A DNA stretch of 64,000 nt from Halobacteriales archaeon QH_7_66_36 (GTDB lineage Archaea > Halobacteriota > Halobacteria > Halobacteriales > Haloarculaceae), in NCBI GenBank assembly GCA_003021175.1, contig PXQV01000013.1, positions 44,738 to 108,737 of the forward strand, given 5' to 3'. Position 1 is the first letter of the stretch. The number at the start of each line of letters is the position of its first letter. Below the pieces are notes generated by a model. It ran no database searches. It was not told the DNA's origin and saw only the letters and a program-made list of their open reading frames with translations. Below, piece by piece: positions 1-64,000 of this stretch. The position numbers were made by a program, and so were the translations under genes.

Positions 1-144
1 GACCCCGGCTTGTGCGAGGACGGCAGTATCAAACACGTGGGGCGTAGAGGGCCTAACTCTTGGGGTTTCGCCTTGGTTCGTGACGCGCTTCCTCCCCGGT
101 CTACTTGCTCGCTTCGCTCGCTCCTTGAGGCTGGGGGCTCCGCG
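1..144. other. Left edge without recognisable gene
   Basis: No supported coding region. The bases immediately right of position 90 contain palindromic CTCGCTTCGCTCGCTCC sequence next to the endonuclease remnant, which looks like decayed mobile DNA, but no insertion sequence end could be identified. Confidence 0.3.
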
Positions 145-456
145 CTACCGCTTGCTGAAGCCGGTCCGCCGGTTGTTCGCCGCCAACTCTTCGGCCGTTT
201 TTTTGAGACTGAGCCCTGTGGTTAGGACCCCGAGCCGTTCGTCGACCCACTTGAGGAACCGACGGTTTATCATCGGAATGCGGAACACACAGTTGTTCCC
301 ACCGCTCGTCGACGGGATTGACCCATCACCCAGCAACAATCCCTCAAAAATCTGCTGGCTATCGTCGGGAATAATCGGGGACGGACAGTTCCCGTGCCAC
401 CAGTGGAGGCCGAGTCGCTGAAACGAGTCACCCCAAGTCGGACAGGGCGTAGACAT
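145..456 (-). pseudogene. Truncated LAGLIDADG-type homing endonuclease remnant
   Basis: The 103-residue reading frame contains GLLLGDGSI at about residues 40-48, the hallmark of a first LAGLIDADG helix. It is followed by a stretch ending in GFSKR that resembles, from memory of the family, free-standing haloarchaeal endonuclease-like proteins with a GLLMGDG motif and a GFS segment. Family members continue for roughly another hundred residues with a second motif (LKHWYxGDG type). Here a stop follows GFSKR and nothing recognisable continues toward base 1, so it is probably a 5' fragment. No active second motif is visible and activity is unlikely. An intact copy extending past the left edge in another frame cannot be excluded. 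Confidence 0.55.
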
Positions 457-633
457 ACGGGACGTGGCCGCTCAATGGTTTATAAACATTAGGCGGGTTC
501 AATCGGCCTTTCGGGCATAGAATTCCGATTGAGAGTCGTAGAGACGTATACCGAATATTGGTAGGAGAATAGATATCTGTTTTGGAGCAGTATAAGTAAA
601 CAATTATTCAGAATCTGTCTGTATTCTCGGGAT

Positions 634-1377
634 TTAGTCGCTCTGAATACGGGGCGCTAACATATAAGTTACATTACCATTCCCTTCGGCGATGTCGAAG
701 TGCATCTTGACGGGGAACTCCTCGCCGACCTCCATCGTCACCTCGGCGTCGCTCGGGATGGCCTTGTCCATGTCCTTCAGGTAGTCGAGCGAGAACAGCG
801 AGCGGGCGTCGCCGGGCGTGAGCGCGATGAGGTCCTCGGTCGTGAGTTCGAGATGCACGTCGTCGGTGTCGCCCTCCGCGTCGACGTAGAAGAGTTCGGC
901 GTCGGCGTCGACGCCGAGCGCGATGTGGTCCGAGACCATGTCGGCGGCGGTGACGGCGCGGTCGATGTCTGCGCCCTCGATGGCGACTTCCGCGGAGAGG
1001 TCGAGATCCGGAAGGTCCGGCTCCTGTCGGATGGAGTCGGGGTCGATGAGCGCGAGCGTCCCCTCCAGCCCCTCGATCTGGATGTGGAGTTTCCGCGTCT
1101 CCTCGTCGAGTTCCAACTCGACGAGTTGGTCGGAGTCGGCCATGCCGACGAACTCCTCCAGTCGCGAGAGATTGACGCCGATGACGCCGCCGTCGGTCTC
1201 GTAGGACTCGAAGGCGGCGGCGGACAGCGAGAGGTCGACCATGCCGACGTTGGCGGGGTCGACGGCCCGGATCGAGAGCCCGTCGTCCTCCAGCCGGATC
1301 TTACACTCGTCGACCAGCACGCTCACGGAGTCCAGCGCGTCCCCGAGCGTATCGGCGCTCACGATAGCCTTGAACAT
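634..1377 (-). CDS. pcn: DNA polymerase sliding clamp PCNA
   Basis: This encodes the homotrimeric sliding clamp that tethers DNA polymerases and other PIP-box proteins to DNA. The 247-residue product has the normal archaeal length and opens [11 protein letters not shown], followed by the two-fold repeated clamp domains: an N-terminal half to about residue 120, an acidic interdomain linker around residues 118-134 ([18 protein letters not shown]), and a C-terminal half ending [10 protein letters not shown]. The start is supported by a TATA box at 1403-1410, about 28 bases upstream, giving a leaderless mRNA. It is followed on the same strand by a clamp-loader-like gene and a helicase, so replication and repair genes cluster here. 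Confidence 0.97.
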
Positions 1378-1402
1378 CTTGCTCCCGGCTACGAAACCAC
1401 GT

Positions 1403-1410
1403 GATAAAAA
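1403..1410 (-). promoter_or_regulatory. TATA box of pcn
   Basis: On the minus strand the sequence reads TTTTTATC, centred about 28 bases before the pcn start codon. That is the distance expected for an archaeal TATA box of a leaderless transcript. Confidence 0.6.
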
Positions 1411-1499
1411 CTCTCCCGTTCGGTGCGCCGAGCCGCGCCGAAAGCCGCGCGTGAGCGCCCCGCTCGCGGCCGTTCGGTGCGCGACTCCCGGCCGAGCGG

Positions 1500-2510
1500 T
1501 CAGCCGTCCGTCGGTCGCCCTATCTCGGCGAGGAGGTGGCCGAGGTGGACCCGGTCGCTCGTCGACTCCGTGAGGTCGAAGTCCACCTCGCCGGCGATCT
1601 GATACAGGCGCGCCAGCCGCTCGCCGTCGTACCGCGAGCGGGCGACCCGGAGCACGTCGTCGAGTATCTCCGTGCCGTCGTACCCCTCGTCGTAGATGAG
1701 GTCGTCGAGCTGCGAGCGGGCGTCGGTGAACTCCCCCCGTTCGGCGGCCGCGAGCATCGCCTCGACGGTGTCGTCGTGGCCGATGTCGCCCAGCGTCTCG
1801 TAGGCCGCGTTCATCGTCACCTCGTCTTCCGTCTCGGCGGTCGTCTGTGCGCCCAACACGGCCCGGCGGAGGTCACCGTCGCCGTAGCCGGCGAGATACT
1901 CTAGCCCGTCGGCGTCGTAGTCGACGCCCGCCAGTTCGACGGCCCGCTCCAGCGCCGTCACGGTCTCCGTGTGGTCGGGGGCGCGCACCGACACGGAGAA
2001 ACACCGCGAGCGGATGGGCGGAATGAGCTTCGACGGCTGGCGGGTCGCGATGACGAACTGCGTGTTCTCGGCGTACCGCTCCATCACCCGACGGAGCGCC
2101 TGCTGGAAGTCCTCGCGGATGGCCTCCGCGTTGTCCAGCAGTATCGTCTTGTAACGGCCGGAGACGGGCTGGTAGGAGGCCGACTCCTTCAGCACGTGGT
2201 TGATCATGTCGCGTTTCGACATGCGCGAGCGGCCTTCGAGGAAGGGAGCGAAGCGGGCGTCCTCGCGGATTTCCTTCTTCGTCCGGTCGAAGAAGTCGGC
2301 GACGTTCAGCTCCACGAAGTCGTTGTCCGGGTCCTCGTGGGTGTCGCGGGCGAGCGCCCGGGCCGCGGCGGTCTTGCCGGCCCCTTTCGGCCCGTGGAGC
2401 ACGAGGTTCAGCGGGTCGTCGCGCGCCTCGGTCAGGTACTCGCGAACGTCCGGCTGCGGAAGGTCCTCGACGGCGGGCGCGTACTCGTCGGTCCACAGGG
2501 GCGCGTCCAT
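1500..2510 (-). CDS. rfcC: Second RFC small-subunit-like AAA+ protein
   Basis: AAA+ clamp-loader family protein of 336 residues. Visible motifs are Walker A GPKGAGKT (residues 40-47), a Walker B-like ILLDNAE (about 123-129), sensor region, and the RFC-box arginine finger RSRC (167-170), followed by an RFC C-terminal helical domain. Haloarchaea commonly carry two small RFC subunits, and this is the divergent one; the canonical, intein-bearing copy is at 40489-44874. The second acidic residue of Walker B is Asn (DNAE rather than DEAD), which should weaken ATP hydrolysis and suggests a structural or regulatory role in the pentameric loader. It lies 122 bases upstream of pcn on the same strand. 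The symbol follows Haloferax usage and is inferred. Confidence 0.85.
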
Positions 2511-2571
2511 TCGTCGCGTGGGTTGTGTTCGGGCGGGTATGAAGCTGGCTTTTCCGACGAGTCGAGAGACG

Positions 2572-5031
2572 CTATCCGCGCTCGGCGCGGAACTGCTCCA
2601 ATCCGACGGAGAGCATGTCCGGCGAGACGGGTTGGAACTCCTCGCGTTCGGGACCGAGATAGCCCCGGACGGAGTCCCACGAGTCGCGAGCGTACCGCTC
2701 GTCGAGCAGGACGCGAACCCCGACCTCCTCCGGCCCGCGGATCACTCGTCCCACCGCCTGCCGTGCCTTGCGGACCGCGGGCACCGTCAGCGCCGTCTCG
2801 AACCCATTGCGGGACGAGTCCCGCAAGCCTCCGGTCGCTCCGCTCCCGGAGTCCTCTCCGAATTCGCGGTCGTACGCGGTGCGGACGGCGCGGGTGCGCG
2901 GCGACGCGGTGTTGATGATCGGGACGCCACAGACGACGGCGGCGGCGAGCCGGTCGCCGCGGTAGTCGACGCCCTCGGTGAGCGTGCCGCGCAGCGAGGT
3001 GACGAGCACCTTCCCCGGGCCTCGGAAGAACTCCGCTTTCAGCCGCTCTGTCACGTCGTCGGCGCTCGCCTCGTCGATGAGCACCTCCTTGTCGAGTCCG
3101 GCGAGCGCGTCGGCGGCCCACTGCGCCTCCGCGTAGGAGGGCATCCCGACGAGCACGTTGCCGTCGACGCGCGCCACCTCGCGGAGCGCGTTCGCGTAGA
3201 TCCGGCGCGTCTCCGTCTGCTCGTCCGGATAGCCACGGTTCTCGTGGGTGAACTTCGGCGTCGCGACGGCGAACGAAGCGCGGTTCTCCTCTGAGAAGGA
3301 GAGCCCGTATGTCCGATGCTCAACTGGTCGGTCGGCCGTCTCGCGGAGATTCGCCAGCCCGGAGACGCGCTCGAACATGTCGAGGGGGGCGAGCGTCGCG
3401 CTCATCAGGACGCCGCCGCCGAACTCACCCAGCGTGTCGGCGATGGCGTCCCCGGGAACGCAGTTGTGGAGCGCGAGCGAGGCGTTGTACGCGCGCCGCC
3501 ACGAGTCGCCCGGCTCCGTCTCGTCCCACGTCCGCTCTAACCGTATCTCCCGGAAGTAGTTCGTGTGGTCGTTGCGGTGCCACGCGTCGAGCACGCGCCC
3601 GACCGCCGGGGCCGCGCGGCGCTTGTCCTCGTCCTCGGCGTCGTTCAGGATTCGAGCGACCACGGCACCGATCGTCTCGGCGCGCGTCCACACCGCGTCG
3701 GTGTACCCCTCGCGCTCGGCCCACTCGGTGATCTCGTCTTCGGCTGGTTGCTCGGGGTCGCGAAGCGGTATCTCGTCGTCGGAGAGATCGGTGAGGTCGG
3801 CGCGCCAGCCGCGCTGCTCGCGGTCGAGATACGCCGTCACGCGGCGGTCCAACTCTGCGCGGAGGTCGCGCACAAACTCGCGGAGCGTGGCCAGCTCGTC
3901 GGTCGTCACGTCGGCCTCGTCAAGTTCGGCGCGGATGTGGTCGCGCGCATCCGAGAGCCCCGCGGTGGTCCGTTCCCCGTCGGCCCCGTCGAGGGTGAGC
4001 GGCTGGAGGACGCGAGAGAGTTCGCTCTCGGCGTCCCGGAGCGTGGCATCGCCGACCCGGTCCGAGACGAGGTCGCGCACCCGTGGTTCGAGCATGTGCG
4101 CCTCGTCGCAGACGACGAACGTCTCCGAGTCGAGCAGCGGCCCGGTGAACGACCCGACCGTCGTCGGGTCGAACGCGTGGTAGTAGTTGCCGACGACCAC
4201 CTCGACGCGAGGGAGGACTGCCCCCATCGCGGAGTGGGGACAGGTGCCGTGGCCCGCCGCCATGCGCACGAGGTCCTCGCGCTCGATGAGGCCGGCGTCG
4301 GTAAAGTCGAACGGGACGGCCTCGCTCGCGTCGCCCTCCTCGGGCAGGTCGTCGAGATACTGCGCGTAGAAGGGGCAGTACTCTACGTCGTTTTCGGCCT
4401 CCACCGTGTCGGGCGGATACGGCGTCGGCTCGTCCAGTACCTCCATGAACTCCGCGCCGCTGTCTCCGCCTGTTCCATCTGCTTGCGCCGAATCCGCGAG
4501 CCCGATCTGCTGGCTGCGCGCGCGGTCGGCCAGCCCGCCGGCGGTCGTCTCCTCGGTCAGCCCGCGGGTCCGCTCGCGAAGCCCCTCGCAGCGCTCGTAC
4601 ACGTTCTCGTCGTCGATACTCCCCCGCCCCTCGATGTTGTACGGGCAGACGTCGGCCTTGCCGACGAGCGTCATGGCCGAAATCGGGTCGTAGCCGTCCG
4701 GGAGGTTCGCGTTCATCGTCCGGAGATCCGCCTCGAACTGCCGGAGCTGCTGTTTGACGCTCGTGAGCACGACGACCCGCTCGAAGTCGGAGTCGGGGTC
4801 GCGCACGAGGTGGACGCCGGCGGTGAGCGCCAGCATCGTCTTCCCGGTGCCGCAAGCTCCTTCGAGCGCGACGAACCCCGAATCGCGTGCGGTTTCGACG
4901 GCGGCGTCGATACCGTCCGTCTGCTCGGGATACGGCTCCTCGTGGCCGAACGCGTCCCGCCACGGCGGCTCCTCGGCTGTCACGTCGTCCGAAAACGGGC
5001 GGCCGGGCATGAGGGTGTCGGAGTTGGTCAC
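2572..5031 (-). CDS. XPD/Rad3 family ATP-dependent DNA helicase
   Basis: Superfamily 2, 5'-3' DNA helicase of the XPD/DinG group, 819 residues. Motif I is EGACGTGKT (57-65), motif II is DEAH (309-312), and motif VI lies near the C terminus (QAVGRVIRGPEE). Four cysteines between motifs I and II (Cys129, Cys148, Cys219 in CPF, Cys264 in TCPH) fit the iron-sulphur cluster domain of XPD, enlarged here by an acidic, probably halophilic, insertion at about 150-215. The role is inferred to be nucleotide excision repair or replication-linked unwinding. It is the first gene of a minus-strand group followed 61 bases later by rfcC and then pcn. Confidence 0.9.
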   Translation of the reverse strand: MTNSDTLMPGRPFSDDVTAEEPPWRDAFGHEEPYPEQTDGIDAAVETARDSGFVALEGACGTGKTMLALTAGVHLVRDPDSDFERVVVLTSVKQQLRQFEADLRTMNANLPDGYDPISAMTLVGKADVCPYNIEGRGSIDDENVYERCEGLRERTRGLTEETTAGGLADRARSQQIGLADSAQADGTGGDSGAEFMEVLDEPTPYPPDTVEAENDVEYCPFYAQYLDDLPEEGDASEAVPFDFTDAGLIEREDLVRMAAGHGTCPHSAMGAVLPRVEVVVGNYYHAFDPTTVGSFTGPLLDSETFVVCDEAHMLEPRVRDLVSDRVGDATLRDAESELSRVLQPLTLDGADGERTTAGLSDARDHIRAELDEADVTTDELATLREFVRDLRAELDRRVTAYLDREQRGWRADLTDLSDDEIPLRDPEQPAEDEITEWAEREGYTDAVWTRAETIGAVVARILNDAEDEDKRRAAPAVGRVLDAWHRNDHTNYFREIRLERTWDETEPGDSWRRAYNASLALHNCVPGDAIADTLGEFGGGVLMSATLAPLDMFERVSGLANLRETADRPVEHRTYGLSFSEENRASFAVATPKFTHENRGYPDEQTETRRIYANALREVARVDGNVLVGMPSYAEAQWAADALAGLDKEVLIDEASADDVTERLKAEFFRGPGKVLVTSLRGTLTEGVDYRGDRLAAAVVCGVPIINTASPRTRAVRTAYDREFGEDSGSGATGGLRDSSRNGFETALTVPAVRKARQAVGRVIRGPEEVGVRVLLDERYARDSWDSVRGYLGPEREEFQPVSPDMLSVGLEQFRAERG

Positions 5032-5105
5032 GGCATCCGACTTGAACCCTCGCCCGCGACGCGTGGTAGTGTTCAGACACGCGATGGCTGCCCGAGCGAG
5101 TGCGG

Positions 5106-5197
5106 TCGGGGGGGACTGGAAGGGGCCGGCGCCGCGCGAGGGGATCGCAGGCCGACGGCCGAGGACCGCGGCGAGGCCCAGGCAGCGTGAAGCGACG
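5106..5197 (+). repeat. Degenerate third copy of dispersed GGGACTGAAAGGGG element
   Basis: On the plus strand GGGACTGGAAGGGGCC is followed by a GC-rich stretch with GATCGCAGGCCGACGG and CGCGGCGAGGC blocks. This matches in order the blocks of the two better copies at 31284-31420 and 35685-35903. The sequence is diverged, so this is a weaker call. The surrounding 5032-5320 holds no gene that I can support. Confidence 0.35.
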
Positions 5198-5320
5198 CTT
5201 CACGGGCCGTGCGAGCGGCCGTTGGCCGCGCGCAGAAGTCGAGCCGCCAGGGGCTTCCAAGTTAGCACACTGGTTGTGGCAGCTCAGCCGCCCTTATGTG
5301 AACACTATCAGACGCCGTGC

Positions 5321-5530
5321 TTACTCCTCGGTCGTGTCGATACCGAGCGCGGCGTTCAGCCCGCAGAAGCCGGCCACGGCGTTGAACAGCAGGCCGGCGC
5401 TCGCGATCAGGGTGACGCCGCCGAGCCGTCGTCGCCCGAGCAGAAACGCGCCGAGCGTCGCCACCGCGAGCAGTCCTCCGAGCACCGCACGAACCGTCTT
5501 GTCGGTTCCCCCGACGTTCCGTTCGAACAT
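5321..5530 (-). CDS. DUF2892 (YgaP-type) small membrane protein
   Basis: A 69-residue protein opening MFERNVGGTDKTVRAVLGG, with two transmembrane helices and the N-G-x-D-R/K-x-x-R-x-x-L-G style start typical of DUF2892. The second hydrophobic segment includes NAVAGFCGLNAALGI, matching the family's cysteine-containing tail. The function of the family is unknown, although it is often fused to or near rhodanese proteins. A TATA-like GTTTTTACCC at 5551-5560 lies 26 bases before this ATG. An upstream GTG at 5536 would add two residues and is less well placed. Confidence 0.85.
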   Translation of the reverse strand: MFERNVGGTDKTVRAVLGGLLAVATLGAFLLGRRRLGGVTLIASAGLLFNAVAGFCGLNAALGIDTTEE

Positions 5531-5617
5531 ACCCACGCTACGGGCCAGAAGGGTAAAAACCGCCGGCTATCTCCACTCGAAACAGTACCCTTTGGACTCT
5601 GCACCACTCCGGAGCCG

Positions 5618-5992
5618 TCAGGGACGACGCACGGGTTCGTCGCGGCGGACGAGTTTCCCCCAGACGTCGCGTCGGTCGGCCGCCTCGCGGTAGAGCTTCT
5701 CACGGAGTCTGTTGTAGTCGTGGAACTGCCGGAGAAAGCCGAGGGCGTCGCTCGTTCCCGGCGGAGCGACGCTACTCCGGGCGAACGCCTGCTCGATGGC
5801 CTCGCCGAACGAGTACACCTCGTCGTCGGTCAGCAGGTGCGCGCCCTGCTTCCAGTCGTCGGGGAGTCGCGCGCGCTGCTCGTCGGTCAGGTCGGAGAAG
5901 CCGACCACCGCCAGATCGGAGTGTTCGATGAGCTGTTCGGCACACCACCGGCAGAAGCCGCACTCGTCGTCGTACGCGAACGTCGGGACCAT
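5618..5992 (-). CDS. DCC family thiol-disulfide oxidoreductase (DUF393)
   Basis: 124 residues. The N-terminal motif DDECGFCRWC corresponds to the D-x-x-C-x-x-C signature (here CGFCRWC, with an extra cysteine) of the DCC/DUF393 family, a thioredoxin-like group predicted to be thiol-disulfide oxidoreductases. Downstream features such as LGFLRQFHDYNRLREKLYREAADRR fit the family's C-terminal helical part. The substrate is unknown. It lies between DUF2892 and cupin genes on the same strand, with gaps of 48-90 bases. The catalytic role is family inference, not demonstrated. Confidence 0.85.
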   Translation of the reverse strand: MVPTFAYDDECGFCRWCAEQLIEHSDLAVVGFSDLTDEQRARLPDDWKQGAHLLTDDEVYSFGEAIEQAFARSSVAPPGTSDALGFLRQFHDYNRLREKLYREAADRRDVWGKLVRRDEPVRRP

Positions 5993-6040
5993 GTGCGGAC
6001 GTATGCGACCGACGGACTTGGCTTACCCGGCTCGGACGGC

Positions 6041-6580
6041 TCAGTCGAACCGGCCGGTTTCCGCGCCACACTCCACGCAGGTGGTCACGAGCGCGTCGGC
6101 GTCGGGCGCTCGCCCGACTTCCTGCCCCGTCCGCTCGTCACAGTCCGGACACTCGCGGAGGATGGTCGTCTCGCCGCTGTCCGCGGGTGCGCCGAGCGCG
6201 AGCGCACGTACTCGCTCCTCGCCGGCGTTGTACCCTTGCTGCCACTCGCCGGGCGCGAACCGGACGAGTTCGCCCGCCTCAACGGTCACCTCGGCCGTCT
6301 CGTCGTCCGGGTCGTCCGTCTCACGGGTCGCGTCGCTCCCCGTTCGACCGTCCGAGCCGATTCGCGGCTCGCCCGTCTCGAAGGTCACCACGCCGTCGAG
6401 CACGTGGAACACCTCCTCTTGGCCCTCGTGTCGGTGGTAGCCGAAGGCGAACGACTCGCCCGGCGCGAGTTCGTAGTAGTTGACCGCCGCGTCCGCGATC
6501 CCGAGCGCGCGGCCGACCGGTCGCTTCACCGAGGCCGGTGCCTGCCACGAGTCGACGTCGTCAATGGCGACTCTCTCCAT
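6041..6580 (-). CDS. Cupin domain protein with C-terminal zinc ribbon
   Basis: 179 residues. A cupin barrel spans roughly residues 25-135, with metal-site-like YHRHEGQEEVFHVLDG and a second motif APGEWQQGYNAG. The barrel is interrupted by a negatively charged loop (GSDGRTGSDATRETDDPDDE) that looks like halophilic padding. The last 45 residues carry two CxxC pairs (CPDC and CVEC), a rubredoxin/zinc-ribbon knuckle. The substrate is unknown. A TATA-like GTTAAG lies about 26 bases upstream. It could bind a small metabolite or act as a sugar-binding regulator; there is no evidence to choose. Confidence 0.85.
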   Translation of the reverse strand: MERVAIDDVDSWQAPASVKRPVGRALGIADAAVNYYELAPGESFAFGYHRHEGQEEVFHVLDGVVTFETGEPRIGSDGRTGSDATRETDDPDDETAEVTVEAGELVRFAPGEWQQGYNAGEERVRALALGAPADSGETTILRECPDCDERTGQEVGRAPDADALVTTCVECGAETGRFD

Positions 6581-6610
6581 GCGCGGCCGTACGAACGCCC
6601 GGGCTTAACG

Positions 6611-7087
6611 TTACCCATCCCAGTACTCCACGGCGTCGTCGCGGGCCCAGAATCCGGCGACGGGGCGCGCTCCCTCTCCGCCGGGGGGCGCGCCGACGAA
6701 CACGCCGATTCCGTCATCCTCGGGGTACACCGTCACGTCCGGCTCGTTCATCGTCGAGACCATCAGATACCGGAGGGGCGCGTCGCCGTCGTTGCGGATC
6801 TGATGTGCCCCGGACGCGTCCGCTGGGAGAGCGACGTACTCGCCGGGCGCAAGCGGCGTGTCCTCGCGACCCTCGCCACGGCGAAGCGTCCCCTCCCCAG
6901 CGAGGACGTAGATAGCTTCCTCGTTGCCGGTGTGGTAGTGGAGCGGCCACGACCGGTCACCGGAGTCGAGTTCGTACAGCGACGCGCCGAGGTCCTCCCC
7001 GCCCGCCGCGGCAGCTAACTTCTTGCGTCGAAACGCCGTGTCGCCTTCCTCGCGCTCGGTCCAGTCGAGGTCGGATTCGTCGACCAT
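6611..7087 (-). CDS. Cupin domain-containing protein
   Basis: 158 residues with a single cupin fold. The first motif is LHYHTGNEEAIYVLAGEGTLR (histidines and Glu as metal ligands) and the second is LAPGEYVALPADASGAHQI. It ends FWARDDAVEYWDG, a tail common in haloarchaeal small cupins. Function unknown. A TATA-like TGTTTAAC at 7111-7119 is 27 bases before the start, giving a leaderless transcript. It lies 30 bases upstream of the other cupin gene in the same direction, so the two may be co-transcribed. Confidence 0.85.
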   Translation of the reverse strand: MVDESDLDWTEREEGDTAFRRKKLAAAAGGEDLGASLYELDSGDRSWPLHYHTGNEEAIYVLAGEGTLRRGEGREDTPLAPGEYVALPADASGAHQIRNDGDAPLRYLMVSTMNEPDVTVYPEDDGIGVFVGAPPGGEGARPVAGFWARDDAVEYWDG

Positions 7088-7195
7088 ACACCGCTGACGG
7101 ACGGAGCGGAGTTAAACATCAGCGAGCGAATCGTGGCGTACACCCGTCGAGGCGCGCTCTCACCTGAAATCCGAGTTACCGATCTCAGGGACCAA

Positions 7196-7203
7196 TCTTA
7201 TTG
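7196..7203 (+). promoter_or_regulatory. TATA box of the histidine kinase operon
   Basis: CTTATTGT centred about 28 bases before the ATG at 7228, consistent with a leaderless start for the kinase and receiver pair. Confidence 0.5.
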
Positions 7204-7227
7204 TGTCGCCACGGGAATAGGTAGGTT

Positions 7228-9171
7228 ATGAGTCACTCCGAGCACGGCGGTACGTCCGAGGTACTGAGCCTCGACAGCGGGCTCGAAGCGCTCCGTCAGA
7301 GCCCGGAGTTCCGCGGGCCAGTCGAACCCCTCGAGGACCACAGTCACTCCAACGACCACTTCGCACTCGTCTACGACAGCACGGAAGAGCTCTTCACGAC
7401 CGCGATTCCGTTCGTTCGTCAGGGGCTCGAACGCGGCGAGAAGTGCATGTACGTCGTCGGCGAGAGCACGAGAGCGGAACTGGCGGACACGATGCGGGAG
7501 CGGGGCATCGACGTCGGTGCCGCGGTCGAGTCCGGCGCGCTGGTGTTCAACACCGTCGAGGAGACGTATCTCGAGGGCGGGTCGTTCGACACCGCCGAGA
7601 TGATGCAGACCTACGCCGACGCAATAAAGGAGGCGACCGAGGAGTTCGAGGCGTTTCGGCTGGCCGCCGAGACGACGTGGGTCATCGAGGAGGACCTGAC
7701 GGTCGAGGAGTTCATGAAGTACGAGAGCAAGGTAAACGACATCTTCGAGGGTGAAGACGCCATCGCCCTCTGTCTCTACAATCGGGCGGAGTTCCCGTCG
7801 AGTGGTATCTGCGACGTCGTCCGTGTCCATCCACACCTGATCAACGACCACACCGTCTGTCACAACTTCTACTATACGCCGCCCGAGGAGTTCTGCGGCC
7901 CCGCCAAGCCGGAGTACGAGGCCGACCGGATGTTGGGGACGCTGAAAGAGCAGGCCGAGGCGAAGACCAAGCTGACCGAGCACAAGCAGTTCCTCGAACG
8001 GCTCAACGAAACGATAGCCGACCCGGATCTCTCCTTCGAGGAGAAACTGCAGACGCTCTTCGATCTCGGGTGCGAGCGATTCGACATGGAGTTGGGCGGG
8101 CTGAATCGCGTCGACCCCGAACGCGACCTGTTTCGGCCGGAGTATCTCAGCGACGAACACGAACTCCTCGAATCCGGCGTCGAGCTGTCATTGTCGGAGA
8201 CGTTCTGTGCCGTGCCGGTCGAAGCCCAAGAGCCAGCAGGTGTCACGTCCCCCGTCGAAGAAGGGGACAGCGACATCACCATCTACGAGGAATACGGCGC
8301 GGAGGCGTACTTCGGGACCTACATACCCGTCGAGGGCGGACAGGACCGAACCCTCGCGTTCATCGCCACGGAGCCGCGGCCGGAGCCGTTCTCCGACGAG
8401 GAGCGGACCTATCTCGAACTGATGGGCCAGTGGGTGAAATACGAACTCAAGCAGCAGGAGTACCAGCAGGATCTCGAAGAGACGGTCACGAAACTCCAGC
8501 AGTCGAACGACCGGCTGAAGCAGTTCGCCTACGCGGCTTCCCACGACCTACAGGAGCCGCTTCGGATGATATCGAGCTACTTACGGCTCCTCGAGGACAG
8601 GTACGGCGGCGAACTCGACGAACAGGCGCGGAAGTACATCGATTTCGCGGTCGACGGGGCCGACAGGATGCGAGCAATGGTGAACGATCTGCTCTCATTT
8701 TCCCGGGTCGAACAGGCCGACGAGCGGTTCGAATCGGTCGACTGCGACGACGTCCTCCGGCAGGTCATAGCGGATCTCCGAGTACAGATCGAGGAGAACG
8801 ACGCCGAGATCGGTGTCGGGTCGCTCCCGACGGTGCGGGCGGATCCCGAACAGCTCGAACAGCTGTTCGACAACCTGCTTTCCAACGCCATCAAGTACAA
8901 CGACAGCGCTCCGCCGCGGGTAGAGATCGACGCCGAGGAGCGGTCCGACTGCTGGGAGTTCACCTTCGCCGACAGCGGGATCGGGATCGATCCGAACAAG
9001 ACCGACCAGATCTTCGAGGTGTTCAAGCGACTTCACACGGACGAGGAGTACTCGGGAACCGGCATCGGACTGTCGCTGTGTCAGGAGATCGTCGAACACC
9101 ACGGCGGCGAGATCCGGGTTCAGTCCGAACCCGGGGACGGTTCGACGTTCCACGTGACGCTTCCGAAGTAA
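7228..9171 (+). CDS. MEDS-GAF sensor histidine kinase
   Basis: A 647-residue soluble signal-transduction kinase. Domain order: MEDS (DcmR-like sensory) at about 35-210, a GAF-like domain at about 245-415 with a short coiled segment after it, a HisKA dimerisation domain with phospho-acceptor His439 in AASHDLQEPLR, and a HATPase domain with N-box NLLSNAIKYN, G1 DSGIGID and G2 GTGIGLSL motifs. No transmembrane segment is seen, so it should sense a cytosolic signal; the ligand is unknown. A receiver-only protein follows after 18 bases, its likely phosphotransfer partner. Confidence 0.93.
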   Translation: MSHSEHGGTSEVLSLDSGLEALRQSPEFRGPVEPLEDHSHSNDHFALVYDSTEELFTTAIPFVRQGLERGEKCMYVVGESTRAELADTMRERGIDVGAAVESGALVFNTVEETYLEGGSFDTAEMMQTYADAIKEATEEFEAFRLAAETTWVIEEDLTVEEFMKYESKVNDIFEGEDAIALCLYNRAEFPSSGICDVVRVHPHLINDHTVCHNFYYTPPEEFCGPAKPEYEADRMLGTLKEQAEAKTKLTEHKQFLERLNETIADPDLSFEEKLQTLFDLGCERFDMELGGLNRVDPERDLFRPEYLSDEHELLESGVELSLSETFCAVPVEAQEPAGVTSPVEEGDSDITIYEEYGAEAYFGTYIPVEGGQDRTLAFIATEPRPEPFSDEERTYLELMGQWVKYELKQQEYQQDLEETVTKLQQSNDRLKQFAYAASHDLQEPLRMISSYLRLLEDRYGGELDEQARKYIDFAVDGADRMRAMVNDLLSFSRVEQADERFESVDCDDVLRQVIADLRVQIEENDAEIGVGSLPTVRADPEQLEQLFDNLLSNAIKYNDSAPPRVEIDAEERSDCWEFTFADSGIGIDPNKTDQIFEVFKRLHTDEEYSGTGIGLSLCQEIVEHHGGEIRVQSEPGDGSTFHVTLPK

Positions 9172-9189
9172 CGATCGATCGACATCAGT

Positions 9190-9642
9190 ATGAGTGCCAT
9201 CGAGGTTCTGCTGGCCGAGGACAACCACGGCGACATCCACCTGATCGAGCAGACGTTCGAAGAGCGAGGGCTGCCGGCGGACCTGTACGCCGTCCAGACT
9301 GGACAGGCGGCACTCGACTGGCTCTACCAGCGCGGGGAGTTCACGGACGCGCCCCGCCCCGAGTTCGTGCTCTTGGATCTGAATTTGCCGGGGGTCGGGG
9401 GACAGATCGTCCTCGAGGAGATCAAGTCCGACTCGGGTCTAAAGCGGATCCCGGTGATCGTCCTGACGGGATCGGAGTCCGAGATCGACGTGAACGAGGC
9501 GTACGAGGCGGGCGCGAACGCGTGTCTGCGCAAGCCCGTCGACCCGACCGAGTTCGCCGACCAGATTCAGGCGGTCGTCGAGTTCTGGCACTCGACCGTG
9601 GTGCTTCCGTCTGTCGCTGCGAACGACGACACGAGTCTCTGA
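9190..9642 (+). CDS. Single-domain response regulator (receiver protein)
   Basis: 150 residues forming one CheY-like receiver domain with no output domain. The acidic pocket is AEDN near residue 10-13, the phospho-acceptor is Asp63 in LLDLNLPG, the switch Thr is in VLTGS, and the conserved Lys is in CLRKPVD. The style resembles Rcp1-like receivers (GQAALDWLYQRGEF). It starts 18 bases after the histidine kinase and is almost certainly co-transcribed with it. The output is presumably by protein interaction or onward phosphotransfer. Confidence 0.93.
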   Translation: MSAIEVLLAEDNHGDIHLIEQTFEERGLPADLYAVQTGQAALDWLYQRGEFTDAPRPEFVLLDLNLPGVGGQIVLEEIKSDSGLKRIPVIVLTGSESEIDVNEAYEAGANACLRKPVDPTEFADQIQAVVEFWHSTVVLPSVAANDDTSL

Positions 9643-9730
9643 GGTCGTCGGGGAAGCGGGCGGTCGATTCGCACACCGGCTAACCAGTCGATGCAGACAG
9701 AATCGGGCAGACGCCGTCTCGCAGGGAACG

Positions 9731-12700
9731 CTACATGAAATCCGAGATGCTTCCCTGTTTGTTCTTGTCGTTCTCGAAGACGGACTCCAACGATTTATCG
9801 AGGATTTTCAGCCGCTGTTTCGTGTACTGGCGACAGCCGTACTCCTCGGCGACGCGCGTTGCCACGTCCATGTACTTGTTCACCGACCCCTCGTGGACGG
9901 TGAGATTCACTTGGCCGCCACACTCCCGGCAGTCGCCGGTCAGCGGCATCCGGCGGTACTTCTCGCCGCAGTCGAGACACCGCGTCTCCTGTCGGGAGAA
10001 GGCGCGCAGGTTGCCGATGAGGTCCGGCAGGAAGTGGTACTCGATGACCCGCTCGGCCACGTCCGTCTCGTCGACGGCGCGGAGTTTCCGCGACAGTTCG
10101 AGCTGTGCGTCCATCTTGTCCATCATGCTGCCGAGCGTCTTGTACGCCGACAGGTCCGGCCCGAGCGCGATGTCGGTGGTGTCGTGAGTGTGCCGGAAGC
10201 CGGTGTACTCGCAGTCGGTGCCGAGCGTCTCCTCTGCGATCTGCACGTCGACCTCGCCGGGGTCGGCCATCTCGCGGGTCGCCTCGTAGAACTCGCGGGG
10301 ATACTGGGCCACGATGTCGATGTTGTGCGCCTCGTCGTCGATCTCCGAGGGGTCGATGCGCGAGGACATGACCAAGGGCGCGTCCATCGAGTTGTGTGCG
10401 TAGAGCCAGTTCGTGGTGAACACTGGGTCGCCACCGACCTGAAGATCGTAGAGATAGCCCTCGTAGTCGACGTGTTCGATGTCGGTGACACGGAGGTACG
10501 AGAGGTCTCCCGCGACGAGCGGGCGGAGTTCGTCGAGCCGGCTGCGGGCACCTTCCGGGAGGTCGCGTTGCTCGATCTCGGTGACCATTTCGTCGAGTTT
10601 TTCCAGCGAGACGTTGTCGCGGCGTTTGAGATACTTCGGGACGATCTGTTTGACATCCCGGATATCCATCTCGCGAAGCTCCATCAGCGCGTCGGGAATC
10701 CGAACAACGAGACTCTTCGGCAGATACGGCTCGTCACCGTCGAGCACGCGGTGAAGCGGGTTGTCCGAAGCGCCGCCCGAAGTCGTAACCGTGTATATCG
10801 GTTGTCGAGGCTCGTCCCGTTCGCGTCGAGAGACGTTCGCGACGATGCCGAACCGGTGCAGGAGGAAGACGATACCGTCCTTCACGTCCTCGCTGGTGGT
10901 GTGGAACGCGACTGTCGTGACGTTGTCGTCCGTCTGGTCGCTCCCGTCTCCGGCGACGAACCCGCGGAGGAAGGAACGCGCGACCTCGTCCGGGGCGCGA
11001 AGTATCGCGTCCGGAACCACCTTCTCGCTCGAATCGTACGAGTCCTCGTCGGCGAACCCGAGCCCGTACAGCACCTCACGAAACACCGCCGGGAACTGGA
11101 GTTCGTACGCCCGGTTCGACCACCGGATGTGTGGGTCGACGCCGAGCGATTCGCGCGTGATCTCCGCAGCCCGTTCGATGATAGCCTCGTCGGCGTTGCT
11201 GATTGCGGGACAGCTGCTGGATGTCGTCCCCTCCGCGACGAACAGTCCGAGCAGCCACGCGAACCCCTCGTCAACCTCGATGTGCCGCTGGACGCCGTTC
11301 GTCGACCCCCACAGCGCGATTTCGGCGCGTGGCGGAACCTCGAACTCCCCGTGCTGTAACACCTGCTCCAGCTGTTCGTACGGAATCTTGTTCTTAGAGA
11401 GCCGGTGTGAGAGACCGTTCTCGAACTCGGCGTGTGCCTCGCTTCCGTGGTCCGTGGACGCCCAGACAGTCCGGAGCAGATCTTCGACGTGGTCGTCGAT
11501 AGCGACGTACGGGTTCTCGACGAGTTCCGCCGCGTCGAGGATCGTCCGCTCAGTGTCGACCTGCAGCGAACGGGGTGCGAGTATTAGATCACCCTCCGAA
11601 AGTTCGTCACCGGCGACCTCTTTGATCCCGTCCTCGTACCGGAAGAGACTGTGGTTCGCCGTGATGTCGACCGAGCGTCCGAACTGGGTCGAAACCCGGA
11701 GGAGTTCCTCGTCGTCGGCCGCTCGGTAACGGATCGCCTTCTCGATTGGACGGGGAGCCGACTCGTGGTTCTCGTCGAACGCGTACGTTTCCCATCCCTC
11801 GGACAGACAGGTCCGTTTCTCGAACTTGCCGTTCCGCTCAACTGGACTCTCCAGTTCGTCCCAGAACTCCTCGAAGGTGAGGAATCGCGTTTCACCGTCG
11901 GGACCGAACGCAACCAGCCGGGAATCCTCCGCGACGCTACCCCCGCGCTGGTCCGGCAAGTACCCCTTCGAGAAGTTGAGCAGTCCGTCCATGAGCAACA
12001 TTACGCAATCTTCATCTCCATCGCATTGCTTAACTGACAAATCTCCTGCTACGAGTGAGTGCGTGTTTTCCACCTCTAAGCAGTACACGTAGTCCGTTTT
12101 CGACGCCACGTGCGAAACAGACTCGACCGAATCTGTCGAATAGTCGTCAGTACCGCCGTCGAACACGCGAGTGCCGCGCGGCGAGATGTCGTCGGTGTTG
12201 CTCGCGAGCGTCTCCTGTTTGCGCGACAGATGGAAGCCGACACGCTCGGCGAAACGAATAGTTGCGTCCGACGATACCGATAGGATATACGACGGTGCCG
12301 GCGTGGACTCGTCGCCGACATCGTAGTAATCGGGGAACTTTCGATGGAGCGGCTCGGCGTCGGTGCGTCGGACGTGCGTGTCGATGCCGAGGCGAGTCAG
12401 GAGCGCGACGAGGTCGTCACGGAGGTGTGGGCTCACCGTGGTCGCCCGGACGCTGAGCGAGCCGTCGCTGACCGTTCCGTCCCCGCTGAAGTAGCCCCGG
12501 AGATACGCCTCAACGACGTGATCCGGCGCGTCGAAGATACACTGTGGAACTCGTTTCGTGTGGGCCAGCACGCCCACATCTAACACGTCCTCGAAGAACG
12601 TCTGGAGCAGTCGCCCGGAGGCCGTCACCTTCGCGTGGTTCTCCTCGTAGGGGTCGACGCCGAACTCCTCGCGGAGCGTCGCGAGGAAGAAATCGCGCGC

Positions 12701-15700
12701 CTCCGTTTCGGTGCCGCATATCGTCGTCTGATGTATCGCTCCCTTCGGCGTCTCCTGTTCGCGGGCGAACCCCTCCGCCGCGTAGTAGCCGAGCAGCGTC
12801 GCAACCCGCTCGTTCAGGTCGACGAAGCGGTCGATTTCGGTACTGTCTCGCTTCATCCCGAGCGTGGCGTCCTCCGGAACGAAGGCGAGGAAATCGTCGG
12901 TGGACTCGAAGAAGCCGGCGAGCAGCGAGGCCGGGATACTCTCCCGGTAGAGGTAGTTGCTCAGTCGCTTCTTCGTCAGACCGAGATGGTCGGCGGTGCT
13001 CTGAAGCGGGTAGAACTGTCCGTCCCAGTCGTCGGCGAGCCGAGCGGTGAACAGGTCGTAGAGCGTCTCCTTCGCGAGCCCCTTGACCATCAGCCGGCTG
13101 TTCTCGACAGTGTCACTCCGAAAGAACTCCTCGAGCAGGTCGAAACGTTTCTCTTCGTCCGAGGACCGGACGCTGTCGAGATGGCGGGGGGTGGCGAGGT
13201 GGTCCGACTCGTCGAGCGCTCGCGCCTCCTTCGAGACGAGCCGGCCGAGTTGTGGGTCGTAAACGTGGAGTCGGTGGTCAGGGGTGACGGTGAGTTCCCG
13301 GCCCGAGGTCGTCCGGACACGCACCATGTGGTCGGGTGCCGGATGCTTGCTGAGTGCCTCGACGGGCTGAAGCGACTGGCTCCCGTTGTCGGCGAGCGAC
13401 GGCACGCGGAGCGTCCCGTCGAAGTCGTCGAGATCGTCAACGAGCGTTCCGAAGTCGTCGCGTTCCGCTCGGTCCTCGTTCATGTACCCCTCGACGAACG
13501 CCTCGATGGTCTCGTGGCGCGTCTCGCCCTCCGGGGTCTCGTACCACAGCTTCGTCTCGGGGTGGAAGCAGTTCCGGCGCTTCGCGGCGTGAAAGTACGG
13601 ATGCGCGTAGCCGACGGCCGCGCTCGTGAATCCGACCACGCGACCGACGACCGCGGCCGACGTGTGGGGTGCCATCCCGAAGACGAGTTCGCCGACGAGG
13701 TCCTCGCGGTCCGCCACCTCGTAGTACGGGTCCAGATCGTAGTAGCGTTCGAGCAGGTCGTCGACGTAGTCGGCGGTCCGAAGCATGTGCTCGGCCGCGC
13801 CGTCCGAGAGGACGACGTCCTGCACCTTCAGCTCGACCAGTTGGTCGTCGTGACGCAGCGGTGCGCCGTCGATGTCCGTCTCGTAGCCGAGTTCGCGGAG
13901 CGTGTCGGCGTCGATGTCGAGTTCGCGGGCCCGGACGGCGGTGACCGGGAGGTCGGTCATGTCGTAGCGGACGGTGCCGTCCTTGAACGCGCTCACGTCG
14001 TTCTTCGCGCGGAGAATTCCCTTCTCGATGGGTTCCGGGAGTTTGTGCGTCGAGGTGAGCCCTTTGACCCCCTTGAGGATGTCGTAGGAGCCGTCGCGCT
14101 CTCCGACGGCATCGAGCGCATCGCGGAGTTCGGTGTCGAGGTCGAGGGACCGCCGTTCGGTGGCGTACGCGGGCGTCTCACAGCGGGGACACTCCGCGCG
14201 GCCGGCCTCGTCGGAGTCTACCTCGCGCTCGCAGTCGGGGCAGACGTACCGCGGCTCCGTCCACGCGCCACACTCCCGACAGCGGCCGCGGAACGTCTCC
14301 TCGGCACAGTCCGGGCAGACGCGGCGCGCGACCTCGACCTCGACTTCGCCGGGGGTCGAGGAAACGTCGCGCTGGCGGGCGGCGGCGCTCACGTCGCGCT
14401 GGCTCCCGCCGGCCTCACCGAGGGGAAAGAGCGTGTGAACCGCAGGGGAGAGTTCGCGGCTCTCGGACTTCTCCGGGCGACCCATCCGGTTGCCGACGCG
14501 GGTGGGCGCGCGCTCTTGGAGGTCGAAGGAGGCCGTCTCGTTGACCGCGCGGTGGCTGTTCGCGCCGTCGTCCCACGTCCGGGCGTGCTCGGAGAGACGC
14601 TCCCACGTGCGTTCGAGGTCGACCGTGAAGCCGAGCGAGCGCACGAGCGGGACCGCGTCGGGGACGGTGACCGTCTCCTCGCCCTGCGTGTGCTGGACGG
14701 CGAGCGTCTCCAGCGCGTCTGTGACCGCGTCCGTCTCAGGAAGGACGAGCGTTCGGTCGCTCCCGGCGCTGGGCGGCGACTCGATGGCGGCACCGTCCGC
14801 CTCCGCGAACCGCCCGGACGAGGCGACGGCGTCGGCGAGCGCCTCGAAGCCGTCGACCGCGAGGTCGTGCCACAGGTATGTGTACTTCGGGTGGAGCGGC
14901 GCGTCGTACTCCTCGGCCCACGCCAGTGCCTCGTCTGCCGGGGGGTCGGCGAGGTCGACGGCGGGGTCGTCGCGCAGCGCCTGCACGTCAGCGCCCGCGG
15001 CCGCGAGGTCCTGTTCCCACCACTCGACGACGTAGGAGGCCGGCACGAGTTCGTGGTTGTTCTCGACGAACTCGCCGTAGTTGACGAGATACTCGCCCAA
15101 GTCGAGCACCTCGACGACGCCGTTGCGCACCTCGCGTGCCTCGTCGGGGTCGTCGATGCGACGAACGTCGCCGTTGGCGAGTTTCACCGTCGGGCCCTCG
15201 ATGGAGTCGACGGGGACGACGCCGGCGGCCTTCCCCGGACGCTCGGTCTTGATCTGGGTGCCCGTCGCGAGGAAGTCGTCGACGAGATGCATCGTCGCGG
15301 GGTGGACGCCGGCGGTCGCGTTCCCGTGGTTGCGCGCCCGACCGTACCGGAGTCGAAATCCGCCGGGTTCCGACGGGTGGCTGAACACCGGTCGCCCGGC
15401 GATGAGGTCGCGCAGGTACTTCTTCGACGAGTCGCCGCGAGGCGGGCCAGCGGCGTCGTCTGCGTCGTCCGGGTCGTCCGTCCCTGCGTCGCCGTCGGCC
15501 GACGAGTCGTCCGCGTCCTCGGTTTCTTCGTCGCCGTCGGTGTCGGCATCGGCGTAGGTACCGTCGATGAGGTCTTGGAGCCACGGCCACGCCACCTCGT
15601 CGAGATCGCGGGTGTACCGCTGTATCTTCGGGGCCTTCAGGGCGATCCCCTCGGCGAGGACGAGACACATCCCGCCGCGCGCCGAGTTGGTGTCGATCCG

Positions 15701-16384
15701 TTCGAGGTCGCGGAAGCCGGACACCTCCTCGTCGCCCGTCGCCTCGCCGTCCAGCATGATCGGCATGTGTTCGACGATGAACTTCGTCTCCTTCGCCTTC
15801 GGCGTGTACTGGAGGCCGGTCTCCGAATCGTACAGCGCCACTTCCTCCGCGTAGCGCTCTATCTCGTCGTTGCGCGGTCGGTAGCCCTCGATGCCGAGCA
15901 GGGCGCGGGCGTAGTCGGCGACGAGCACGGACAGCGCCTGTGCGGTGCCGCCCGCAGAGCGGATCGGCCCGGCGTAGTAGACGTTGACGAACTCCGTGCC
16001 GTCGTCGTTTTCGAGGAGTTCGACGCGGTCGATACCCTCGATCGGGGCCGCGACCACCCCTTCGGTGAGCAGCGCGACGGCCGTCCGGACTGCGCCCTCT
16101 ATCTTGCCGGCCCGGGAGTCGTAGTCGCCGACCGTCCCCGCGACGAAGTCGGTGACGAGTTCGAGCGCGGCCTCCTCGCGGGACATCTCGCCTTCGAGTT
16201 CGCGGACCCGCTCTGCGACCCCGTCGATGCCCAGAATGTTCTCGACGCGGTCGGCCATGTCCTTCGCGACGGGTATCTCCACCTCCGGTTTCGGATCCTC
16301 GCCCCGCTCCTTCGCCGTCTCGGCCACGTCGAAGGCGCGGTCGAGTTGGGTCTCCAGCCGCTCGAAGTACCGTTCCGAGTCCAT
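9731..16384 (-). CDS. polC: DNA polymerase II (PolD) large subunit DP2, with two inteins
   Basis: Catalytic large subunit of the archaeal family D replicative polymerase. The precursor is 2217 residues. Removing inteins at residues 939-1453 and 1483-1998 leaves a 1186-residue mature subunit, normal for haloarchaea. The first intein interrupts AKRRN/CDGDED and the second interrupts LPDQRGG/SMDAPLV, both in the conserved catalytic core that contains the DGDED metal-binding acids. A 29-residue extein separates them, so both must splice for activity. The N-terminal extein has an acidic low-complexity insertion (about 280-320) and a cysteine-rich region (CPDC, CRECG). The C-terminal extein has a further CLDC/CRECG zinc motif. 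The start codon overlaps the stop of the PPC-domain gene by one base. The small subunit DP1 is not in the window. Confidence 0.96.
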   Translation of the reverse strand: MDSERYFERLETQLDRAFDVAETAKERGEDPKPEVEIPVAKDMADRVENILGIDGVAERVRELEGEMSREEAALELVTDFVAGTVGDYDSRAGKIEGAVRTAVALLTEGVVAAPIEGIDRVELLENDDGTEFVNVYYAGPIRSAGGTAQALSVLVADYARALLGIEGYRPRNDEIERYAEEVALYDSETGLQYTPKAKETKFIVEHMPIMLDGEATGDEEVSGFRDLERIDTNSARGGMCLVLAEGIALKAPKIQRYTRDLDEVAWPWLQDLIDGTYADADTDGDEETEDADDSSADGDAGTDDPDDADDAAGPPRGDSSKKYLRDLIAGRPVFSHPSEPGGFRLRYGRARNHGNATAGVHPATMHLVDDFLATGTQIKTERPGKAAGVVPVDSIEGPTVKLANGDVRRIDDPDEAREVRNGVVEVLDLGEYLVNYGEFVENNHELVPASYVVEWWEQDLAAAGADVQALRDDPAVDLADPPADEALAWAEEYDAPLHPKYTYLWHDLAVDGFEALADAVASSGRFAEADGAAIESPPSAGSDRTLVLPETDAVTDALETLAVQHTQGEETVTVPDAVPLVRSLGFTVDLERTWERLSEHARTWDDGANSHRAVNETASFDLQERAPTRVGNRMGRPEKSESRELSPAVHTLFPLGEAGGSQRDVSAAARQRDVSSTPGEVEVEVARRVCPDCAEETFRGRCRECGAWTEPRYVCPDCEREVDSDEAGRAECPRCETPAYATERRSLDLDTELRDALDAVGERDGSYDILKGVKGLTSTHKLPEPIEKGILRAKNDVSAFKDGTVRYDMTDLPVTAVRARELDIDADTLRELGYETDIDGAPLRHDDQLVELKVQDVVLSDGAAEHMLRTADYVDDLLERYYDLDPYYEVADREDLVGELVFGMAPHTSAAVVGRVVGFTSAAVGYAHPYFHAAKRRNCFHPETKLWYETPEGETRHETIEAFVEGYMNEDRAERDDFGTLVDDLDDFDGTLRVPSLADNGSQSLQPVEALSKHPAPDHMVRVRTTSGRELTVTPDHRLHVYDPQLGRLVSKEARALDESDHLATPRHLDSVRSSDEEKRFDLLEEFFRSDTVENSRLMVKGLAKETLYDLFTARLADDWDGQFYPLQSTADHLGLTKKRLSNYLYRESIPASLLAGFFESTDDFLAFVPEDATLGMKRDSTEIDRFVDLNERVATLLGYYAAEGFAREQETPKGAIHQTTICGTETEARDFFLATLREEFGVDPYEENHAKVTASGRLLQTFFEDVLDVGVLAHTKRVPQCIFDAPDHVVEAYLRGYFSGDGTVSDGSLSVRATTVSPHLRDDLVALLTRLGIDTHVRRTDAEPLHRKFPDYYDVGDESTPAPSYILSVSSDATIRFAERVGFHLSRKQETLASNTDDISPRGTRVFDGGTDDYSTDSVESVSHVASKTDYVYCLEVENTHSLVAGDLSVKQCDGDEDCVMLLMDGLLNFSKGYLPDQRGGSVAEDSRLVAFGPDGETRFLTFEEFWDELESPVERNGKFEKRTCLSEGWETYAFDENHESAPRPIEKAIRYRAADDEELLRVSTQFGRSVDITANHSLFRYEDGIKEVAGDELSEGDLILAPRSLQVDTERTILDAAELVENPYVAIDDHVEDLLRTVWASTDHGSEAHAEFENGLSHRLSKNKIPYEQLEQVLQHGEFEVPPRAEIALWGSTNGVQRHIEVDEGFAWLLGLFVAEGTTSSSCPAISNADEAIIERAAEITRESLGVDPHIRWSNRAYELQFPAVFREVLYGLGFADEDSYDSSEKVVPDAILRAPDEVARSFLRGFVAGDGSDQTDDNVTTVAFHTTSEDVKDGIVFLLHRFGIVANVSRRERDEPRQPIYTVTTSGGASDNPLHRVLDGDEPYLPKSLVVRIPDALMELREMDIRDVKQIVPKYLKRRDNVSLEKLDEMVTEIEQRDLPEGARSRLDELRPLVAGDLSYLRVTDIEHVDYEGYLYDLQVGGDPVFTTNWLYAHNSMDAPLVMSSRIDPSEIDDEAHNIDIVAQYPREFYEATREMADPGEVDVQIAEETLGTDCEYTGFRHTHDTTDIALGPDLSAYKTLGSMMDKMDAQLELSRKLRAVDETDVAERVIEYHFLPDLIGNLRAFSRQETRCLDCGEKYRRMPLTGDCRECGGQVNLTVHEGSVNKYMDVATRVAEEYGCRQYTKQRLKILDKSLESVFENDKNKQGSISDFM
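10391..11938 (-). mobile_element. PolC intein 2 (516 aa, LAGLIDADG, Ser1)
   Basis: The intein begins with Ser (SVAEDSRLVAFGPDG) instead of Cys, has block B FGRSVDITANHSLFRY, LAGLIDADG helices LLGLFVAEG and FLRGFVAGDG, and ends YDLQVGGDPVFTTNWLYAHN followed by Ser+1. The splice nucleophiles are therefore Ser/Ser. It sits only 29 codons after intein 1, so two independent elements occupy the same catalytic region. Both LAGLIDADG acids are present. Confidence 0.92.
12026..13570 (-). mobile_element. PolC intein 1 (515 aa, LAGLIDADG, C-terminal Gln)
   Basis: The intein begins with Cys (CFHPETKLWYE, block A) and has block B-like TSGRELTVTPDHRLHV. It carries two LAGLIDADG helices, LLGYYAAEG and YLRGYFSGDG, with acidic active-site residues kept. 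It ends HSLVAGDLSVKQ before Cys+1. The terminal residue is Gln instead of the usual Asn. The insertion site is the same one used by the Pyrococcus PolII intein, which is known to splice with a C-terminal Gln. The endonuclease looks intact, so homing may still be possible. Confidence 0.92.
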
Positions 16385-16806
16385 CAGAGCGGCCAGAGGT
16401 CCAGATCCGTCGTCTCGTCGTGTTCGCGGTGAAGCGACGTGTCGAACTCGCGGACGTACAGTTCGCCGGCGAAGACGGTGCCCGAATTCAGATGCCCGGC
16501 GAGGGACGTGCCGTCCTCGCGCGAGCAGACGGCGTGCGTGTGTGCGAACGGCTCGCCGTCGAGGTTGGAGACGTTGCCGACACAGGATGCGACTTCGAGC
16601 GGTTCGTCGAACCGCTCGGGGTAGTACTCCTGCTCGTCCTGATCGTAGAAGTAGAACTCCGCGTCCTGCACCGCGCCGAGACCGACGAAGAAGGCCGCCT
16701 CGATGTTTTCCGCTGCAGCGAACGACTCTATCTGTGCCCGCCAGTCGCCGCCGTGATCGAGCCGCGCGACGAACTCACGAGCGCCCTCGACCGCGCGATA
16801 ATCCAT
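16384..16806 (-). CDS. PPC domain (DUF296) DNA-binding-type protein
   Basis: About 140 residues opening MDYRAVEGAREFVARLDHGGDW. The motif GEPFAHTHAVCSREDGT followed by GHLNSGTVFAGELYVREF is the histidine-rich metal site and trimer core of PPC/DUF296 proteins. Plant members bind AT-rich DNA; the role of archaeal single-domain members is not established. A TATA-like GGTTTTAG about 28 bases upstream supports the ATG at 16806. A GTG at 16818 would add four residues. The stop overlaps the polC start, so the two genes are probably one transcript. Confidence 0.88.
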   Translation of the reverse strand: MDYRAVEGAREFVARLDHGGDWRAQIESFAAAENIEAAFFVGLGAVQDAEFYFYDQDEQEYYPERFDEPLEVASCVGNVSNLDGEPFAHTHAVCSREDGTSLAGHLNSGTVFAGELYVREFDTSLHREHDETTDLDLWPL

Positions 16807-16853
16807 GCGCGAACCCACCGCTCCCGACGACTAAAACCTACCGTGAGAACGGC

Positions 16854-16881
16854 CATTTCCAGATGAAACAGAGGGGTGTCG
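16854..16881 (+). promoter_or_regulatory. ORB-like origin recognition box beside the 3' end of orc1
   Basis: The sequence TTTCCAGATGAAAC followed by AGAGGGGTGTCGG keeps the haloarchaeal ORB core (TTCCA, three bases, GAAAC) and the trailing G run. It lies between the PPC gene and the 3' end of orc1, away from the main origin, and could be an outlying Orc1 binding site. Confidence 0.55.
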
Positions 16882-16918
16882 GCTGGGGATGGTGACGCTC
16901 GGAGCGGGACGCGGCGAC

Positions 16919-18547
16919 TCAGTTGTCGAACCGGGCCTGTACGAACGGCTGTGCGTCCTCGACTTCGCCGATGCGCGAGTCCGAGAGGAGCACCGCCTCC
17001 GTCTCCTCGATCGGAACGGAGAGGCTGATCTCCTTGGTGCGGCCGTAGCGACCCTTGGAGACGACGACGGCGTTGACGATGCCGAGCATGTCGAGCTCCG
17101 AGATGAGGTCGGTCACCCGACGCTGCGTGAGCACGTCGGCGTCTATCTCCTCGCAGAGCCGCTTGTAGATGTTGAACACCTCGCCGGTGTTGATGTTGTG
17201 GACGCCGTTCTTCTCCAGCAGGATGGTCGCGTACAGGACGAGCTTCGACTGCGTCGGGAGCGTCCGGACCACCTCGACCACCCGGTCGAGTTCGATCTTC
17301 TCCTGCCCCTTGCGGACGTGGTCCTCGTTGACCTCGTCCGTGTGGTCGCGCTCGGCGAGTTCGCCCGCGGTGCGCAGCAGGTCGAGCGCGCGCCGGGCGT
17401 CCCCGTGTTCCTGTGCGGCGAAGGCCGCACACAGCGGTATCACGTCCTCGTTGAGCGAATCCGACTTGAACGCGACCTCGGAGCGCTGCTGGAGGATGTC
17501 GCGCAGCTGCGTGGCGTCGTACGGCGGGAACACGATCTCCTCCTCGCCGAGCGAGGATTTGACGCGAGGGTCGAGGAAGTCGGTGAACTTCAGGTCGTTC
17601 GAGATGCCCATTATCGACACCCGGGAGTTGTCCAGCTCGGAGTTCATCCGCGAGAGGTTGTAGAGCGTGTCGTCGCCGCTCTTCTCGACGAGCTTGTCGA
17701 TCTCGTCGAGCATGATGACGACGACCCGCTCGTGGTAGTCGACGGCGTCGAAGAACGTCTGATAGACGCGGTCGGTCGGCCACCCGGTCATCGGCGCGGG
17801 TTCGAACTCCTCGCGGTCAGTCTCCAGCTCCTCGATCCGGTCGTCGAGTTCCTCGACGCTCGCGAACGGGCCTTCGCCTTCCGGGTCGCTGTCTGCGAGG
17901 ACTGTTTCGGCGGCAGCGTCGGTCGCACGCTCGCGGAGGTCGGCCAGCGCGTCGAGTTTCCGGTCGATGACGGCCTCGTTCTTCTCGATGAACTTGTTCG
18001 CGAGCTGTGCGAGCACGCGATACTGCGTGTCCGTCACCTCGCAGTTGATGTACTGGACCTCGCAGGGCACCTCGTACTTCTGTGAGGTGTTCTCCAGTTC
18101 CTCGGAGACGAACTTCGCGCTCGCAGTCTTGCCGGTGCCGGTCTTGCCGTAGATGAGGATGTTGGAGGGGGTGTCCCCGCGGAGCGCAGTGACGAGGATG
18201 GTCGCCATGTTGTTGATCTGCTCCTCGCGGTGCGGGAGTTTGTGGGGGGTGTAGGAGGGACGGAGCACCTCCTTGTTCTCGAAGATCGGGTCGCCTTCGA
18301 GGAGGTCGTCGAAGAGTCCACGAGAGGCCTCGTCGGGGTCGTCGGTCTCGTCGAGGACGATGTCGTCCAGATCGAGACCCGTGTTGTCGAATCCGTCCGG
18401 CGGACCGTCGCTCGGCCGGCCGTGGTCGGTGCCGTCGAGATAGGAGACACCGTCGGCCTCGACGTCGATGTCGTCGGCCGAAGCCTCGGCTCCCTCGCCG
18501 GTGCTGTCGCCCCGTTTCGTTCCGTCGTCGGCGTCGTGGTCGGTCAT
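16919..18547 (-). CDS. orc1: Orc1/Cdc6 replication initiator
   Basis: AAA+ origin-binding initiator, 542 residues from the ATG at 18547. An acidic N terminus of about 100 residues precedes the AAA+ core with Walker A IYGKTGTGKTAS and Walker B-type VVIMLDEIDKL, sensor 1 SIMGISNDLKF, then a C-terminal winged-helix domain (about 440-542) for ORB binding. The frame stays open upstream to 18688, but those residues are basic and atypical and would overlap the ORB at 18561, so the shorter form is preferred. It is transcribed away from the adjacent origin, the usual arrangement for oriC1 in haloarchaea. The acidic insertion between the AAA+ motifs (EDGEGPFAS-like region) is a halophilic expansion. 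Confidence 0.94.
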   Translation of the reverse strand: MTDHDADDGTKRGDSTGEGAEASADDIDVEADGVSYLDGTDHGRPSDGPPDGFDNTGLDLDDIVLDETDDPDEASRGLFDDLLEGDPIFENKEVLRPSYTPHKLPHREEQINNMATILVTALRGDTPSNILIYGKTGTGKTASAKFVSEELENTSQKYEVPCEVQYINCEVTDTQYRVLAQLANKFIEKNEAVIDRKLDALADLRERATDAAAETVLADSDPEGEGPFASVEELDDRIEELETDREEFEPAPMTGWPTDRVYQTFFDAVDYHERVVVIMLDEIDKLVEKSGDDTLYNLSRMNSELDNSRVSIMGISNDLKFTDFLDPRVKSSLGEEEIVFPPYDATQLRDILQQRSEVAFKSDSLNEDVIPLCAAFAAQEHGDARRALDLLRTAGELAERDHTDEVNEDHVRKGQEKIELDRVVEVVRTLPTQSKLVLYATILLEKNGVHNINTGEVFNIYKRLCEEIDADVLTQRRVTDLISELDMLGIVNAVVVSKGRYGRTKEISLSVPIEETEAVLLSDSRIGEVEDAQPFVQARFDN

Positions 18548-18560
18548 ATCGCCATCTGCT

Positions 18561-18584
18561 ACCCCTTCGTTTCGAGTGGAACAC
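18561..18584 (-). promoter_or_regulatory. ORB element next to the orc1 start
   Basis: Minus-strand sequence GTGTTCCACTCGAAACG then AAGGGGT. It matches the ORB core TTCCA-N3-GAAAC followed by a G run. It lies 14 bases upstream of the orc1 ATG and just inside a TATA-like GATATACAC at 18597-18605, so Orc1 binding here could also repress its own gene (inference). Confidence 0.75.
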
Positions 18585-19113
18585 CGGAGCGCAGCCGTGT
18601 ATATCCCCGTTACACCGGGAAAGACCGGTGGTGTCGTCGATCGGGCTGGATCGGTGCGTCCAGATGATGCAAACGAACCGGAGGTCACACCGGCTATTAA
18701 ACATTCCGATGAACCGGAAAGTATCTCGCAAAGCGGTGTCGATCGTCACTGCCGCCGACCGATTGATCGAGATTGGTAGACGATCGCATGCCGAAGCGAC
18801 GAACCGTGAGACGCGTCCGAGACAGCCGAGTTCGGGGTAGCCGATCGTTCTGCTGGGATCGAATCGTTGCTCGACTCGGGGTCGGGTCTACCACACGGCG
18901 GCTCCGTATCTACCTCACGCGAGAATCAGGCGACGATCAAGAGCGAATTGAAGAGACAAGAATCGACAATAGACTAGAGGTGAAACGGAGAATACTAGAC
19001 TAACCCTAGAGGTACTAGTATTGCTGCTCGGGTACTAGTAGTCTCTCCAGCTCGTCGCCGCTCCGGCCGTCGGTCGTCTCCCACACTCGTTGAGAGTGCC
19101 GTTCACGTTCTGA

Positions 19114-19143
19114 CACCCCCACCCCTTTGTTTCGACTGGAAAC
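19114..19143 (-). promoter_or_regulatory. ORB element with long G run
   Basis: Minus-strand CGTTTCCAGTCGAAACAA followed by AGGGGTGGGGGT. This is the complete haloarchaeal ORB with a G-string. It is inverted relative to the element at 19370-19400, and the pair brackets about 230 bp. Confidence 0.85.
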
Positions 19144-19369
19144 GCGATCAGACCCGGGGGGAGGGGTCAGTAGCTCGTGGAGCTAGCCTGATCGTAGCGG
19201 TAATTTTATGATACCTTACACTCAACAGTAACCGCATCAGGAACAAAGCGATTCGTGTGGTGTGGCGGTGATACTGTATCCCTGTATCCGACGCTTCAGC
19301 TCCTCTAATTCGCTTTCTCGGCACTTTAGACCAATCGCCTCCTCGATTCCCTCTACCGAGCCTCGGCCC

Positions 19370-19400
19370 CGTTCCAATTGAAACGAAGGGGTGGGGGTAT
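19370..19400 (+). promoter_or_regulatory. ORB element with long G run
   Basis: Plus-strand CGTTCCAATTGAAACGAA followed by GGGGTGGGGGTAT. Near-identical 3' half to the 19114-19143 element, in inverted orientation. Confidence 0.85.
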
Positions 19401-19742
19401 GCTTCACATCGACGCTGGCACTCGTCTGTGCCGCATTTCCTTTCATGTCCGGCCTCCCACTGCCGACGCCCCGGCTTCTCTCTTCCTTCGTCAGCCACAC
19501 GTCTGCGCTGCGTCAGCCATGCGACAGCCGCACGTCTGCTGTTCGCTCGGCGTTCTTCGCTGCTGATATGTTCTCTCGTCGCATCGTCGCTACGCTTGAC
19601 GGCTACGTGCACGTCCGTGCGATGGAGCACAGACACCGATTTCGACTATCGACCCGACGCCCGACGACTTGTCTGCAACCGGAAATATGTCTGACACAGT
19701 CTTAAGTAGACACGGGAAGGTGATACGTGCAGAGCGGCCCGA

Positions 19743-19757
19743 TTTCCACCCGAAACG
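19743..19757 (+). promoter_or_regulatory. Weak ORB core upstream of oapA
   Basis: TTTCCACCCGAAACG keeps the core spacing but lacks the G run (GGTCG follows). It lies 18-30 bases before the oapA start, so Orc1 could bind here weakly. Confidence 0.35.
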
Positions 19758-19774
19758 GGTCGTCGGAGGCAAGG

Positions 19775-21034
19775 ATGGGACTACTCACAGAAATCAGGTC
19801 GAGCATATCTGGCCTGTTCGCCGGGTCCGAGCCGAAGCGCATCGGCATCTACGGCCCGCCGAACGCCGGCAAGTGCCTGCACCCCGACGAGAAAGTACTG
19901 TTGGCGGACGGCACACACGAGCGCATCGAAGACGTGTTCGAAGCCGTTCGCGAGAGCATGGACGACCCGGTCGATGTCAGCGATGAACCACACGAATCGT
20001 GGATCGAGAGTGATGGGACCGTGGCGGTTCCCGCGCTCGTCGACGACCTCTCCGTGGCGTCGCAATCGGTCTCACACGTCTTCCGACAGGCGTACGACGG
20101 TCCGATGTACCGGGTTCGGACGAGGCTGGGTCGCGAGGTGACGGTCAGCCCCGAACACCCGTTCATTTCTCCGACCGACGACGGAATCGATGCGATTCCC
20201 GCTGACGAAGTGACTACTGGTACCCAAGTCGTGGTTCTCTCCCCGTCCACTTCACCCACGCTAGACCAGCCACTTGCTGACCCGAATATCGCGTCCGACG
20301 GTGGAATCACTGCCGGAAAATCGATGTCCAACTCGGTCTCCCCACGAGAGGACGCGCAGTTGGTTTATGATTACGCCAGCGCGGACGTGGCGTGGGACGA
20401 AGTCGTCGAAATCGAACGCGTCGACTACGACGGCTACATCTACGACCTCACCGTTCCCGACCACCACACGTTCGCGACCGCGGACGGGCTCGTCGTTCAC
20501 AACACGACCCTCGCAAACCGTATCGCCCGCGACTGGACCGGCGACGCCGTCGGCCCCGAGAGCCACGTCCCCCACGAGACTCGCCGCGCCCGTCGCAAGG
20601 AGAACGTCGAGATCAAACGCAACGGCAACTCCGTCAGCATCGACATCGTCGACACGCCGGGCGTGGCGACGAAGGTCGACTACGAGGAGTTCCTCGAACA
20701 CGATATCGAGAAGGAGGACGCGGTGCGTCGCTCCCGCGAGGCGACCGAAGGGGTGGCCGAGGCGATGCACTGGCTCCGCGAGGACGTCGAGGGCGTCATC
20801 TACGTGCTCGACGCCACCACGGACCCGTTCACGCAGGTGAACACGATGCTGATCGGCATCATCGAGAGCCAAGACCTGCCGGCGCTCATTCTCGCGAACA
20901 AGACGGATCTCGAGGATGCGTCGGTACAGCGTGTCTCGAACGCGTTCCCCCAACACGAGACCATCCCGCTGTCGGCGCTGGAAGGTGACAACATGGACGA
21001 AGTGTACGACAAAATCGCGGAGTACTTCGGGTGA
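19775..21034 (+). CDS. oapA: Origin-associated Era-like GTPase OapA/ArvA, intein in P-loop
   Basis: Small GTPase of the origin-linked oapABC cluster. The same family was recently named ArvA for driving extracellular vesicle formation in Haloferax (recalled knowledge). The precursor is 419 residues and 209 after removal of the intein (residues 34-243). The G1 motif GPPNAGK/TT is split by the intein between Lys33 and Thr244, so the unspliced protein cannot bind GTP. Other G motifs are DTPG (G3) and NKTD (G4). The start MGLLTEIRSS at 19775 is preferred; the frame is open upstream to 19727, but those residues lie over the ORB core. oapB follows after 3 bases. Confidence 0.93.
   Translation: MGLLTEIRSSISGLFAGSEPKRIGIYGPPNAGKCLHPDEKVLLADGTHERIEDVFEAVRESMDDPVDVSDEPHESWIESDGTVAVPALVDDLSVASQSVSHVFRQAYDGPMYRVRTRLGREVTVSPEHPFISPTDDGIDAIPADEVTTGTQVVVLSPSTSPTLDQPLADPNIASDGGITAGKSMSNSVSPREDAQLVYDYASADVAWDEVVEIERVDYDGYIYDLTVPDHHTFATADGLVVHNTTLANRIARDWTGDAVGPESHVPHETRRARRKENVEIKRNGNSVSIDIVDTPGVATKVDYEEFLEHDIEKEDAVRRSREATEGVAEAMHWLREDVEGVIYVLDATTDPFTQVNTMLIGIIESQDLPALILANKTDLEDASVQRVSNAFPQHETIPLSALEGDNMDEVYDKIAEYFG
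19874..20503 (+). mobile_element. OapA intein (210 aa, no endonuclease)
   Basis: Starts Cys (CLHPDEKVLLADG, block A), block B is GREVTVSPEHPFIS with the Thr and His of the splicing site, and it ends VDYDGYIYDLTVP...HHTFATADGLVVHN before Thr+1. No LAGLIDADG or HNH motif occurs. About 60 residues of low-complexity, Ser/Asp-rich sequence (near SPSTSPTLDQPLADPN) sit where an endonuclease would be, suggesting a deleted one. This is a mini-intein that cannot home on its own. Confidence 0.93.
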
Positions 21035-21037
21035 ACG

Positions 21038-21427
21038 ATGCCTGAGACACAACATCCCGAGGACGACGGCGTGCAGATCGACCTCATCAGTGCCGACCGC
21101 ATCAACGGCCTCCGGACGATGGAGAAGGTCCGGCTCATCCTCGACAGCGTTCACGACGGAAACATCGTCATCCTCGAACAGGGACTCGACCCCTCCGAGG
21201 AGTCGAAGCTCATCGAGGTGACGATGTCCGAGATCTCGCCCGACGGCTTCACCGGCATCGAGATCGAGACCTACCCGACCGAGACCGCGGCCCCCGACCC
21301 CGGACTGCTGGGCAAACTCATGGGCAACACCCCGAAGGGGAAGCTCACCGTCATCGGTCCCGCGAACCGCATCGAGACGCTCCACAAGGACGAGAATCTC
21401 ATCAGCACGCTGGTCCACGAGGCGTAG
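21038..21427 (+). CDS. oapB: Origin-associated protein OapB/ArvB (DUF2073)
   Basis: 129 residues, the DUF2073 family always found between oapA and oapC. Conserved look: IDLISADRINGLRTMEKVRLILDSVHDGNIVILEQGLDPSEE, then a GFTGIEIETYP strand and GKLTVIGPANRIETLHKDEN near the end. Function not established biochemically. Genetic and context links place it with the GTPase and with the replication origin. It starts 3 bases after oapA and ends 6 bases before oapC, so it is one operon. Confidence 0.92.
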   Translation: MPETQHPEDDGVQIDLISADRINGLRTMEKVRLILDSVHDGNIVILEQGLDPSEESKLIEVTMSEISPDGFTGIEIETYPTETAAPDPGLLGKLMGNTPKGKLTVIGPANRIETLHKDENLISTLVHEA

Positions 21428-21433
21428 CCACGG

Positions 21434-22525
21434 ATGCCACACCAGTGTACCGGCTGTGGCTACACGTTCGCCGACGGCTCGAAGGAGATGCTCGGCGGCT
21501 GTCCGGACTGCGGGGGGAACAAGTTCCAGTTCCACCCGGACGGCGCGGACCTCCCCGACGAGCCGCCCGACGACGCGACCCCGCCGGAGCCAGAGACGGA
21601 CCCCGGCAACGCCGCCTCGACGGTCGGCCGCGCGGCGACGAAGGTCCGTGACTTCGTCTCCGGCAGCGACCCGAGCCCCAATCCGGAGCCGGCATCTGAT
21701 TCGGTATCCGCTCGCGACACGACAGCTGCCCCGGACTCGGCATCCACACCCGACACAACCCCTACCACGGACTCGACATCGGGTCCCACCGACACTCCCG
21801 AGACCGAGGCTACTACAGACGCGGACCCCGACCCCAACCCCCAAACGGCCCCAGACTCCGACGAACCGGCCGACGCCTCGACCGCACCCGAACCGTCCTC
21901 CGACTCGGCCCCCAGCGACGGGTCGACCCCCTCTGTCTCGGTCGGCGACGTTCCCGACCCGGACGCGCCGTGGCCGGAAGCAGAGGACGGCGATTCCAAC
22001 GATGCCTCCGACGACGCGCTCCCGACCGACGGCGACGACATCATCGACGCCGACGCCCACGCGACCGAGGAAGCGCTACAGGACGCCGAGAACCACGCAC
22101 AGGCACAGGCTCGGACCGATATCGTGAGCGAGGACGCGATCCCCGACGCCCCCGACGACGGTGACGATCCCGACGACGACCCCAGTGTCGCCGACCCAGC
22201 GGACGCCGAAACTGCTGTCCAGACCGACGACGGTGCGACCACCGCCGACGACCCTGAGTCGGTCGAGGGTCCCACGTCCACCGGCCCGCCCGACGCCGAC
22301 GGCCGCGTCGTCTCCGAGCCGAGCAACGAGGAGGCGGACATCGACGAGCTCCGCGAGCAGCTCAACGACCAGTTCGAGTCGATCAAGATCGTCGAACCGG
22401 GCCAGTACGAGCTGAACCTGATGGAACTGTACGACCGCGACGAGTACATCATCGCGTTACAGGAGAACGGTCGGTACGTGATCCAGATGCCCGAACAGTG
22501 GATCGGCGACGAAGACGTGGCGTAG
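21434..22525 (+). CDS. oapC: Origin-associated zinc-ribbon protein OapC/ArvC
   Basis: 363 residues. The N-terminal zinc ribbon is HQCTGCGYTF...GGCPDCGGNKFQF (residues 3-35). A long, very acidic, Pro/Ser/Thr/Asp-rich disordered region (about 45-285) follows. The C-terminal conserved domain is DIDELREQLNDQFESIKIVEPGQYELNLMELYDRDEYIIALQENGRYVIQMP. The last 75 residues are the part shared by family members, while the linker varies. It completes the oapABC operon. The linker's amino acid bias is of halophilic low-complexity type, not a translocation signal. Confidence 0.9.
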   Translation: MPHQCTGCGYTFADGSKEMLGGCPDCGGNKFQFHPDGADLPDEPPDDATPPEPETDPGNAASTVGRAATKVRDFVSGSDPSPNPEPASDSVSARDTTAAPDSASTPDTTPTTDSTSGPTDTPETEATTDADPDPNPQTAPDSDEPADASTAPEPSSDSAPSDGSTPSVSVGDVPDPDAPWPEAEDGDSNDASDDALPTDGDDIIDADAHATEEALQDAENHAQAQARTDIVSEDAIPDAPDDGDDPDDDPSVADPADAETAVQTDDGATTADDPESVEGPTSTGPPDADGRVVSEPSNEEADIDELREQLNDQFESIKIVEPGQYELNLMELYDRDEYIIALQENGRYVIQMPEQWIGDEDVA

Positions 22526-22567
22526 TATCCCGGAAGTTACTCGTTGTCGCCCCTCCTGCGTCTACGA

Positions 22568-24034
22568 GTGAGCGTTCGCGAGCGCGCTAGCGCGTACGCC
22601 CGACTGTTCCCGGCTGCGCTCGCGCGAGTCGGGGTCGTCGACCGGAAGCGAGGCGAGGAGGCGTTCGACCTCGCCGTCCCGGTGATGGTGACCGGCGTCT
22701 TTCGCGTGCTCCAGCAGGTCGCCGACTTCGCGATGGTGGGCCTCGCCGTCGGCGACAGCGCCATCGCCGGTCTCGAAATCGGGTTTCAGTACTACTTCAT
22801 CGCCTTCGGACTCGCCTTGGCGCTCTCTTCGGGCACGATCAGCGTCGTCTCGCGCTACCGAGGTGCAGCCGAGCCGACCCGAGCGAACCGCGCCATCCAG
22901 CAGTCGCTGTGGCTCGCCATCGTCGTCGCCGTCCCGCTCACGGCCGGGGCGTGGCTTTACGCCGAGCCGCTGGTCGCGGTGCTCACGGACGACCCAGACG
23001 TCGTCCGCTACGGGTCGGCGTACCTCGCCGTCGTGATGTTGGCGGCACTCCCGCGCTTCTGGGGGCTGATCGCCTCTCGGTCGCTGGCCGGTGCCGGCGA
23101 CACCCGCACGCCGATGTGGGTTCGCTCCGTGACGCTGCCGACGAACGTGGCGCTGAACGCCCTCCTCATCTTCGGCGTCGGTCCCGCGCCGAAACTCGGC
23201 GTGGTCGGCGCGGCCGTCGGCACCGTCGTCGCGAACGTGCTCGCGGCGCTGATATTCGGGACGATACTCCTCCGCGGACGGGACGGCGTCCGACTCCCCC
23301 GCGACCCGGCGCTGGACTTCGCGCTCGTGCGCGAGTTGGTGCGCGTCTCCGTGCCCGAGGCGGGAACGCGACTGAGCCGCACGCTCGCGCGGTTCCCGTT
23401 CCTGTTCGTGCTCGGGGTGCTCGGGCCGACGGCGCTGGCGGCGTACGGTATCGCCCGCCGCGTCATCCTGCTTGCGATGATGCCCGCGTGGGGGTACGCG
23501 ACGGCCGCGAGCACGCTCGTCGGGCAGTCGGTCGGGCGCGGGGACGAGAGCGAGGCAACCGCCTACGGCTGGTCCGCGACCCGCATCGCGCTGGCGACGC
23601 AACTGCTCGTCGCGGTCGTCATCGCCGTGTTCGCGCCCGCCATCGCCCGCGGCTTCGGCACCGAGGCTATCGCGGAGACGGCCGCGTTCGTCCGCGTATT
23701 CGCGCTCGGCGTCGCCGGCTTCTCGATTGCCCGCACGCTTCGGGGTGCCCTCCGGGGTGCCGGCGACACTCGGTGGCCGCTGTACGGCACCCTACTCGGT
23801 ACCTATCTCGTCCGCCTCCCGGTCGCGGCGCTGGCGCTGCCGGCCGGCTACGCCGTCGCGGTCGGCCCGTGGTCGCTGTCGGTCGGCTACGGCTTCGGCC
23901 TGCCGGCCGTGTTCGCGGCCATCCTCGGCGGGCTCTACGTGAAGGCGGCCGTCAACGCCGTCCGGTTCGCCTCCGGCGGCTGGCTCGCGGTCGCCCGCGC
24001 CTCGGACGTGGGAGACGTGCCGGGCGACGACTGA
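22568..24034 (+). CDS. MATE family efflux transporter
   Basis: About 488 residues with twelve predicted hydrophobic segments arranged as two six-helix halves. It opens (GTG) VSVRERASAYARLF, then AVPVMVTGVFRVLQQVADFAMVGLA, the typical first MATE helix with the aromatic and polar motif, and the second half repeats PEAGTRLSRTLARFPFLFVLG. It would export cationic or amphipathic compounds in exchange for Na+ or H+; the substrate cannot be told. The frame is open from a TTG at 22544, and the GTG at 22568 is chosen as a more usual start. It lies 42 bases after oapC. Confidence 0.9.
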   Translation: MSVRERASAYARLFPAALARVGVVDRKRGEEAFDLAVPVMVTGVFRVLQQVADFAMVGLAVGDSAIAGLEIGFQYYFIAFGLALALSSGTISVVSRYRGAAEPTRANRAIQQSLWLAIVVAVPLTAGAWLYAEPLVAVLTDDPDVVRYGSAYLAVVMLAALPRFWGLIASRSLAGAGDTRTPMWVRSVTLPTNVALNALLIFGVGPAPKLGVVGAAVGTVVANVLAALIFGTILLRGRDGVRLPRDPALDFALVRELVRVSVPEAGTRLSRTLARFPFLFVLGVLGPTALAAYGIARRVILLAMMPAWGYATAASTLVGQSVGRGDESEATAYGWSATRIALATQLLVAVVIAVFAPAIARGFGTEAIAETAAFVRVFALGVAGFSIARTLRGALRGAGDTRWPLYGTLLGTYLVRLPVAALALPAGYAVAVGPWSLSVGYGFGLPAVFAAILGGLYVKAAVNAVRFASGGWLAVARASDVGDVPGDD

Positions 24035-24115
24035 CTGAGTGACGACTGATTTCGCGGCCGACTCGCCGCCAGCAACCGGTCGATACGCTCGCCGACCCCA
24101 CTGCAGGCCGGCAGC

Positions 24116-24520
24116 TCACACGCTGTTCACGACCGCCTCGGCTTCGATCTCGACGACCAGCTCCGGTTCGATGAGTGCTTCCACCTCGATCAGGGTGCTC
24201 GCGGGCCGAACGTCGCCGAACGCGTCACCGTGGACCGCACCGACCGCTTCCCACATCTCGATGTCGGTGACGTAGAGCCGCGTACGAACTACGTCGTCGA
24301 GGCCGCTGTTCGCCTCGCGGAGCGCGTCCGCGACCTTCTCCAGCGCGATCCGAGTCTGTTCGGCCGGTTCCCCCGGTGCACAGACGTTTCCGTCGTCGTC
24401 GGTTGCCGTCGTTCCCGAGACGAGCACCCGGTTTCCACCGGTGGACTCGACCCGGACTGCCCGGGAGTAGCCGACCTGTGATTCCCACTCTGTTCCCGAA
24501 GTGATGCGCCGCCGTTCCAT
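24116..24520 (-). CDS. RidA/YjgF family protein
   Basis: 134 residues of the RidA (enamine/imine deaminase) family. Diagnostic features are VLVSGTTATDDDGNVCAPGEPAEQTRIALEKV, the active-site Arg in DVVRTRLYVTDIEMW, and the C-terminal RPASTLIEVEALIEPELVVEIEAEAVV. Its usual role is hydrolysing reactive enamines made by PLP enzymes. A TATA box GATTTAGG at 24543-24550 sits 27 bases upstream. It is separate from the neighbouring genes, which are in opposite orientation. Confidence 0.93.
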   Translation of the reverse strand: MERRRITSGTEWESQVGYSRAVRVESTGGNRVLVSGTTATDDDGNVCAPGEPAEQTRIALEKVADALREANSGLDDVVRTRLYVTDIEMWEAVGAVHGDAFGDVRPASTLIEVEALIEPELVVEIEAEAVVNSV

Positions 24521-24573
24521 GTGGACTGCTCGCCGGCCGGTTCCCTAAATCCGCCGAGCACGGAACTGAAAGG

Positions 24574-24581
24574 GTTTAAAA
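24574..24581 (+). promoter_or_regulatory. TATA box of the 28-residue membrane protein
   Basis: GTTTAAAA centred 27 bases before the ATG at 24605, an excellent archaeal TATA box at the leaderless distance. Confidence 0.65.
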
Positions 24582-24604
24582 CGTCGCCGTCGGAACCCCG
24601 GACA

Positions 24605-24691
24605 ATGAGTGATGCCACGAAGGTAGTGCTCGGAACGGTCGGCGTCGCCGGGCTGTTGTCGCTTCTCATCATCGTCGCTCTCGCTCTCTAA
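24605..24691 (+). CDS. Putative 28-residue single-span membrane microprotein
   Basis: A short frame opens MSDATKVVLGTVGVAGLLSL and continues with eight hydrophobic residues to a TAA that abuts the next gene's ATG (TAAATG). Residues 6-28 form one hydrophobic helix. The upstream TATA box at 24574-24581 and the abutting start of the following gene argue that it is translated, and the two genes would be coupled. I do not recognise the family, and the function is unknown. The alternative is that this is just a 5' leader for the next gene. Confidence 0.6.
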   Translation: MSDATKVVLGTVGVAGLLSLLIIVALAL

Positions 24692-25483
24692 ATGTTCTCG
24701 GAACGCACACTCGACGAGGAGGTGGCCGCCGTCCGACGGGCACACGCGCCCGACGCGGTCGTTCTCGACACGGTCCGCGACTTCGAGACGCTCGACCCGG
24801 CGGTCGCGGAGCAGCTCGGCCTCCGCGCCGACGCGATCTCGCCGCTGGAGTACGACTTCGCGTGGATGCCGGCGGACGCTCCAGAGGTGCTCCACCGACT
24901 GGCCGGCGACGAGTTCACCGTCGGTGCGCCGGGCGACGGCGGCGTCACGTGGACCCACCAGACGGACCCGGCGTTCGTCCTCGTGAAGCCGCGATTGGAG
25001 GGGTCGCCGGCGTCGTTCGTCCGGTTTCTCGTCGCCGCGGCGCTCGTGGAGGCCGGCACGGACCTTCCGGAGCACTTCCTCGGCTTCTTCGGCGAGACGT
25101 ACCCCGATCTCGCGGCCGCGACGCCGCTGTCACCCGCCGACACCTACCAGCTCGCGAGTGCGCTGTACGAGGCGTACGTCGGCCTCACGACCCGCGAGAC
25201 GTTCACCGACTGGGCCGGCGACCATCCGTCGCTGCACGAGCAGTGGGTCGACGCTGGCGACCGCCTCCGGCCGCGTCTCGACGGCCTCTCCCGCGAGGTG
25301 GCGACGAGCGAGACGAGCTTCGCCGAGGCGGCGGAACTCGCCTGTGCGGCGGTCAGACACGCGAGCGAGGACGGCCCGACGCTCCCGACGCCGTTCGCGG
25401 CGCTGAACACCACCGCCTACCGCCACCACGGCCCGGAGTACGCGGTGGAGTGGGCCGAGAAGACGTTCGAGAAACTGGATTAG
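24692..25483 (+). CDS. Uncharacterised haloarchaeal protein
   Basis: 263 residues, acidic, no transmembrane segment. Segments such as LRADAISPLEYDFAWMPADAPEVLHRLAGDEFTVGAPGDGGVTWTHQTDP and FVLVKPRLEGSPASFVRFLVAAALVEAGTDLPEHFLGFFGE look like a conserved haloarchaeal protein, but I cannot place it in a named family. It starts directly after the microprotein stop codon, so they share a transcript. Its 3' end overlaps the converging gene by four bases. Codon use is normal for the neighbourhood, so it is a real gene despite the lack of annotation. Confidence 0.75.
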   Translation: MFSERTLDEEVAAVRRAHAPDAVVLDTVRDFETLDPAVAEQLGLRADAISPLEYDFAWMPADAPEVLHRLAGDEFTVGAPGDGGVTWTHQTDPAFVLVKPRLEGSPASFVRFLVAAALVEAGTDLPEHFLGFFGETYPDLAAATPLSPADTYQLASALYEAYVGLTTRETFTDWAGDHPSLHEQWVDAGDRLRPRLDGLSREVATSETSFAEAAELACAAVRHASEDGPTLPTPFAALNTTAYRHHGPEYAVEWAEKTFEKLD

Positions 25484-26058
25484 AAGTCGGCGGAGACGGT
25501 GCCGTCCTCGTCGAGCGTGACGACGCGTTCGAACAGCTCGCGGTAGCCGGCGACCACGCTCTCGTCGTGGACCTCTGCCGCGAGGTGGAACAGCCCGACG
25601 GCGTCGTGTTCCTCCAGCAGTTCGAGGATGCGCTCGACGGCGTCGCGCGCCCCCGCCTCGTCGGCGTAGTAGGCGAGTTCGGTGATGGAGTCGAAGGAGA
25701 CGCGGCGCTTTCCGTCGTGACTCTCCAAGAACTCGGCGGCCTTCGCGACGACGCCGTCCGTGTCGTCGGGCGCGGCGATGTAGTGGACGCGCTCGGAGGA
25801 GCGTCGCGAGTAGCCGCGCTCGACGGAGAGCGTGTCGAGGATGTCCGTCGTCTCGTCGTCGACCTCGTAGTACTCCAGCTTCTGTTGCACCTCGCGCGCG
25901 GTGGTCCGCGTGGAGACGACGAGCCGGTGGTCGGTGTCCGTCTTCAGGAAATCCGTGTCGATGCGGTCGGTCTGCCCGGTCGACGGATGGACGAGCAGCA
26001 CGCCCGTCCCGCCGGGGATCGACGCCGGCGCGTTCTCGATGGCGAGGTCGTACTCCAT
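25480..26058 (-). CDS. Haloarchaeal RecA/KaiC-like fold protein (no intact P-loop)
   Basis: 192 residues from MEYDLAIENAP. The strand-turn pattern suggests a degenerate RecA/KaiC core: PGGTGVLLVHPSTGQTDRIDTDFL in place of a P-loop, RLVVSTRTTAREVQQKLEYYEV, and a Walker-B-like strand KRRVSFDSITELAYYADEAGARDAVERILELL. No GxxxxGK[ST] is present, so ATP binding is doubtful. A TATA-like CTTTAAGA at 26083-26090 lies 27 bases before this ATG; the frame is open further upstream to 26145. It may be a signalling protein like those encoded beside HTR-type genes, but that is a guess. Confidence 0.65.
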   Translation of the reverse strand: MEYDLAIENAPASIPGGTGVLLVHPSTGQTDRIDTDFLKTDTDHRLVVSTRTTAREVQQKLEYYEVDDETTDILDTLSVERGYSRRSSERVHYIAAPDDTDGVVAKAAEFLESHDGKRRVSFDSITELAYYADEAGARDAVERILELLEEHDAVGLFHLAAEVHDESVVAGYRELFERVVTLDEDGTVSADF

Positions 26059-26511
26059 GTCCACAGCGCGGGGTCGCTGCGTCTTAAAGCCGGCCGGTCC
26101 GAAACGAACTCGCCGGTTTTCGGGTCCACGCGACGGTAAACGCACGCGTAACCGACCCCACCCTATTTCGCTCGGTCTGAGGACCTTGCTCGTGGAGGGT
26201 GGAGTTTTGATGTGGTTTTCGCCCGCAGTTGGCGCGACGGGGCGTCTTGTGCGCCCCGCCTACCGGACGCCCTTTAGGGTCGGCAAACCCACCATTTGGG
26301 GCCGGGCTACTGCGGCCCGTACTGCACGACACTTGTGGCCGCACAGCACTATACGACAGTACGATTGAGGATCAGATAGTGCTTGTGGAAGCCCATGTCG
26401 GTTTCTGCTCACGGGCGCGCAGCGCCCGTTCGCACGGCTTGGGGCGCAGTAGCGCCTCGCTGTCCGCTCCATCTTGAATATGCTGAAGTGGTGCGGCGTC
26501 GTGGTCGCGGT
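26059..26511. other. Intergenic region without supported gene
   Basis: About 450 bases between divergent genes. Short frames on both strands show no codon bias of the neighbours and no recognisable domain. The sequence is patchy in base composition and may include decayed DNA. The right end contains a TATA-like CTTGAATATGC around 26474-26484 for the methyltransferase. Confidence 0.4.
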
Positions 26512-27204
26512 ATGAGCGTTCGCGACGAGTTCGACGCGTGGGCGGCCGACGGCCGCGACAGGGGGATGGAGGAGCGCCACTGGCACACCGCGAAACACGC
26601 GCTCGCACGGATGCCCGTCGAGGCGGGCGACACCGTCCTCGATCTGGGAACCGGTAGCGGCTACGCGCTGCGCGCGCTCGCAGACGCAAAGGACATCGTA
26701 CGCGGCTACGGGCTGGACGGCTCGCCCGAGATGACACGCAACGCCCGCGAGTACACCCGCGACGCCGGCTACGAGAGCGTCGGCTTCCTCGTCGGCGAGT
26801 TCGGGCGGCTCCCGTTCGACGACGACAGCATCGACCACGCGTTCACGATGGAGGCGTTCTACTACAGCGACGATCCCCGTCGGACGCTCCGTGAGGTGGC
26901 GCGGGTCCTCCGGCCCGGCGGGACGTTCCACTGTGCCGTGAACTACTACGAGGAGAACGTCCACAGCCACGACTGGCAGGAGAACATCGCCGTGGAGATG
27001 ACCCGCTGGGACGCGAGCCAGTACCGGGCGGCGTTCCGTGACGCGGGGCTCGCCGTCGCGACGCAGGACAACATCGCCGACGAGGACATCGAGATTCCGC
27101 CGGGTGCCGAGTTCCCCACCGACTCGTGGGCGGACCGCGAGGCGATGGTCGAGCGGTACCGCCGGTTCGGAACGCTGCTCACCGTTGGCGTAGCCCGCTC
27201 GTGA
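26512..27204 (+). CDS. SAM-dependent class I methyltransferase
   Basis: 230 residues from MSVRDEFDAWA. The SAM-binding motif I is DTVLDLGTGSGYALRALAD, motif II-like acidic end is YGLDGSPEMTR, motif IV is LPFDDDSIDHAFTMEAFYY, and a post-motif strand is ARVLRPGGTFHCAVNYYEEN. This looks like a small-molecule methyltransferase of the UbiE/Methyltransf_11 type. The substrate is unknown. The reading frame extends upstream to 26383, but the basic, atypical translation there argues for the internal ATG. The transporter gene 53 bases downstream has its own TATA-like box. Confidence 0.85.
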   Translation: MSVRDEFDAWAADGRDRGMEERHWHTAKHALARMPVEAGDTVLDLGTGSGYALRALADAKDIVRGYGLDGSPEMTRNAREYTRDAGYESVGFLVGEFGRLPFDDDSIDHAFTMEAFYYSDDPRRTLREVARVLRPGGTFHCAVNYYEENVHSHDWQENIAVEMTRWDASQYRAAFRDAGLAVATQDNIADEDIEIPPGAEFPTDSWADREAMVERYRRFGTLLTVGVARS

Positions 27205-27256
27205 GCGACGGCTGACCGTCCCACGGTTTTAGTGGCCGCTCTCCTTCGGATAGGAC

Positions 27257-28699
27257 ATGAGCGGCACGCCCGGTGGCGACTCCAGCCGAGAGCCGCAGGC
27301 GTCGCTCGGGCTGTTGGACGCGACGATGGTCGGCATCGGTGCGATGATCGGTGCCGGTATCTTCGTTCTCACGGGGCTGGCGGCCGACATCGCCGGTTCC
27401 GCTGCCATCCTCGTCTTCGCGCTCAACGGGGGCGTCACCGCTTTCACCGCCTTCTCGTACGCGGAGCTGGCGAGCGCGATCCCGAAGAACGGCGGCGGGT
27501 ACGCGTTCGTCCATGAGGCGTTCCCGGCACCCATCTCGTTCGTCATGGGGTGGACACGGTGGTTCACCTACATGGCCGCGGGGGCGCTGTACGCCCTCGG
27601 CTTCGCCTCCAACTTCATCGAGTTCGTCCACATCTACGTCCCCGCGCTGCCGGCCGGTCCCGTCGTCGCCGGCGGCCCGAACTGGACGGTCGTCTACGCG
27701 CTGGCGGTGGTCGCCGTCCTCGTCGCGCTGAACGCCGTCTCGACGGAGGCCGCCGGCGGCGCGGAGACGATAATCACGCTCGTCAAGATAGCGATACTGC
27801 TCGTCTTCGTCGGCTTCGGGCTGTTCGCCGCCAGCCTCGCCGAGTTCCGGCCGCTGTTTCCGCCGGGCGGCTCGGCGAACGTCGGCGTGGTCGATTCGCT
27901 GCTCGCCGAGCCGGGCGGCGCGTTCACCCTCCTGCCGGCGATGGGACTGACGTTCATCGCCTTCCAAGGGTACGACCTCGTCGCCACCGTTACGGAGGAG
28001 GTGGAGAACCCGCGACGGAACATCCCGCGGGCGGTCTTCATCAGCCTCGCCGCGACGGTCGTCATCTACCTCCTCGTCGTCTTCGTCGCCATCGGCACGC
28101 TCGGCTCCGGTGAGCTGGCGGCGGCCGGCGAGACGGCCATCACGGAGGCCGCAGCGGGGTTCATGCCCCAGCTTCCGCTGCTCGGCACCGGTGCCGCGCT
28201 GGTCGCCTTCGGCGCAGTGTTCTCGACGGTGTCGGCGCTCAACGCGGTCGTCATCGGCTCTTCGCGTGTCGCGTTCGCGATGGGGCGGGAACGTCAGCTT
28301 CCCGCCCGACTCGGCCGCATCCACCACCGCTTCGGGACGCCCTTCGCCGCGGTGCTCGCCAGCGCGGTCGTCATGTTCGTCGCGGTCGTCGTCGTCCCCA
28401 TTCAGGTGGTCGGCAACCTCGCCAGCCTGTTCTCGCTGCTCGGCTTCGTCGTCGTCAACCTGAGCGTCATCAAGCTCCGGCGGGACCGACCCGCGATGAC
28501 CCGCCCCTTCGAGGTGCCCTACTACCCGGTGACGCCCGTGCTCGGTATCGTTCTCAATCTCCTGCTCGGCCTGTTCATCGGCGGGCGGACGTGGCTGCTC
28601 GCGCTCGGCTGGCTGGCCCTCGGCGCGGGCGTGTATCTCCTCCTGTCGCGGCGCGAGACGACTCAAGCGGCACCCGAATCGGACCCCGAGGATGATTAG
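27257..28699 (+). CDS. APC superfamily amino acid permease
   Basis: 480 residues, twelve predicted transmembrane helices. It begins after a short tail with GLLDATMVGIGAMIGAGIFVLTGLA, the glycine-rich first helix (GxGxxIGAGIF) that binds the amino acid backbone in APC transporters. YELAS-type YAELASAIPKNGGGYAFV and the mid-protein FIAFQGYDLVATVTEEVENPRRNIPRA are also family signatures. The substrate is probably an amino acid. TrkA-like gene follows 21 bases downstream. A TATA-like GGTTTTAGTGG about 28 bases upstream fits a leaderless start. Confidence 0.92.
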   Translation: MSGTPGGDSSREPQASLGLLDATMVGIGAMIGAGIFVLTGLAADIAGSAAILVFALNGGVTAFTAFSYAELASAIPKNGGGYAFVHEAFPAPISFVMGWTRWFTYMAAGALYALGFASNFIEFVHIYVPALPAGPVVAGGPNWTVVYALAVVAVLVALNAVSTEAAGGAETIITLVKIAILLVFVGFGLFAASLAEFRPLFPPGGSANVGVVDSLLAEPGGAFTLLPAMGLTFIAFQGYDLVATVTEEVENPRRNIPRAVFISLAATVVIYLLVVFVAIGTLGSGELAAAGETAITEAAAGFMPQLPLLGTGAALVAFGAVFSTVSALNAVVIGSSRVAFAMGRERQLPARLGRIHHRFGTPFAAVLASAVVMFVAVVVVPIQVVGNLASLFSLLGFVVVNLSVIKLRRDRPAMTRPFEVPYYPVTPVLGIVLNLLLGLFIGGRTWLLALGWLALGAGVYLLLSRRETTQAAPESDPEDD

Positions 28700-28720
28700 C
28701 CATGAGCACGGAACGTGGAT

Positions 28721-29374
28721 ATGAACGGTGACCTCCGCGTCGTCATCGTCGGCAGCGGCCGGATCGGGCTACAGACCGCGCGGCTCCTCAACGAACGCGG
28801 CCACGACGTGCTCATCGTCGAGCGGAGTCCCGACCGCGCGCTCGCGACGCTCGACGAGTACGTCGCCACCGTCATCGAGGGTGACGCCACCCGCCCGTCG
28901 ATACTCCGACAGGTCGGGCTCGACCGAGCCGATGTCGTCGCGGCGATGACGGACACCACGGCGACGAATCTCTCCGTTGCCATGCTCACCGAGCGACACG
29001 CACCGTCCACCCGCACGGTGATTCGCGCGCCGCCGGGCGAAACCGACGAGTACGCCGACTACGCCGATGCCGTCGTCTGCCCGGAGGGAGCCGGTGCGGC
29101 GGCCGTGACAAACACCGTCGTCGGCAGCGGCGTCCGCACCGTGGAGGACCTCCCCGGCGACCTCCGCCTGCTCGAACTGGAGGTGGCGACGCAGGCTCCC
29201 GTCGCGGGGAAGCCGCTCTCGCGGGTGTCCCTCCCACACGGCAGTCTGGTCGTCTCCGGCGCGGCCGGCCACCACGTCGCCGAGTCCGACACCGAACTCG
29301 TCGCCGGTCACACCTACCTCGTCGCGGTCGAATCCGGCGTGGCCGACGAGGTGACGCGGCTGTTTCGCGGCTGA
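28721..29374 (+). CDS. TrkA-N/TrkA-C NAD-binding regulatory protein
   Basis: 217 residues from MNGDLRVVIVGSGRIGLQTARLL. The Rossmann motif GSGRIG and acidic strand end (VERSPDRA) form the TrkA-N NAD(H) domain to about residue 125; a TrkA-C ligand domain follows (LLELEVATQAPVAGKPLSRVSLPHGSLVVSG...TYLVAVE). It resembles the regulatory subunit of potassium uptake or of RCK-gated transporters. Its position 21 bases after an APC permease, and no Trk channel gene nearby, suggest it regulates that permease. GTG at 28715 is an alternative start. Confidence 0.88.
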   Translation: MNGDLRVVIVGSGRIGLQTARLLNERGHDVLIVERSPDRALATLDEYVATVIEGDATRPSILRQVGLDRADVVAAMTDTTATNLSVAMLTERHAPSTRTVIRAPPGETDEYADYADAVVCPEGAGAAAVTNTVVGSGVRTVEDLPGDLRLLELEVATQAPVAGKPLSRVSLPHGSLVVSGAAGHHVAESDTELVAGHTYLVAVESGVADEVTRLFRG

Positions 29375-29385
29375 TATCGCGTCGT

Positions 29386-29943
29386 TCAGGGCAGTCGCTC
29401 GCCCGCCTCGACGGCGACTTCCAGCCAGTTCTCCTCGGGCGGGAGCGGACACGCGAACGCATCGTTGTACGCACAGAACGGGTGGTACGCGAGGTTGAAA
29501 TCCAGCGTCACCGTCTCCGCGTCGGTCACGTCACCCGCTACCTCGAACTCCATGTACCGGCCGGCCCCGTACGTCGTCTGCCCGGTCGTCTTGTCGCGGA
29601 ACGGAACGAACAGCGACGCACCGTCCCCGCCGGCGCTGGTGTAGCCGACGAGCGTCGACGCCTCGCCGTTCAGTTCGAAGTGAAGCCGCGCGACCTGCTC
29701 GAACTCCTGTTCCGTCTCGACGGTCGTCTCCATCGTCACCGTCTCCGCGCTCTCGATGGGTTCCACGTCGGCGATGACGCGGTAGGCCGGGTCCGGGTCG
29801 AAGTAGCTGAGTCCGTCGAAGGCGTCCTGATCCTCGCGGGGGATCGGCGACTGTCTGTCGGCCGCGAAGAACTCGTCTTTGCGCTCGCGGTGCGACTCGA
29901 GTTCGCGCTGCCACTGCGTCTCGTCGAAGTCGTCGGCGCTCAT
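29386..29943 (-). CDS. DUF1684 domain protein
   Basis: 185 residues, complete. DUF1684 hallmarks: RERKDEFFAADRQSPIP near the N terminus, TLVGYTSAGGDGASLFVPFRDKTTGQTTYGAGRYMEFE in the middle, and the C-terminal LDFNLAYHPFCAYNDAFACPLPPEENWLEVAVEAGE. The family has no assigned function; members occur in bacteria and archaea. TATA-like GGTTTACC about 26 bases upstream. It converges with the TrkA-like gene, only 11 bases apart. Confidence 0.92.
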   Translation of the reverse strand: MSADDFDETQWQRELESHRERKDEFFAADRQSPIPREDQDAFDGLSYFDPDPAYRVIADVEPIESAETVTMETTVETEQEFEQVARLHFELNGEASTLVGYTSAGGDGASLFVPFRDKTTGQTTYGAGRYMEFEVAGDVTDAETVTLDFNLAYHPFCAYNDAFACPLPPEENWLEVAVEAGERLP

Positions 29944-30027
29944 GTCGAACGATACTCGGCCCGCGGGTAAACCGTTGACCGTCCGTGCGTCGCGGGCGAC
30001 AATCTGGTGTCTATCCTCGAAAATAGA

Positions 30028-31191
30028 TTACTCGAACGCGGGAATACCCGTCAGGTCGTGCCCGATGATGAGCGAGTGGATGTCGTGGGTCCCCTCGTAG
30101 GTGTAGACGGTCTCCATGTTCGCCATGTGACGCATTGGCGAGTAGTCGGCGGTGATACCGTTGCCGCCGAGCATCTCGCGGGCGATGCGGGACTGGTCGC
30201 GGGCGGTCCGGACGTTGTTGCGCTTGGCCATCGACACCTGCTCGGGCCGGAGGTCACCCCGCTCCTTCAGCTCCGTGAGCCGGTAGACGAGTAGCTGTGC
30301 GGTCGTGATCTGCGTCGCCATCTCGGCGAGCTTCTCCTGCTGGAGCTGATAGGAGGCGATGGGTTTGCCGAACTGGTCGCGGTCGGTGGCGTACTCGCGG
30401 GCCGTCTCGAAGCAGTCGCGGGCCGCGCCGACCGCGCCCCACGCGATGCCGAACCGCGCCTGCGTGAGACACGACAGCGGCCCCTTCATCCCCTCCACGC
30501 CGGGCAGGACGTTCTCCTCGGGGACGTGGACGTCCGACAGCTCGATCTGGCCGGTGACGGAGGCGCGCAGCGAGAGCTTCTCCTCCAGCTTCGGCGTTTC
30601 GACGCCGTCCCGGTCCGTCTCGACGAGGAAGCCGCGCACGGGTTCGTCCGGGTCGGAGCGGTCGCGCGCCCACACGAGCGCCACGTCCGCGAGCGGCGAG
30701 TTGGTTATCCACGTCTTCGTCCCGTTGAGGACGTAGCCGTCGTCGTCTGCCTCGGCGTGCGTCTCCATCGCGGAGGGGTTGGAGCCGTGGCTCGGCTCCG
30801 TCAGCCCGAAGCAGCCGATGGTCTCGCCACGGCCCATATCCTCCAGCAGGCGGTCCTTCTGCGCCTCGGAGCCGTACGCGTGGATGGGGTACATCACCAG
30901 CGCGCCCTGCACCGAGGCCATCGAGCGAAGCCCCGAGTCACACGCCTCCAGTTCCTGCATCAGGAGCCCGTAGGCGGTCTCGCTCACGTCCGGCAGGCCG
31001 TAGCCGTCGAGGTTCGGGGCGTAGAAGCCGAGGTCGCCCATCTCCTCGATCAGCTCGGTCGGGAACGTCCCCTCGATCCAGTGGTCGCCGATGTCGGGCC
31101 TGACCTCCTCCTCGACGAACTCGCGCGCCGTGTCGCGGATGAGCTGCTCCTCCGCGTCGAGGTCAGCCTCCAGTCCCACGTAATCCAGCAT
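30028..31191 (-). CDS. Acyl-CoA dehydrogenase (glutaryl-CoA dehydrogenase type)
   Basis: 387 residues, an FAD-dependent acyl-CoA dehydrogenase with all three domains: N-terminal helical (about 1-120), middle barrel with FGLTEPSHGSNPSAMETHAE and FLVET, and C-terminal helical with ARDCFETAREYATDRDQFGKPIASYQ and the catalytic Glu366 in VYTYEGTHDIHSL. Glu in this position and the QARFGIAWGAVGAA segment match the glutaryl-CoA dehydrogenase branch, which oxidises and decarboxylates glutaryl-CoA. Substrate choice is inferred. TATA-like GTTTTTACC upstream. Single gene, no electron-transfer flavoprotein genes here. Confidence 0.9.
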   Translation of the reverse strand: MLDYVGLEADLDAEEQLIRDTAREFVEEEVRPDIGDHWIEGTFPTELIEEMGDLGFYAPNLDGYGLPDVSETAYGLLMQELEACDSGLRSMASVQGALVMYPIHAYGSEAQKDRLLEDMGRGETIGCFGLTEPSHGSNPSAMETHAEADDDGYVLNGTKTWITNSPLADVALVWARDRSDPDEPVRGFLVETDRDGVETPKLEEKLSLRASVTGQIELSDVHVPEENVLPGVEGMKGPLSCLTQARFGIAWGAVGAARDCFETAREYATDRDQFGKPIASYQLQQEKLAEMATQITTAQLLVYRLTELKERGDLRPEQVSMAKRNNVRTARDQSRIAREMLGGNGITADYSPMRHMANMETVYTYEGTHDIHSLIIGHDLTGIPAFE

Positions 31192-31283
31192 GTGCGTTAT
31201 TGCGGATTCAACCGGTAAAAACGCTCGCCTCGTCGGTTTGGTCGGGTTCAGGTAAGTGAGTTCGGAGACGAGGAGGCCAACGA

Positions 31284-31420
31284 GGTGTAGAAAGCCCCCG
31301 GGCGCTTGACCGTCCGCGGCTCGCTGCGCGCCTCGCGGGCCTTCGGCCCGCTGCGGTGTCCTCGTTCAGTCCCACCCACTGCGGTTGTCAGTCAAGCGGC
31401 GACCCGATTATTTGAACACC
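31284..31420 (-). repeat. Dispersed GC-rich element, copy 1
   Basis: Shares with the copy at 35685-35903, in the same order and strand, GTGTAGAAAGCCCCCG, CTCGCTGCGCGCCTCGC, CTGCGGTGTCCTCG and CAGTCCCACCCAC (plus-strand order). Read on the minus strand it begins after a TATA-like TTCAAATAATC, then GGTCGCCGCTTGACTG, GGGTGGGACTGAA, and ends GGGGGCTTTCTACACC. The internal part differs from copy 2 in length, with self-complementary arms (GGGCC...GGCCC). No protein is plausible in it. Confidence 0.6.
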
Positions 31421-31459
31421 CGTTGGTTTCACTCGTCGGCCCGGGGTCGCGACGGGTCT

Positions 31460-32167
31460 TCAGTCCCCGCCGACTCCCGGCGTCTCGGCGGCCCGGCACT
31501 CCTCGACTTCCGCGAGGAAGTTGTCGAACAGCTGTTTCGCCTCGCAAGCCCGCTGGTAGTTCGACTCGGTGATTCCGTCGACCACGCGCTCAATGCGCTC
31601 GTCGGGAAGGTTCTTCCCCCGGGTGACGCGCTCGGCGGTGTCGGCGTCGTACTCCGGATGCGCCTGTACCCCGACGACACGACCGTGCCGGAAGCCGTGG
31701 ATGCCGTAGTCGTTCTCCAACAGGAGCGTCGCGTCCTCGGGGAGGCTGGTCACGGCATCGGAGTGGGTGGTGAAGACGAGGAACGGGTCGTCCAGTCCGT
31801 CGAGTATCGGGTCGTCGGTCACGCGGTCCACATCGCGGTAGCCAATCTCGTACTCGCCCATCGGTTCGACCCGTCCCCCGAGCGCGTCCGCGAGCAGTTG
31901 GTGGCCGAAGCAGACGCCGAGCGCAGGCAGGCCGCGGTCGATTGCCCGCCGACTCCACGCTTTCGCCGCCGTGATCCACTCGTCGTCGTCGTACGTCGAG
32001 GAGCGAGAGCCGGTGACGACGAACCCGTCGTAGTCGTACCGCTCGGGGCGGTCGCCCTCGACCAGTCGGAACTCCGTGATGTCTGCGTCGAGTTCGCGCC
32101 GGAAGTTCTGGCTGGTGCTCTGCGTCGAGTGTGCGGCGTTGAGCAGCGCGAGCCGAGGTCGTGTCAT
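31460..32167 (-). CDS. Class I glutamine amidotransferase
   Basis: 235 residues with the triad of class I amidotransferases: nucleophile Cys86 in GVCFGHQ, and His/Glu in VQAHPEYD about 85 residues later. The N-terminal RLALLNAAHSTQSTSQNFRREL is typical of stand-alone haloarchaeal members annotated as GMP synthase-like. It would transfer ammonia from glutamine to an unknown acceptor. It is not fused to a synthetase. A homologous acceptor gene is not in the window. Confidence 0.9.
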   Translation of the reverse strand: MTRPRLALLNAAHSTQSTSQNFRRELDADITEFRLVEGDRPERYDYDGFVVTGSRSSTYDDDEWITAAKAWSRRAIDRGLPALGVCFGHQLLADALGGRVEPMGEYEIGYRDVDRVTDDPILDGLDDPFLVFTTHSDAVTSLPEDATLLLENDYGIHGFRHGRVVGVQAHPEYDADTAERVTRGKNLPDERIERVVDGITESNYQRACEAKQLFDNFLAEVEECRAAETPGVGGD

Positions 32168-32210
32168 TACCCGTCGTTGACACTCCGACGAGAAACCCGT
32201 TTCGGCACGC

Positions 32211-32948
32211 TCACACCGAGTCGAGAAACCCGACCAGTCGGTCGTTGACGGCGACGGAGTGTTCGAGGTGCGCGAGATGCCGCCCTTCGACCTGCTCGTA
32301 CTCGCCGCGGGGCAGCCCCGTCGCGAGCGTCTCGCAGGCGGATTCGGGCACCACGGGGGAGTCCATCGCGCCGAGTACGAGCGCGGGCGTCGTCAGTTCG
32401 TACAGCGCGCCGGGGTCGAACACGGCGTAGGCGTCGAACAGCCGCTCGCGGGCTGGCAGGTCGGCGTCGTCGAGGTCGCGCCACCCTTCGATTTCGTCGC
32501 GTGACGCGACCCCGACGTAGGCGTTCGAGAAGGCGACCTCGGGCCACTCCGGCCCGAACAGGCGGGCGAGCGCGTCCGTGTCGACGACCGCGCCGGAGGC
32601 GGGCGTCGAGACGAGGGCGAGACTTCGCGCCCGGTTGTGGCGGCGAGCGTACGCGAGCGCGACCGCTCCGCCGAGACCGTGACCGACGAGGTGTGCGCTC
32701 CGCACGCCCGCGTCACGGAGGACGGTCTCCACGTCGTCGGCGAGCGTCGGCACGCTGTAATCGTCGCCCGCGTCCGACCGACCCGTTCCCCGCGGGTCGA
32801 CGACCAGCGACTCGTACGGGCCGACAACGGCCTGCTGCCAGCCCCACGACCACGCGCCGAGGCCGGCCTCCGGCAGGAAGACGACGCACTCGCCGTCGCC
32901 GACCCGCTCGTAGTAGAGCTCACAGCCGTCGTTGCGCGCCCGCGGCAT
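32211..32948 (-). CDS. Alpha/beta hydrolase fold protein with Gly at the nucleophile position
   Basis: 245 residues with the complete fold: oxyanion-hole region FLPEAGLGAWSWGWQ, strand SLVVDPRGTGRSD, a nucleophile elbow GHGLGG (residues 89-94), late aspartate in LGAMDSPVVP and histidine in VEGRHLAHLE. The elbow normally reads G-x-S-x-G; here residue 91 is glycine (codon GGT at 32676-32678). Hydrolysis by the usual Ser mechanism is therefore lost, and the protein may be a binding or regulatory homologue, or use water activated differently. One base change would restore a Ser codon. Confidence 0.85.
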   Translation of the reverse strand: MPRARNDGCELYYERVGDGECVVFLPEAGLGAWSWGWQQAVVGPYESLVVDPRGTGRSDAGDDYSVPTLADDVETVLRDAGVRSAHLVGHGLGGAVALAYARRHNRARSLALVSTPASGAVVDTDALARLFGPEWPEVAFSNAYVGVASRDEIEGWRDLDDADLPARERLFDAYAVFDPGALYELTTPALVLGAMDSPVVPESACETLATGLPRGEYEQVEGRHLAHLEHSVAVNDRLVGFLDSV

Positions 32949-32971
32949 ACGCTACCCTTCGCGGCGAGCGA

Positions 32972-33718
32972 CTAAACTCCGTCCTCTCCGTCTTCCTCCC
33001 GTCGCCCGGCACAGAGCGTTATCGTCCCGAGAACGAACCGCTCCCGCTCCGTCGTCTCCATCCGTGCCGCGAGCGCGCGCCGCGAGGCGGCCGTCCGCTC
33101 GTCCAACGTGGCGAGCGCGCCGTCGCCCTCCACGTCGAACAGGCGAGCGTTCAGCCGGGTGAACGCCCACAGCGCCGCGTTCGCCGCTCGGCTCCCGCGG
33201 GGCGCGAAGTTGGTCACGACGACGCTGTCGGCGAGCCCACACCACTGCGAGACGGCGGCGTCGGGGGCGTCGAACAGCGACGTGACGAACGTGGCGAGCA
33301 CGCCGTCGGCCGCAGAGACGGGCGGAGTAGTAGCGTCGCCATACACGAGATGGACGTTCTCCCAGCCGCGCCGCTCGATCAGCGCTCGTGCCCGCCGGAG
33401 CATCGGCCCGGTGATGTCGACGCCGACGACTCGGCCCGTCGGCCCGACCGTCTCGCGGAGCGCCGGGAGATTCACGCCCGGCCCGCAGCCGAACTCGACG
33501 ACAGTGTCGCCGGGGTCGAGGTCGAGTGCCGCGACGCAACTGGCCCGCACGCCCCCGATTGAGGCCGTGGCGCGCGCGAACCAGTCGTAGACGGTCGCCC
33601 ACGCACCGTAGTCGCGCCGGATACGGCGGGCGGCCTCGGGGTCGATGCCGACGGCTCCCTCCCGTGTCCCCTCGCGCGTCACGGCTCCGAAACGTCTCCG
33701 GGCGGCGTCTTCGGCCAC
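32972..33718 (-). CDS. SAM-dependent class I methyltransferase
   Basis: 248 residues. The motif I VVEFGCGPGVNLPALRETVG, the acidic loop VVGVDITGPMLRRAR, and ENVHLVYGDATTPPV show a class I SAM methyltransferase, probably of the UbiE/methyltransf_11 group with an N-terminal helical lead RRIRRDYGAWATVYDWFARATASIG. The substrate is unknown. Its start overlaps the end of the upstream gene by 40 bases, so the two are translationally coupled, or the true start is a little downstream. Confidence 0.87.
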   Translation of the reverse strand: MAEDAARRRFGAVTREGTREGAVGIDPEAARRIRRDYGAWATVYDWFARATASIGGVRASCVAALDLDPGDTVVEFGCGPGVNLPALRETVGPTGRVVGVDITGPMLRRARALIERRGWENVHLVYGDATTPPVSAADGVLATFVTSLFDAPDAAVSQWCGLADSVVVTNFAPRGSRAANAALWAFTRLNARLFDVEGDGALATLDERTAASRRALAARMETTERERFVLGTITLCAGRREEDGEDGV

Positions 33719-34443
33719 CAGCGGTCTCCCCCGTCACGTGCGACCGTGGAGAAACACTGTTCGGTGTTCGGACAGGCGCGCGGCCGCTGGTAGTCGATGC
33801 CCCGTTCCGCGAGATACGTCACGTAGCCGTCGTCGACTCGGTCCAGTTTCTCGTGGCACACCCACCGTTTTCCACATCGGCTGGCAGCGACGTTCCGATA
33901 CGGACAGGTGAACGTCGTCCGCTCCGTCCCGCCGACGGCGTCGGTGTCGTCGATCCGGACGCCGACCGACCGGTACGCGACCCGGAGCCGTCGCACCACC
34001 TGCGCGGGCGAGGACGCGCCGAGAAACAGTACGTGCGCCAGCGCGTAACCGAAGCCGTGGAGCAGCCGTTCGAGGCGGGTCAGGTCGCCCGGCTCGTCTT
34101 CGAGGAGCGCCCGGAGGTCGCCGTACCACTCGGCGACGGCCGCGATCCCATCGAGCGTCTCGCTGGCCTCGACGAGCGCGCGCCGACGTTCCCGGAGCGG
34201 CGCGGCCCCGTCCGAAAGTCGAAACGACGGCACTGCCTCGACGTGTGCGAGCAGTTCCTCGCGGAGAACGTCGCCGTCCGCGTACGCCGTCTCCAACTCC
34301 CGCAGGGCGGGATACCACGACTCCGCCATCCGACTGTACGCGCCGTCGAGCAACTCGTCTGCCGCCTCGAACTGGTCCCCGTCGGGTGGCGTCGGAAACG
34401 ACGCGACCACCCGTCGCAGCTCCTCTGGGTCGGGGCCTGCCAT
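33679..34443 (-). CDS. Uncharacterised cysteine-rich haloarchaeal protein
   Basis: 254 residues, helical N-terminal two thirds. The C-terminal third holds cysteines in TTFTCPYRNVAASRCGKRWVCHEKLDRVDDGYVTYL and RPRACPNTEQCFSTV, a spacing that looks like a metal or iron-sulphur site. I do not recognise the family. It is divergent from the PLP enzyme 79 bases away and overlaps the methyltransferase downstream. Both divergent genes begin with a DPEELR stretch, probably by chance. Confidence 0.7.
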   Translation of the reverse strand: MAGPDPEELRRVVASFPTPPDGDQFEAADELLDGAYSRMAESWYPALRELETAYADGDVLREELLAHVEAVPSFRLSDGAAPLRERRRALVEASETLDGIAAVAEWYGDLRALLEDEPGDLTRLERLLHGFGYALAHVLFLGASSPAQVVRRLRVAYRSVGVRIDDTDAVGGTERTTFTCPYRNVAASRCGKRWVCHEKLDRVDDGYVTYLAERGIDYQRPRACPNTEQCFSTVARDGGDRWWPKTPPGDVSEP

Positions 34444-34522
34444 ACCGACCGCAGGGCCGCCACACCCTTGAATCCGCCTCCATGGCCCGCAGGGTTACGT
34501 CGCTGCGGCCCGCAGTCGGTGC

Positions 34523-35614
34523 ATGGACCCGGAGGAACTCCGGGGAGACATCCCCGCGCTTTCCGACGGCACCGTCTACCTGAACACCGGTGCGAGTGGG
34601 CCGGCACCGCGTCGCGTGCTCGCGGCCGGACGCGAGGCCGAGCGCACCCACGAGACCGAACACCATCGGGGCAACCCCTACCCGAAGGCGTGGGACGCCT
34701 ACGAGGAGTCCCGGGCCGCCGTCGCGGACCTGCTCGGCACCGACCCCGACACGGTCGCGCTGACGAACTCGACGGCCGACGGCATCTCGCGGGTCGCCGG
34801 CGCGCTCTCGTGGGACTCCGGCGACGTGGTGGTCCGCACGGATCTCGAACACCCGGCGGGCATGCTCCCGTTCGAACGACTCGGGCGCGAGGGGGTCGAA
34901 GTCCACGAGGTGCCCGCGCCGGACGGCCGCCTCGACCGCGACGCCTACGCCGAGGCGGTACAGGACGCCCGCCTCGTCTGTCTCTCCTCGCTGTCGTGGC
35001 TCCACGGCACCCGGCTTCCCGTCCGCGACGCCGTCGAAATCGCTCACGACGCCGGCGCGCGCGTGCTCGTCGACGCGGTGCAGTCGGTCGGCCACCACCC
35101 GGTCGACGTCGAGGCGTGGGGCGCGGACGCCGTAGCCGCCGCCGGCCACAAGTGGCTGCTCGGAACGTGGGGTGCCGGCTTCCTCCGCGTCGCGCCCGAC
35201 GCACTCGACGCCTTCGAGCCCCGACATCTCGGCTATCGGGCCGTCCCGAACGGCGGTGACCTCGACTACCACGACGCTGCCACGCGCTTCGAGGTCGGCA
35301 CGCAGTCGCTCGCCCCGCACGCCGCGCTCCGTGAGGCCATCGACATTCGCGAGGCGGTGGGTGTCGACACCGTCACCGACCGGATCGAACGACTCGCCGA
35401 CCGCCTCGCCGATGGATTGGGCAACCGAGTCGCCTCTCCGCGGCCGCCGGAGTCGGGACTGGTCACCTTCGAGGACTCGGAACCGGCGGCGACCGTCGGG
35501 CGACTCGGCGAGCGCGGCATCCACGTCCGCACGGTTCCGAGCGGCCACATCCGAGCGTCCGTCCACGTGTTCAACACCGCGAGCGACGTGGACGCGCTGC
35601 TCGCCGCGCTGTAG
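34523..35614 (+). CDS. Class V aminotransferase (cysteine desulfurase-like)
   Basis: 363 residues, PLP-dependent fold type I. PLP-binding residues: AVAAAGHKWLLGTWGAGF with Schiff-base Lys210, LVDAVQSVGHHPVDV with the PLP Asp, and LTNSTADGISRVAG near the phosphate site. It opens MDPEELRGDIPALSDGTVYLNTGASGP, matching SufS/IscS- and NifS-like members. Substrate unknown (cysteine desulfuration, or other beta-lyase or kynureninase-type reaction). No Suf genes are adjacent. TATA-like GGTTACGTC about 28 bases upstream. Confidence 0.88.
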   Translation: MDPEELRGDIPALSDGTVYLNTGASGPAPRRVLAAGREAERTHETEHHRGNPYPKAWDAYEESRAAVADLLGTDPDTVALTNSTADGISRVAGALSWDSGDVVVRTDLEHPAGMLPFERLGREGVEVHEVPAPDGRLDRDAYAEAVQDARLVCLSSLSWLHGTRLPVRDAVEIAHDAGARVLVDAVQSVGHHPVDVEAWGADAVAAAGHKWLLGTWGAGFLRVAPDALDAFEPRHLGYRAVPNGGDLDYHDAATRFEVGTQSLAPHAALREAIDIREAVGVDTVTDRIERLADRLADGLGNRVASPRPPESGLVTFEDSEPAATVGRLGERGIHVRTVPSGHIRASVHVFNTASDVDALLAAL

Positions 35615-35684
35615 AAAGAGCGAGCACTCCGAGTTATGATAGTGTTCAAATAAAACAATTCAGTTGGATGAGCCAGCAACCGGG

Positions 35685-35903
35685 TGTAGAAAGCCCCCGT
35701 CGTCTCGACTCCCGGGACTCGCTGCGCGCCTCGCCCTCCCTCCGGTCGGACTGCGGTGTCCTCGCGCGGTGCAACCGCGCGAGCGGGCCGAGGCGACTCC
35801 GTCGCCTCGCTGCTTGCCTCGTCCGGGTTCGTCGAGACGACGGCCCCTTTCAGTCCCACCCACCGCAGTCACTCGGTTGAGCGACGACCCGCGTATCTGA
35901 ATC
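35685..35903 (-). repeat. Dispersed GC-rich element, copy 2
   Basis: Longer relative of the element at 31284-31420, same strand. On the minus strand it reads GGTGGGTGGGACTGAAAG near 35860, a variable hairpin-rich middle (CGCCTCGGCCCGCTCGCG and others), GAGGACACCGCAG, and ends GGGGGCTTTCTACACC. Upstream on that strand lies GATTCAGATACGC, a weak TATA. This is the only content of the gap between the PLP enzyme and alaS. Confidence 0.6.
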
Positions 35904-35911
35904 CCGCTGAG

Positions 35912-38533
35912 CTAGGCGTTCAGCCGTGCGCGGAGCAGGGCCGGGGCCTCTTCGAGCGCGTCGTCGAGATGCTCCACGTCGGGCCCGCCGCCCTGCGCGA
36001 AGTCCGGCGGGCCGCCGCCACCGCCCCCGACCTCGCGGGCGAGTTCGCCGACGACTTCGCCGGCGTCGAGTGAAATCCCCTCGGGAACGCCGACGACGAA
36101 CGTCGCGCCGTCGTGGCCGGAGCCGAGCACCGCGACGGTGCCGTCGTCGACGAGCGCGTTCGCCGTCTTCCGGAGTTCGTCGATGTCAGCGTCGAGCCGG
36201 CGGACGACCGCGTCGGCGTCACCGAGATCGATGGTCTCGCCGCCGTCACCGCCGCCGGCGCGCGCCTCCGCGAGCTGCTCTTTCAGCTCGTCGATCCGCT
36301 TTCCCCGCGCCTTCCACTCGGTGAAGAACCGCTCGGCCGTGTCGGGCACCGCCGTCGGGTCGACGTCGAGCGTCTCGGCCGCCTCGTACAGCGCGTCTTC
36401 CGTCCGCTGTGTCGCCGCGACGGCCGCCTCGCCCGCGGCGAAGGTGAGCCGTTCCACGCCGTCCTGCACGCGCTCCGTCGAGCGGAGCTTGATCAGCCCG
36501 ATGTCGCCCGTCCGGGTGACGTGCGTGCCGGCACACGCCTGCACGTCCTCGCCGACGTGGATCAGTCGGATCTCCTCGCCCGGCGGGATTCCGCCCTGAA
36601 ACAGGTCGAACCCGTGCTCGGCCTGGGCGTCGTTGCGGTGGACCCACTCGGCATCGACGGCGACGTTCTCGCGGACGAGCTCGTTGGCGACACGCTCGAT
36701 CGCCCGCTCGTCCTCGCGGTCCACGCGCTCGTAGTGGGCCACGTCGAGTCGGGCGGAGTCGGTTCCCTTCTGTGCGCCCGCCTGGCCTGCGTCGCGTCCC
36801 GTCGATCTGCCCGCGGACGAACTCGCCCTTGCCGGGATTGCCGGTCGTGCGGTGGAGGACGACGCCGTTCACCTCCTGTACGTCGGTCACCTCGACGGTC
36901 GTGTCGTCGGTCGCGAGCGTTCCCCCGTCGGCCGGCTGGCCGCCGCCCTCGGGGTAGAACATCGTCTGGTCGAGGACGATGTCGTACCCCTCCTCGCGCT
37001 CGATAACGTCTATGACGACCGCCTCGAACTGCGTCCGTTTCACGTCTTCGTAGAACAGCTTATCCGTCTCGGGCAGATCGGCGACGCGGTCGGCCTCGTC
37101 GTCGGCCGCCTCCGTCTCCTCCCCGTCGCCGCCGTGGCGGGCCGCCACCAGCGAGTAGAAGTCGTCGGGCACGGACACCTCGGCTCCTTCTTCGGCGGCG
37201 ATTTCCTCGACCGTATCCGGCTGGATGCCGTGGGAGTCGTACAGTTCGATGACCTCCTCCAGCGGAATCGGCTCGTCGGCGTCGGCGTACCGCTCGTCGT
37301 GTCGCGGTTCTCGTAGTCGAGCCGTTCGGCCTGCATGTCGACGAGCTCGTCCAGCGGCGCGTCGACGCCCACCTCGTCGACGAGTCGCTTCGTCCGGCGG
37401 AGCACCATCCGCGCGAGATACCCCGTGCCGACGTTCGACGGGACGATTCCGTCGCCGAACATGTACGCCATCGTCCGGCAGTGGTCCGCGACGGCGTAGA
37501 TGGTCTCCAGTGGCTCCATCAGGTCGCGCAGCTCGTCGACGGGGACGCCGAGCTCGGCGGCGATGTCGCCCCGCGCCGTCTCCATGTCCTCGGCTTCGTC
37601 GATGTCCATCGCGCCCGCGAGCGTCGACGCCCGGCGGACGAGGTCGGCCTCGTCGTCGTCCAGTTCGATGCCGGCGTTCTCCTTCAGGAACGCGATGGCC
37701 TCCGGGTAGACGGCCTCGTAGACGGTGGGCGTCCCTTGGCTCATCCACGTCCACCGTTCCAGTCCGTAGCCGGTGTCGACGACGTAGGTGTCCATCTCCG
37801 AGTACGTGTTGCCGTCCTTCAGTTCGTACTCGCCGTCGGGGTCCTGCTCCAGCGACATGAAGACGAGCGTCGCCAGCTCCAGTCCCTTGTAGATGACCTC
37901 GATGGCGGGACCGGCGTTGCCGCCGCCCACCCACGGGTCCTCGATGTACGTGATCCCCTCTGGGTCCGCGCCCATCTCGGTCAGCAGTTGGTCGCAGTAC
38001 GCGACCGTCTGGTCCTTCCAGTACACCTCGCCCGAGTAGGCGTACTCGTCGCCTGCTTCCTCCCTCGCGTTGAACGCGTGGTGGGCCATCATCTCGAAGG
38101 CCATCGTGTGCCGCCCCGTCTTGCCCACGTTGTCGATGTCCTGCATCCGGATGCAGGGCTGGGAGACGGTCAGCGGGTTCGCCGGCGGCGGCGTCTCCCC
38201 CGAGGTGACCAGCGGCTGGAAGTCGTAGATGGACGCCTGCGTCAGGAGCACGTCGTCGCGCCAGCGGTTCGCGGCGACCGGATACGGCTCGATGCGCTCG
38301 TGGCCCTGCTCCTCGAAGAAGGAGAGGAACGCCTCGCGCGTCTCGCCGAGCGTGAGTTCCTCGTCGAAGCCGGGGTCGCCGATGAAATCGTACGTCTCAC
38401 ACGGCGGCTCGCCACACGTCTCGCGGTCCGGGTCACGGCTCCAGAAGTGGTCGCCACAGGAGACACACTCCGAGCGAGAGAACCCGTTCTCGCGGAAGTA
38501 GTCGAGTTGATACTCTTCGACGAGGTCGCTCAT
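35912..38533 (-). pseudogene. alaS: Alanyl-tRNA synthetase, interrupted by two frameshifting deletions
   Basis: The three parts read clearly: residues from [20 protein letters not shown] through LDYENRDT in one frame (38533 to about 37298), then [20 protein letters not shown] through [11 protein letters not shown] in the next frame (about 37290-36792), then [21 protein letters not shown] to the C-terminal ARLNA in the first frame again (about 36785-35912). At each junction some 25-30 residues expected from family members are missing. The second gap removes the HHTATH zinc site of the editing domain, while the later [13 protein letters not shown] remains. The aminoacylation core and C-terminal oligomerisation domain are otherwise normal. 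Because the enzyme is essential, either there is another alaS or these are assembly/sequencing errors. Confidence 0.9.
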
Positions 38534-38796
38534 TACCAGCGTGGAGCGGAGCACAGTCCAAAAGCGTTCCGAAGGTTCACTTCGGGCGATTTCGGGCCGC
38601 GACGCGAACACTCACCCGACGGTTACCGCAGGCTCATGTGGCCGCGGCCGGTATATCCGTCGGGAGCAGTGTCACACGCTCCCCCCGGCCCGCGGCCGCA
38701 CACCGCGGGACGGTTTTTTTCCGGCGAGATCCGGAGATAGCACGTTCACGGCGTGGTAGCAATATACATATGACGGACGACTGAACCCCTATACAG

Positions 38797-39711
38797 ATGG
38801 TTCGTCGCCTCTTGTACGTCGACCCCGAGGAAACGGCACGTACGGAGACGGTGGACCGACTCCGAACCGAACTGGACGACCTGGAGCTGACGGTCGACGC
38901 GTGTGCGACGCTGGCGGAGGCAGACGCCGCCGTCTCGCCGGAGACGGTCGCCGTCGTCACCGAATACGATCTCCCCGACGGAACGGGGTTCGACCTCATC
39001 CGGACGGCGAAGGAGGTCTGTCCCGACGCGGGGTGTCTCCTGTACACCGATACCGAGCCGAACACCATCGACACGGGCGAACTTCGGGATTCGCTCACCG
39101 AGTACGTGGGCAAGGAGTCCGTGTCCGGGACCGGTCGCTTAGCGGAGCTGGTACGAACCACCGTCGAGGAGCGGACGCAGGCGTCCTATCCCATCCCACA
39201 GACGGAGGACGAACGGCTGGCCGCCGTCCGGTCGTACGACTTGGAGACGGCAGAGCTACAGGCCTCGCTGTCCCGGCTCACCGAGCTCGCGGCCACCCGC
39301 TTCGACGTTCCGATCGTCTCGATAAACACCATCGAGGAGAGCCGTCAGGAGTACCTAGCTCGGTACGGTTCCGCGGAGGAGTGGGAACCCATCGCCCGCG
39401 AGATATCCATCTGTACGTTCACGATCCTCGAAGACGACGGCGTGATGACCGTCGAGGACGTTGCCGAGGATCCACGGTTCGCACCGATGAGCGACACGCT
39501 CGAAGCCATGGGGGTCCGCTCGTACATGGGCGCCACTCTCGTGACGCCATCCGAGTTAGCAATCGGCACGTTCTGTCTGTTCGGAGAGGAGCCGCGGTCG
39601 TTCTCGGCGACCGAGCGGGCGGACCTGCGCAAGCTGGCGACGACGGCGATGGAACTCATCGACCTACACACACGTACCGCCGCCGATGACTCCGTGGAGG
39701 TGAACCGGTGA
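38797..39711 (+). CDS. Receiver-like and GAF domain signalling protein
   Basis: 304 residues. The N-terminal about 120 residues resemble a receiver domain (RRLLYVDPEETARTETVDRL, then VVTEYDLPDGTGFDLIRTAKE with the candidate Asp, and a late CLLYTDTE). The GAF domain at about 150-290 has SINTIEESRQEYLARYG and FCLFGEEPRSFSATERADLRKLATTAMELIDLHTR. No kinase or DNA-binding domain follows. A TATA-like CAATATACAT about 30 bases upstream is consistent with the ATG. It overlaps the next gene by 4 bases. Confidence 0.82.
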   Translation: MVRRLLYVDPEETARTETVDRLRTELDDLELTVDACATLAEADAAVSPETVAVVTEYDLPDGTGFDLIRTAKEVCPDAGCLLYTDTEPNTIDTGELRDSLTEYVGKESVSGTGRLAELVRTTVEERTQASYPIPQTEDERLAAVRSYDLETAELQASLSRLTELAATRFDVPIVSINTIEESRQEYLARYGSAEEWEPIAREISICTFTILEDDGVMTVEDVAEDPRFAPMSDTLEAMGVRSYMGATLVTPSELAIGTFCLFGEEPRSFSATERADLRKLATTAMELIDLHTRTAADDSVEVNR

Positions 39712-40388
39712 GCGACGCTTCCGAGCCGTACCGGTTCGCCGACGAACTCCCGCTGAACCCCATCGCGCTGGGGACGACAGTGTTGGTGGCCGGCTCGGCG
39801 TTGAGTGGTGCCGAGGACGTGACCCGAGCGCTGGTCACCGAGGGGAACTCACGGGACGAAGGGATGTTGTTCGTCTCGACCAACGAGACCGCCGAAAAGC
39901 TTCTCGCCGCCTGCCAACGGACCACTTCGTCCATCGACACCGCACGACTTGGCATCATCGACTGTAGCGGACAGGCGATAGAGCCTTCCGACACCGGCAT
40001 GAGGGTAAAGTACGTCTCGACCCAACGAGACCTGACCGGCATCGGGATGAAGTACTCGGCGCTGTATCAGGCGCTGTACGCGGACACGGCAGACGGTCGT
40101 GTCCGAACCGGACTGCTAAGCCTCTCGTCGCTGTTGATGTACGTCGACCTGCGACAGCTGTTCCAGTTTGCACACACCCTCTCGGGTCGTATCAGCAGTG
40201 CCGACGGCATCGGGGCGTTCTACATCGACCCGACGGCACACGACACCGCGAGCGTGAACACGCTCACACAGCTCGCCGACGGGCGAATCGACATCAGAGA
40301 AACCGACGACGCGGACGCCGACGGTGAGCTACGGGTCCGGAAGCTCCCCGACCAGCCGGACGGCTGGCAGCCGTTCACGCTCCCCTGA
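39708..40388 (+). CDS. RecA/KaiC-like haloarchaeal signalling partner (DUF7504-type)
   Basis: 226 residues from a GTG in the GTGA overlap with the preceding stop. It has a RecA-like topology (GTTVLVAGSALSGAEDVTRALVTEG in the P-loop place, then GLLSLSSLLMYVDLRQLFQFAHTLSGRIS), but no GxxxxGK[ST], so ATP binding is doubtful. Such proteins are common next to receiver/GAF genes in haloarchaea and are called DUF7504 or HTR-like. Function unknown; tight coupling implies it works with the receiver protein. Confidence 0.7.
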   Translation: MSDASEPYRFADELPLNPIALGTTVLVAGSALSGAEDVTRALVTEGNSRDEGMLFVSTNETAEKLLAACQRTTSSIDTARLGIIDCSGQAIEPSDTGMRVKYVSTQRDLTGIGMKYSALYQALYADTADGRVRTGLLSLSSLLMYVDLRQLFQFAHTLSGRISSADGIGAFYIDPTAHDTASVNTLTQLADGRIDIRETDDADADGELRVRKLPDQPDGWQPFTLP

Positions 40389-40488
40389 GTCGGTCGACGG
40401 GCCCCGTCTGACCTCCTCGCAGAAGTCCGAAGCGGAACGCCCGGAGCCTCGCTTGGCTCCGGCGAACGGCGCGTTCGCGCGCCGATGT

Positions 40489-43400
40489 CTACTCCTCGTC
40501 GTCGAGGGCGAGCGACGCCAACAGCGCCTCTAACTGCACCTGCTCGTTCGCGCCGGCCGTGATCCGGTAATCCGCCTCGCCGACCCGGTCCATCAGCCGG
40601 ACGGCCGCACGGTCCGGAATGTCGAACTCCCAGACGGAGCGGTGGAGCTGGTCGATGATGTCGCCCCCGGCGATGCCGACTTCGGTCAGCAGGTGGTCGA
40701 GCCGCGAGCGCGCCTGCGTGAAGTCGCCCTCCAGCGCGAGGTCGACCATCTCCTTGATCTCCTCCGGGCGGGCCGTCGACGTGATGGCGAAGACGGCCTC
40801 CTCGTCGACGGTGTCGCCCATGACGGCCGCGGCCTGCAGCCCGTTGATCGCCTTCCGCATGTCGCCGTCGGCCGCGTACACGAGCGCGTCGACGCCGTCG
40901 TCGGTCACCTCGATCCCCTCCGTCTCGGCGATTTCCCGCACCTGTGCGGCCACCGCCTCGTCCGCGAGTGGCGAGAAGCGGAAGACGGCACACCGCGACT
41001 GGATGGGATCGATGATCTGACTGGAGTAGTTACACGAGAGGACGAATCGCGTGTTGTTCGAGAACTGCTCCATCGTCCGGCGGAGCGCCCCCTGCGCGTC
41101 GGAAGTATTGTGTGTAAGTATTCCGTTCGCGAGCATGAAGTTCGGCGTGCCTTCCATGCTGATATTGTACGCTCTCCCGCGGTGGCTGTACTCGATGTGA
41201 CGTACTTCCACGGTTTCGACTCTCCGCAGCCCTCCATCTGATACGAGCGCAGGTTCGAACTCGTTCCTGTCGTAGTGTTCGTCGTGGGGAAGCGCGTCGT
41301 CCCCGACGACGACGTACTCGTATTCGTCGCCGTACCGTTGCAAGAACTCCTCGACCTTCTCGATCCGTCCCCACAGTTCAACGACGCCCTTTACCTCGAC
41401 TATCGTATCATCTATCTGGAAGTCCGGGTAGTACGTCGAGTCAGATAGCTCAAACGCCGGCTCGTACTCGTACTCGACTCCAGCGTCCTGTAGTGCATCG
41501 GCAACTTCGTATTCCCAACTCGACCGGACACGGTGCCCGAGCTCGTCACAATAATCGACATCCGGCCAGTATGGTTCGTGACCTTTCAGTGCCTCTGAAA
41601 CCTTCCGGGCGACTTCGGGATCACGCATCGGGTCGTTATCCCCAGTAATATCGTGGACGGGATAGTCCGTGTTGCGAACTCTCTTCCGTTCGAGTCTCTC
41701 CTTTTCCTCCTCGTTCAACTCGTCCCACCACTCGGCACAGGAACGGGCGATTTCGGTCTTCGTTTTCTCCGGGTCGGCGTTGACGACCCACTCCTCCCAC
41801 GGCGTCCCCGAACGCACCTCGCTCAACGCTTCTTTCCACTCTTCGATCGTCTCCTTATCCATCTCCGTAGCGTGAACGCCGTGGAAGTCACCTCCGTGGT
41901 TCGGGTTGTTCTCACCCGCAAACCTCCCGTCAGAGAGTTTATTGACAATCTTTTCGCGCCGCTTCTCGGACCATTCCGTCCCGTGCATCGGGTTCCCTTG
42001 ACCCTGCATATCACGGCTGTGGCCCTTGCCCTTACAGCTAACCGAACAGAACCGCCCGGCCGTCCAATCCTCACAGACCTCGCAACGCGAGACGCCCACG
42101 TCGTCTCTGAAATCGGCGATTTCGTCCCCCGGCGATAGTTCCCGGAGCTCCTTCTCGACGAGTTTCCCGTCATCTCCGACGACGAAGAATGGGTGGGTGA
42201 GGCTCGCAACTGTCGTCCTCCCGTCGGCTAATTCGAGTTCGAAGAAGTCGGCGACGCCAGAATCGACGAGTTTGCCCTTGTCGGACTGTATCTCGTTCGT
42301 CTCGAAGTCGACGGATGGGATCGGTTCGCCGTCTTCGTGTACCTCCTCTATCGGCTTCACTTCCGGCGACGACGGATACCCGGCAATGACTTCGGTCCCT
42401 GGAGGCACGCAGAGCGCGTCCGCCTCGTCGAGGAAGATGACCCGGTAGTCGTAGCCGCCGAAGGAGGAGCGCGCGAAGCTCTTGATGCGGTCGCGCACCA
42501 CGTCGATCCCCCGCTCGTCGCTGGCGTTGAGTTCGAGGAAGTTCTCCCGCCAGTCCTCGCCGTACAGCTCCTTGGCGATGGCCGAGGCCGCGGTCGTGTT
42601 GTGCATCACCGTCGGGACATCTCCGGCGACGTAGTTTCGCGTCTCCGGTACGGTGAGGTCGTAGACCCGGCGTGACTCGTCGACGACCTCGACGGATTCG
42701 ACCGTGTCGAAGTAGAGGTCCGACTCCACCAGCGTGTGAAGGGTGGTGAGCGCCCCGAGAACGTCCTCCGACAGCATCTCGACTGCTATCGACTGGATTC
42801 GGTCGGCAACGGTCCGGAACTTCGGCAGCGATTCGAGGTCGTTCCCGCCTTCGAGCAGGCTGATGACTTCGGTGCCGCGCATCGCTGTCCCGTCCGCGAC
42901 GCGGTTGTACGACACGCCGAGTTGCTCGATGCTGTCCCCGAGGGTCGTTCGCACGCGGTCGAGGTCGACCTCGGTCGACCCGTCGAGCGTGTCCATGATC
43001 GCTACTGCCCGGTCGCTTTCGGGCGTTCGCCGCCCGTCGGCGTACTCGAGCAGCCGATCGGCGCGGACCCCGATATCCGCTTCGAGGTCCTTCCGCGTCT
43101 CGATGGGCGCTAACGCTTCCCGCTGTGTCACCCACGTCGCTGGAACCCCGGCCGCGGCGGTGAGATCCGCACTCAGCCTGTCTAACCGTTCGAGAACCTC
43201 CTGTGCGGTATCGAGCCTCGCCGATGCCGCGTCCAACAGCTCGTCGAGAGCCCCGAGATACGCCTCTCGCCCCGGACTGTCAGGGTTCAGCGTCTCGGGA
43301 ACGTACTCCGACTTCGTCAGATAGAGCGCTTCGGATAGTGTGTCGACCGCGCTTTGTGCCGGTATCGTGTCGTTGTTCGGATTCGGGGGCTTGTCGGCGT

Positions 43401-44874
43401 TCGCCGCGAGCCGCTCTGCTTTCGTCTCGAGCGCGAATCCGACCCGCTTTTCGAACTGGCGGAGATGTCTGGCGCTGGAAACGTACAGTGTGTGATACTC
43501 CCGCTTCGTCCCCGAGCCGTTCGTCGCGGCCTTCCGGACTCGCTTCCGCCGGCTCGGGATGCCGAACCCCGAGAGGAGATACGAAACGAGGGTGACGAGC
43601 TCCTCGTTCTTCTGCGTGAGTTCGATAATCCCCTGTTCGGTCACGTGCCCCTCCGCGTCGAACACGGCCTGCAGGAACGCGCGCCGGCTCTCGTCGTCCC
43701 CGAGGAGTAGCTTCGACCCGATGCCGCTCCCGTCGGTCGCCCCGTCGAACACATCGAAGCACGATTCGACGAGATGCGTCAGGGTGCGATTCCCGAGTTC
43801 CCGATACGGGACGCCCTGCTGTTCGCCGTGACGGACATCGGCGTCGAATACCGTCTCCGCGGCGGTCTCGAACTCGTCGAGTAGCCGCTCGTCGGTGTTG
43901 TAGAACTTCACTCGCCCGCCGCGCAGGTGTGCCTCGCTCACGGCTAGCCCGACGAACCGCGCCAACTCCGGCGTGAGTTCCCACGGAGGCGTAATCGGCT
44001 CCGAACGCCTGTTGTTTCGAGCGACGTATTGAATCGAACCGACGTGGCGTTTCAGTTCGTCTCGGGAGATTTCGAGCGTTCGGAGAAACGACAACGAGCA
44101 GGTCGTGCTCGTGGCTTCGAGGTTACGGTCGAGGGTCCGACGGTACTCTCGGACCACCTTGGCGGTCGTGTCTGCCGCCGCGGCGATGTCCGTGACCGCC
44201 TCGCCTCGCCTGAGCCCGGCGACGACGCGCTTCTTCTTCCCGACGTAGTTCTGTTCGATCGGTATTTCGTGTTCCTCGGCGAACGACTCCGAGACGTGGA
44301 CGAAGGTCCGGTCTCCATCCATCGAGCCGACCCAGTCGAGCCGACTGTCGCCATCCGGGAGCGGTATCGTATGCGGACGGACGACGCGCGTGCCGGCGTC
44401 CATGTCGCCAGCAGGAACCCATTCGAGCCCGTCTTCGTCGACGGTCAGGAGCTCGTGTTCCGGTGTCAGAACGGACTCGTTGCCGTCGCGCGTCGTCACC
44501 CGGACCAGTTCCTCCGCTTCCTTTCCGAAGACGTGTGACGGTTCGACGTACTCGAACGAGCTATCGCCGTCGAACGTCAGCACTTCCAACCCGTCCTCCG
44601 GCGCTTCGAACCCGTCGGCGTCCCCGACGACCGACCCTATCTGCTCGATACCGTCGCTGGTCACGACCGGCGTGTCCCCTGTTACACACTTCCCCACGCC
44701 CGCCGGGCCGGCGAACATGAGGTGGGGAAGATCGTTTCGCTCGACGTAGCTCGTCAGCCGCTCGATGATGTCGCCGTGGCCCTTCACGTCCGCGAGCGAC
44801 TCCGGGCGGTACTTCTCGATCCAGACCTCGCGCCCGCGAGCGCTCGCGGCGTCGTCCTCGGCGGCCTCGCTCAT
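40489..44874 (-). CDS. rfcS: Replication factor C small subunit, with two inteins
   Basis: Canonical clamp-loader small subunit. The precursor of 1461 residues loses inteins at residues 63-759 and 822-1256, leaving 329 residues, the normal length. Walker A is GPAGVGK/TT (split by the first intein between Lys62 and Thr760) and Walker B is LDEADAL (the second intein follows it at /TSDAQG). The arginine-finger SRC occurs in QSRCAVF and the helical C-terminal domain ends ALDDEE. Both ATP-site motifs are therefore disrupted until splicing is complete. TATA-like GGTTTAT at 44901-44907 lies 28 bases before the ATG, giving a leaderless transcript. The reading frame is open upstream to 45075, but that part overlaps the next gene's end. 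Confidence 0.96.
41107..42411 (-). mobile_element. RfcS intein b after Walker B (435 aa, PD-(D/E)XK with NUMOD3)
   Basis: Begins [15 protein letters not shown], block B is [13 protein letters not shown], and ends HRGRAYNIS...[12 protein letters not shown] before Thr+1. Between them lies a four-cysteine zinc finger (CEVC...FCSVSC), then NUMOD3-like repeats ([48 protein letters not shown]), then a PD-(D/E)XK-like core ([28 protein letters not shown]). There is no LAGLIDADG. Base composition is visibly lower in GC than the neighbours, a sign of recent transfer. Confidence 0.9.
42598..44688 (-). mobile_element. RfcS intein a in the Walker A motif (697 aa, LAGLIDADG)
   Basis: Begins [13 protein letters not shown], block B is [15 protein letters not shown], and ends RRVYDLTVP...[11 protein letters not shown] before Thr+1. 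Degenerate LAGLIDADG helices are [11 protein letters not shown] and [12 protein letters not shown]; both retain an acidic residue. It is unusually long; about 250 further residues of helical, acidic sequence lie between the endonuclease and the C-terminal splicing block, with no motif I recognise. Whether the endonuclease still cuts is uncertain. Confidence 0.92.
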
Positions 44875-44900
44875 GATCGGAGAGTCGCGCCCGCTCGGCA

Positions 44901-44907
44901 TAAACCC
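44901..44907 (-). promoter_or_regulatory. TATA box of rfcS
   Basis: Minus-strand GGTTTAT centred about 28 bases before the rfcS ATG. Confidence 0.55.
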
Positions 44908-44992
44908 CGCGAGAACGCGCCGCGGTATGGATCTCGTCGGCCCGAGCGCCGGGCCTTCGAATCGGTCGGCGCCGTCGACGACGGGTGGATAC

Positions 44993-45994
44993 TTACACGG
45001 TGGTATCGACGAGTTCGAACGCCGTGCCCACGTCGTTTGCCCGTGCCTGCTCGTAGACGACGTGTGCGGCGGCAACGTCTTGGATGGCGAGACCCGTCGA
45101 GTCGAAGACGGTGACGCCGTCCGGGCCGCCGGCTTCCCCGCGGCCGGCCAACTCGTCGGTGACGATTGCGCCGAGTTCGCCGTAGATGTCCTCGTCCGTC
45201 AGCAGTCCCTGCGACCACGGGACGTTGATCTCGCCGGAGTGGGTACACTGCTCGTAGTCGTCGATGACGATGGTGGCGGACTCCAGCAGTTTGTCGTCGA
45301 TTTCGTGTTTGCCGGGCGCGTCGGCCCCCATCGCGTTGATGTGGGTGTGATCGCGGACGGCGTCTGCGGGGACGAGCGGGTGCTCGACCGGCGTGACGGT
45401 CGAGAGGACATCACAGCCGGCGGCCGCCGCGGGGTCCCCCGAGCGCACGTCGAACCCGTCGCCGAAGCGGTCGGTGAACCGCTGGATCGCCTCCGCTCGC
45501 TTGTCGCTGACGACGACCGTCTCGATGTCGCGCACCGTGCTAATCGCCTCCAGTTGCGTGTACGACTGCACGCCAGCGCCGATGATGCCGAGCGACGAGG
45601 CGTCGGCGACCGCGAGATGGTCAGTGGCGACGGCGGCGGCCGCGCCCGTCCGCTTGCGCGTCAGCGTCGTCCCGTCCATGATGGCGAGCGGGAAGGCGTT
45701 CTCCGGTTCTGAGTAGATCATCGTCCCGAGAACGGTCGGTAGGCTGTGTTCGTCGGGGTTGTCGGGGTGGACGTTCACCCACTTGATGCCCGCGGCGTCC
45801 CAGTCGTCTGCCTCCATGTACGCCGGCATCGAGCGGAAGTCGCCGTTGTACTGCGGCAGGTCGATGTACGACTTCGCGGGCATCTGCACGTCGCCGCGCT
45901 GGTAGGCGGCGAACGCTTCCTCGACGGCCACGATGACCTCCGGCGTCTCCGCGCCCTCGGCCACGTCCGATGGACCCAACAGGAGCGTCTCCAT
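44993..45994 (-). CDS. Ornithine cyclodeaminase / alanine dehydrogenase family protein
   Basis: 333 residues from [14 protein letters not shown]. The family's N-terminal substrate part has [23 protein letters not shown] and [25 protein letters not shown], with the Lys and Asp near [17 protein letters not shown]; the Rossmann domain is [17 protein letters not shown]. Members are NAD(P)-dependent amino-acid dehydrogenases or cyclodeaminases (including archaeal alanine dehydrogenase) and mu-crystallin homologues. Which reaction cannot be decided. A frame extension to 46033 exists, but the inner ATG matches the family start. Confidence 0.9.
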
Positions 45995-46034
45995 GTGCCG
46001 CAATTCTTGCGTCCCCGACTTAACTTCGTCCATG

Positions 46035-46409
46035 GCTCCTCACGCGAGTCGTTCCAGCATGGTGCCGGGGAGTCGCTTGCCGGGTTAGCTGGTAAGCGTT
46101 TTCTGCGAAACAGAAAGAGACAGGGCTCGGCAGTTCGGAAGCGGTGCAGTGTGGGGTGCAAGGAATAGGTATCCGCGAGGGAGCAAAGCGACCGAGCGGT
46201 TCACGGAACCGAGCGGAGCGAGGTTCCGTAGCGCCAGCGGACTAACGTACTCAAAATCGCCGCAGGCGATTTTGGTATCGCGGAAATCTCTGATTTCCGG
46301 CTGACTGCGCGCGGTTTGCGCCGCGGCAGGAGCAGGCGCGCATATTTTCCCCAAGTTTTTGCCCGACTGAGGAGCGCGAAGCGCTCCGAAGGAGGTGCAA
46401 AAAGTGGGT
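46035..46409. repeat. Cluster of perfect short hairpins downstream of the thermosome gene
   Basis: At least four tight hairpins in 190 bases: ACGGAACC/GGTTCCGT (46203-46229), CAAAATCGCC-gca-GGCGATTTTG (46252-46274), CGGAAATC-tct-GATTTCCG (46281-46299) and GGAGCGC-gaa-GCGCTCC (46371-46387). Three have three-base loops. There is no gene. Tandem perfect stems with minimal loops could be a REP-like palindromic element or a folded 3' UTR of the thermosome mRNA. Confidence 0.55.
46399..46403 (-). terminator. Possible T-run terminator of the thermosome gene
   Basis: Five consecutive T on the minus strand start 7 bases after the thermosome stop codon. Short T runs act as archaeal terminators; the run is short, so weak support. 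Confidence 0.35.
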
Positions 46410-48089
46410 TTACATCGCGCCGCCCATGCCACCCATGCCACCCATGCCGCCCATACCACCCATGCCGCCGCCGGGACCGCCCTCGTCCTCTTCGCCTTCG
46501 GTGGAGAGGTCGCCCGCGGCGATGATGTCGTCGATCTTGAGCACGAGGTTGGCCGCCTCGGTGGCAGACGAGAGCGCCTGCTCCTTGGCGTGGGCCGGCT
46601 CGACGACGCCCGACTCGTAGGTGTCGGCCACGTCGCCGGTGAACACGTCGAGGCCGGCGTGCTCGTCGCCGTCGGCGTGGGCCGCACGCAGGTCGACCAG
46701 CGTGTCGATGGAGTCGAGTCCGGAGTTCTCGGCGAGCACGCGCGGCACCAGTTCGAGCGAGTCGGCGAACGCCTCGACGGCGAGCTGTTCGCGCCCCTCG
46801 ACGCCGTCGGCGAACTCGCGGAGCCGCGAGGCCAGTTCGACCTCGACCGCGCCGCCGCCAGCGAGCACGCGCCCGTCGGAGACGGTCGTCGCGACCACGT
46901 CGAGCGCGTCGCCGACGCCGCGTTCAAGCTCGTCGACGACGTGTTCGGTGGAGCCGCGCAGCAGGAGCGTCACGCCGTGATTACCGGCGCCCTCGACGTA
47001 GAACAGCTCGTCCTCGGCGTCACGCGAGATGTCTGCCGTGCCGAGCGCGTCCGGGTCGACCTCGTCGAGGTTGGAGGCGACCGAGCCGCCCGTGACCTCG
47101 CGCAGGAACCGGATGTCGGACTTCTTGACGCGGCGAACCGCGAGGATGCCCTTCTTCGCGAGGTAGTGCTGGGCCATGTCGTCGATGCCCTTCTGACAGA
47201 AGACGACGTCCGCGCCGGCCTCGGCGATAGCGTCGACCTTCTCGCGCAGCTGCTCCTCCTCGCTGTCGAGGAACGACTGGAGCTGGTCGGGAGAGTCGAG
47301 CTGGAGTTCGGCGTCGACGTCCGTCTCGTCGACCTCGATCGGCTCGTCGGTCAACAGCACCTCCGCGTCCGTCACCTCGCTGGGCATCTCGGGATTGGTG
47401 GGGTCCTTGTCGACGACGGCCCCTTCGAGCAGTTCGGACTCGCCCGCCGAGCGACCGGTCTGCGTCTCGATGTTGACGTACTCCAGATCCGCGATGTAGG
47501 CGCCGTCGTCCGCCTCGACCGTGACGGCCTTGACGGCGTCCACGATGAGACCGGCCAGCAGCTCCTTGTTGAGCTCCGCGCCCTTCCCGGTCATGGAGGT
47601 CTCGGCGACGCTACCGAGCAGTTCCTCGTCGTCGGGGTCGACGGACGTCGCGAGGTCGTGAATCTGCGCGCGGGCTTCCTCGCTCGCCTGATCGTACCCC
47701 TTGATGATCGCCGTCGGGTGGATATCCTGTTCGAGGAGCTCCTCGGCGTTCTTCAGGAGCTCGCCCGCGATGGCGACCGCCGTGGTCGTGCCGTCGCCGG
47801 CCTCGTCCTCCTGCGTCTCCGCGACCTCGACGATCATCGAGGCCGTCGGGTTGTCGATGTCCATCTCCTGGAGGATGGTGACGCCGTCGTTCGTGACGGT
47901 GACGTCGCCCATCGAGGAGACGAGCATCTTATCCATCCCCTTGGGGCCGAGCGTCGACTCGACCGCCTCGGCGACCGCGCGTGCCGCGGAGATGTTGTGT
48001 CCCTGCGCGTCTTCGTCTTTCATGCGCTGGGAGTCCTCGCCCAAGACGATCATAGGCTGACCCTGCATTCGCTGTTGGCTCATAGTCAT
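46410..48089 (-). CDS. ths: Thermosome (group II chaperonin) subunit
   Basis: 559 residues of the archaeal ATP-dependent double-ring chaperonin. It opens [22 protein letters not shown]; the phosphate-binding motif GDGTTT lies at residues 98-103, and the other equatorial signatures are [13 protein letters not shown] and [15 protein letters not shown]. The tail is (GGM)-repeats ending MGGAM, as in haloarchaeal thermosomes. Apical-domain helical protrusion sequence ([18 protein letters not shown] region) is normal. Sequence alone does not tell alpha from beta paralogue. A strong TATA box precedes it. Confidence 0.96.
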
Positions 48090-48108
48090 TGAAAGATTGG
48101 CTGCGGTT

Positions 48109-48118
48109 CTATATAAAT
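48109..48118 (-). promoter_or_regulatory. TATA box of the thermosome gene
   Basis: On the minus strand ATTTATATAG, centred 24-27 bases before the first ATG at 48089. This is a strong haloarchaeal TATA and supports leaderless initiation at that ATG rather than the one six bases later. Confidence 0.7.
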
Positions 48119-48262
48119 CTGTCGATATAGAGGGTCAGAGTGCCCCCGCCTTTTGTCGTGAGTGCAACGAGAAAACCACACGAGGGAGGCCAAAAAGTAC
48201 GACAAAGGCTGACCCCGCGTGGGAGTGGTTGGCGTGGATCGCGGCGCTGCGAGCGCGGGGGT

Positions 48263-48649
48263 TTATATTGGTTCGGTCCAGTTGACGACGACGCTCCCGA
48301 CGACGAACGCGTCTCGGCCCTCGTCGTCGCGGCGGAACTGGAGCGTGTTCTCGCCCTCCTGTAACTCGCTCCCGGTGATTATATCGACCCAACACTGCCA
48401 CCCGTCGCTGGGCGGGAGATCGAACCCCGACAGCAGTTCGCCGTTGAGGAGCACCTCGTGGTCGAAGTTCCCCACGTCGTACGCTTGGATCTGGAGATAC
48501 GCGTCCTCGGTGTCGGCCGCGTCGACGGTGAACGATGCCTCGCTGGACGTGTCGCCGACGAACTCTGCCCACGGCACGTCGAGCGCCTCCTCGTGTGGTG
48601 CGAGCAGCTCGCCGAACTCAGCGAGCGCGTGCGTCGCGCGTCTGCTCAT
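48263..48649 (-). CDS. Small uncharacterised haloarchaeal protein, probable beta-sandwich
   Basis: 128 residues from MSRRATHALAEFGELL. The C-terminal 90 residues alternate strands (AYLQIQAYDVGNFDHEVLLNGELLSGFDLPPSDGWQCWVDIITGSELQEGENTLQFRRDDEGRDAFVVGSVVVNWTEP) in a pattern like carbohydrate-binding or galactose-binding-like sandwiches. I do not recognise a named family. The gene lies upstream of the thermosome gene on the same strand and separated from it by about 170 bases. An ATG at 48655 would add two residues. Confidence 0.75.
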   Translation of the reverse strand: MSRRATHALAEFGELLAPHEEALDVPWAEFVGDTSSEASFTVDAADTEDAYLQIQAYDVGNFDHEVLLNGELLSGFDLPPSDGWQCWVDIITGSELQEGENTLQFRRDDEGRDAFVVGSVVVNWTEPI

Positions 48650-48655
48650 ACCCAT

Positions 48656-48932
48656 CCCTCGGCCTCGATGACTTGAAACGTGTCGAAAGCGAGCGAGAAC
48701 GCACGCACCGTTGGGATAGCGGAAACGGTATCGCCCGGCGAGCTGGTATGTGAACTGATATTATTCGTTATACGACTTGAAGTAGTGTGGCAGCTAATGG
48801 TCGAACGCGAGCCTCCGAGTGACCCTCCTCTCGATGTTCTCCAGCAGGAGAGTACGAACGTGCGATGGAGACGTAGAAGTCAGTCAGATTCGAGGTGTAA
48901 TATCAATCCCAAAATAGCTCCACGTCGACGCC
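48656..48932. other. Gap before the kinase remnant
   Basis: No supported gene. A plus-strand frame starts around 48680, but its translation is unlike neighbouring proteins and the base composition is lower in GC. This is probably decayed DNA continuous with the kinase remnant to the right. Confidence 0.35.
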
Positions 48933-49118
48933 GACCGTGTCTTCGAGGTTTTCCAGAGTCTTCATACCTAGAAAGAAGATGCCGGAACAGGAATCGGACT
49001 AACGCTGCGTAAGCGCATCGTCGAACTCCACGGCAGCGATATCTGGGTCGACTCCGAACTTTGCAGGAGGGCGACGATTTCCTGTGTGCTTCTGGTGGCA
49101 GAAGAAGCCGATAGCTGA
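48933..49118 (+). pseudogene. Histidine kinase remnant (HATPase C-terminal part)
   Basis: The frame translates [12 protein letters not shown], an in-frame stop (TAG at 48969), [29 protein letters not shown], then drifts out to a stop at 49116. The matching conserved text in intact haloarchaeal kinases is [44 protein letters not shown]. One stop and a lost end make it a fossil. Its intact counterpart is not in the window. It abuts the trailing end of the CRISPR array. Confidence 0.8.
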
Positions 49119-49210
49119 GCAAGACTTGGTAGTCAATTCAGTTCTCTCTGTGGCGCGTCGATAGCGAGAGCTGACCGTCACTGCCTCGACAGCGCGCGCC
49201 CGCATCAAGC
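49119..49210. other. Short gap before the array
   Basis: About 90 bases without a gene or a leader-like feature between the kinase remnant and the degenerate first repeat. Confidence 0.4.
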
Positions 49211-49240
49211 TCCTTTGTCCCACAAGGGCCTGTCTGAAAC
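49211..49240 (-). repeat. Degenerate terminal CRISPR repeat
   Basis: Reads TCCTTTGTCCCACAAGGG then CCTGTCTGAAAC; it differs from the consensus mainly in the first eight bases and one in the middle. Degeneration at one end is the normal sign of the leader-distal end. Confidence 0.85.
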
Positions 49241-52200
49241 GCGCGTCCGTACATCGGCCGTACAGCGCCGGCGTGGCGCTTCAACCCCACAAGGGTCCGT
49301 CTGAAACCAGCGCAGATGACGCTCACGGCGTTCCAAGAGTCGCTTCAACCCCACAAGGGTCCGTCTGAAACGCGAGTCGACGAGCGTCTCCCACTCTTCC
49401 TGGTCGCTTCAACCCCACAAGGGTCCGTCTGAAACAGTTTGTCGGGGAAGCAAACGGTGGTTCAGAGGCCGCTTCAACCCCACAAGGGTCCGTCTGAAAC
49501 TTCTTCCCGGTCGTCGATCCAGCGACCGATGGGCTGCTTCAACCCCACAAGGGTCCGTCTGAAACCCGTACTCGTCCATCTCCGTGGCGATTCGTTGGAG
49601 GCTTCAACCCCACAAGGGTCCGTCTGAAACCGGCGGCTTCCAGTTCTACCTCGGCGCCGTCCTCCGGCTTCAACCCCACAAGGGTCCGTCTGAAACCATC
49701 TGGTCGACGTGACAACGGGTGACGTCGGCGCGCTTCAACCCCACAAGGGTCCGTCTGAAACAAGCGTGCCATGTCTTCCGTTCCTCCGAGGGATCGAGCT
49801 TCAACCCCACAAGGGTCCGTCTGAAACCCGCCGCGCCGTCTACCGAGTATCGACTGATCGTCGCTTCAACCCCACGAGGGTCCGTCTGAAACTCTCTGTG
49901 GCGGTCGACATCTTCGCGACGGTCTCGGTGCTTCAACCCCACAAGGGTCCGTCTGAAACTACTAACCGAGACCATGACCGAGACCACTATCCGAGCTTCA
50001 ACCCCACAAGGGTCCGTCTGAAACACGCGGATGGCCCACTTTCTGGAGTGGTGTGAGGACGCTTCAACCCCACAAGGGTCCGTCTGAAACTAGGGGCCTC
50101 CGCCCGGCGCGGTGGTCTTGTTCGGGCTTCAACCCCACAAGGGTCCGTCTGAAACACCCCACACTCGCGACAGCGTTTCAGCCGAGCCTTGCTTCAACCC
50201 CACAAGGGTCCGTCTGAAACGAGACGATGGACGGCCCACGGTTCGTCGAGTTACTTGCTTCAACCCCACAAGGGTCCGTCTGAAACTCGTCCTCGTCGGC
50301 GACTCCGCTATCATCTGAGTTGCTTCAACCCCACAAGGGTCCGTCTGAAACGCGGGCGGGTGGAGGCATAACTTAGCGGGCTGGTCGGCTTCAACCCCAC
50401 AAGGGTCCGTCTGAAACATCAAAAGTGTTTGCACACGTTTCGTCGCGTAGATCGCTTCAACCCCACAAGGGTCCGTCTGAAACTCCAGCCCGTCGCGGAG
50501 GAGCCGTGCGGCGCGGACGCTTCAACCCCACAAGGGTCCGTCTGAAACTCGTAGCCGCCCTGTCCGCCGATCAGGTCTTTGTCGCTTCAACCCCACAAGG
50601 GTCCGTCTGAAACCGGGAAACGATGCTTCCGGCCATGACCGTTCCGTGCTTCAACCCCACAAGGGTCCGTCTGAAACTGGTGACCAAGAGTGACAGCACG
50701 GGACCAGAGCAATTGCTTCAACCCCACAAGGGTCCGTCTGAAACACTCGAGGTCGTCGATCACCCGCTGAGTCACGCTGCTTCAACCCCACAAGGGTCCG
50801 TCTGAAACGGTTGACAATTGGCGATACGATCGACTCAGCATCTGGCTTCAACCCCACAAGGGTCCGTCTGAAACCGGGGAGGCGGACGTTGGCCGCGTCG
50901 GCGAGGGTGCGCTTCAACCCCACAAGGGTCCGTCTGAAACGCGAGCAGACAGTCCACATCGTCGTGATGACGTGGGAGCTTCAACCCCACAAGGGTCCGT
51001 CTGAAACACGCGCATCCCGAGGTTGGTGCTCTTCGTCGTCGGCAGCTTCAACCCCACAAGGGTCCGTCTGAAACGCAACGAGCAGGGCGAGGCCTATCGC
51101 GACCTCGTCGCTTCAACCCCACAAGGGTCCGTCTGAAACCGAGTCGAGCGACGACGCGTCCTGCACGATCTGCAGGCTTCAACCCCACAAGGGTCCGTCT
51201 GAAACGTTCCGCTCCCCGAGCAGGTCGACTATCCGACCGTCGCTTCAACCCCACAAGGGTCCGTCTGAAACCCTTGCCGTTTCGGACACCGATTTTTTCG
51301 GGTCGTGGGCTTCAACCCCACAAGGGTCCGTCTGAAACGGGAATGACGCCTCAAACGCTCGCTTGTAGGCAAGCGGCTTCAACCCCACAAGGGTCCGTCT
51401 GAAACACTGGTCTCGGATCGGTTATTCGTGTCGTTACCAGCTGCTTCAACCCCACAAGGGTCCGTCTGAAACCGAGGGGCATGAGGATTACGAGCACCGA
51501 CTCGCTCGCTTCAACCCCACAAGGGTCCGTCTGAAACCGCTGTGCGCGTTCACCAAGTGCCGTCTCAACGGGGCTTCAACCCCACAAGGGTCCGTCTGAA
51601 ACGTGATGGGCTGACCGTCGACATTCCGCGTTTCAAGGCTTCAACCCCACAAGGGTCCGTCTGAAACTCGAAACACGTCGATTTCGACCGTATCACCGAT
51701 TTCGCTTCAACCCCACAAGGGTCCGTCTGAAACCGAGTATGATAACATTGTCCTCGTGATTGCCGACGCTTCAACCCCACAAGGGTCCGTCTGAAACAGC
51801 GGCGTCGACGGCGACCAGCTCGACGTGGGCGGCTTCAACCCCACAAGGGTCCGTCTGAAACGGTTGACAATTGGCGATACGATCGACTCAGCATCTGGCT
51901 TCAACCCCACAAGGGTCCGTCTGAAACGTACGTCGACGCGGACGACGGGACGATCAAGCTCGTGCTTCAACCCCACAAGGGTCCGTCTGAAACTCTCGCG
52001 GACACTGGGGAACGTTGGGCAGGAGGACGCTTCAACCCCACAAGGGTCCGTCTGAAACGCGTCCAGTCTGACTTCTTTCATTTCCCCCGCTTCGCTTCAA
52101 CCCCACAAGGGTCCGTCTGAAACCGATACGATGAGTGTCGTTCGCGGACTCACTGGTATCGCTTCAACCCCACAAGGGTCCGTCTGAAACACAAGCGAGC

Positions 52201-55200
52201 GTTTGAGGCGTCATTCCCGATCCTCGCTTCAACCCCACAAGGGTCCGTCTGAAACCTGGGTCGTACGGTGGGGCGATGCCGTCGCCGATCGCTTCAACCC
52301 CACAAGGGTCCGTCTGAAACGTTGAGCGCGACCCATGTAACACCCCCAAGCGCGAGGCTTCAACCCCACAAGGGTCCGTCTGAAACTCGAACTGGCGTCC
52401 TTCAAAGTGCCTGCCTCAACCGCTTCAACCCCACAAGGGTCCGTCTGAAACTCACCGTGCCGTCGGGAGCGAGGTGCTTTGACTCCTCGCTTCAACCCCA
52501 CAAGGGTCCGTCTGAAACCAAGGGCGTTTCGAGCAGTCTCATCTGAGGTATCGCTTCAACCCCACAAGGGTCCGTCTGAAACCGCACAGACCGGCAACAA
52601 GCAGCTACTCCGAAAGGAGCTTCAACCCCACAAGGGTCCGTCTGAAACCGGGCCGCTACCACGACCCCGACGCCGTCGCGGATCGCTTCAACCCCACAAG
52701 GGTCCGTCTGAAACAGCTGCGTGATGGTCGACGCAGACGACCGCGTTGTTGCTTCAACCCCACAAGGGTCCGTCTGAAACACGGCTCGGGATAGGGCTCA
52801 GATTCCAGTGCTTGTGAGCTTCAACCCCACAAGGGTCCGTCTGAAACGAGGTGTCGTCGGTTATCGTTCCTTCGTCACGGAGTTGCTTCAACCCCACAAG
52901 GGTCCGTCTGAAACACGGTGCAAGTCGGCAGTGCCGGCGTCCTCAAGTATCGCTTCAACCCCACAAGGGTCCGTCTGAAACACGTACGTCCGGTCGGCGT
53001 ACGAGCGCGGCTGGAAGCTTCAACCCCACAAGGGTCCGTCTGAAACTGGTTCTCTTTGTCGCCGTCCAGGTGGTGGACGTGGCTTCAACCCCACAAGGGT
53101 CCGTCTGAAACGGTCTGAATGCTCCCCAAGAGGCCGCGGTAGTAGATGCTTCAACCCCACAAGGGTCCGTCTGAAACGGACACCGGATGTCGAACAGCCC
53201 TGTGCCAAATGTGGCTTCAACCCCACAAGGGTCCGTCTGAAACAAGTCGGATCGGACGACGCCCACCGACCACGGCCGCGCTTCAACCCCACAAGGGTCC
53301 GTCTGAAACGACGCTTGAGGACAATCCCGACTTCCGGACGGACCTGCTTCAACCCCACAAGGGTCCGTCTGAAACGAAGGACGACCTTGAGGAGCAGCTC
53401 TCCGAGAAAGAGGCTTCAACCCCACAAGGGTCCGTCTGAAACGAAGTATAACAAACGGAACGGATATTTCCGCCCGCTTCAACCCCACAAGGGTCCGTCT
53501 GAAACCCGAGTACGCCGTCGACATGGAATAGTCAGCTAACCGCTTCAACCCCACAAGGGTCCGTCTGAAACGGCGTCAATTTCCGAGTCAGCCACAGCGT
53601 CTGTTTGCTTCAACCCCACAAGGGTCCGTCTGAAACGCGTACACCGTCTCTCCAGACGGGGAGATAGAGAGGGCTTCAACCCCACAAGGGTCCGTCTGAA
53701 ACGGCCTATCAAAAAGACGTGCAGGCGGCGCTTCGGCGGCTTCAACCCCACAAGGGTCCGTCTGAAACCTGTGTCGGATCTGGCTGGTATGCAGGGTTCG
53801 TCGCGCTTCAACCCCACAAGGGTCCGTCTGAAACCTCGGGATCGATGCCGAACTCGTCGTAGTCCTCCTCGCTTCAACCCCACAAGGGTCCGTCTGAAAC
53901 CCGACGACAAACACCGCGAGTGCATCCGCTGTGGTGGCTTCAACCCCACAAGGGTCCGTCTGAAACTTCCAGTCGACGCGAGATGGAGCCTGCTTGATCG
54001 GGCTTCAACCCCACAAGGGTCCGTCTGAAACGCGGGAACGCACTGGCGGTCGACGCGACTCTCCGCTTCAACCCCACAAGGGTCCGTCTGAAACCTGGCC
54101 GACTGTCGTCAGTGGGCTGAGTGAGCCCGCTTCAACCCCACAAGGGTCCGTCTGAAACCGTTGTCCTCCGTATCACTGTCTGCTTCATTGTCTGGCTTCA
54201 ACCCCACAAGGGTCCGTCTGAAACCCGAGTCGCGGAACGACACGGACGGCCCGCCGAGGGGCTTCAACCCCACAAGGGTCCGTCTGAAACCGTCGTGCAT
54301 CCACAGCAAGAGCTGTCGGCGAGAGTCGCTTCAACCCCACAAGGGTCCGTCTGAAACGGTGCCTCCCCCACGATGTTTGCGTACTGGTTTCTGGCTTCAA
54401 CCCCACAAGGGTCCGTCTGAAACCCGATCACCGCGACATCGGTGAAGGTCTCCTGGGGCTTCAACCCCACAAGGGTCCGTCTGAAACCGGGATTGTACAT
54501 CGCCCCGACGCCGTCCGGGTAGACGCTTCAACCCCACAAGGGTCCGTCTGAAACGTGGACCTTGAGGATGTCGTGCTCGTTCTTGTCGCGGCTTCAACCC
54601 CACAAGGGTCCGTCTGAAACGATGGGCAGTCCGAGGTCTCGGCCGGGACGTTCTCGCTTCAACCCCACAAGGGTCCGTCTGAAACCTCGTGACACGTCTG
54701 ACTCGTGTACGCCGGATTCACGCTTCAACCCCACAAGGGTCCGTCTGAAACTCCTGAAACCCCCCTCAGCGCGAGGCTTCCCTTGTAGGCTTCAACCCCA
54801 CAAGGGTCCGTCTGAAACACGGCACTCTCTTGAACCCGCTTACGACACCTGTTAGCTTCAACCCCACAAGGGTCCGTCTGAAACGGCACAGCCCGCCAAG
54901 AGTTTGGATTCGCCGATGTCGCTTCAACCCCACAAGGGTCCGTCTGAAACCCGCAGATGCTCGGTTTCTTCGAGGACGGAGAGCCGCTTCAACCCCACAA
55001 GGGTCCGTCTGAAACTGGGGCGGCGACTTCATCACCAACGAGGGCATCTACGCTTCAACCCCACAAGGGTCCGTCTGAAACGACTGATTACGTCGGTATC
55101 GGCAGCGTCTGCCGTCGCTTCAACCCCACAAGGGTCCGTCTGAAACACGCTTCGATCTCGTGCTTTTGCACCCAAAGTGCGCGCTTCAACCCCACAAGGG

Positions 55201-58200
55201 TCCGTCTGAAACTGAGACCGTCACCCGGTCGTCGCGACTGTTCGTCGAGCTTCAACCCCACAAGGGTCCGTCTGAAACTCCTCGCTGTGGCGGAGGGAAT
55301 GTTCGGTCTCGGGTCGCTTCAACCCCACAAGGGTCCGTCTGAAACAGAGAAACACTGCTTCATCGCCCGGCGAACAGTTCGCTTCAACCCCACAAGGGTC
55401 CGTCTGAAACTCTGGATTTCGTAGTCGGTGTTCGCAGCGATGTCGCTTCAACCCCACAAGGGTCCGTCTGAAACGAGTTCGTCATCGTTGTCGAGTCGGT
55501 CGGTGCAGTGCTTCAACCCCACAAGGGTCCGTCTGAAACCCGTTGAAGATCGGAAAGTGTCTGTCCATCAGTCATCGCTTCAACCCCACAAGGGTCCGTC
55601 TGAAACAGGCGACAGTAACTTCGTCGTCGCAGCGTGGGATGAGCTTCAACCCCACAAGGGTCCGTCTGAAACCAAGATGCTCGGCGGCCAGCGCCTCGGC
55701 GTACGCCTGCTTCAACCCCACAAGGGTCCGTCTGAAACAGGACTCGATTACTGATCTCAGTGCACTGTACACGGAGCTTCAACCCCACAAGGGTCCGTCT
55801 GAAACGGGCTCGGTCACGCGGACGCGCAGGTGGCGATGGCCGCTTCAACCCCACAAGGGTCCGTCTGAAACGGGGTCGATGTAGATGGGCCTGTTCGATA
55901 GCGTGGGCTTCAACCCCACAAGGGTCCGTCTGAAACCGTCGCGCCGTTATAGAGGTCCCACCACGTCGGGGCGCTTCAACCCCACAAGGGTCCGTCTGAA
56001 ACGACGTGCTGTTCGGACTGCTCGAGCATGCACGCCGGCTTCAACCCCACAAGGGTCCGTCTGAAACGCTTCTTCAGGACCAGCCCAGCGCCCTCGCGGA
56101 CTGTGCTTCAACCCCACAAGGGTCCGTCTGAAACATGATACCTGTGGTGACCACGGCGGCACCAATCGCGCTTCAACCCCACAAGGGTCCGTCTGAAACC
56201 AGCGCGGCGGTGGGCAAGCACTGCGACAGCTGGCGCTTCAACCCCACAAGGGTCCGTCTGAAACCCGTACTTTCTCGCCGACCGTACGACAGCGTGGTGG
56301 CTTCAACCCCACAAGGGTCCGTCTGAAACAGGACTGCTATGCCGTTCACTTCTCGCTGTAGCCATGCTTCAACCCCACAAGGGTCCGTCTGAAACCAGTG
56401 CGCCTTCGACACCGATCAGATCACGCCGGCCGCTTCAACCCCACAAGGGTCCGTCTGAAACATCGCCCCCGCTATCGCTGCTGCTGGTATCCTCTGCTTC
56501 AACCCCACAAGGGTCCGTCTGAAACTCGACACGAGCGCCGACAGCGGCGACGGCGACACCGGCTTCAACCCCACAAGGGTCCGTCTGAAACACGCTCACG
56601 GGATCGTCGTTCGACCGGCTAAACGGCGCTTCAACCCCACAAGGGTCCGTCTGAAACCGACTCGTACACAGTGGCAGCCAGCCCCAGCGCGAGCTTCAAC
56701 CCCACAAGGGTCCGTCTGAAACTAATCTCATCAAAGAGATGGGTTGGCAGGGGCTCGGGCTTCAACCCCACAAGGGTCCGTCTGAAACGGGTTCGATTTC
56801 GACGCTGATGACGAGGACGCCGCCGGCTTCAACCCCACAAGGGTCCGTCTGAAACCACTCGTACTGTTCGACCTGCCCCGTGGGACCTGCTTCAACCCCA
56901 CAAGGGTCCGTCTGAAACATGAGTGGGCGGAGTTCCAGCGCTTCCGAGCGAACGGGCTTCAACCCCACAAGGGTCCGTCTGAAACGATTTGCCCGCCGGC
57001 GTCGAGAAGAGACAGTACTCGCTTCAACCCCACAAGGGTCCGTCTGAAACCTGGCCGGCTGTCCGAGACGTCAGCATGGCGGTCGGGCTTCAACCCCACA
57101 AGGGTCCGTCTGAAACCCGTTCGCGAGGTCGACGACGGGGTCGCCGATCTCGCTTCAACCCCACAAGGGTCCGTCTGAAACTGAAAATGCGGAGTGGCAG
57201 ACGACGCTCGACTTCACGCTTCAACCCCACAAGGGTCCGTCTGAAACACCAGCAACCAACCGCGTCCCCGGGGAAGGACGCGCTTCAACCCCACAAGGGT
57301 CCGTCTGAAACGAGGTCGGAGAGTGGACCTTCCTCGGCGTCGCTGCTTCAACCCCACAAGGGTCCGTCTGAAACGGGTGACCGCTGGACTGTCGCCGATG
57401 AGTGGTATGCTTCAACCCCACAAGGGTCCGTCTGAAACATGTCCCGGAGCTTCGTGTCGGGCTTCGCGAGCTCGCTTCAACCCCACAAGGGTCCGTCTGA
57501 AACGTCTGCGACGTACTTACCGCGTCCATCGCGGTCTGTGCTTCAACCCCACAAGGGTCCGTCTGAAACCTCACTCACCTCACCCATGCCAGCTGACCTC
57601 ATCTCGCTTCAACCCCACAAGGGTCCGTCTGAAACGACTACCGGACGCATCTCGCCAACCTCCTCAACCCGCTTCAACCCCACAAGGGTCCGTCTGAAAC
57701 GCCGGGGAGACGGCCGACATCGATAGTGCTGTCCAGCTTCAACCCCACAAGGGTCCGTCTGAAACGAGGGGCCGAAGATCGACGGGATCGCCGACATCTC
57801 GCTTCAACCCCACAAGGGTCCGTCTGAAACCGTTTCCCGCCGATGGGCGACGTGACGGTCGCCAGGCTTCAACCCCACAAGGGTCCGTCTGAAACCCGTT
57901 TCCGACGCTCAAACCCTGGGGGTGACGGCCCGCTTCAACCCCACAAGGGTCCGTCTGAAACACGACTGGCGGTCCCTGGACCCGCGCTGGTATCGGCTTC
58001 AACCCCACAAGGGTCCGTCTGAAACCGTCTGAAGCCTTCTGACGCCGAAAAGGACACCTTCGCTTCAACCCCACAAGGGTCCGTCTGAAACGTCGTACCG
58101 CGGGAACGACGTGTATCGCCTGGAAGGGCTTCAACCCCACAAGGGTCCGTCTGAAACCATCGCCGTCGAAGTCGTCGTCCTGGACCCGGTCGCTTCAACC

Positions 58201-61200
58201 CCACAAGGGTCCGTCTGAAACCGCTTCGACGATGCCCAGACCGCGCTTTCGCGGGTCGCTTCAACCCCACAAGGGTCCGTCTGAAACTCGGGCCAGCGAT
58301 GGCGTTGACGACGTCCCACCTTCGCTTCAACCCCACAAGGGTCCGTCTGAAACTCCGTCCGAACCAGGTCATCGACGCCATCCTTCGGGAGCTTCAACCC
58401 CACAAGGGTCCGTCTGAAACACGGACGGGGAGTTTACCCGCGGCTTCCTGGAACTGCTTCAACCCCACAAGGGTCCGTCTGAAACCGTCGGTGTCGATGT
58501 TGGTGTCACTCATAGATTCGCTTCAACCCCACAAGGGTCCGTCTGAAACGAGACGTTGTCCCACTCAACAGCTCTCCGGCCGGTGCTTCAACCCCACAAG
58601 GGTCCGTCTGAAACACATGTGTGGGGCGTCAGCTACTCGCAGTCTATTGGCTTCAACCCCACAAGGGTCCGTCTGAAACCAGGAGGCGTTCCCGGGTAAT
58701 AGCACGCCGGCGAACGCTTCAACCCCACAAGGGTCCGTCTGAAACTCCATGATGGCTTCTGTCTCGGGGTCTTGGAGCTTGCTTCAACCCCACAAGGGTC
58801 CGTCTGAAACGCAGAAGACCAGCCGCTTGCGTCGACGCGATACACGCTTCAACCCCACAAGGGTCCGTCTGAAACGAGGATGAGGACGACGCGTCCGAGT
58901 TCGCGCCGCTCGCTTCAACCCCACAAGGGTCCGTCTGAAACGCGCTCGATGCGCGCTTGATAGTCGTCGTGGTCGTCGCTTCAACCCCACAAGGGTCCGT
59001 CTGAAACACGGGCATGGACATGGACGAGATAACCGAAGACATGGCTTCAACCCCACAAGGGTCCGTCTGAAACACTGGAACGACATTAGACTGACTTGCC
59101 TGATAGTTGCTTCAACCCCACAAGGGTCCGTCTGAAACACAGGATATCATAGCGGACGAGGCGACCGACACGGGGCTTCAACCCCACAAGGGTCCGTCTG
59201 AAACCGTCGTCCACTATCACTCTCGCGTCCGCGGACCTCGCTTCAACCCCACAAGGGTCCGTCTGAAACACAGTCCGCGGACAGGTAGCCCTCCGGCGTC
59301 CCCGCGCTTCAACCCCACAAGGGTCCGTCTGAAACACAGTAGTCGCACTTTTCCTTAGTCCGGGAGATAGCTTCAACCCCACAAGGGTCCGTCTGAAACT
59401 CGAGTGGGTTAAATCTCCGCATGGGACGCGTTACGGCTTCAACCCCACAAGGGTCCGTCTGAAACGCTATATCTGTCCGTTCCTGTGTCGTCTCGAACTC
59501 GCTTCAACCCCACAAGGGTCCGTCTGAAACACATCCTCGGCCACAAGTCCACCTTCCGGATGTAGCTTCAACCCCACAAGGGTCCGTCTGAAACGCACTC
59601 CTCGACGGTATCCCACGGCATGACTATCTCGCTTCAACCCCACAAGGGTCCGTCTGAAACCCTGTGGGGCGTCCTCGTCGTCTCCGGCGGAGTCGCTTCA
59701 ACCCCACAAGGGTCCGTCTGAAACCGGCGGGCGTCGGGGTTCTCGTCGCGGCATATAACGCTTCAACCCCACAAGGGTCCGTCTGAAACACGGGACAGAC
59801 GGGCTAACGCTATACGTAGACGGGCTTCAACCCCACAAGGGTCCGTCTGAAACACAGCGGACGACCGTCACGCCCGACCGCCACCTCTCGCTTCAACCCC
59901 ACAAGGGTCCGTCTGAAACAGGATATGAAGGCGTCGAGGTAGGTAAATTCGAGTGTGCTTCAACCCCACAAGGGTCCGTCTGAAACTTGCTACCTGGAGG
60001 ATAAGCCATGTACGAACTACCTGCTTCAACCCCACAAGGGTCCGTCTGAAACCCAGCGATGTGAACCACCATTAGCAGCGTAGCGGCGCTTCAACCCCAC
60101 AAGGGTCCGTCTGAAACAATGCGCTGCTCGCGTAGGCGCTCCAGCAGGCGGTCGCTTCAACCCCACAAGGGTCCGTCTGAAACCGCCGCGTAACAGCCGC
60201 ATACTGCGGTGGCGGCCCCCGCTTCAACCCCACAAGGGTCCGTCTGAAACTCACTGCCGTCGGTTCGTCTCCCGCGGCTGTTCGGCGCTTCAACCCCACA
60301 AGGGTCCGTCTGAAACTCGAAGAAGCCGACCGGCCGGAACCGGGGCCGGAGGGCTTCAACCCCACAAGGGTCCGTCTGAAACTCGATCTGTCCGTCGACG
60401 AAGTAGAAGCAAAGCTCGCTTCAACCCCACAAGGGTCCGTCTGAAACGGGGCCGTGACCTGCACGCCGTTCTGCCGAGTTGTGCTTCAACCCCACAAGGG
60501 TCCGTCTGAAACCGGCTCGCGTTCAGTCTCTTCGCCATGACGGTCGGCGCTTCAACCCCACAAGGGTCCGTCTGAAACACACCTTCACCGCGCCGGGCCG
60601 CGTCCGGTGTCCTTTGCTTCAACCCCACAAGGGTCCGTCTGAAACGCGCGACGCCGGGCGGCCACGCGTCTCGTACACAATGCTTCAACCCCACAAGGGT
60701 CCGTCTGAAACCCGGCCACACGTCGCCGTCACCGCGCCCGAGCGCGCTTCAACCCCACAAGGGTCCGTCTGAAACCCGCGTTCTTCAGCCACGGAGCCGC
60801 CTGCTGCGTGCTTCAACCCCACAAGGGTCCGTCTGAAACTCCGTAACATCGGCTCTTCCTGCATCTTGTCCATGCTTCAACCCCACAAGGGTCCGTCTGA
60901 AACGATGCATCCACACGCCGGCCCGTCGTCGGCACAAGAGCTTCAACCCCACAAGGGTCCGTCTGAAACGACAAAGACGGGCTAACGATCATCGCGGAGT
61001 CGTCCGCTTCAACCCCACAAGGGTCCGTCTGAAACCCACCCGCCAGCCACGGCGGTCGACCGACGAGGTCGTGCTTCAACCCCACAAGGGTCCGTCTGAA
61101 ACTCGTTGGTGGTGTCGTAGTCGGGGCCGTACTCGCTTCAACCCCACAAGGGTCCGTCTGAAACGTGCTTACAGGGTCCGTAAGCACCGATTACCGGGAG

Positions 61201-64000
61201 CTTCAACCCCACAAGGGTCCGTCTGAAACCCACTCGCCCGCTCCCTCGCTGTCCGGCTTCGACGAGCTTCAACCCCACAAGGGTCCGTCTGAAACTTGGT
61301 ACTCGTAGGTGCTGCCGTCCGGTTTTTCCACGCTTCAACCCCACAAGGGTCCGTCTGAAACCGTCTTAGAGCCGGAGTACGTCAGCAACGGGACGCTTCA
61401 ACCCCACAAGGGTCCGTCTGAAACCTTCCCCGCTGCTGGCTGTTCGTGTCGCCCGGCAGGCTTCAACCCCACAAGGGTCCGTCTGAAACTCCTTGAGATT
61501 CTGATGTTGGTCGTACCACAGCCTGCTTCAACCCCACAAGGGTCCGTCTGAAACGCGGTTCCGGTCCTTCGGCAGCTTGAGCTTGAACGTGCTTCAACCC
61601 CACAAGGGTCCGTCTGAAACGCTGTCCGGCACGACGACGGAGGGAGGGTACACCCGGCTTCAACCCCACAAGGGTCCGTCTGAAACCGTCGTCTTAGAGC
61701 CGGAGTACGTCAGCAACGGGACGCTTCAACCCCACAAGGGTCCGTCTGAAACCAAGCCCGCCCCGGCCCCCAGTTCGTCCAGCTTCGGCTTCAACCCCAC
61801 AAGGGTCCGTCTGAAACACGCTGTTCCGCTGATGGGCCGGGTCGCCCCCCTTCGCTTCAACCCCACAAGGGTCCGTCTGAAACGGCCGACGACCGCCCTG
61901 GCCCGCTGTCGCGCCCGTCGCTTCAACCCCACAAGGGTCCGTCTGAAACCATCCCGGTCGGTGACGACCTGGCCGACCTGCTGGCGCTTCAACCCCACAA
62001 GGGTCCGTCTGAAACACTGGACGATGCCGAAATGCGTCGTCCTGACCCACGCTTCAACCCCACAAGGGTCCGTCTGAAACTAGTCCCGCGGGGTGGTTCC
62101 GCGGCGATTCGACGGGTGCTTCAACCCCACAAGGGTCCGTCTGAAACCAGTTCGCCGCCCGTGTCAACAGTCATCCGCCTGCTTCAACCCCACAAGGGTC
62201 CGTCTGAAACCGGCCAGGCTGTCGTCGTCATCGAACAGCAGGCCGGCTTCAACCCCACAAGGGTCCGTCTGAAACACGTCGACGACGCTGATACCTTCGA
62301 ACGTCACCTGGCTTCAACCCCACAAGGGTCCGTCTGAAACCCGGGAAATCGACGACCGTCCGGTCCTGGATTCGGCTTCAACCCCACAAGGGTCCGTCTG
62401 AAACCAGGGCGTCCATCGTAGCGACCGCGTCGTCCATCGGGCTTCAACCCCACAAGGGTCCGTCTGAAACTCAGGGGGGCGTGTGCAAAACCAGATATGC
62501 GTATCCGCTTCAACCCCACAAGGGTCCGTCTGAAACCCGTCGCTTCGCGTACCAGTCACAGGTTGCGGGCTCGCTTCAACCCCACAAGGGTCCGTCTGAA
62601 ACCAGCATCGGCGGCTGGGACCAGGCCTGCGACTGCGAGCTTCAACCCCACAAGGGTCCGTCTGAAACGAGTGGGACGCGGGCGACCCGCAGAACACGCC
62701 GCTTGCTTCAACCCCACAAGGGTCCGTCTGAAACCGTGTCGTAGGACTGCGTTTTGTCCTTCTGCGGGTCGCTTCAACCCCACAAGGGTCCGTCTGAAAC
62801 AAGATCGACCGGACGGGAAAGGCGGCGGTGTGGCGGCTTCAACCCCACAAGGGTCCGTCTGAAACGGGGCTGTGGGAGGGTATCGTGACGACGGAGGCGC
62901 AGCTTCAACCCCACAAGGGTCCGTCTGAAACCTGCTCGACGCCAGATTTAGTCATCGGGCTATCCGGCTTCAACCCCACAAGGGTCCGTCTGAAACGAGT
63001 TCTTTCACGATGTTCGTTTGCTGGTAGGATACGCTTCAACCCCACAAGGGTCCGTCTGAAACCTCCGAAATATCACGATTGGGCGTATGAGGTAACGCTT
63101 CAACCCCACAAGGGTCCGTCTGAAACCTCGTCGAGAGCGTCCAACTCAGCCGTTTGCTCGCTTCAACCCCACAAGGGTCCGTCTGAAACGCACCTCGCCA
63201 ACAATTCGTGCATCCAGTATGTCGGGCTTCAACCCCACAAGGGTCCGTCTGAAACAGCGTCGAGCGCGCTCACGTCGCTCTTGTCGTGTGGGCTTCAACC
63301 CCACAAGGGTCCGTCTGAAACACGACCACCTGCACCGGATCTTCGATGAGATCGAGGCGCTTCAACCCCACAAGGGTCCGTCTGAAACGCGGTCCTCCCG
63401 GACCCGCGGTTCCGCGGGTGCGAGCTTCAACCCCACAAGGGTCCGTCTGAAACATGAGCGATGCGGTAGCTCTCTCGCCCGGCGACTTGGCTTCAACCCC
63501 ACAAGGGTCCGTCTGAAACTCAATTCGACAATCATCAGTTCGGGCTTGATATTTCAGCTTCAACCCCACAAGGGTCCGTCTGAAACGGGAAGAGGGTTAA
63601 GCCCGACGCGCCCTGATCGGGCTTCAACCCCACAAGGGTCCGTCTGAAACTCGTCCTCCTCAAGCTCGTCGAGTGCCCAGTACGCGCTTCAACCCCACAA
63701 GGGTCCGTCTGAAACCCGTCGTGCCGTCTGTTGTCGTGTCATAGTTTCTGCTTCAACCCCACAAGGGTCCGTCTGAAACTCGTGGCGGAGGCGGCGGTCG
63801 TGGGGATGCTGTCGCTTGCTTCAACCCCACAAGGGTCCGTCTGAAACACCGCGGGTCCGGGAGGACCGCGTACAGTCCACCGGGCTTCAACCCCACAAGG
63901 GTCCGTCTGAAACTGGAACGGTCGGACGCTCTTCCCGTCCGGCCATTCGCTTCAACCCCACAAGGGTCCGTCTGAAACGTCTGCGAAGACGATCTCGACT
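49211..64000 (-). CRISPR. Giant CRISPR array (about 226 repeats, open at the right edge)
   Basis: Plus-strand repeats are 30 nt, beginning GCTTCAACCCCACAAG and ending GGTCCGTCTGAAAC; crRNA orientation is the minus strand, where the repeat ends GTTGAAGC, the expected 5' handle. By manual count there are 225 complete repeats plus a degenerate one at 49211-49240, mean period 65.5 nt (spacers 33-37 nt), and the array runs past 64000. The degenerate repeat marks the trailing end, so leader and cas genes, if any, are to the right. The repeat sequence is that of haloarchaeal type I-B systems. One internal repeat differs by one base (49863-49892, CACGAGGG). The array has no cas gene in view. Confidence 0.99.

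Follow-up and report, generated by a model that had tools for sequence, protein, structure and literature searches.

A probable splicing-competent mini-intein in the P-loop of the haloarchaeal vesiculation GTPase OapA (ArvA)

The oapA gene of Halobacteriales archaeon QH_7_66_36 carries an in-frame intein, devoid of an endonuclease domain, between the codons for the lysine and threonine of the GTPase P-loop. We interpret this element, with a probability of roughly 0.88, as a functional, immobile class 1 mini-intein that splices to leave a normal GTPase and represents the final stage reached by a homing intein after invading oapA at this point. Inteins have mostly been reported in proteins of DNA and nucleotide metabolism. 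The one described here resides in a small GTPase that functions in making vesicles and that the laboratory model Haloferax volcanii can do without. The insertion site documents the homing cycle with unusual completeness, including a natural endonuclease deletion between near-identical alleles.

Host gene and genomic setting

The DNA analysed (hereafter ‘the window’) is a stretch of 64,000 nt from contig PXQV01000013.1 (assembly GCA_003021175.1, positions 44,738–108,737, forward strand), and all coordinates are positions within it (Table 1). The host gene is oapA, the small-GTPase gene of the oapABC operon, which lies next to orc1. This assignment follows from the extein match to MMR_HSR1 (E=4e-13 for the joined extein), from the OapB and OapC genes that come next, and from the divergent Orc1/Cdc6 gene upstream. 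With the intein removed in silico, the frame, which yields a precursor of 419 amino acids (aa), encodes a GTPase of 209 aa, and the extein junction of the spliced product, as predicted from the frame, reads IYGPPNAGKTTLANR; the predicted junction peptide of spliced OapA in genus g12 is GPPNAGKTTLANR. The preliminary description of this DNA had raised the prospect of a second, intein-free oapA elsewhere in the genome; no second oapA copy was found in the 2.6-Mb assembly (96.7% complete, 18 contigs).

Table 1. Coding features and intein segments of the oapA region (window positions)
Feature	Position	Strand	Remarks
OapA precursor ORF with intein	19775 (ATG)–21034	+	Single uninterrupted frame: MGLLTEIRSS...GPPNAGK / CLHPDEK...GLVVHN / TTLANR...
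N-extein of OapA/ArvA, 33 aa, ending ...IYGPPNAGK	19775–19873	+	Alternative GTG start at 19727
Mini-intein, class 1, 210 aa	19874–20503 (630 nt)	+	Cys1, Ser-x-x-His block B, Asp191/His198 block F, His209-Asn210
N-terminal splicing segment, about residues 1–123	19874–20242	+	NCBIfam intein_Nterm
Endonuclease remnant/linker, about residues 124–168	20243–20377	+	Predicted disordered at 126–164
C-terminal splicing segment, about residues 169–210, ending GLVVHN	20378–20503	+	NCBIfam intein_Cterm
C-extein of OapA/ArvA, TTLANRIARDWTG..., +1 residue being the P-loop Thr	20504–21034	+	MMR_HSR1
oapB/arvB	21038–21427	+	Pfam OapB, E=3.3e-40
oapC/arvC	21434–22525	+	Pfam OapC, E=2.8e-25
orc1/cdc6, far side of presumed origin region, divergent upstream of oapA	16919–18688	-	Pfam Cdc6_C, Cdc6_lid

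The orc1–oapA intergenic region contains a 27-nt inverted repeat (19115–19141 and 19372–19398; 89% complementarity, 230 nt apart), possibly a pair of origin-recognition boxes. The genome as a whole is rich in inteins, with 21 splicing-domain matches in 2.6 Mb, in about ten genes. Two inteins with endonuclease domains lie in the window's gene for the DNA polymerase II large subunit DP2 (9731–16384, minus strand), and two more in that for the small subunit of replication factor C (RFC; 40489–45075, minus strand), the first of which has a LAGLIDADG domain and occupies the same P-loop point (GPAGVGK/C...HN/TT). Ectopic transfer from these DP2 or RFC inteins was considered as a source of the oapA insertion and rejected, the local identity being only about 30–43% over the main matches.

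Intein anatomy

The intein ends exactly where the preliminary description had placed it, splitting GPPNAGK/TT, and it matches the Pfam Intein_splicing profile (PF14890) over its entire length (E=1.9e-24; 86.7 bits against a cut-off of 35.8). The NCBIfam models intein_Nterm and intein_Cterm both score above their cut-offs. Class 1 membership is indicated by Cys1 as the position-1 nucleophile (present in 18/18 inteins at this site), by the block B motif Ser92-Pro-Glu-His95, and by a C-terminal His209-Asn210 followed by Thr. All seven catalytic residues (C1, S92, H95, D191, H198, H209, and N210), as well as the Thr that follows, are invariant across the 18 same-site inteins.

Class 1 splicing chemistry uses a Cys, Ser, or Thr at position +1 as a nucleophile. 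Because the +1 residue here is the P-loop threonine itself, splicing would be scarless, and loss of this nucleophile would destroy the GTPase.

An AlphaFold2 model of the intein (pLDDT mostly >90 outside the linker, <50 at residues 126–164) has the HINT splicing fold, and in a Foldseek search of the PDB the leading matches were all inteins, headed by the Pyrococcus horikoshii (Pho) RadA intein (E=3.5e-12). The model of the full precursor has a mean pLDDT of 58, too poor for judging contacts between intein and exteins.

A Pfam scan returned no endonuclease domain (LAGLIDADG or HNH) for the window copy, although same-site relatives carry one, and the element is classed as a mini-intein on that basis. 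The preliminary description, which had already recognized that the splicing blocks are kept and the endonuclease missing, spoke of a low-complexity linker in its place. The replacement is real; the wording needs amending, since the linker is what erosion has left of the endonuclease insert: its DGG is conserved, and its C-terminal tail can be aligned with full-length relatives.

A second Cys, in a W-x-x-C motif, is conserved in 17 of the 18 oapA inteins, and Ser46 takes its place in the window copy alone (codon 20009–20011). This exception counts against our main reading. One mini-intein retains the second Cys with no other Cys besides C1, and in the relatives this residue is a candidate redox partner for Cys1.

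Same-site relatives and endonuclease loss

The preliminary description suggested looking for the same insertion in other haloarchaea, and it does recur: among 391 Halobacteria genomes surveyed, 14 have an intein at this point of oapA. In the window's own family, 13/146 assemblies are occupied, two of which share one allele. These inteins fall into three length groups (466–482 aa, 275 aa, and 183–213 aa). The full-length forms have about 270 additional aa, with LAGLIDADG_3, at the position of the linker (E=1e-21 to 1e-26 in the three that were scanned, L096, L102, and L160), and in the partly eroded 275-aa form the endonuclease insert is gone but for its C-terminal part. All stages of the homing cycle are seen at this site within one archaeal class: empty, full-length, partly eroded, and mini. 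The oapA insertions are alleles of one mobile intein family.

Two genomes of one genus, G381 and G427, have splicing halves that are identical at the protein level, with five nucleotide differences, and the G427 intein differs from that of G381 by a clean, in-frame deletion of 801 bp that removes the endonuclease. Their exteins differ at 20/645 positions. The intein DNA of this pair (L099/L152) differs by 0.8%, compared with 3.1% in the exteins of the same gene, and the pair suggests a recent exchange of the intein or of a segment between genomes.

The endonuclease was lost at least three times, in separate events: the intein tree calls for three or more transitions between forms with a full endonuclease and forms lacking one, and the window's deletion has other boundaries than that of G427. 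Endonuclease-free or eroded forms occupy the site in all seven assemblies of genus g12 (six distinct alleles), and none of these has a full endonuclease. In the window's genus, only the window's own genome is occupied, of six. A search for the intein outside Halobacteria with the DNA pattern GPPN(A/S/T)GKC, which misses other spellings of the P-loop, gave two matches in 393 genomes of the phylum, both in Halobacteria. No match was obtained in plasmids for the oapA precursor or in phages for the intein.

An intein-free sister allele

A sister genome has an intein-free oapA allele, L009, that encodes a protein identical to the window's joined extein in spite of 14 nucleotide differences in the gene. 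Around the insertion site the two match perfectly over 165 bp upstream and 10 bp downstream, and identity stays at about 97% onward through oapA–oapB. Relative to L009, the difference may reflect either a recent gain of the intein or a recent loss: identity is high on both flanks of the site, and the nearest intein found shares only 62% identity with the window's over the splicing columns.

The existence of so similar an empty allele, in combination with a draft genome of 18 contigs, might suggest that the intein-bearing stretch was brought in from another organism during assembly or binning. We regard such an artefact as highly improbable: the junctions lie well inside the contig, the flanks match L009 as described above, and 13 other genomes of the class have the same insertion.

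Selection and splicing competence

Ratios of dN/dS were calculated by the Nei–Gojobori method (NG86) on pairs of mini-intein alleles, with dS near saturation in several pairs, so that single ratios are rough. They range over 0.09–0.23 for the N-terminal splicing segment, 0.06–0.21 for the C-terminal splicing segment, 0.15–1.07 for the linker (the value of 0.15 coming from one pair over 21 codons), and 0.01–0.13 for the exteins. The splicing segments are under purifying selection and the linker is less constrained. This pattern is consistent with an element that has to splice, and is the best indirect support for splicing.

The window intein looks fully able to splice. Splicing competence is supported indirectly, by the presence of all the catalytic residues together with purifying selection and the intein fold. 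One could argue instead that the intein is decaying and no longer splices, leaving oapA effectively inactive in the window's lineage; the gene is dispensable in H. volcanii, where its deletion mutant is viable and grows slightly faster (PMC10927574), and Ser46 is unique to the window copy. We consider this account decidedly unlikely, given that every catalytic residue is kept, that there is no stop or frameshift within the intein-bearing oapA, and that the splicing segments bear the mark of purifying selection. Moreover, the GTPase is still constrained, since the extein protein is identical to that of L009 in spite of the DNA differences.

Under the preferred reading, that of a functional mini-intein, the host would make a precursor without a competent nucleotide-binding loop. 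The preliminary description held that the unspliced protein cannot bind GTP, and the anatomy agrees, inasmuch as the P-loop Lys and Thr are 210 residues apart in the precursor. Cys1 would attack the Lys33 carbonyl, the chain would be handed to the P-loop Thr as the +1 nucleophile, and cyclization of Asn210 would release the normal 209-aa GTPase. The ancestor carried a LAGLIDADG endonuclease, such as that seen in same-site relatives; this domain was then deleted in the window's lineage and, independently, in others. Purifying selection suggests that OapA is needed in nature, which would explain why the splicing halves were retained.

Vesiculation and the case for conditional splicing

The link between OapA and extracellular vesicles made in the preliminary description is borne out by the literature: OapA of H. 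volcanii (HVO_3014) is a vesiculating GTPase that was named ArvA by Mills et al. (PMC10927574). Deletion mutants form about threefold fewer vesicles and none associated with RNA, and vesicle yield changes with ArvA dosage (PMC10927574). The proposed role at the origin operon fares less well, as no replication function could be assigned to OapA in H. volcanii and, as noted above, the deletion is tolerated (PMC10927574).

It has been suggested that splicing could act as a switch, in which OapA stays inactive and matures only on a signal from salt, temperature, redox, GTP, or the binding of a membrane or partner, so that vesiculation is controlled. The P-loop is indeed not intact in unspliced OapA, vesicle yield responds to ArvA dosage (PMC10927574), and endonuclease-free forms are retained throughout genus g12. 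Furthermore, the closest relative of solved structure, the Pho RadA intein, is a P-loop mini-intein that splices in a temperature- and ssDNA-dependent manner, and there the response is governed by the loop in which the endonuclease used to lie (PMC5790916). We nevertheless consider conditional splicing unlikely. The presence of the intein is patchy, both in the class and in the window's genus, so that regulation is not a general requirement; no other part of the element is conserved as poorly as the linker; the obvious redox candidate, the second Cys, is missing from the window copy, where no sequence feature pointing to dependence on a cue was seen; and a mini-intein would be kept by purifying selection in any gene that is needed. 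The narrower proposal, that splicing is conditional where an endonuclease-free OapA intein has become fixed, gating the GTPase and thus controlling vesicle production in some haloarchaea, we regard as quite unlikely. The case for a vesiculation switch draws on analogy with RadA; if it held, protein splicing would regulate the remodelling of a membrane. Most simply, the oapA intein would splice constitutively. Splicing alone and regulation can be told apart directly in H. volcanii, for which a ΔoapA strain and a vesicle assay are available.

Comparison with known systems

The preliminary description suggested that this insertion site may be new, and its novelty is to be divided: the host gene appears to be new, whereas the position of the insertion is already known. 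No report of an oapA intein, or of OapA/ArvA with inteins, was found in the literature searched, whose coverage was partial, so that novelty is not proven; the word ‘intein’ does not occur in PMC10927574. In a 2014 survey of 118 haloarchaeal genomes, Soucy et al. listed 24 alleles in 13 genes, with oapA absent, and those alleles likewise occur in the large, mini, and empty states of a homing cycle (PMC4071816). The Lys/Thr junction of the P-loop is a ‘classic’ intein insertion (PMC5050341), and TerL1-a, DnaB, and the RFC small subunit, including that of the window, have inteins at the same Walker A position, their hosts being ATPases of DNA metabolism or packaging.

An intein in a GTPase P-loop is likewise not new, because the profile of archaeal IF-2 (InfB/aIF5B; NCBIfam NF011418) carries one at the same junctions, starting right after the P-loop GK and ending before TT. 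The alignment of this profile to the OapA precursor is colinear through the two junctions. The window's genome has an intein-free IF-2, which aligns to the profile only from the position after the intein. IF-2 differs in being another host protein and in having a profile intein of about 450 aa, and the similarity of the profile to the OapA intein, only 55 bits, does not exceed that of other alleles.

The closest parallel is the RadA mini-intein of P. horikoshii and Thermococcus sibiricus, which like that of OapA is free of an endonuclease, is inserted in the P-loop of an NTPase, and has a variable region in the former place of the endonuclease (PMC5790916). The two differ in that the RadA host is a DNA recombinase ATPase rather than a vesicle GTPase, and the inteins are about 21% identical. 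Conditional splicing has been shown for RadA (PMC5790916), whereas the OapA intein is known here from its sequence and a structural model.
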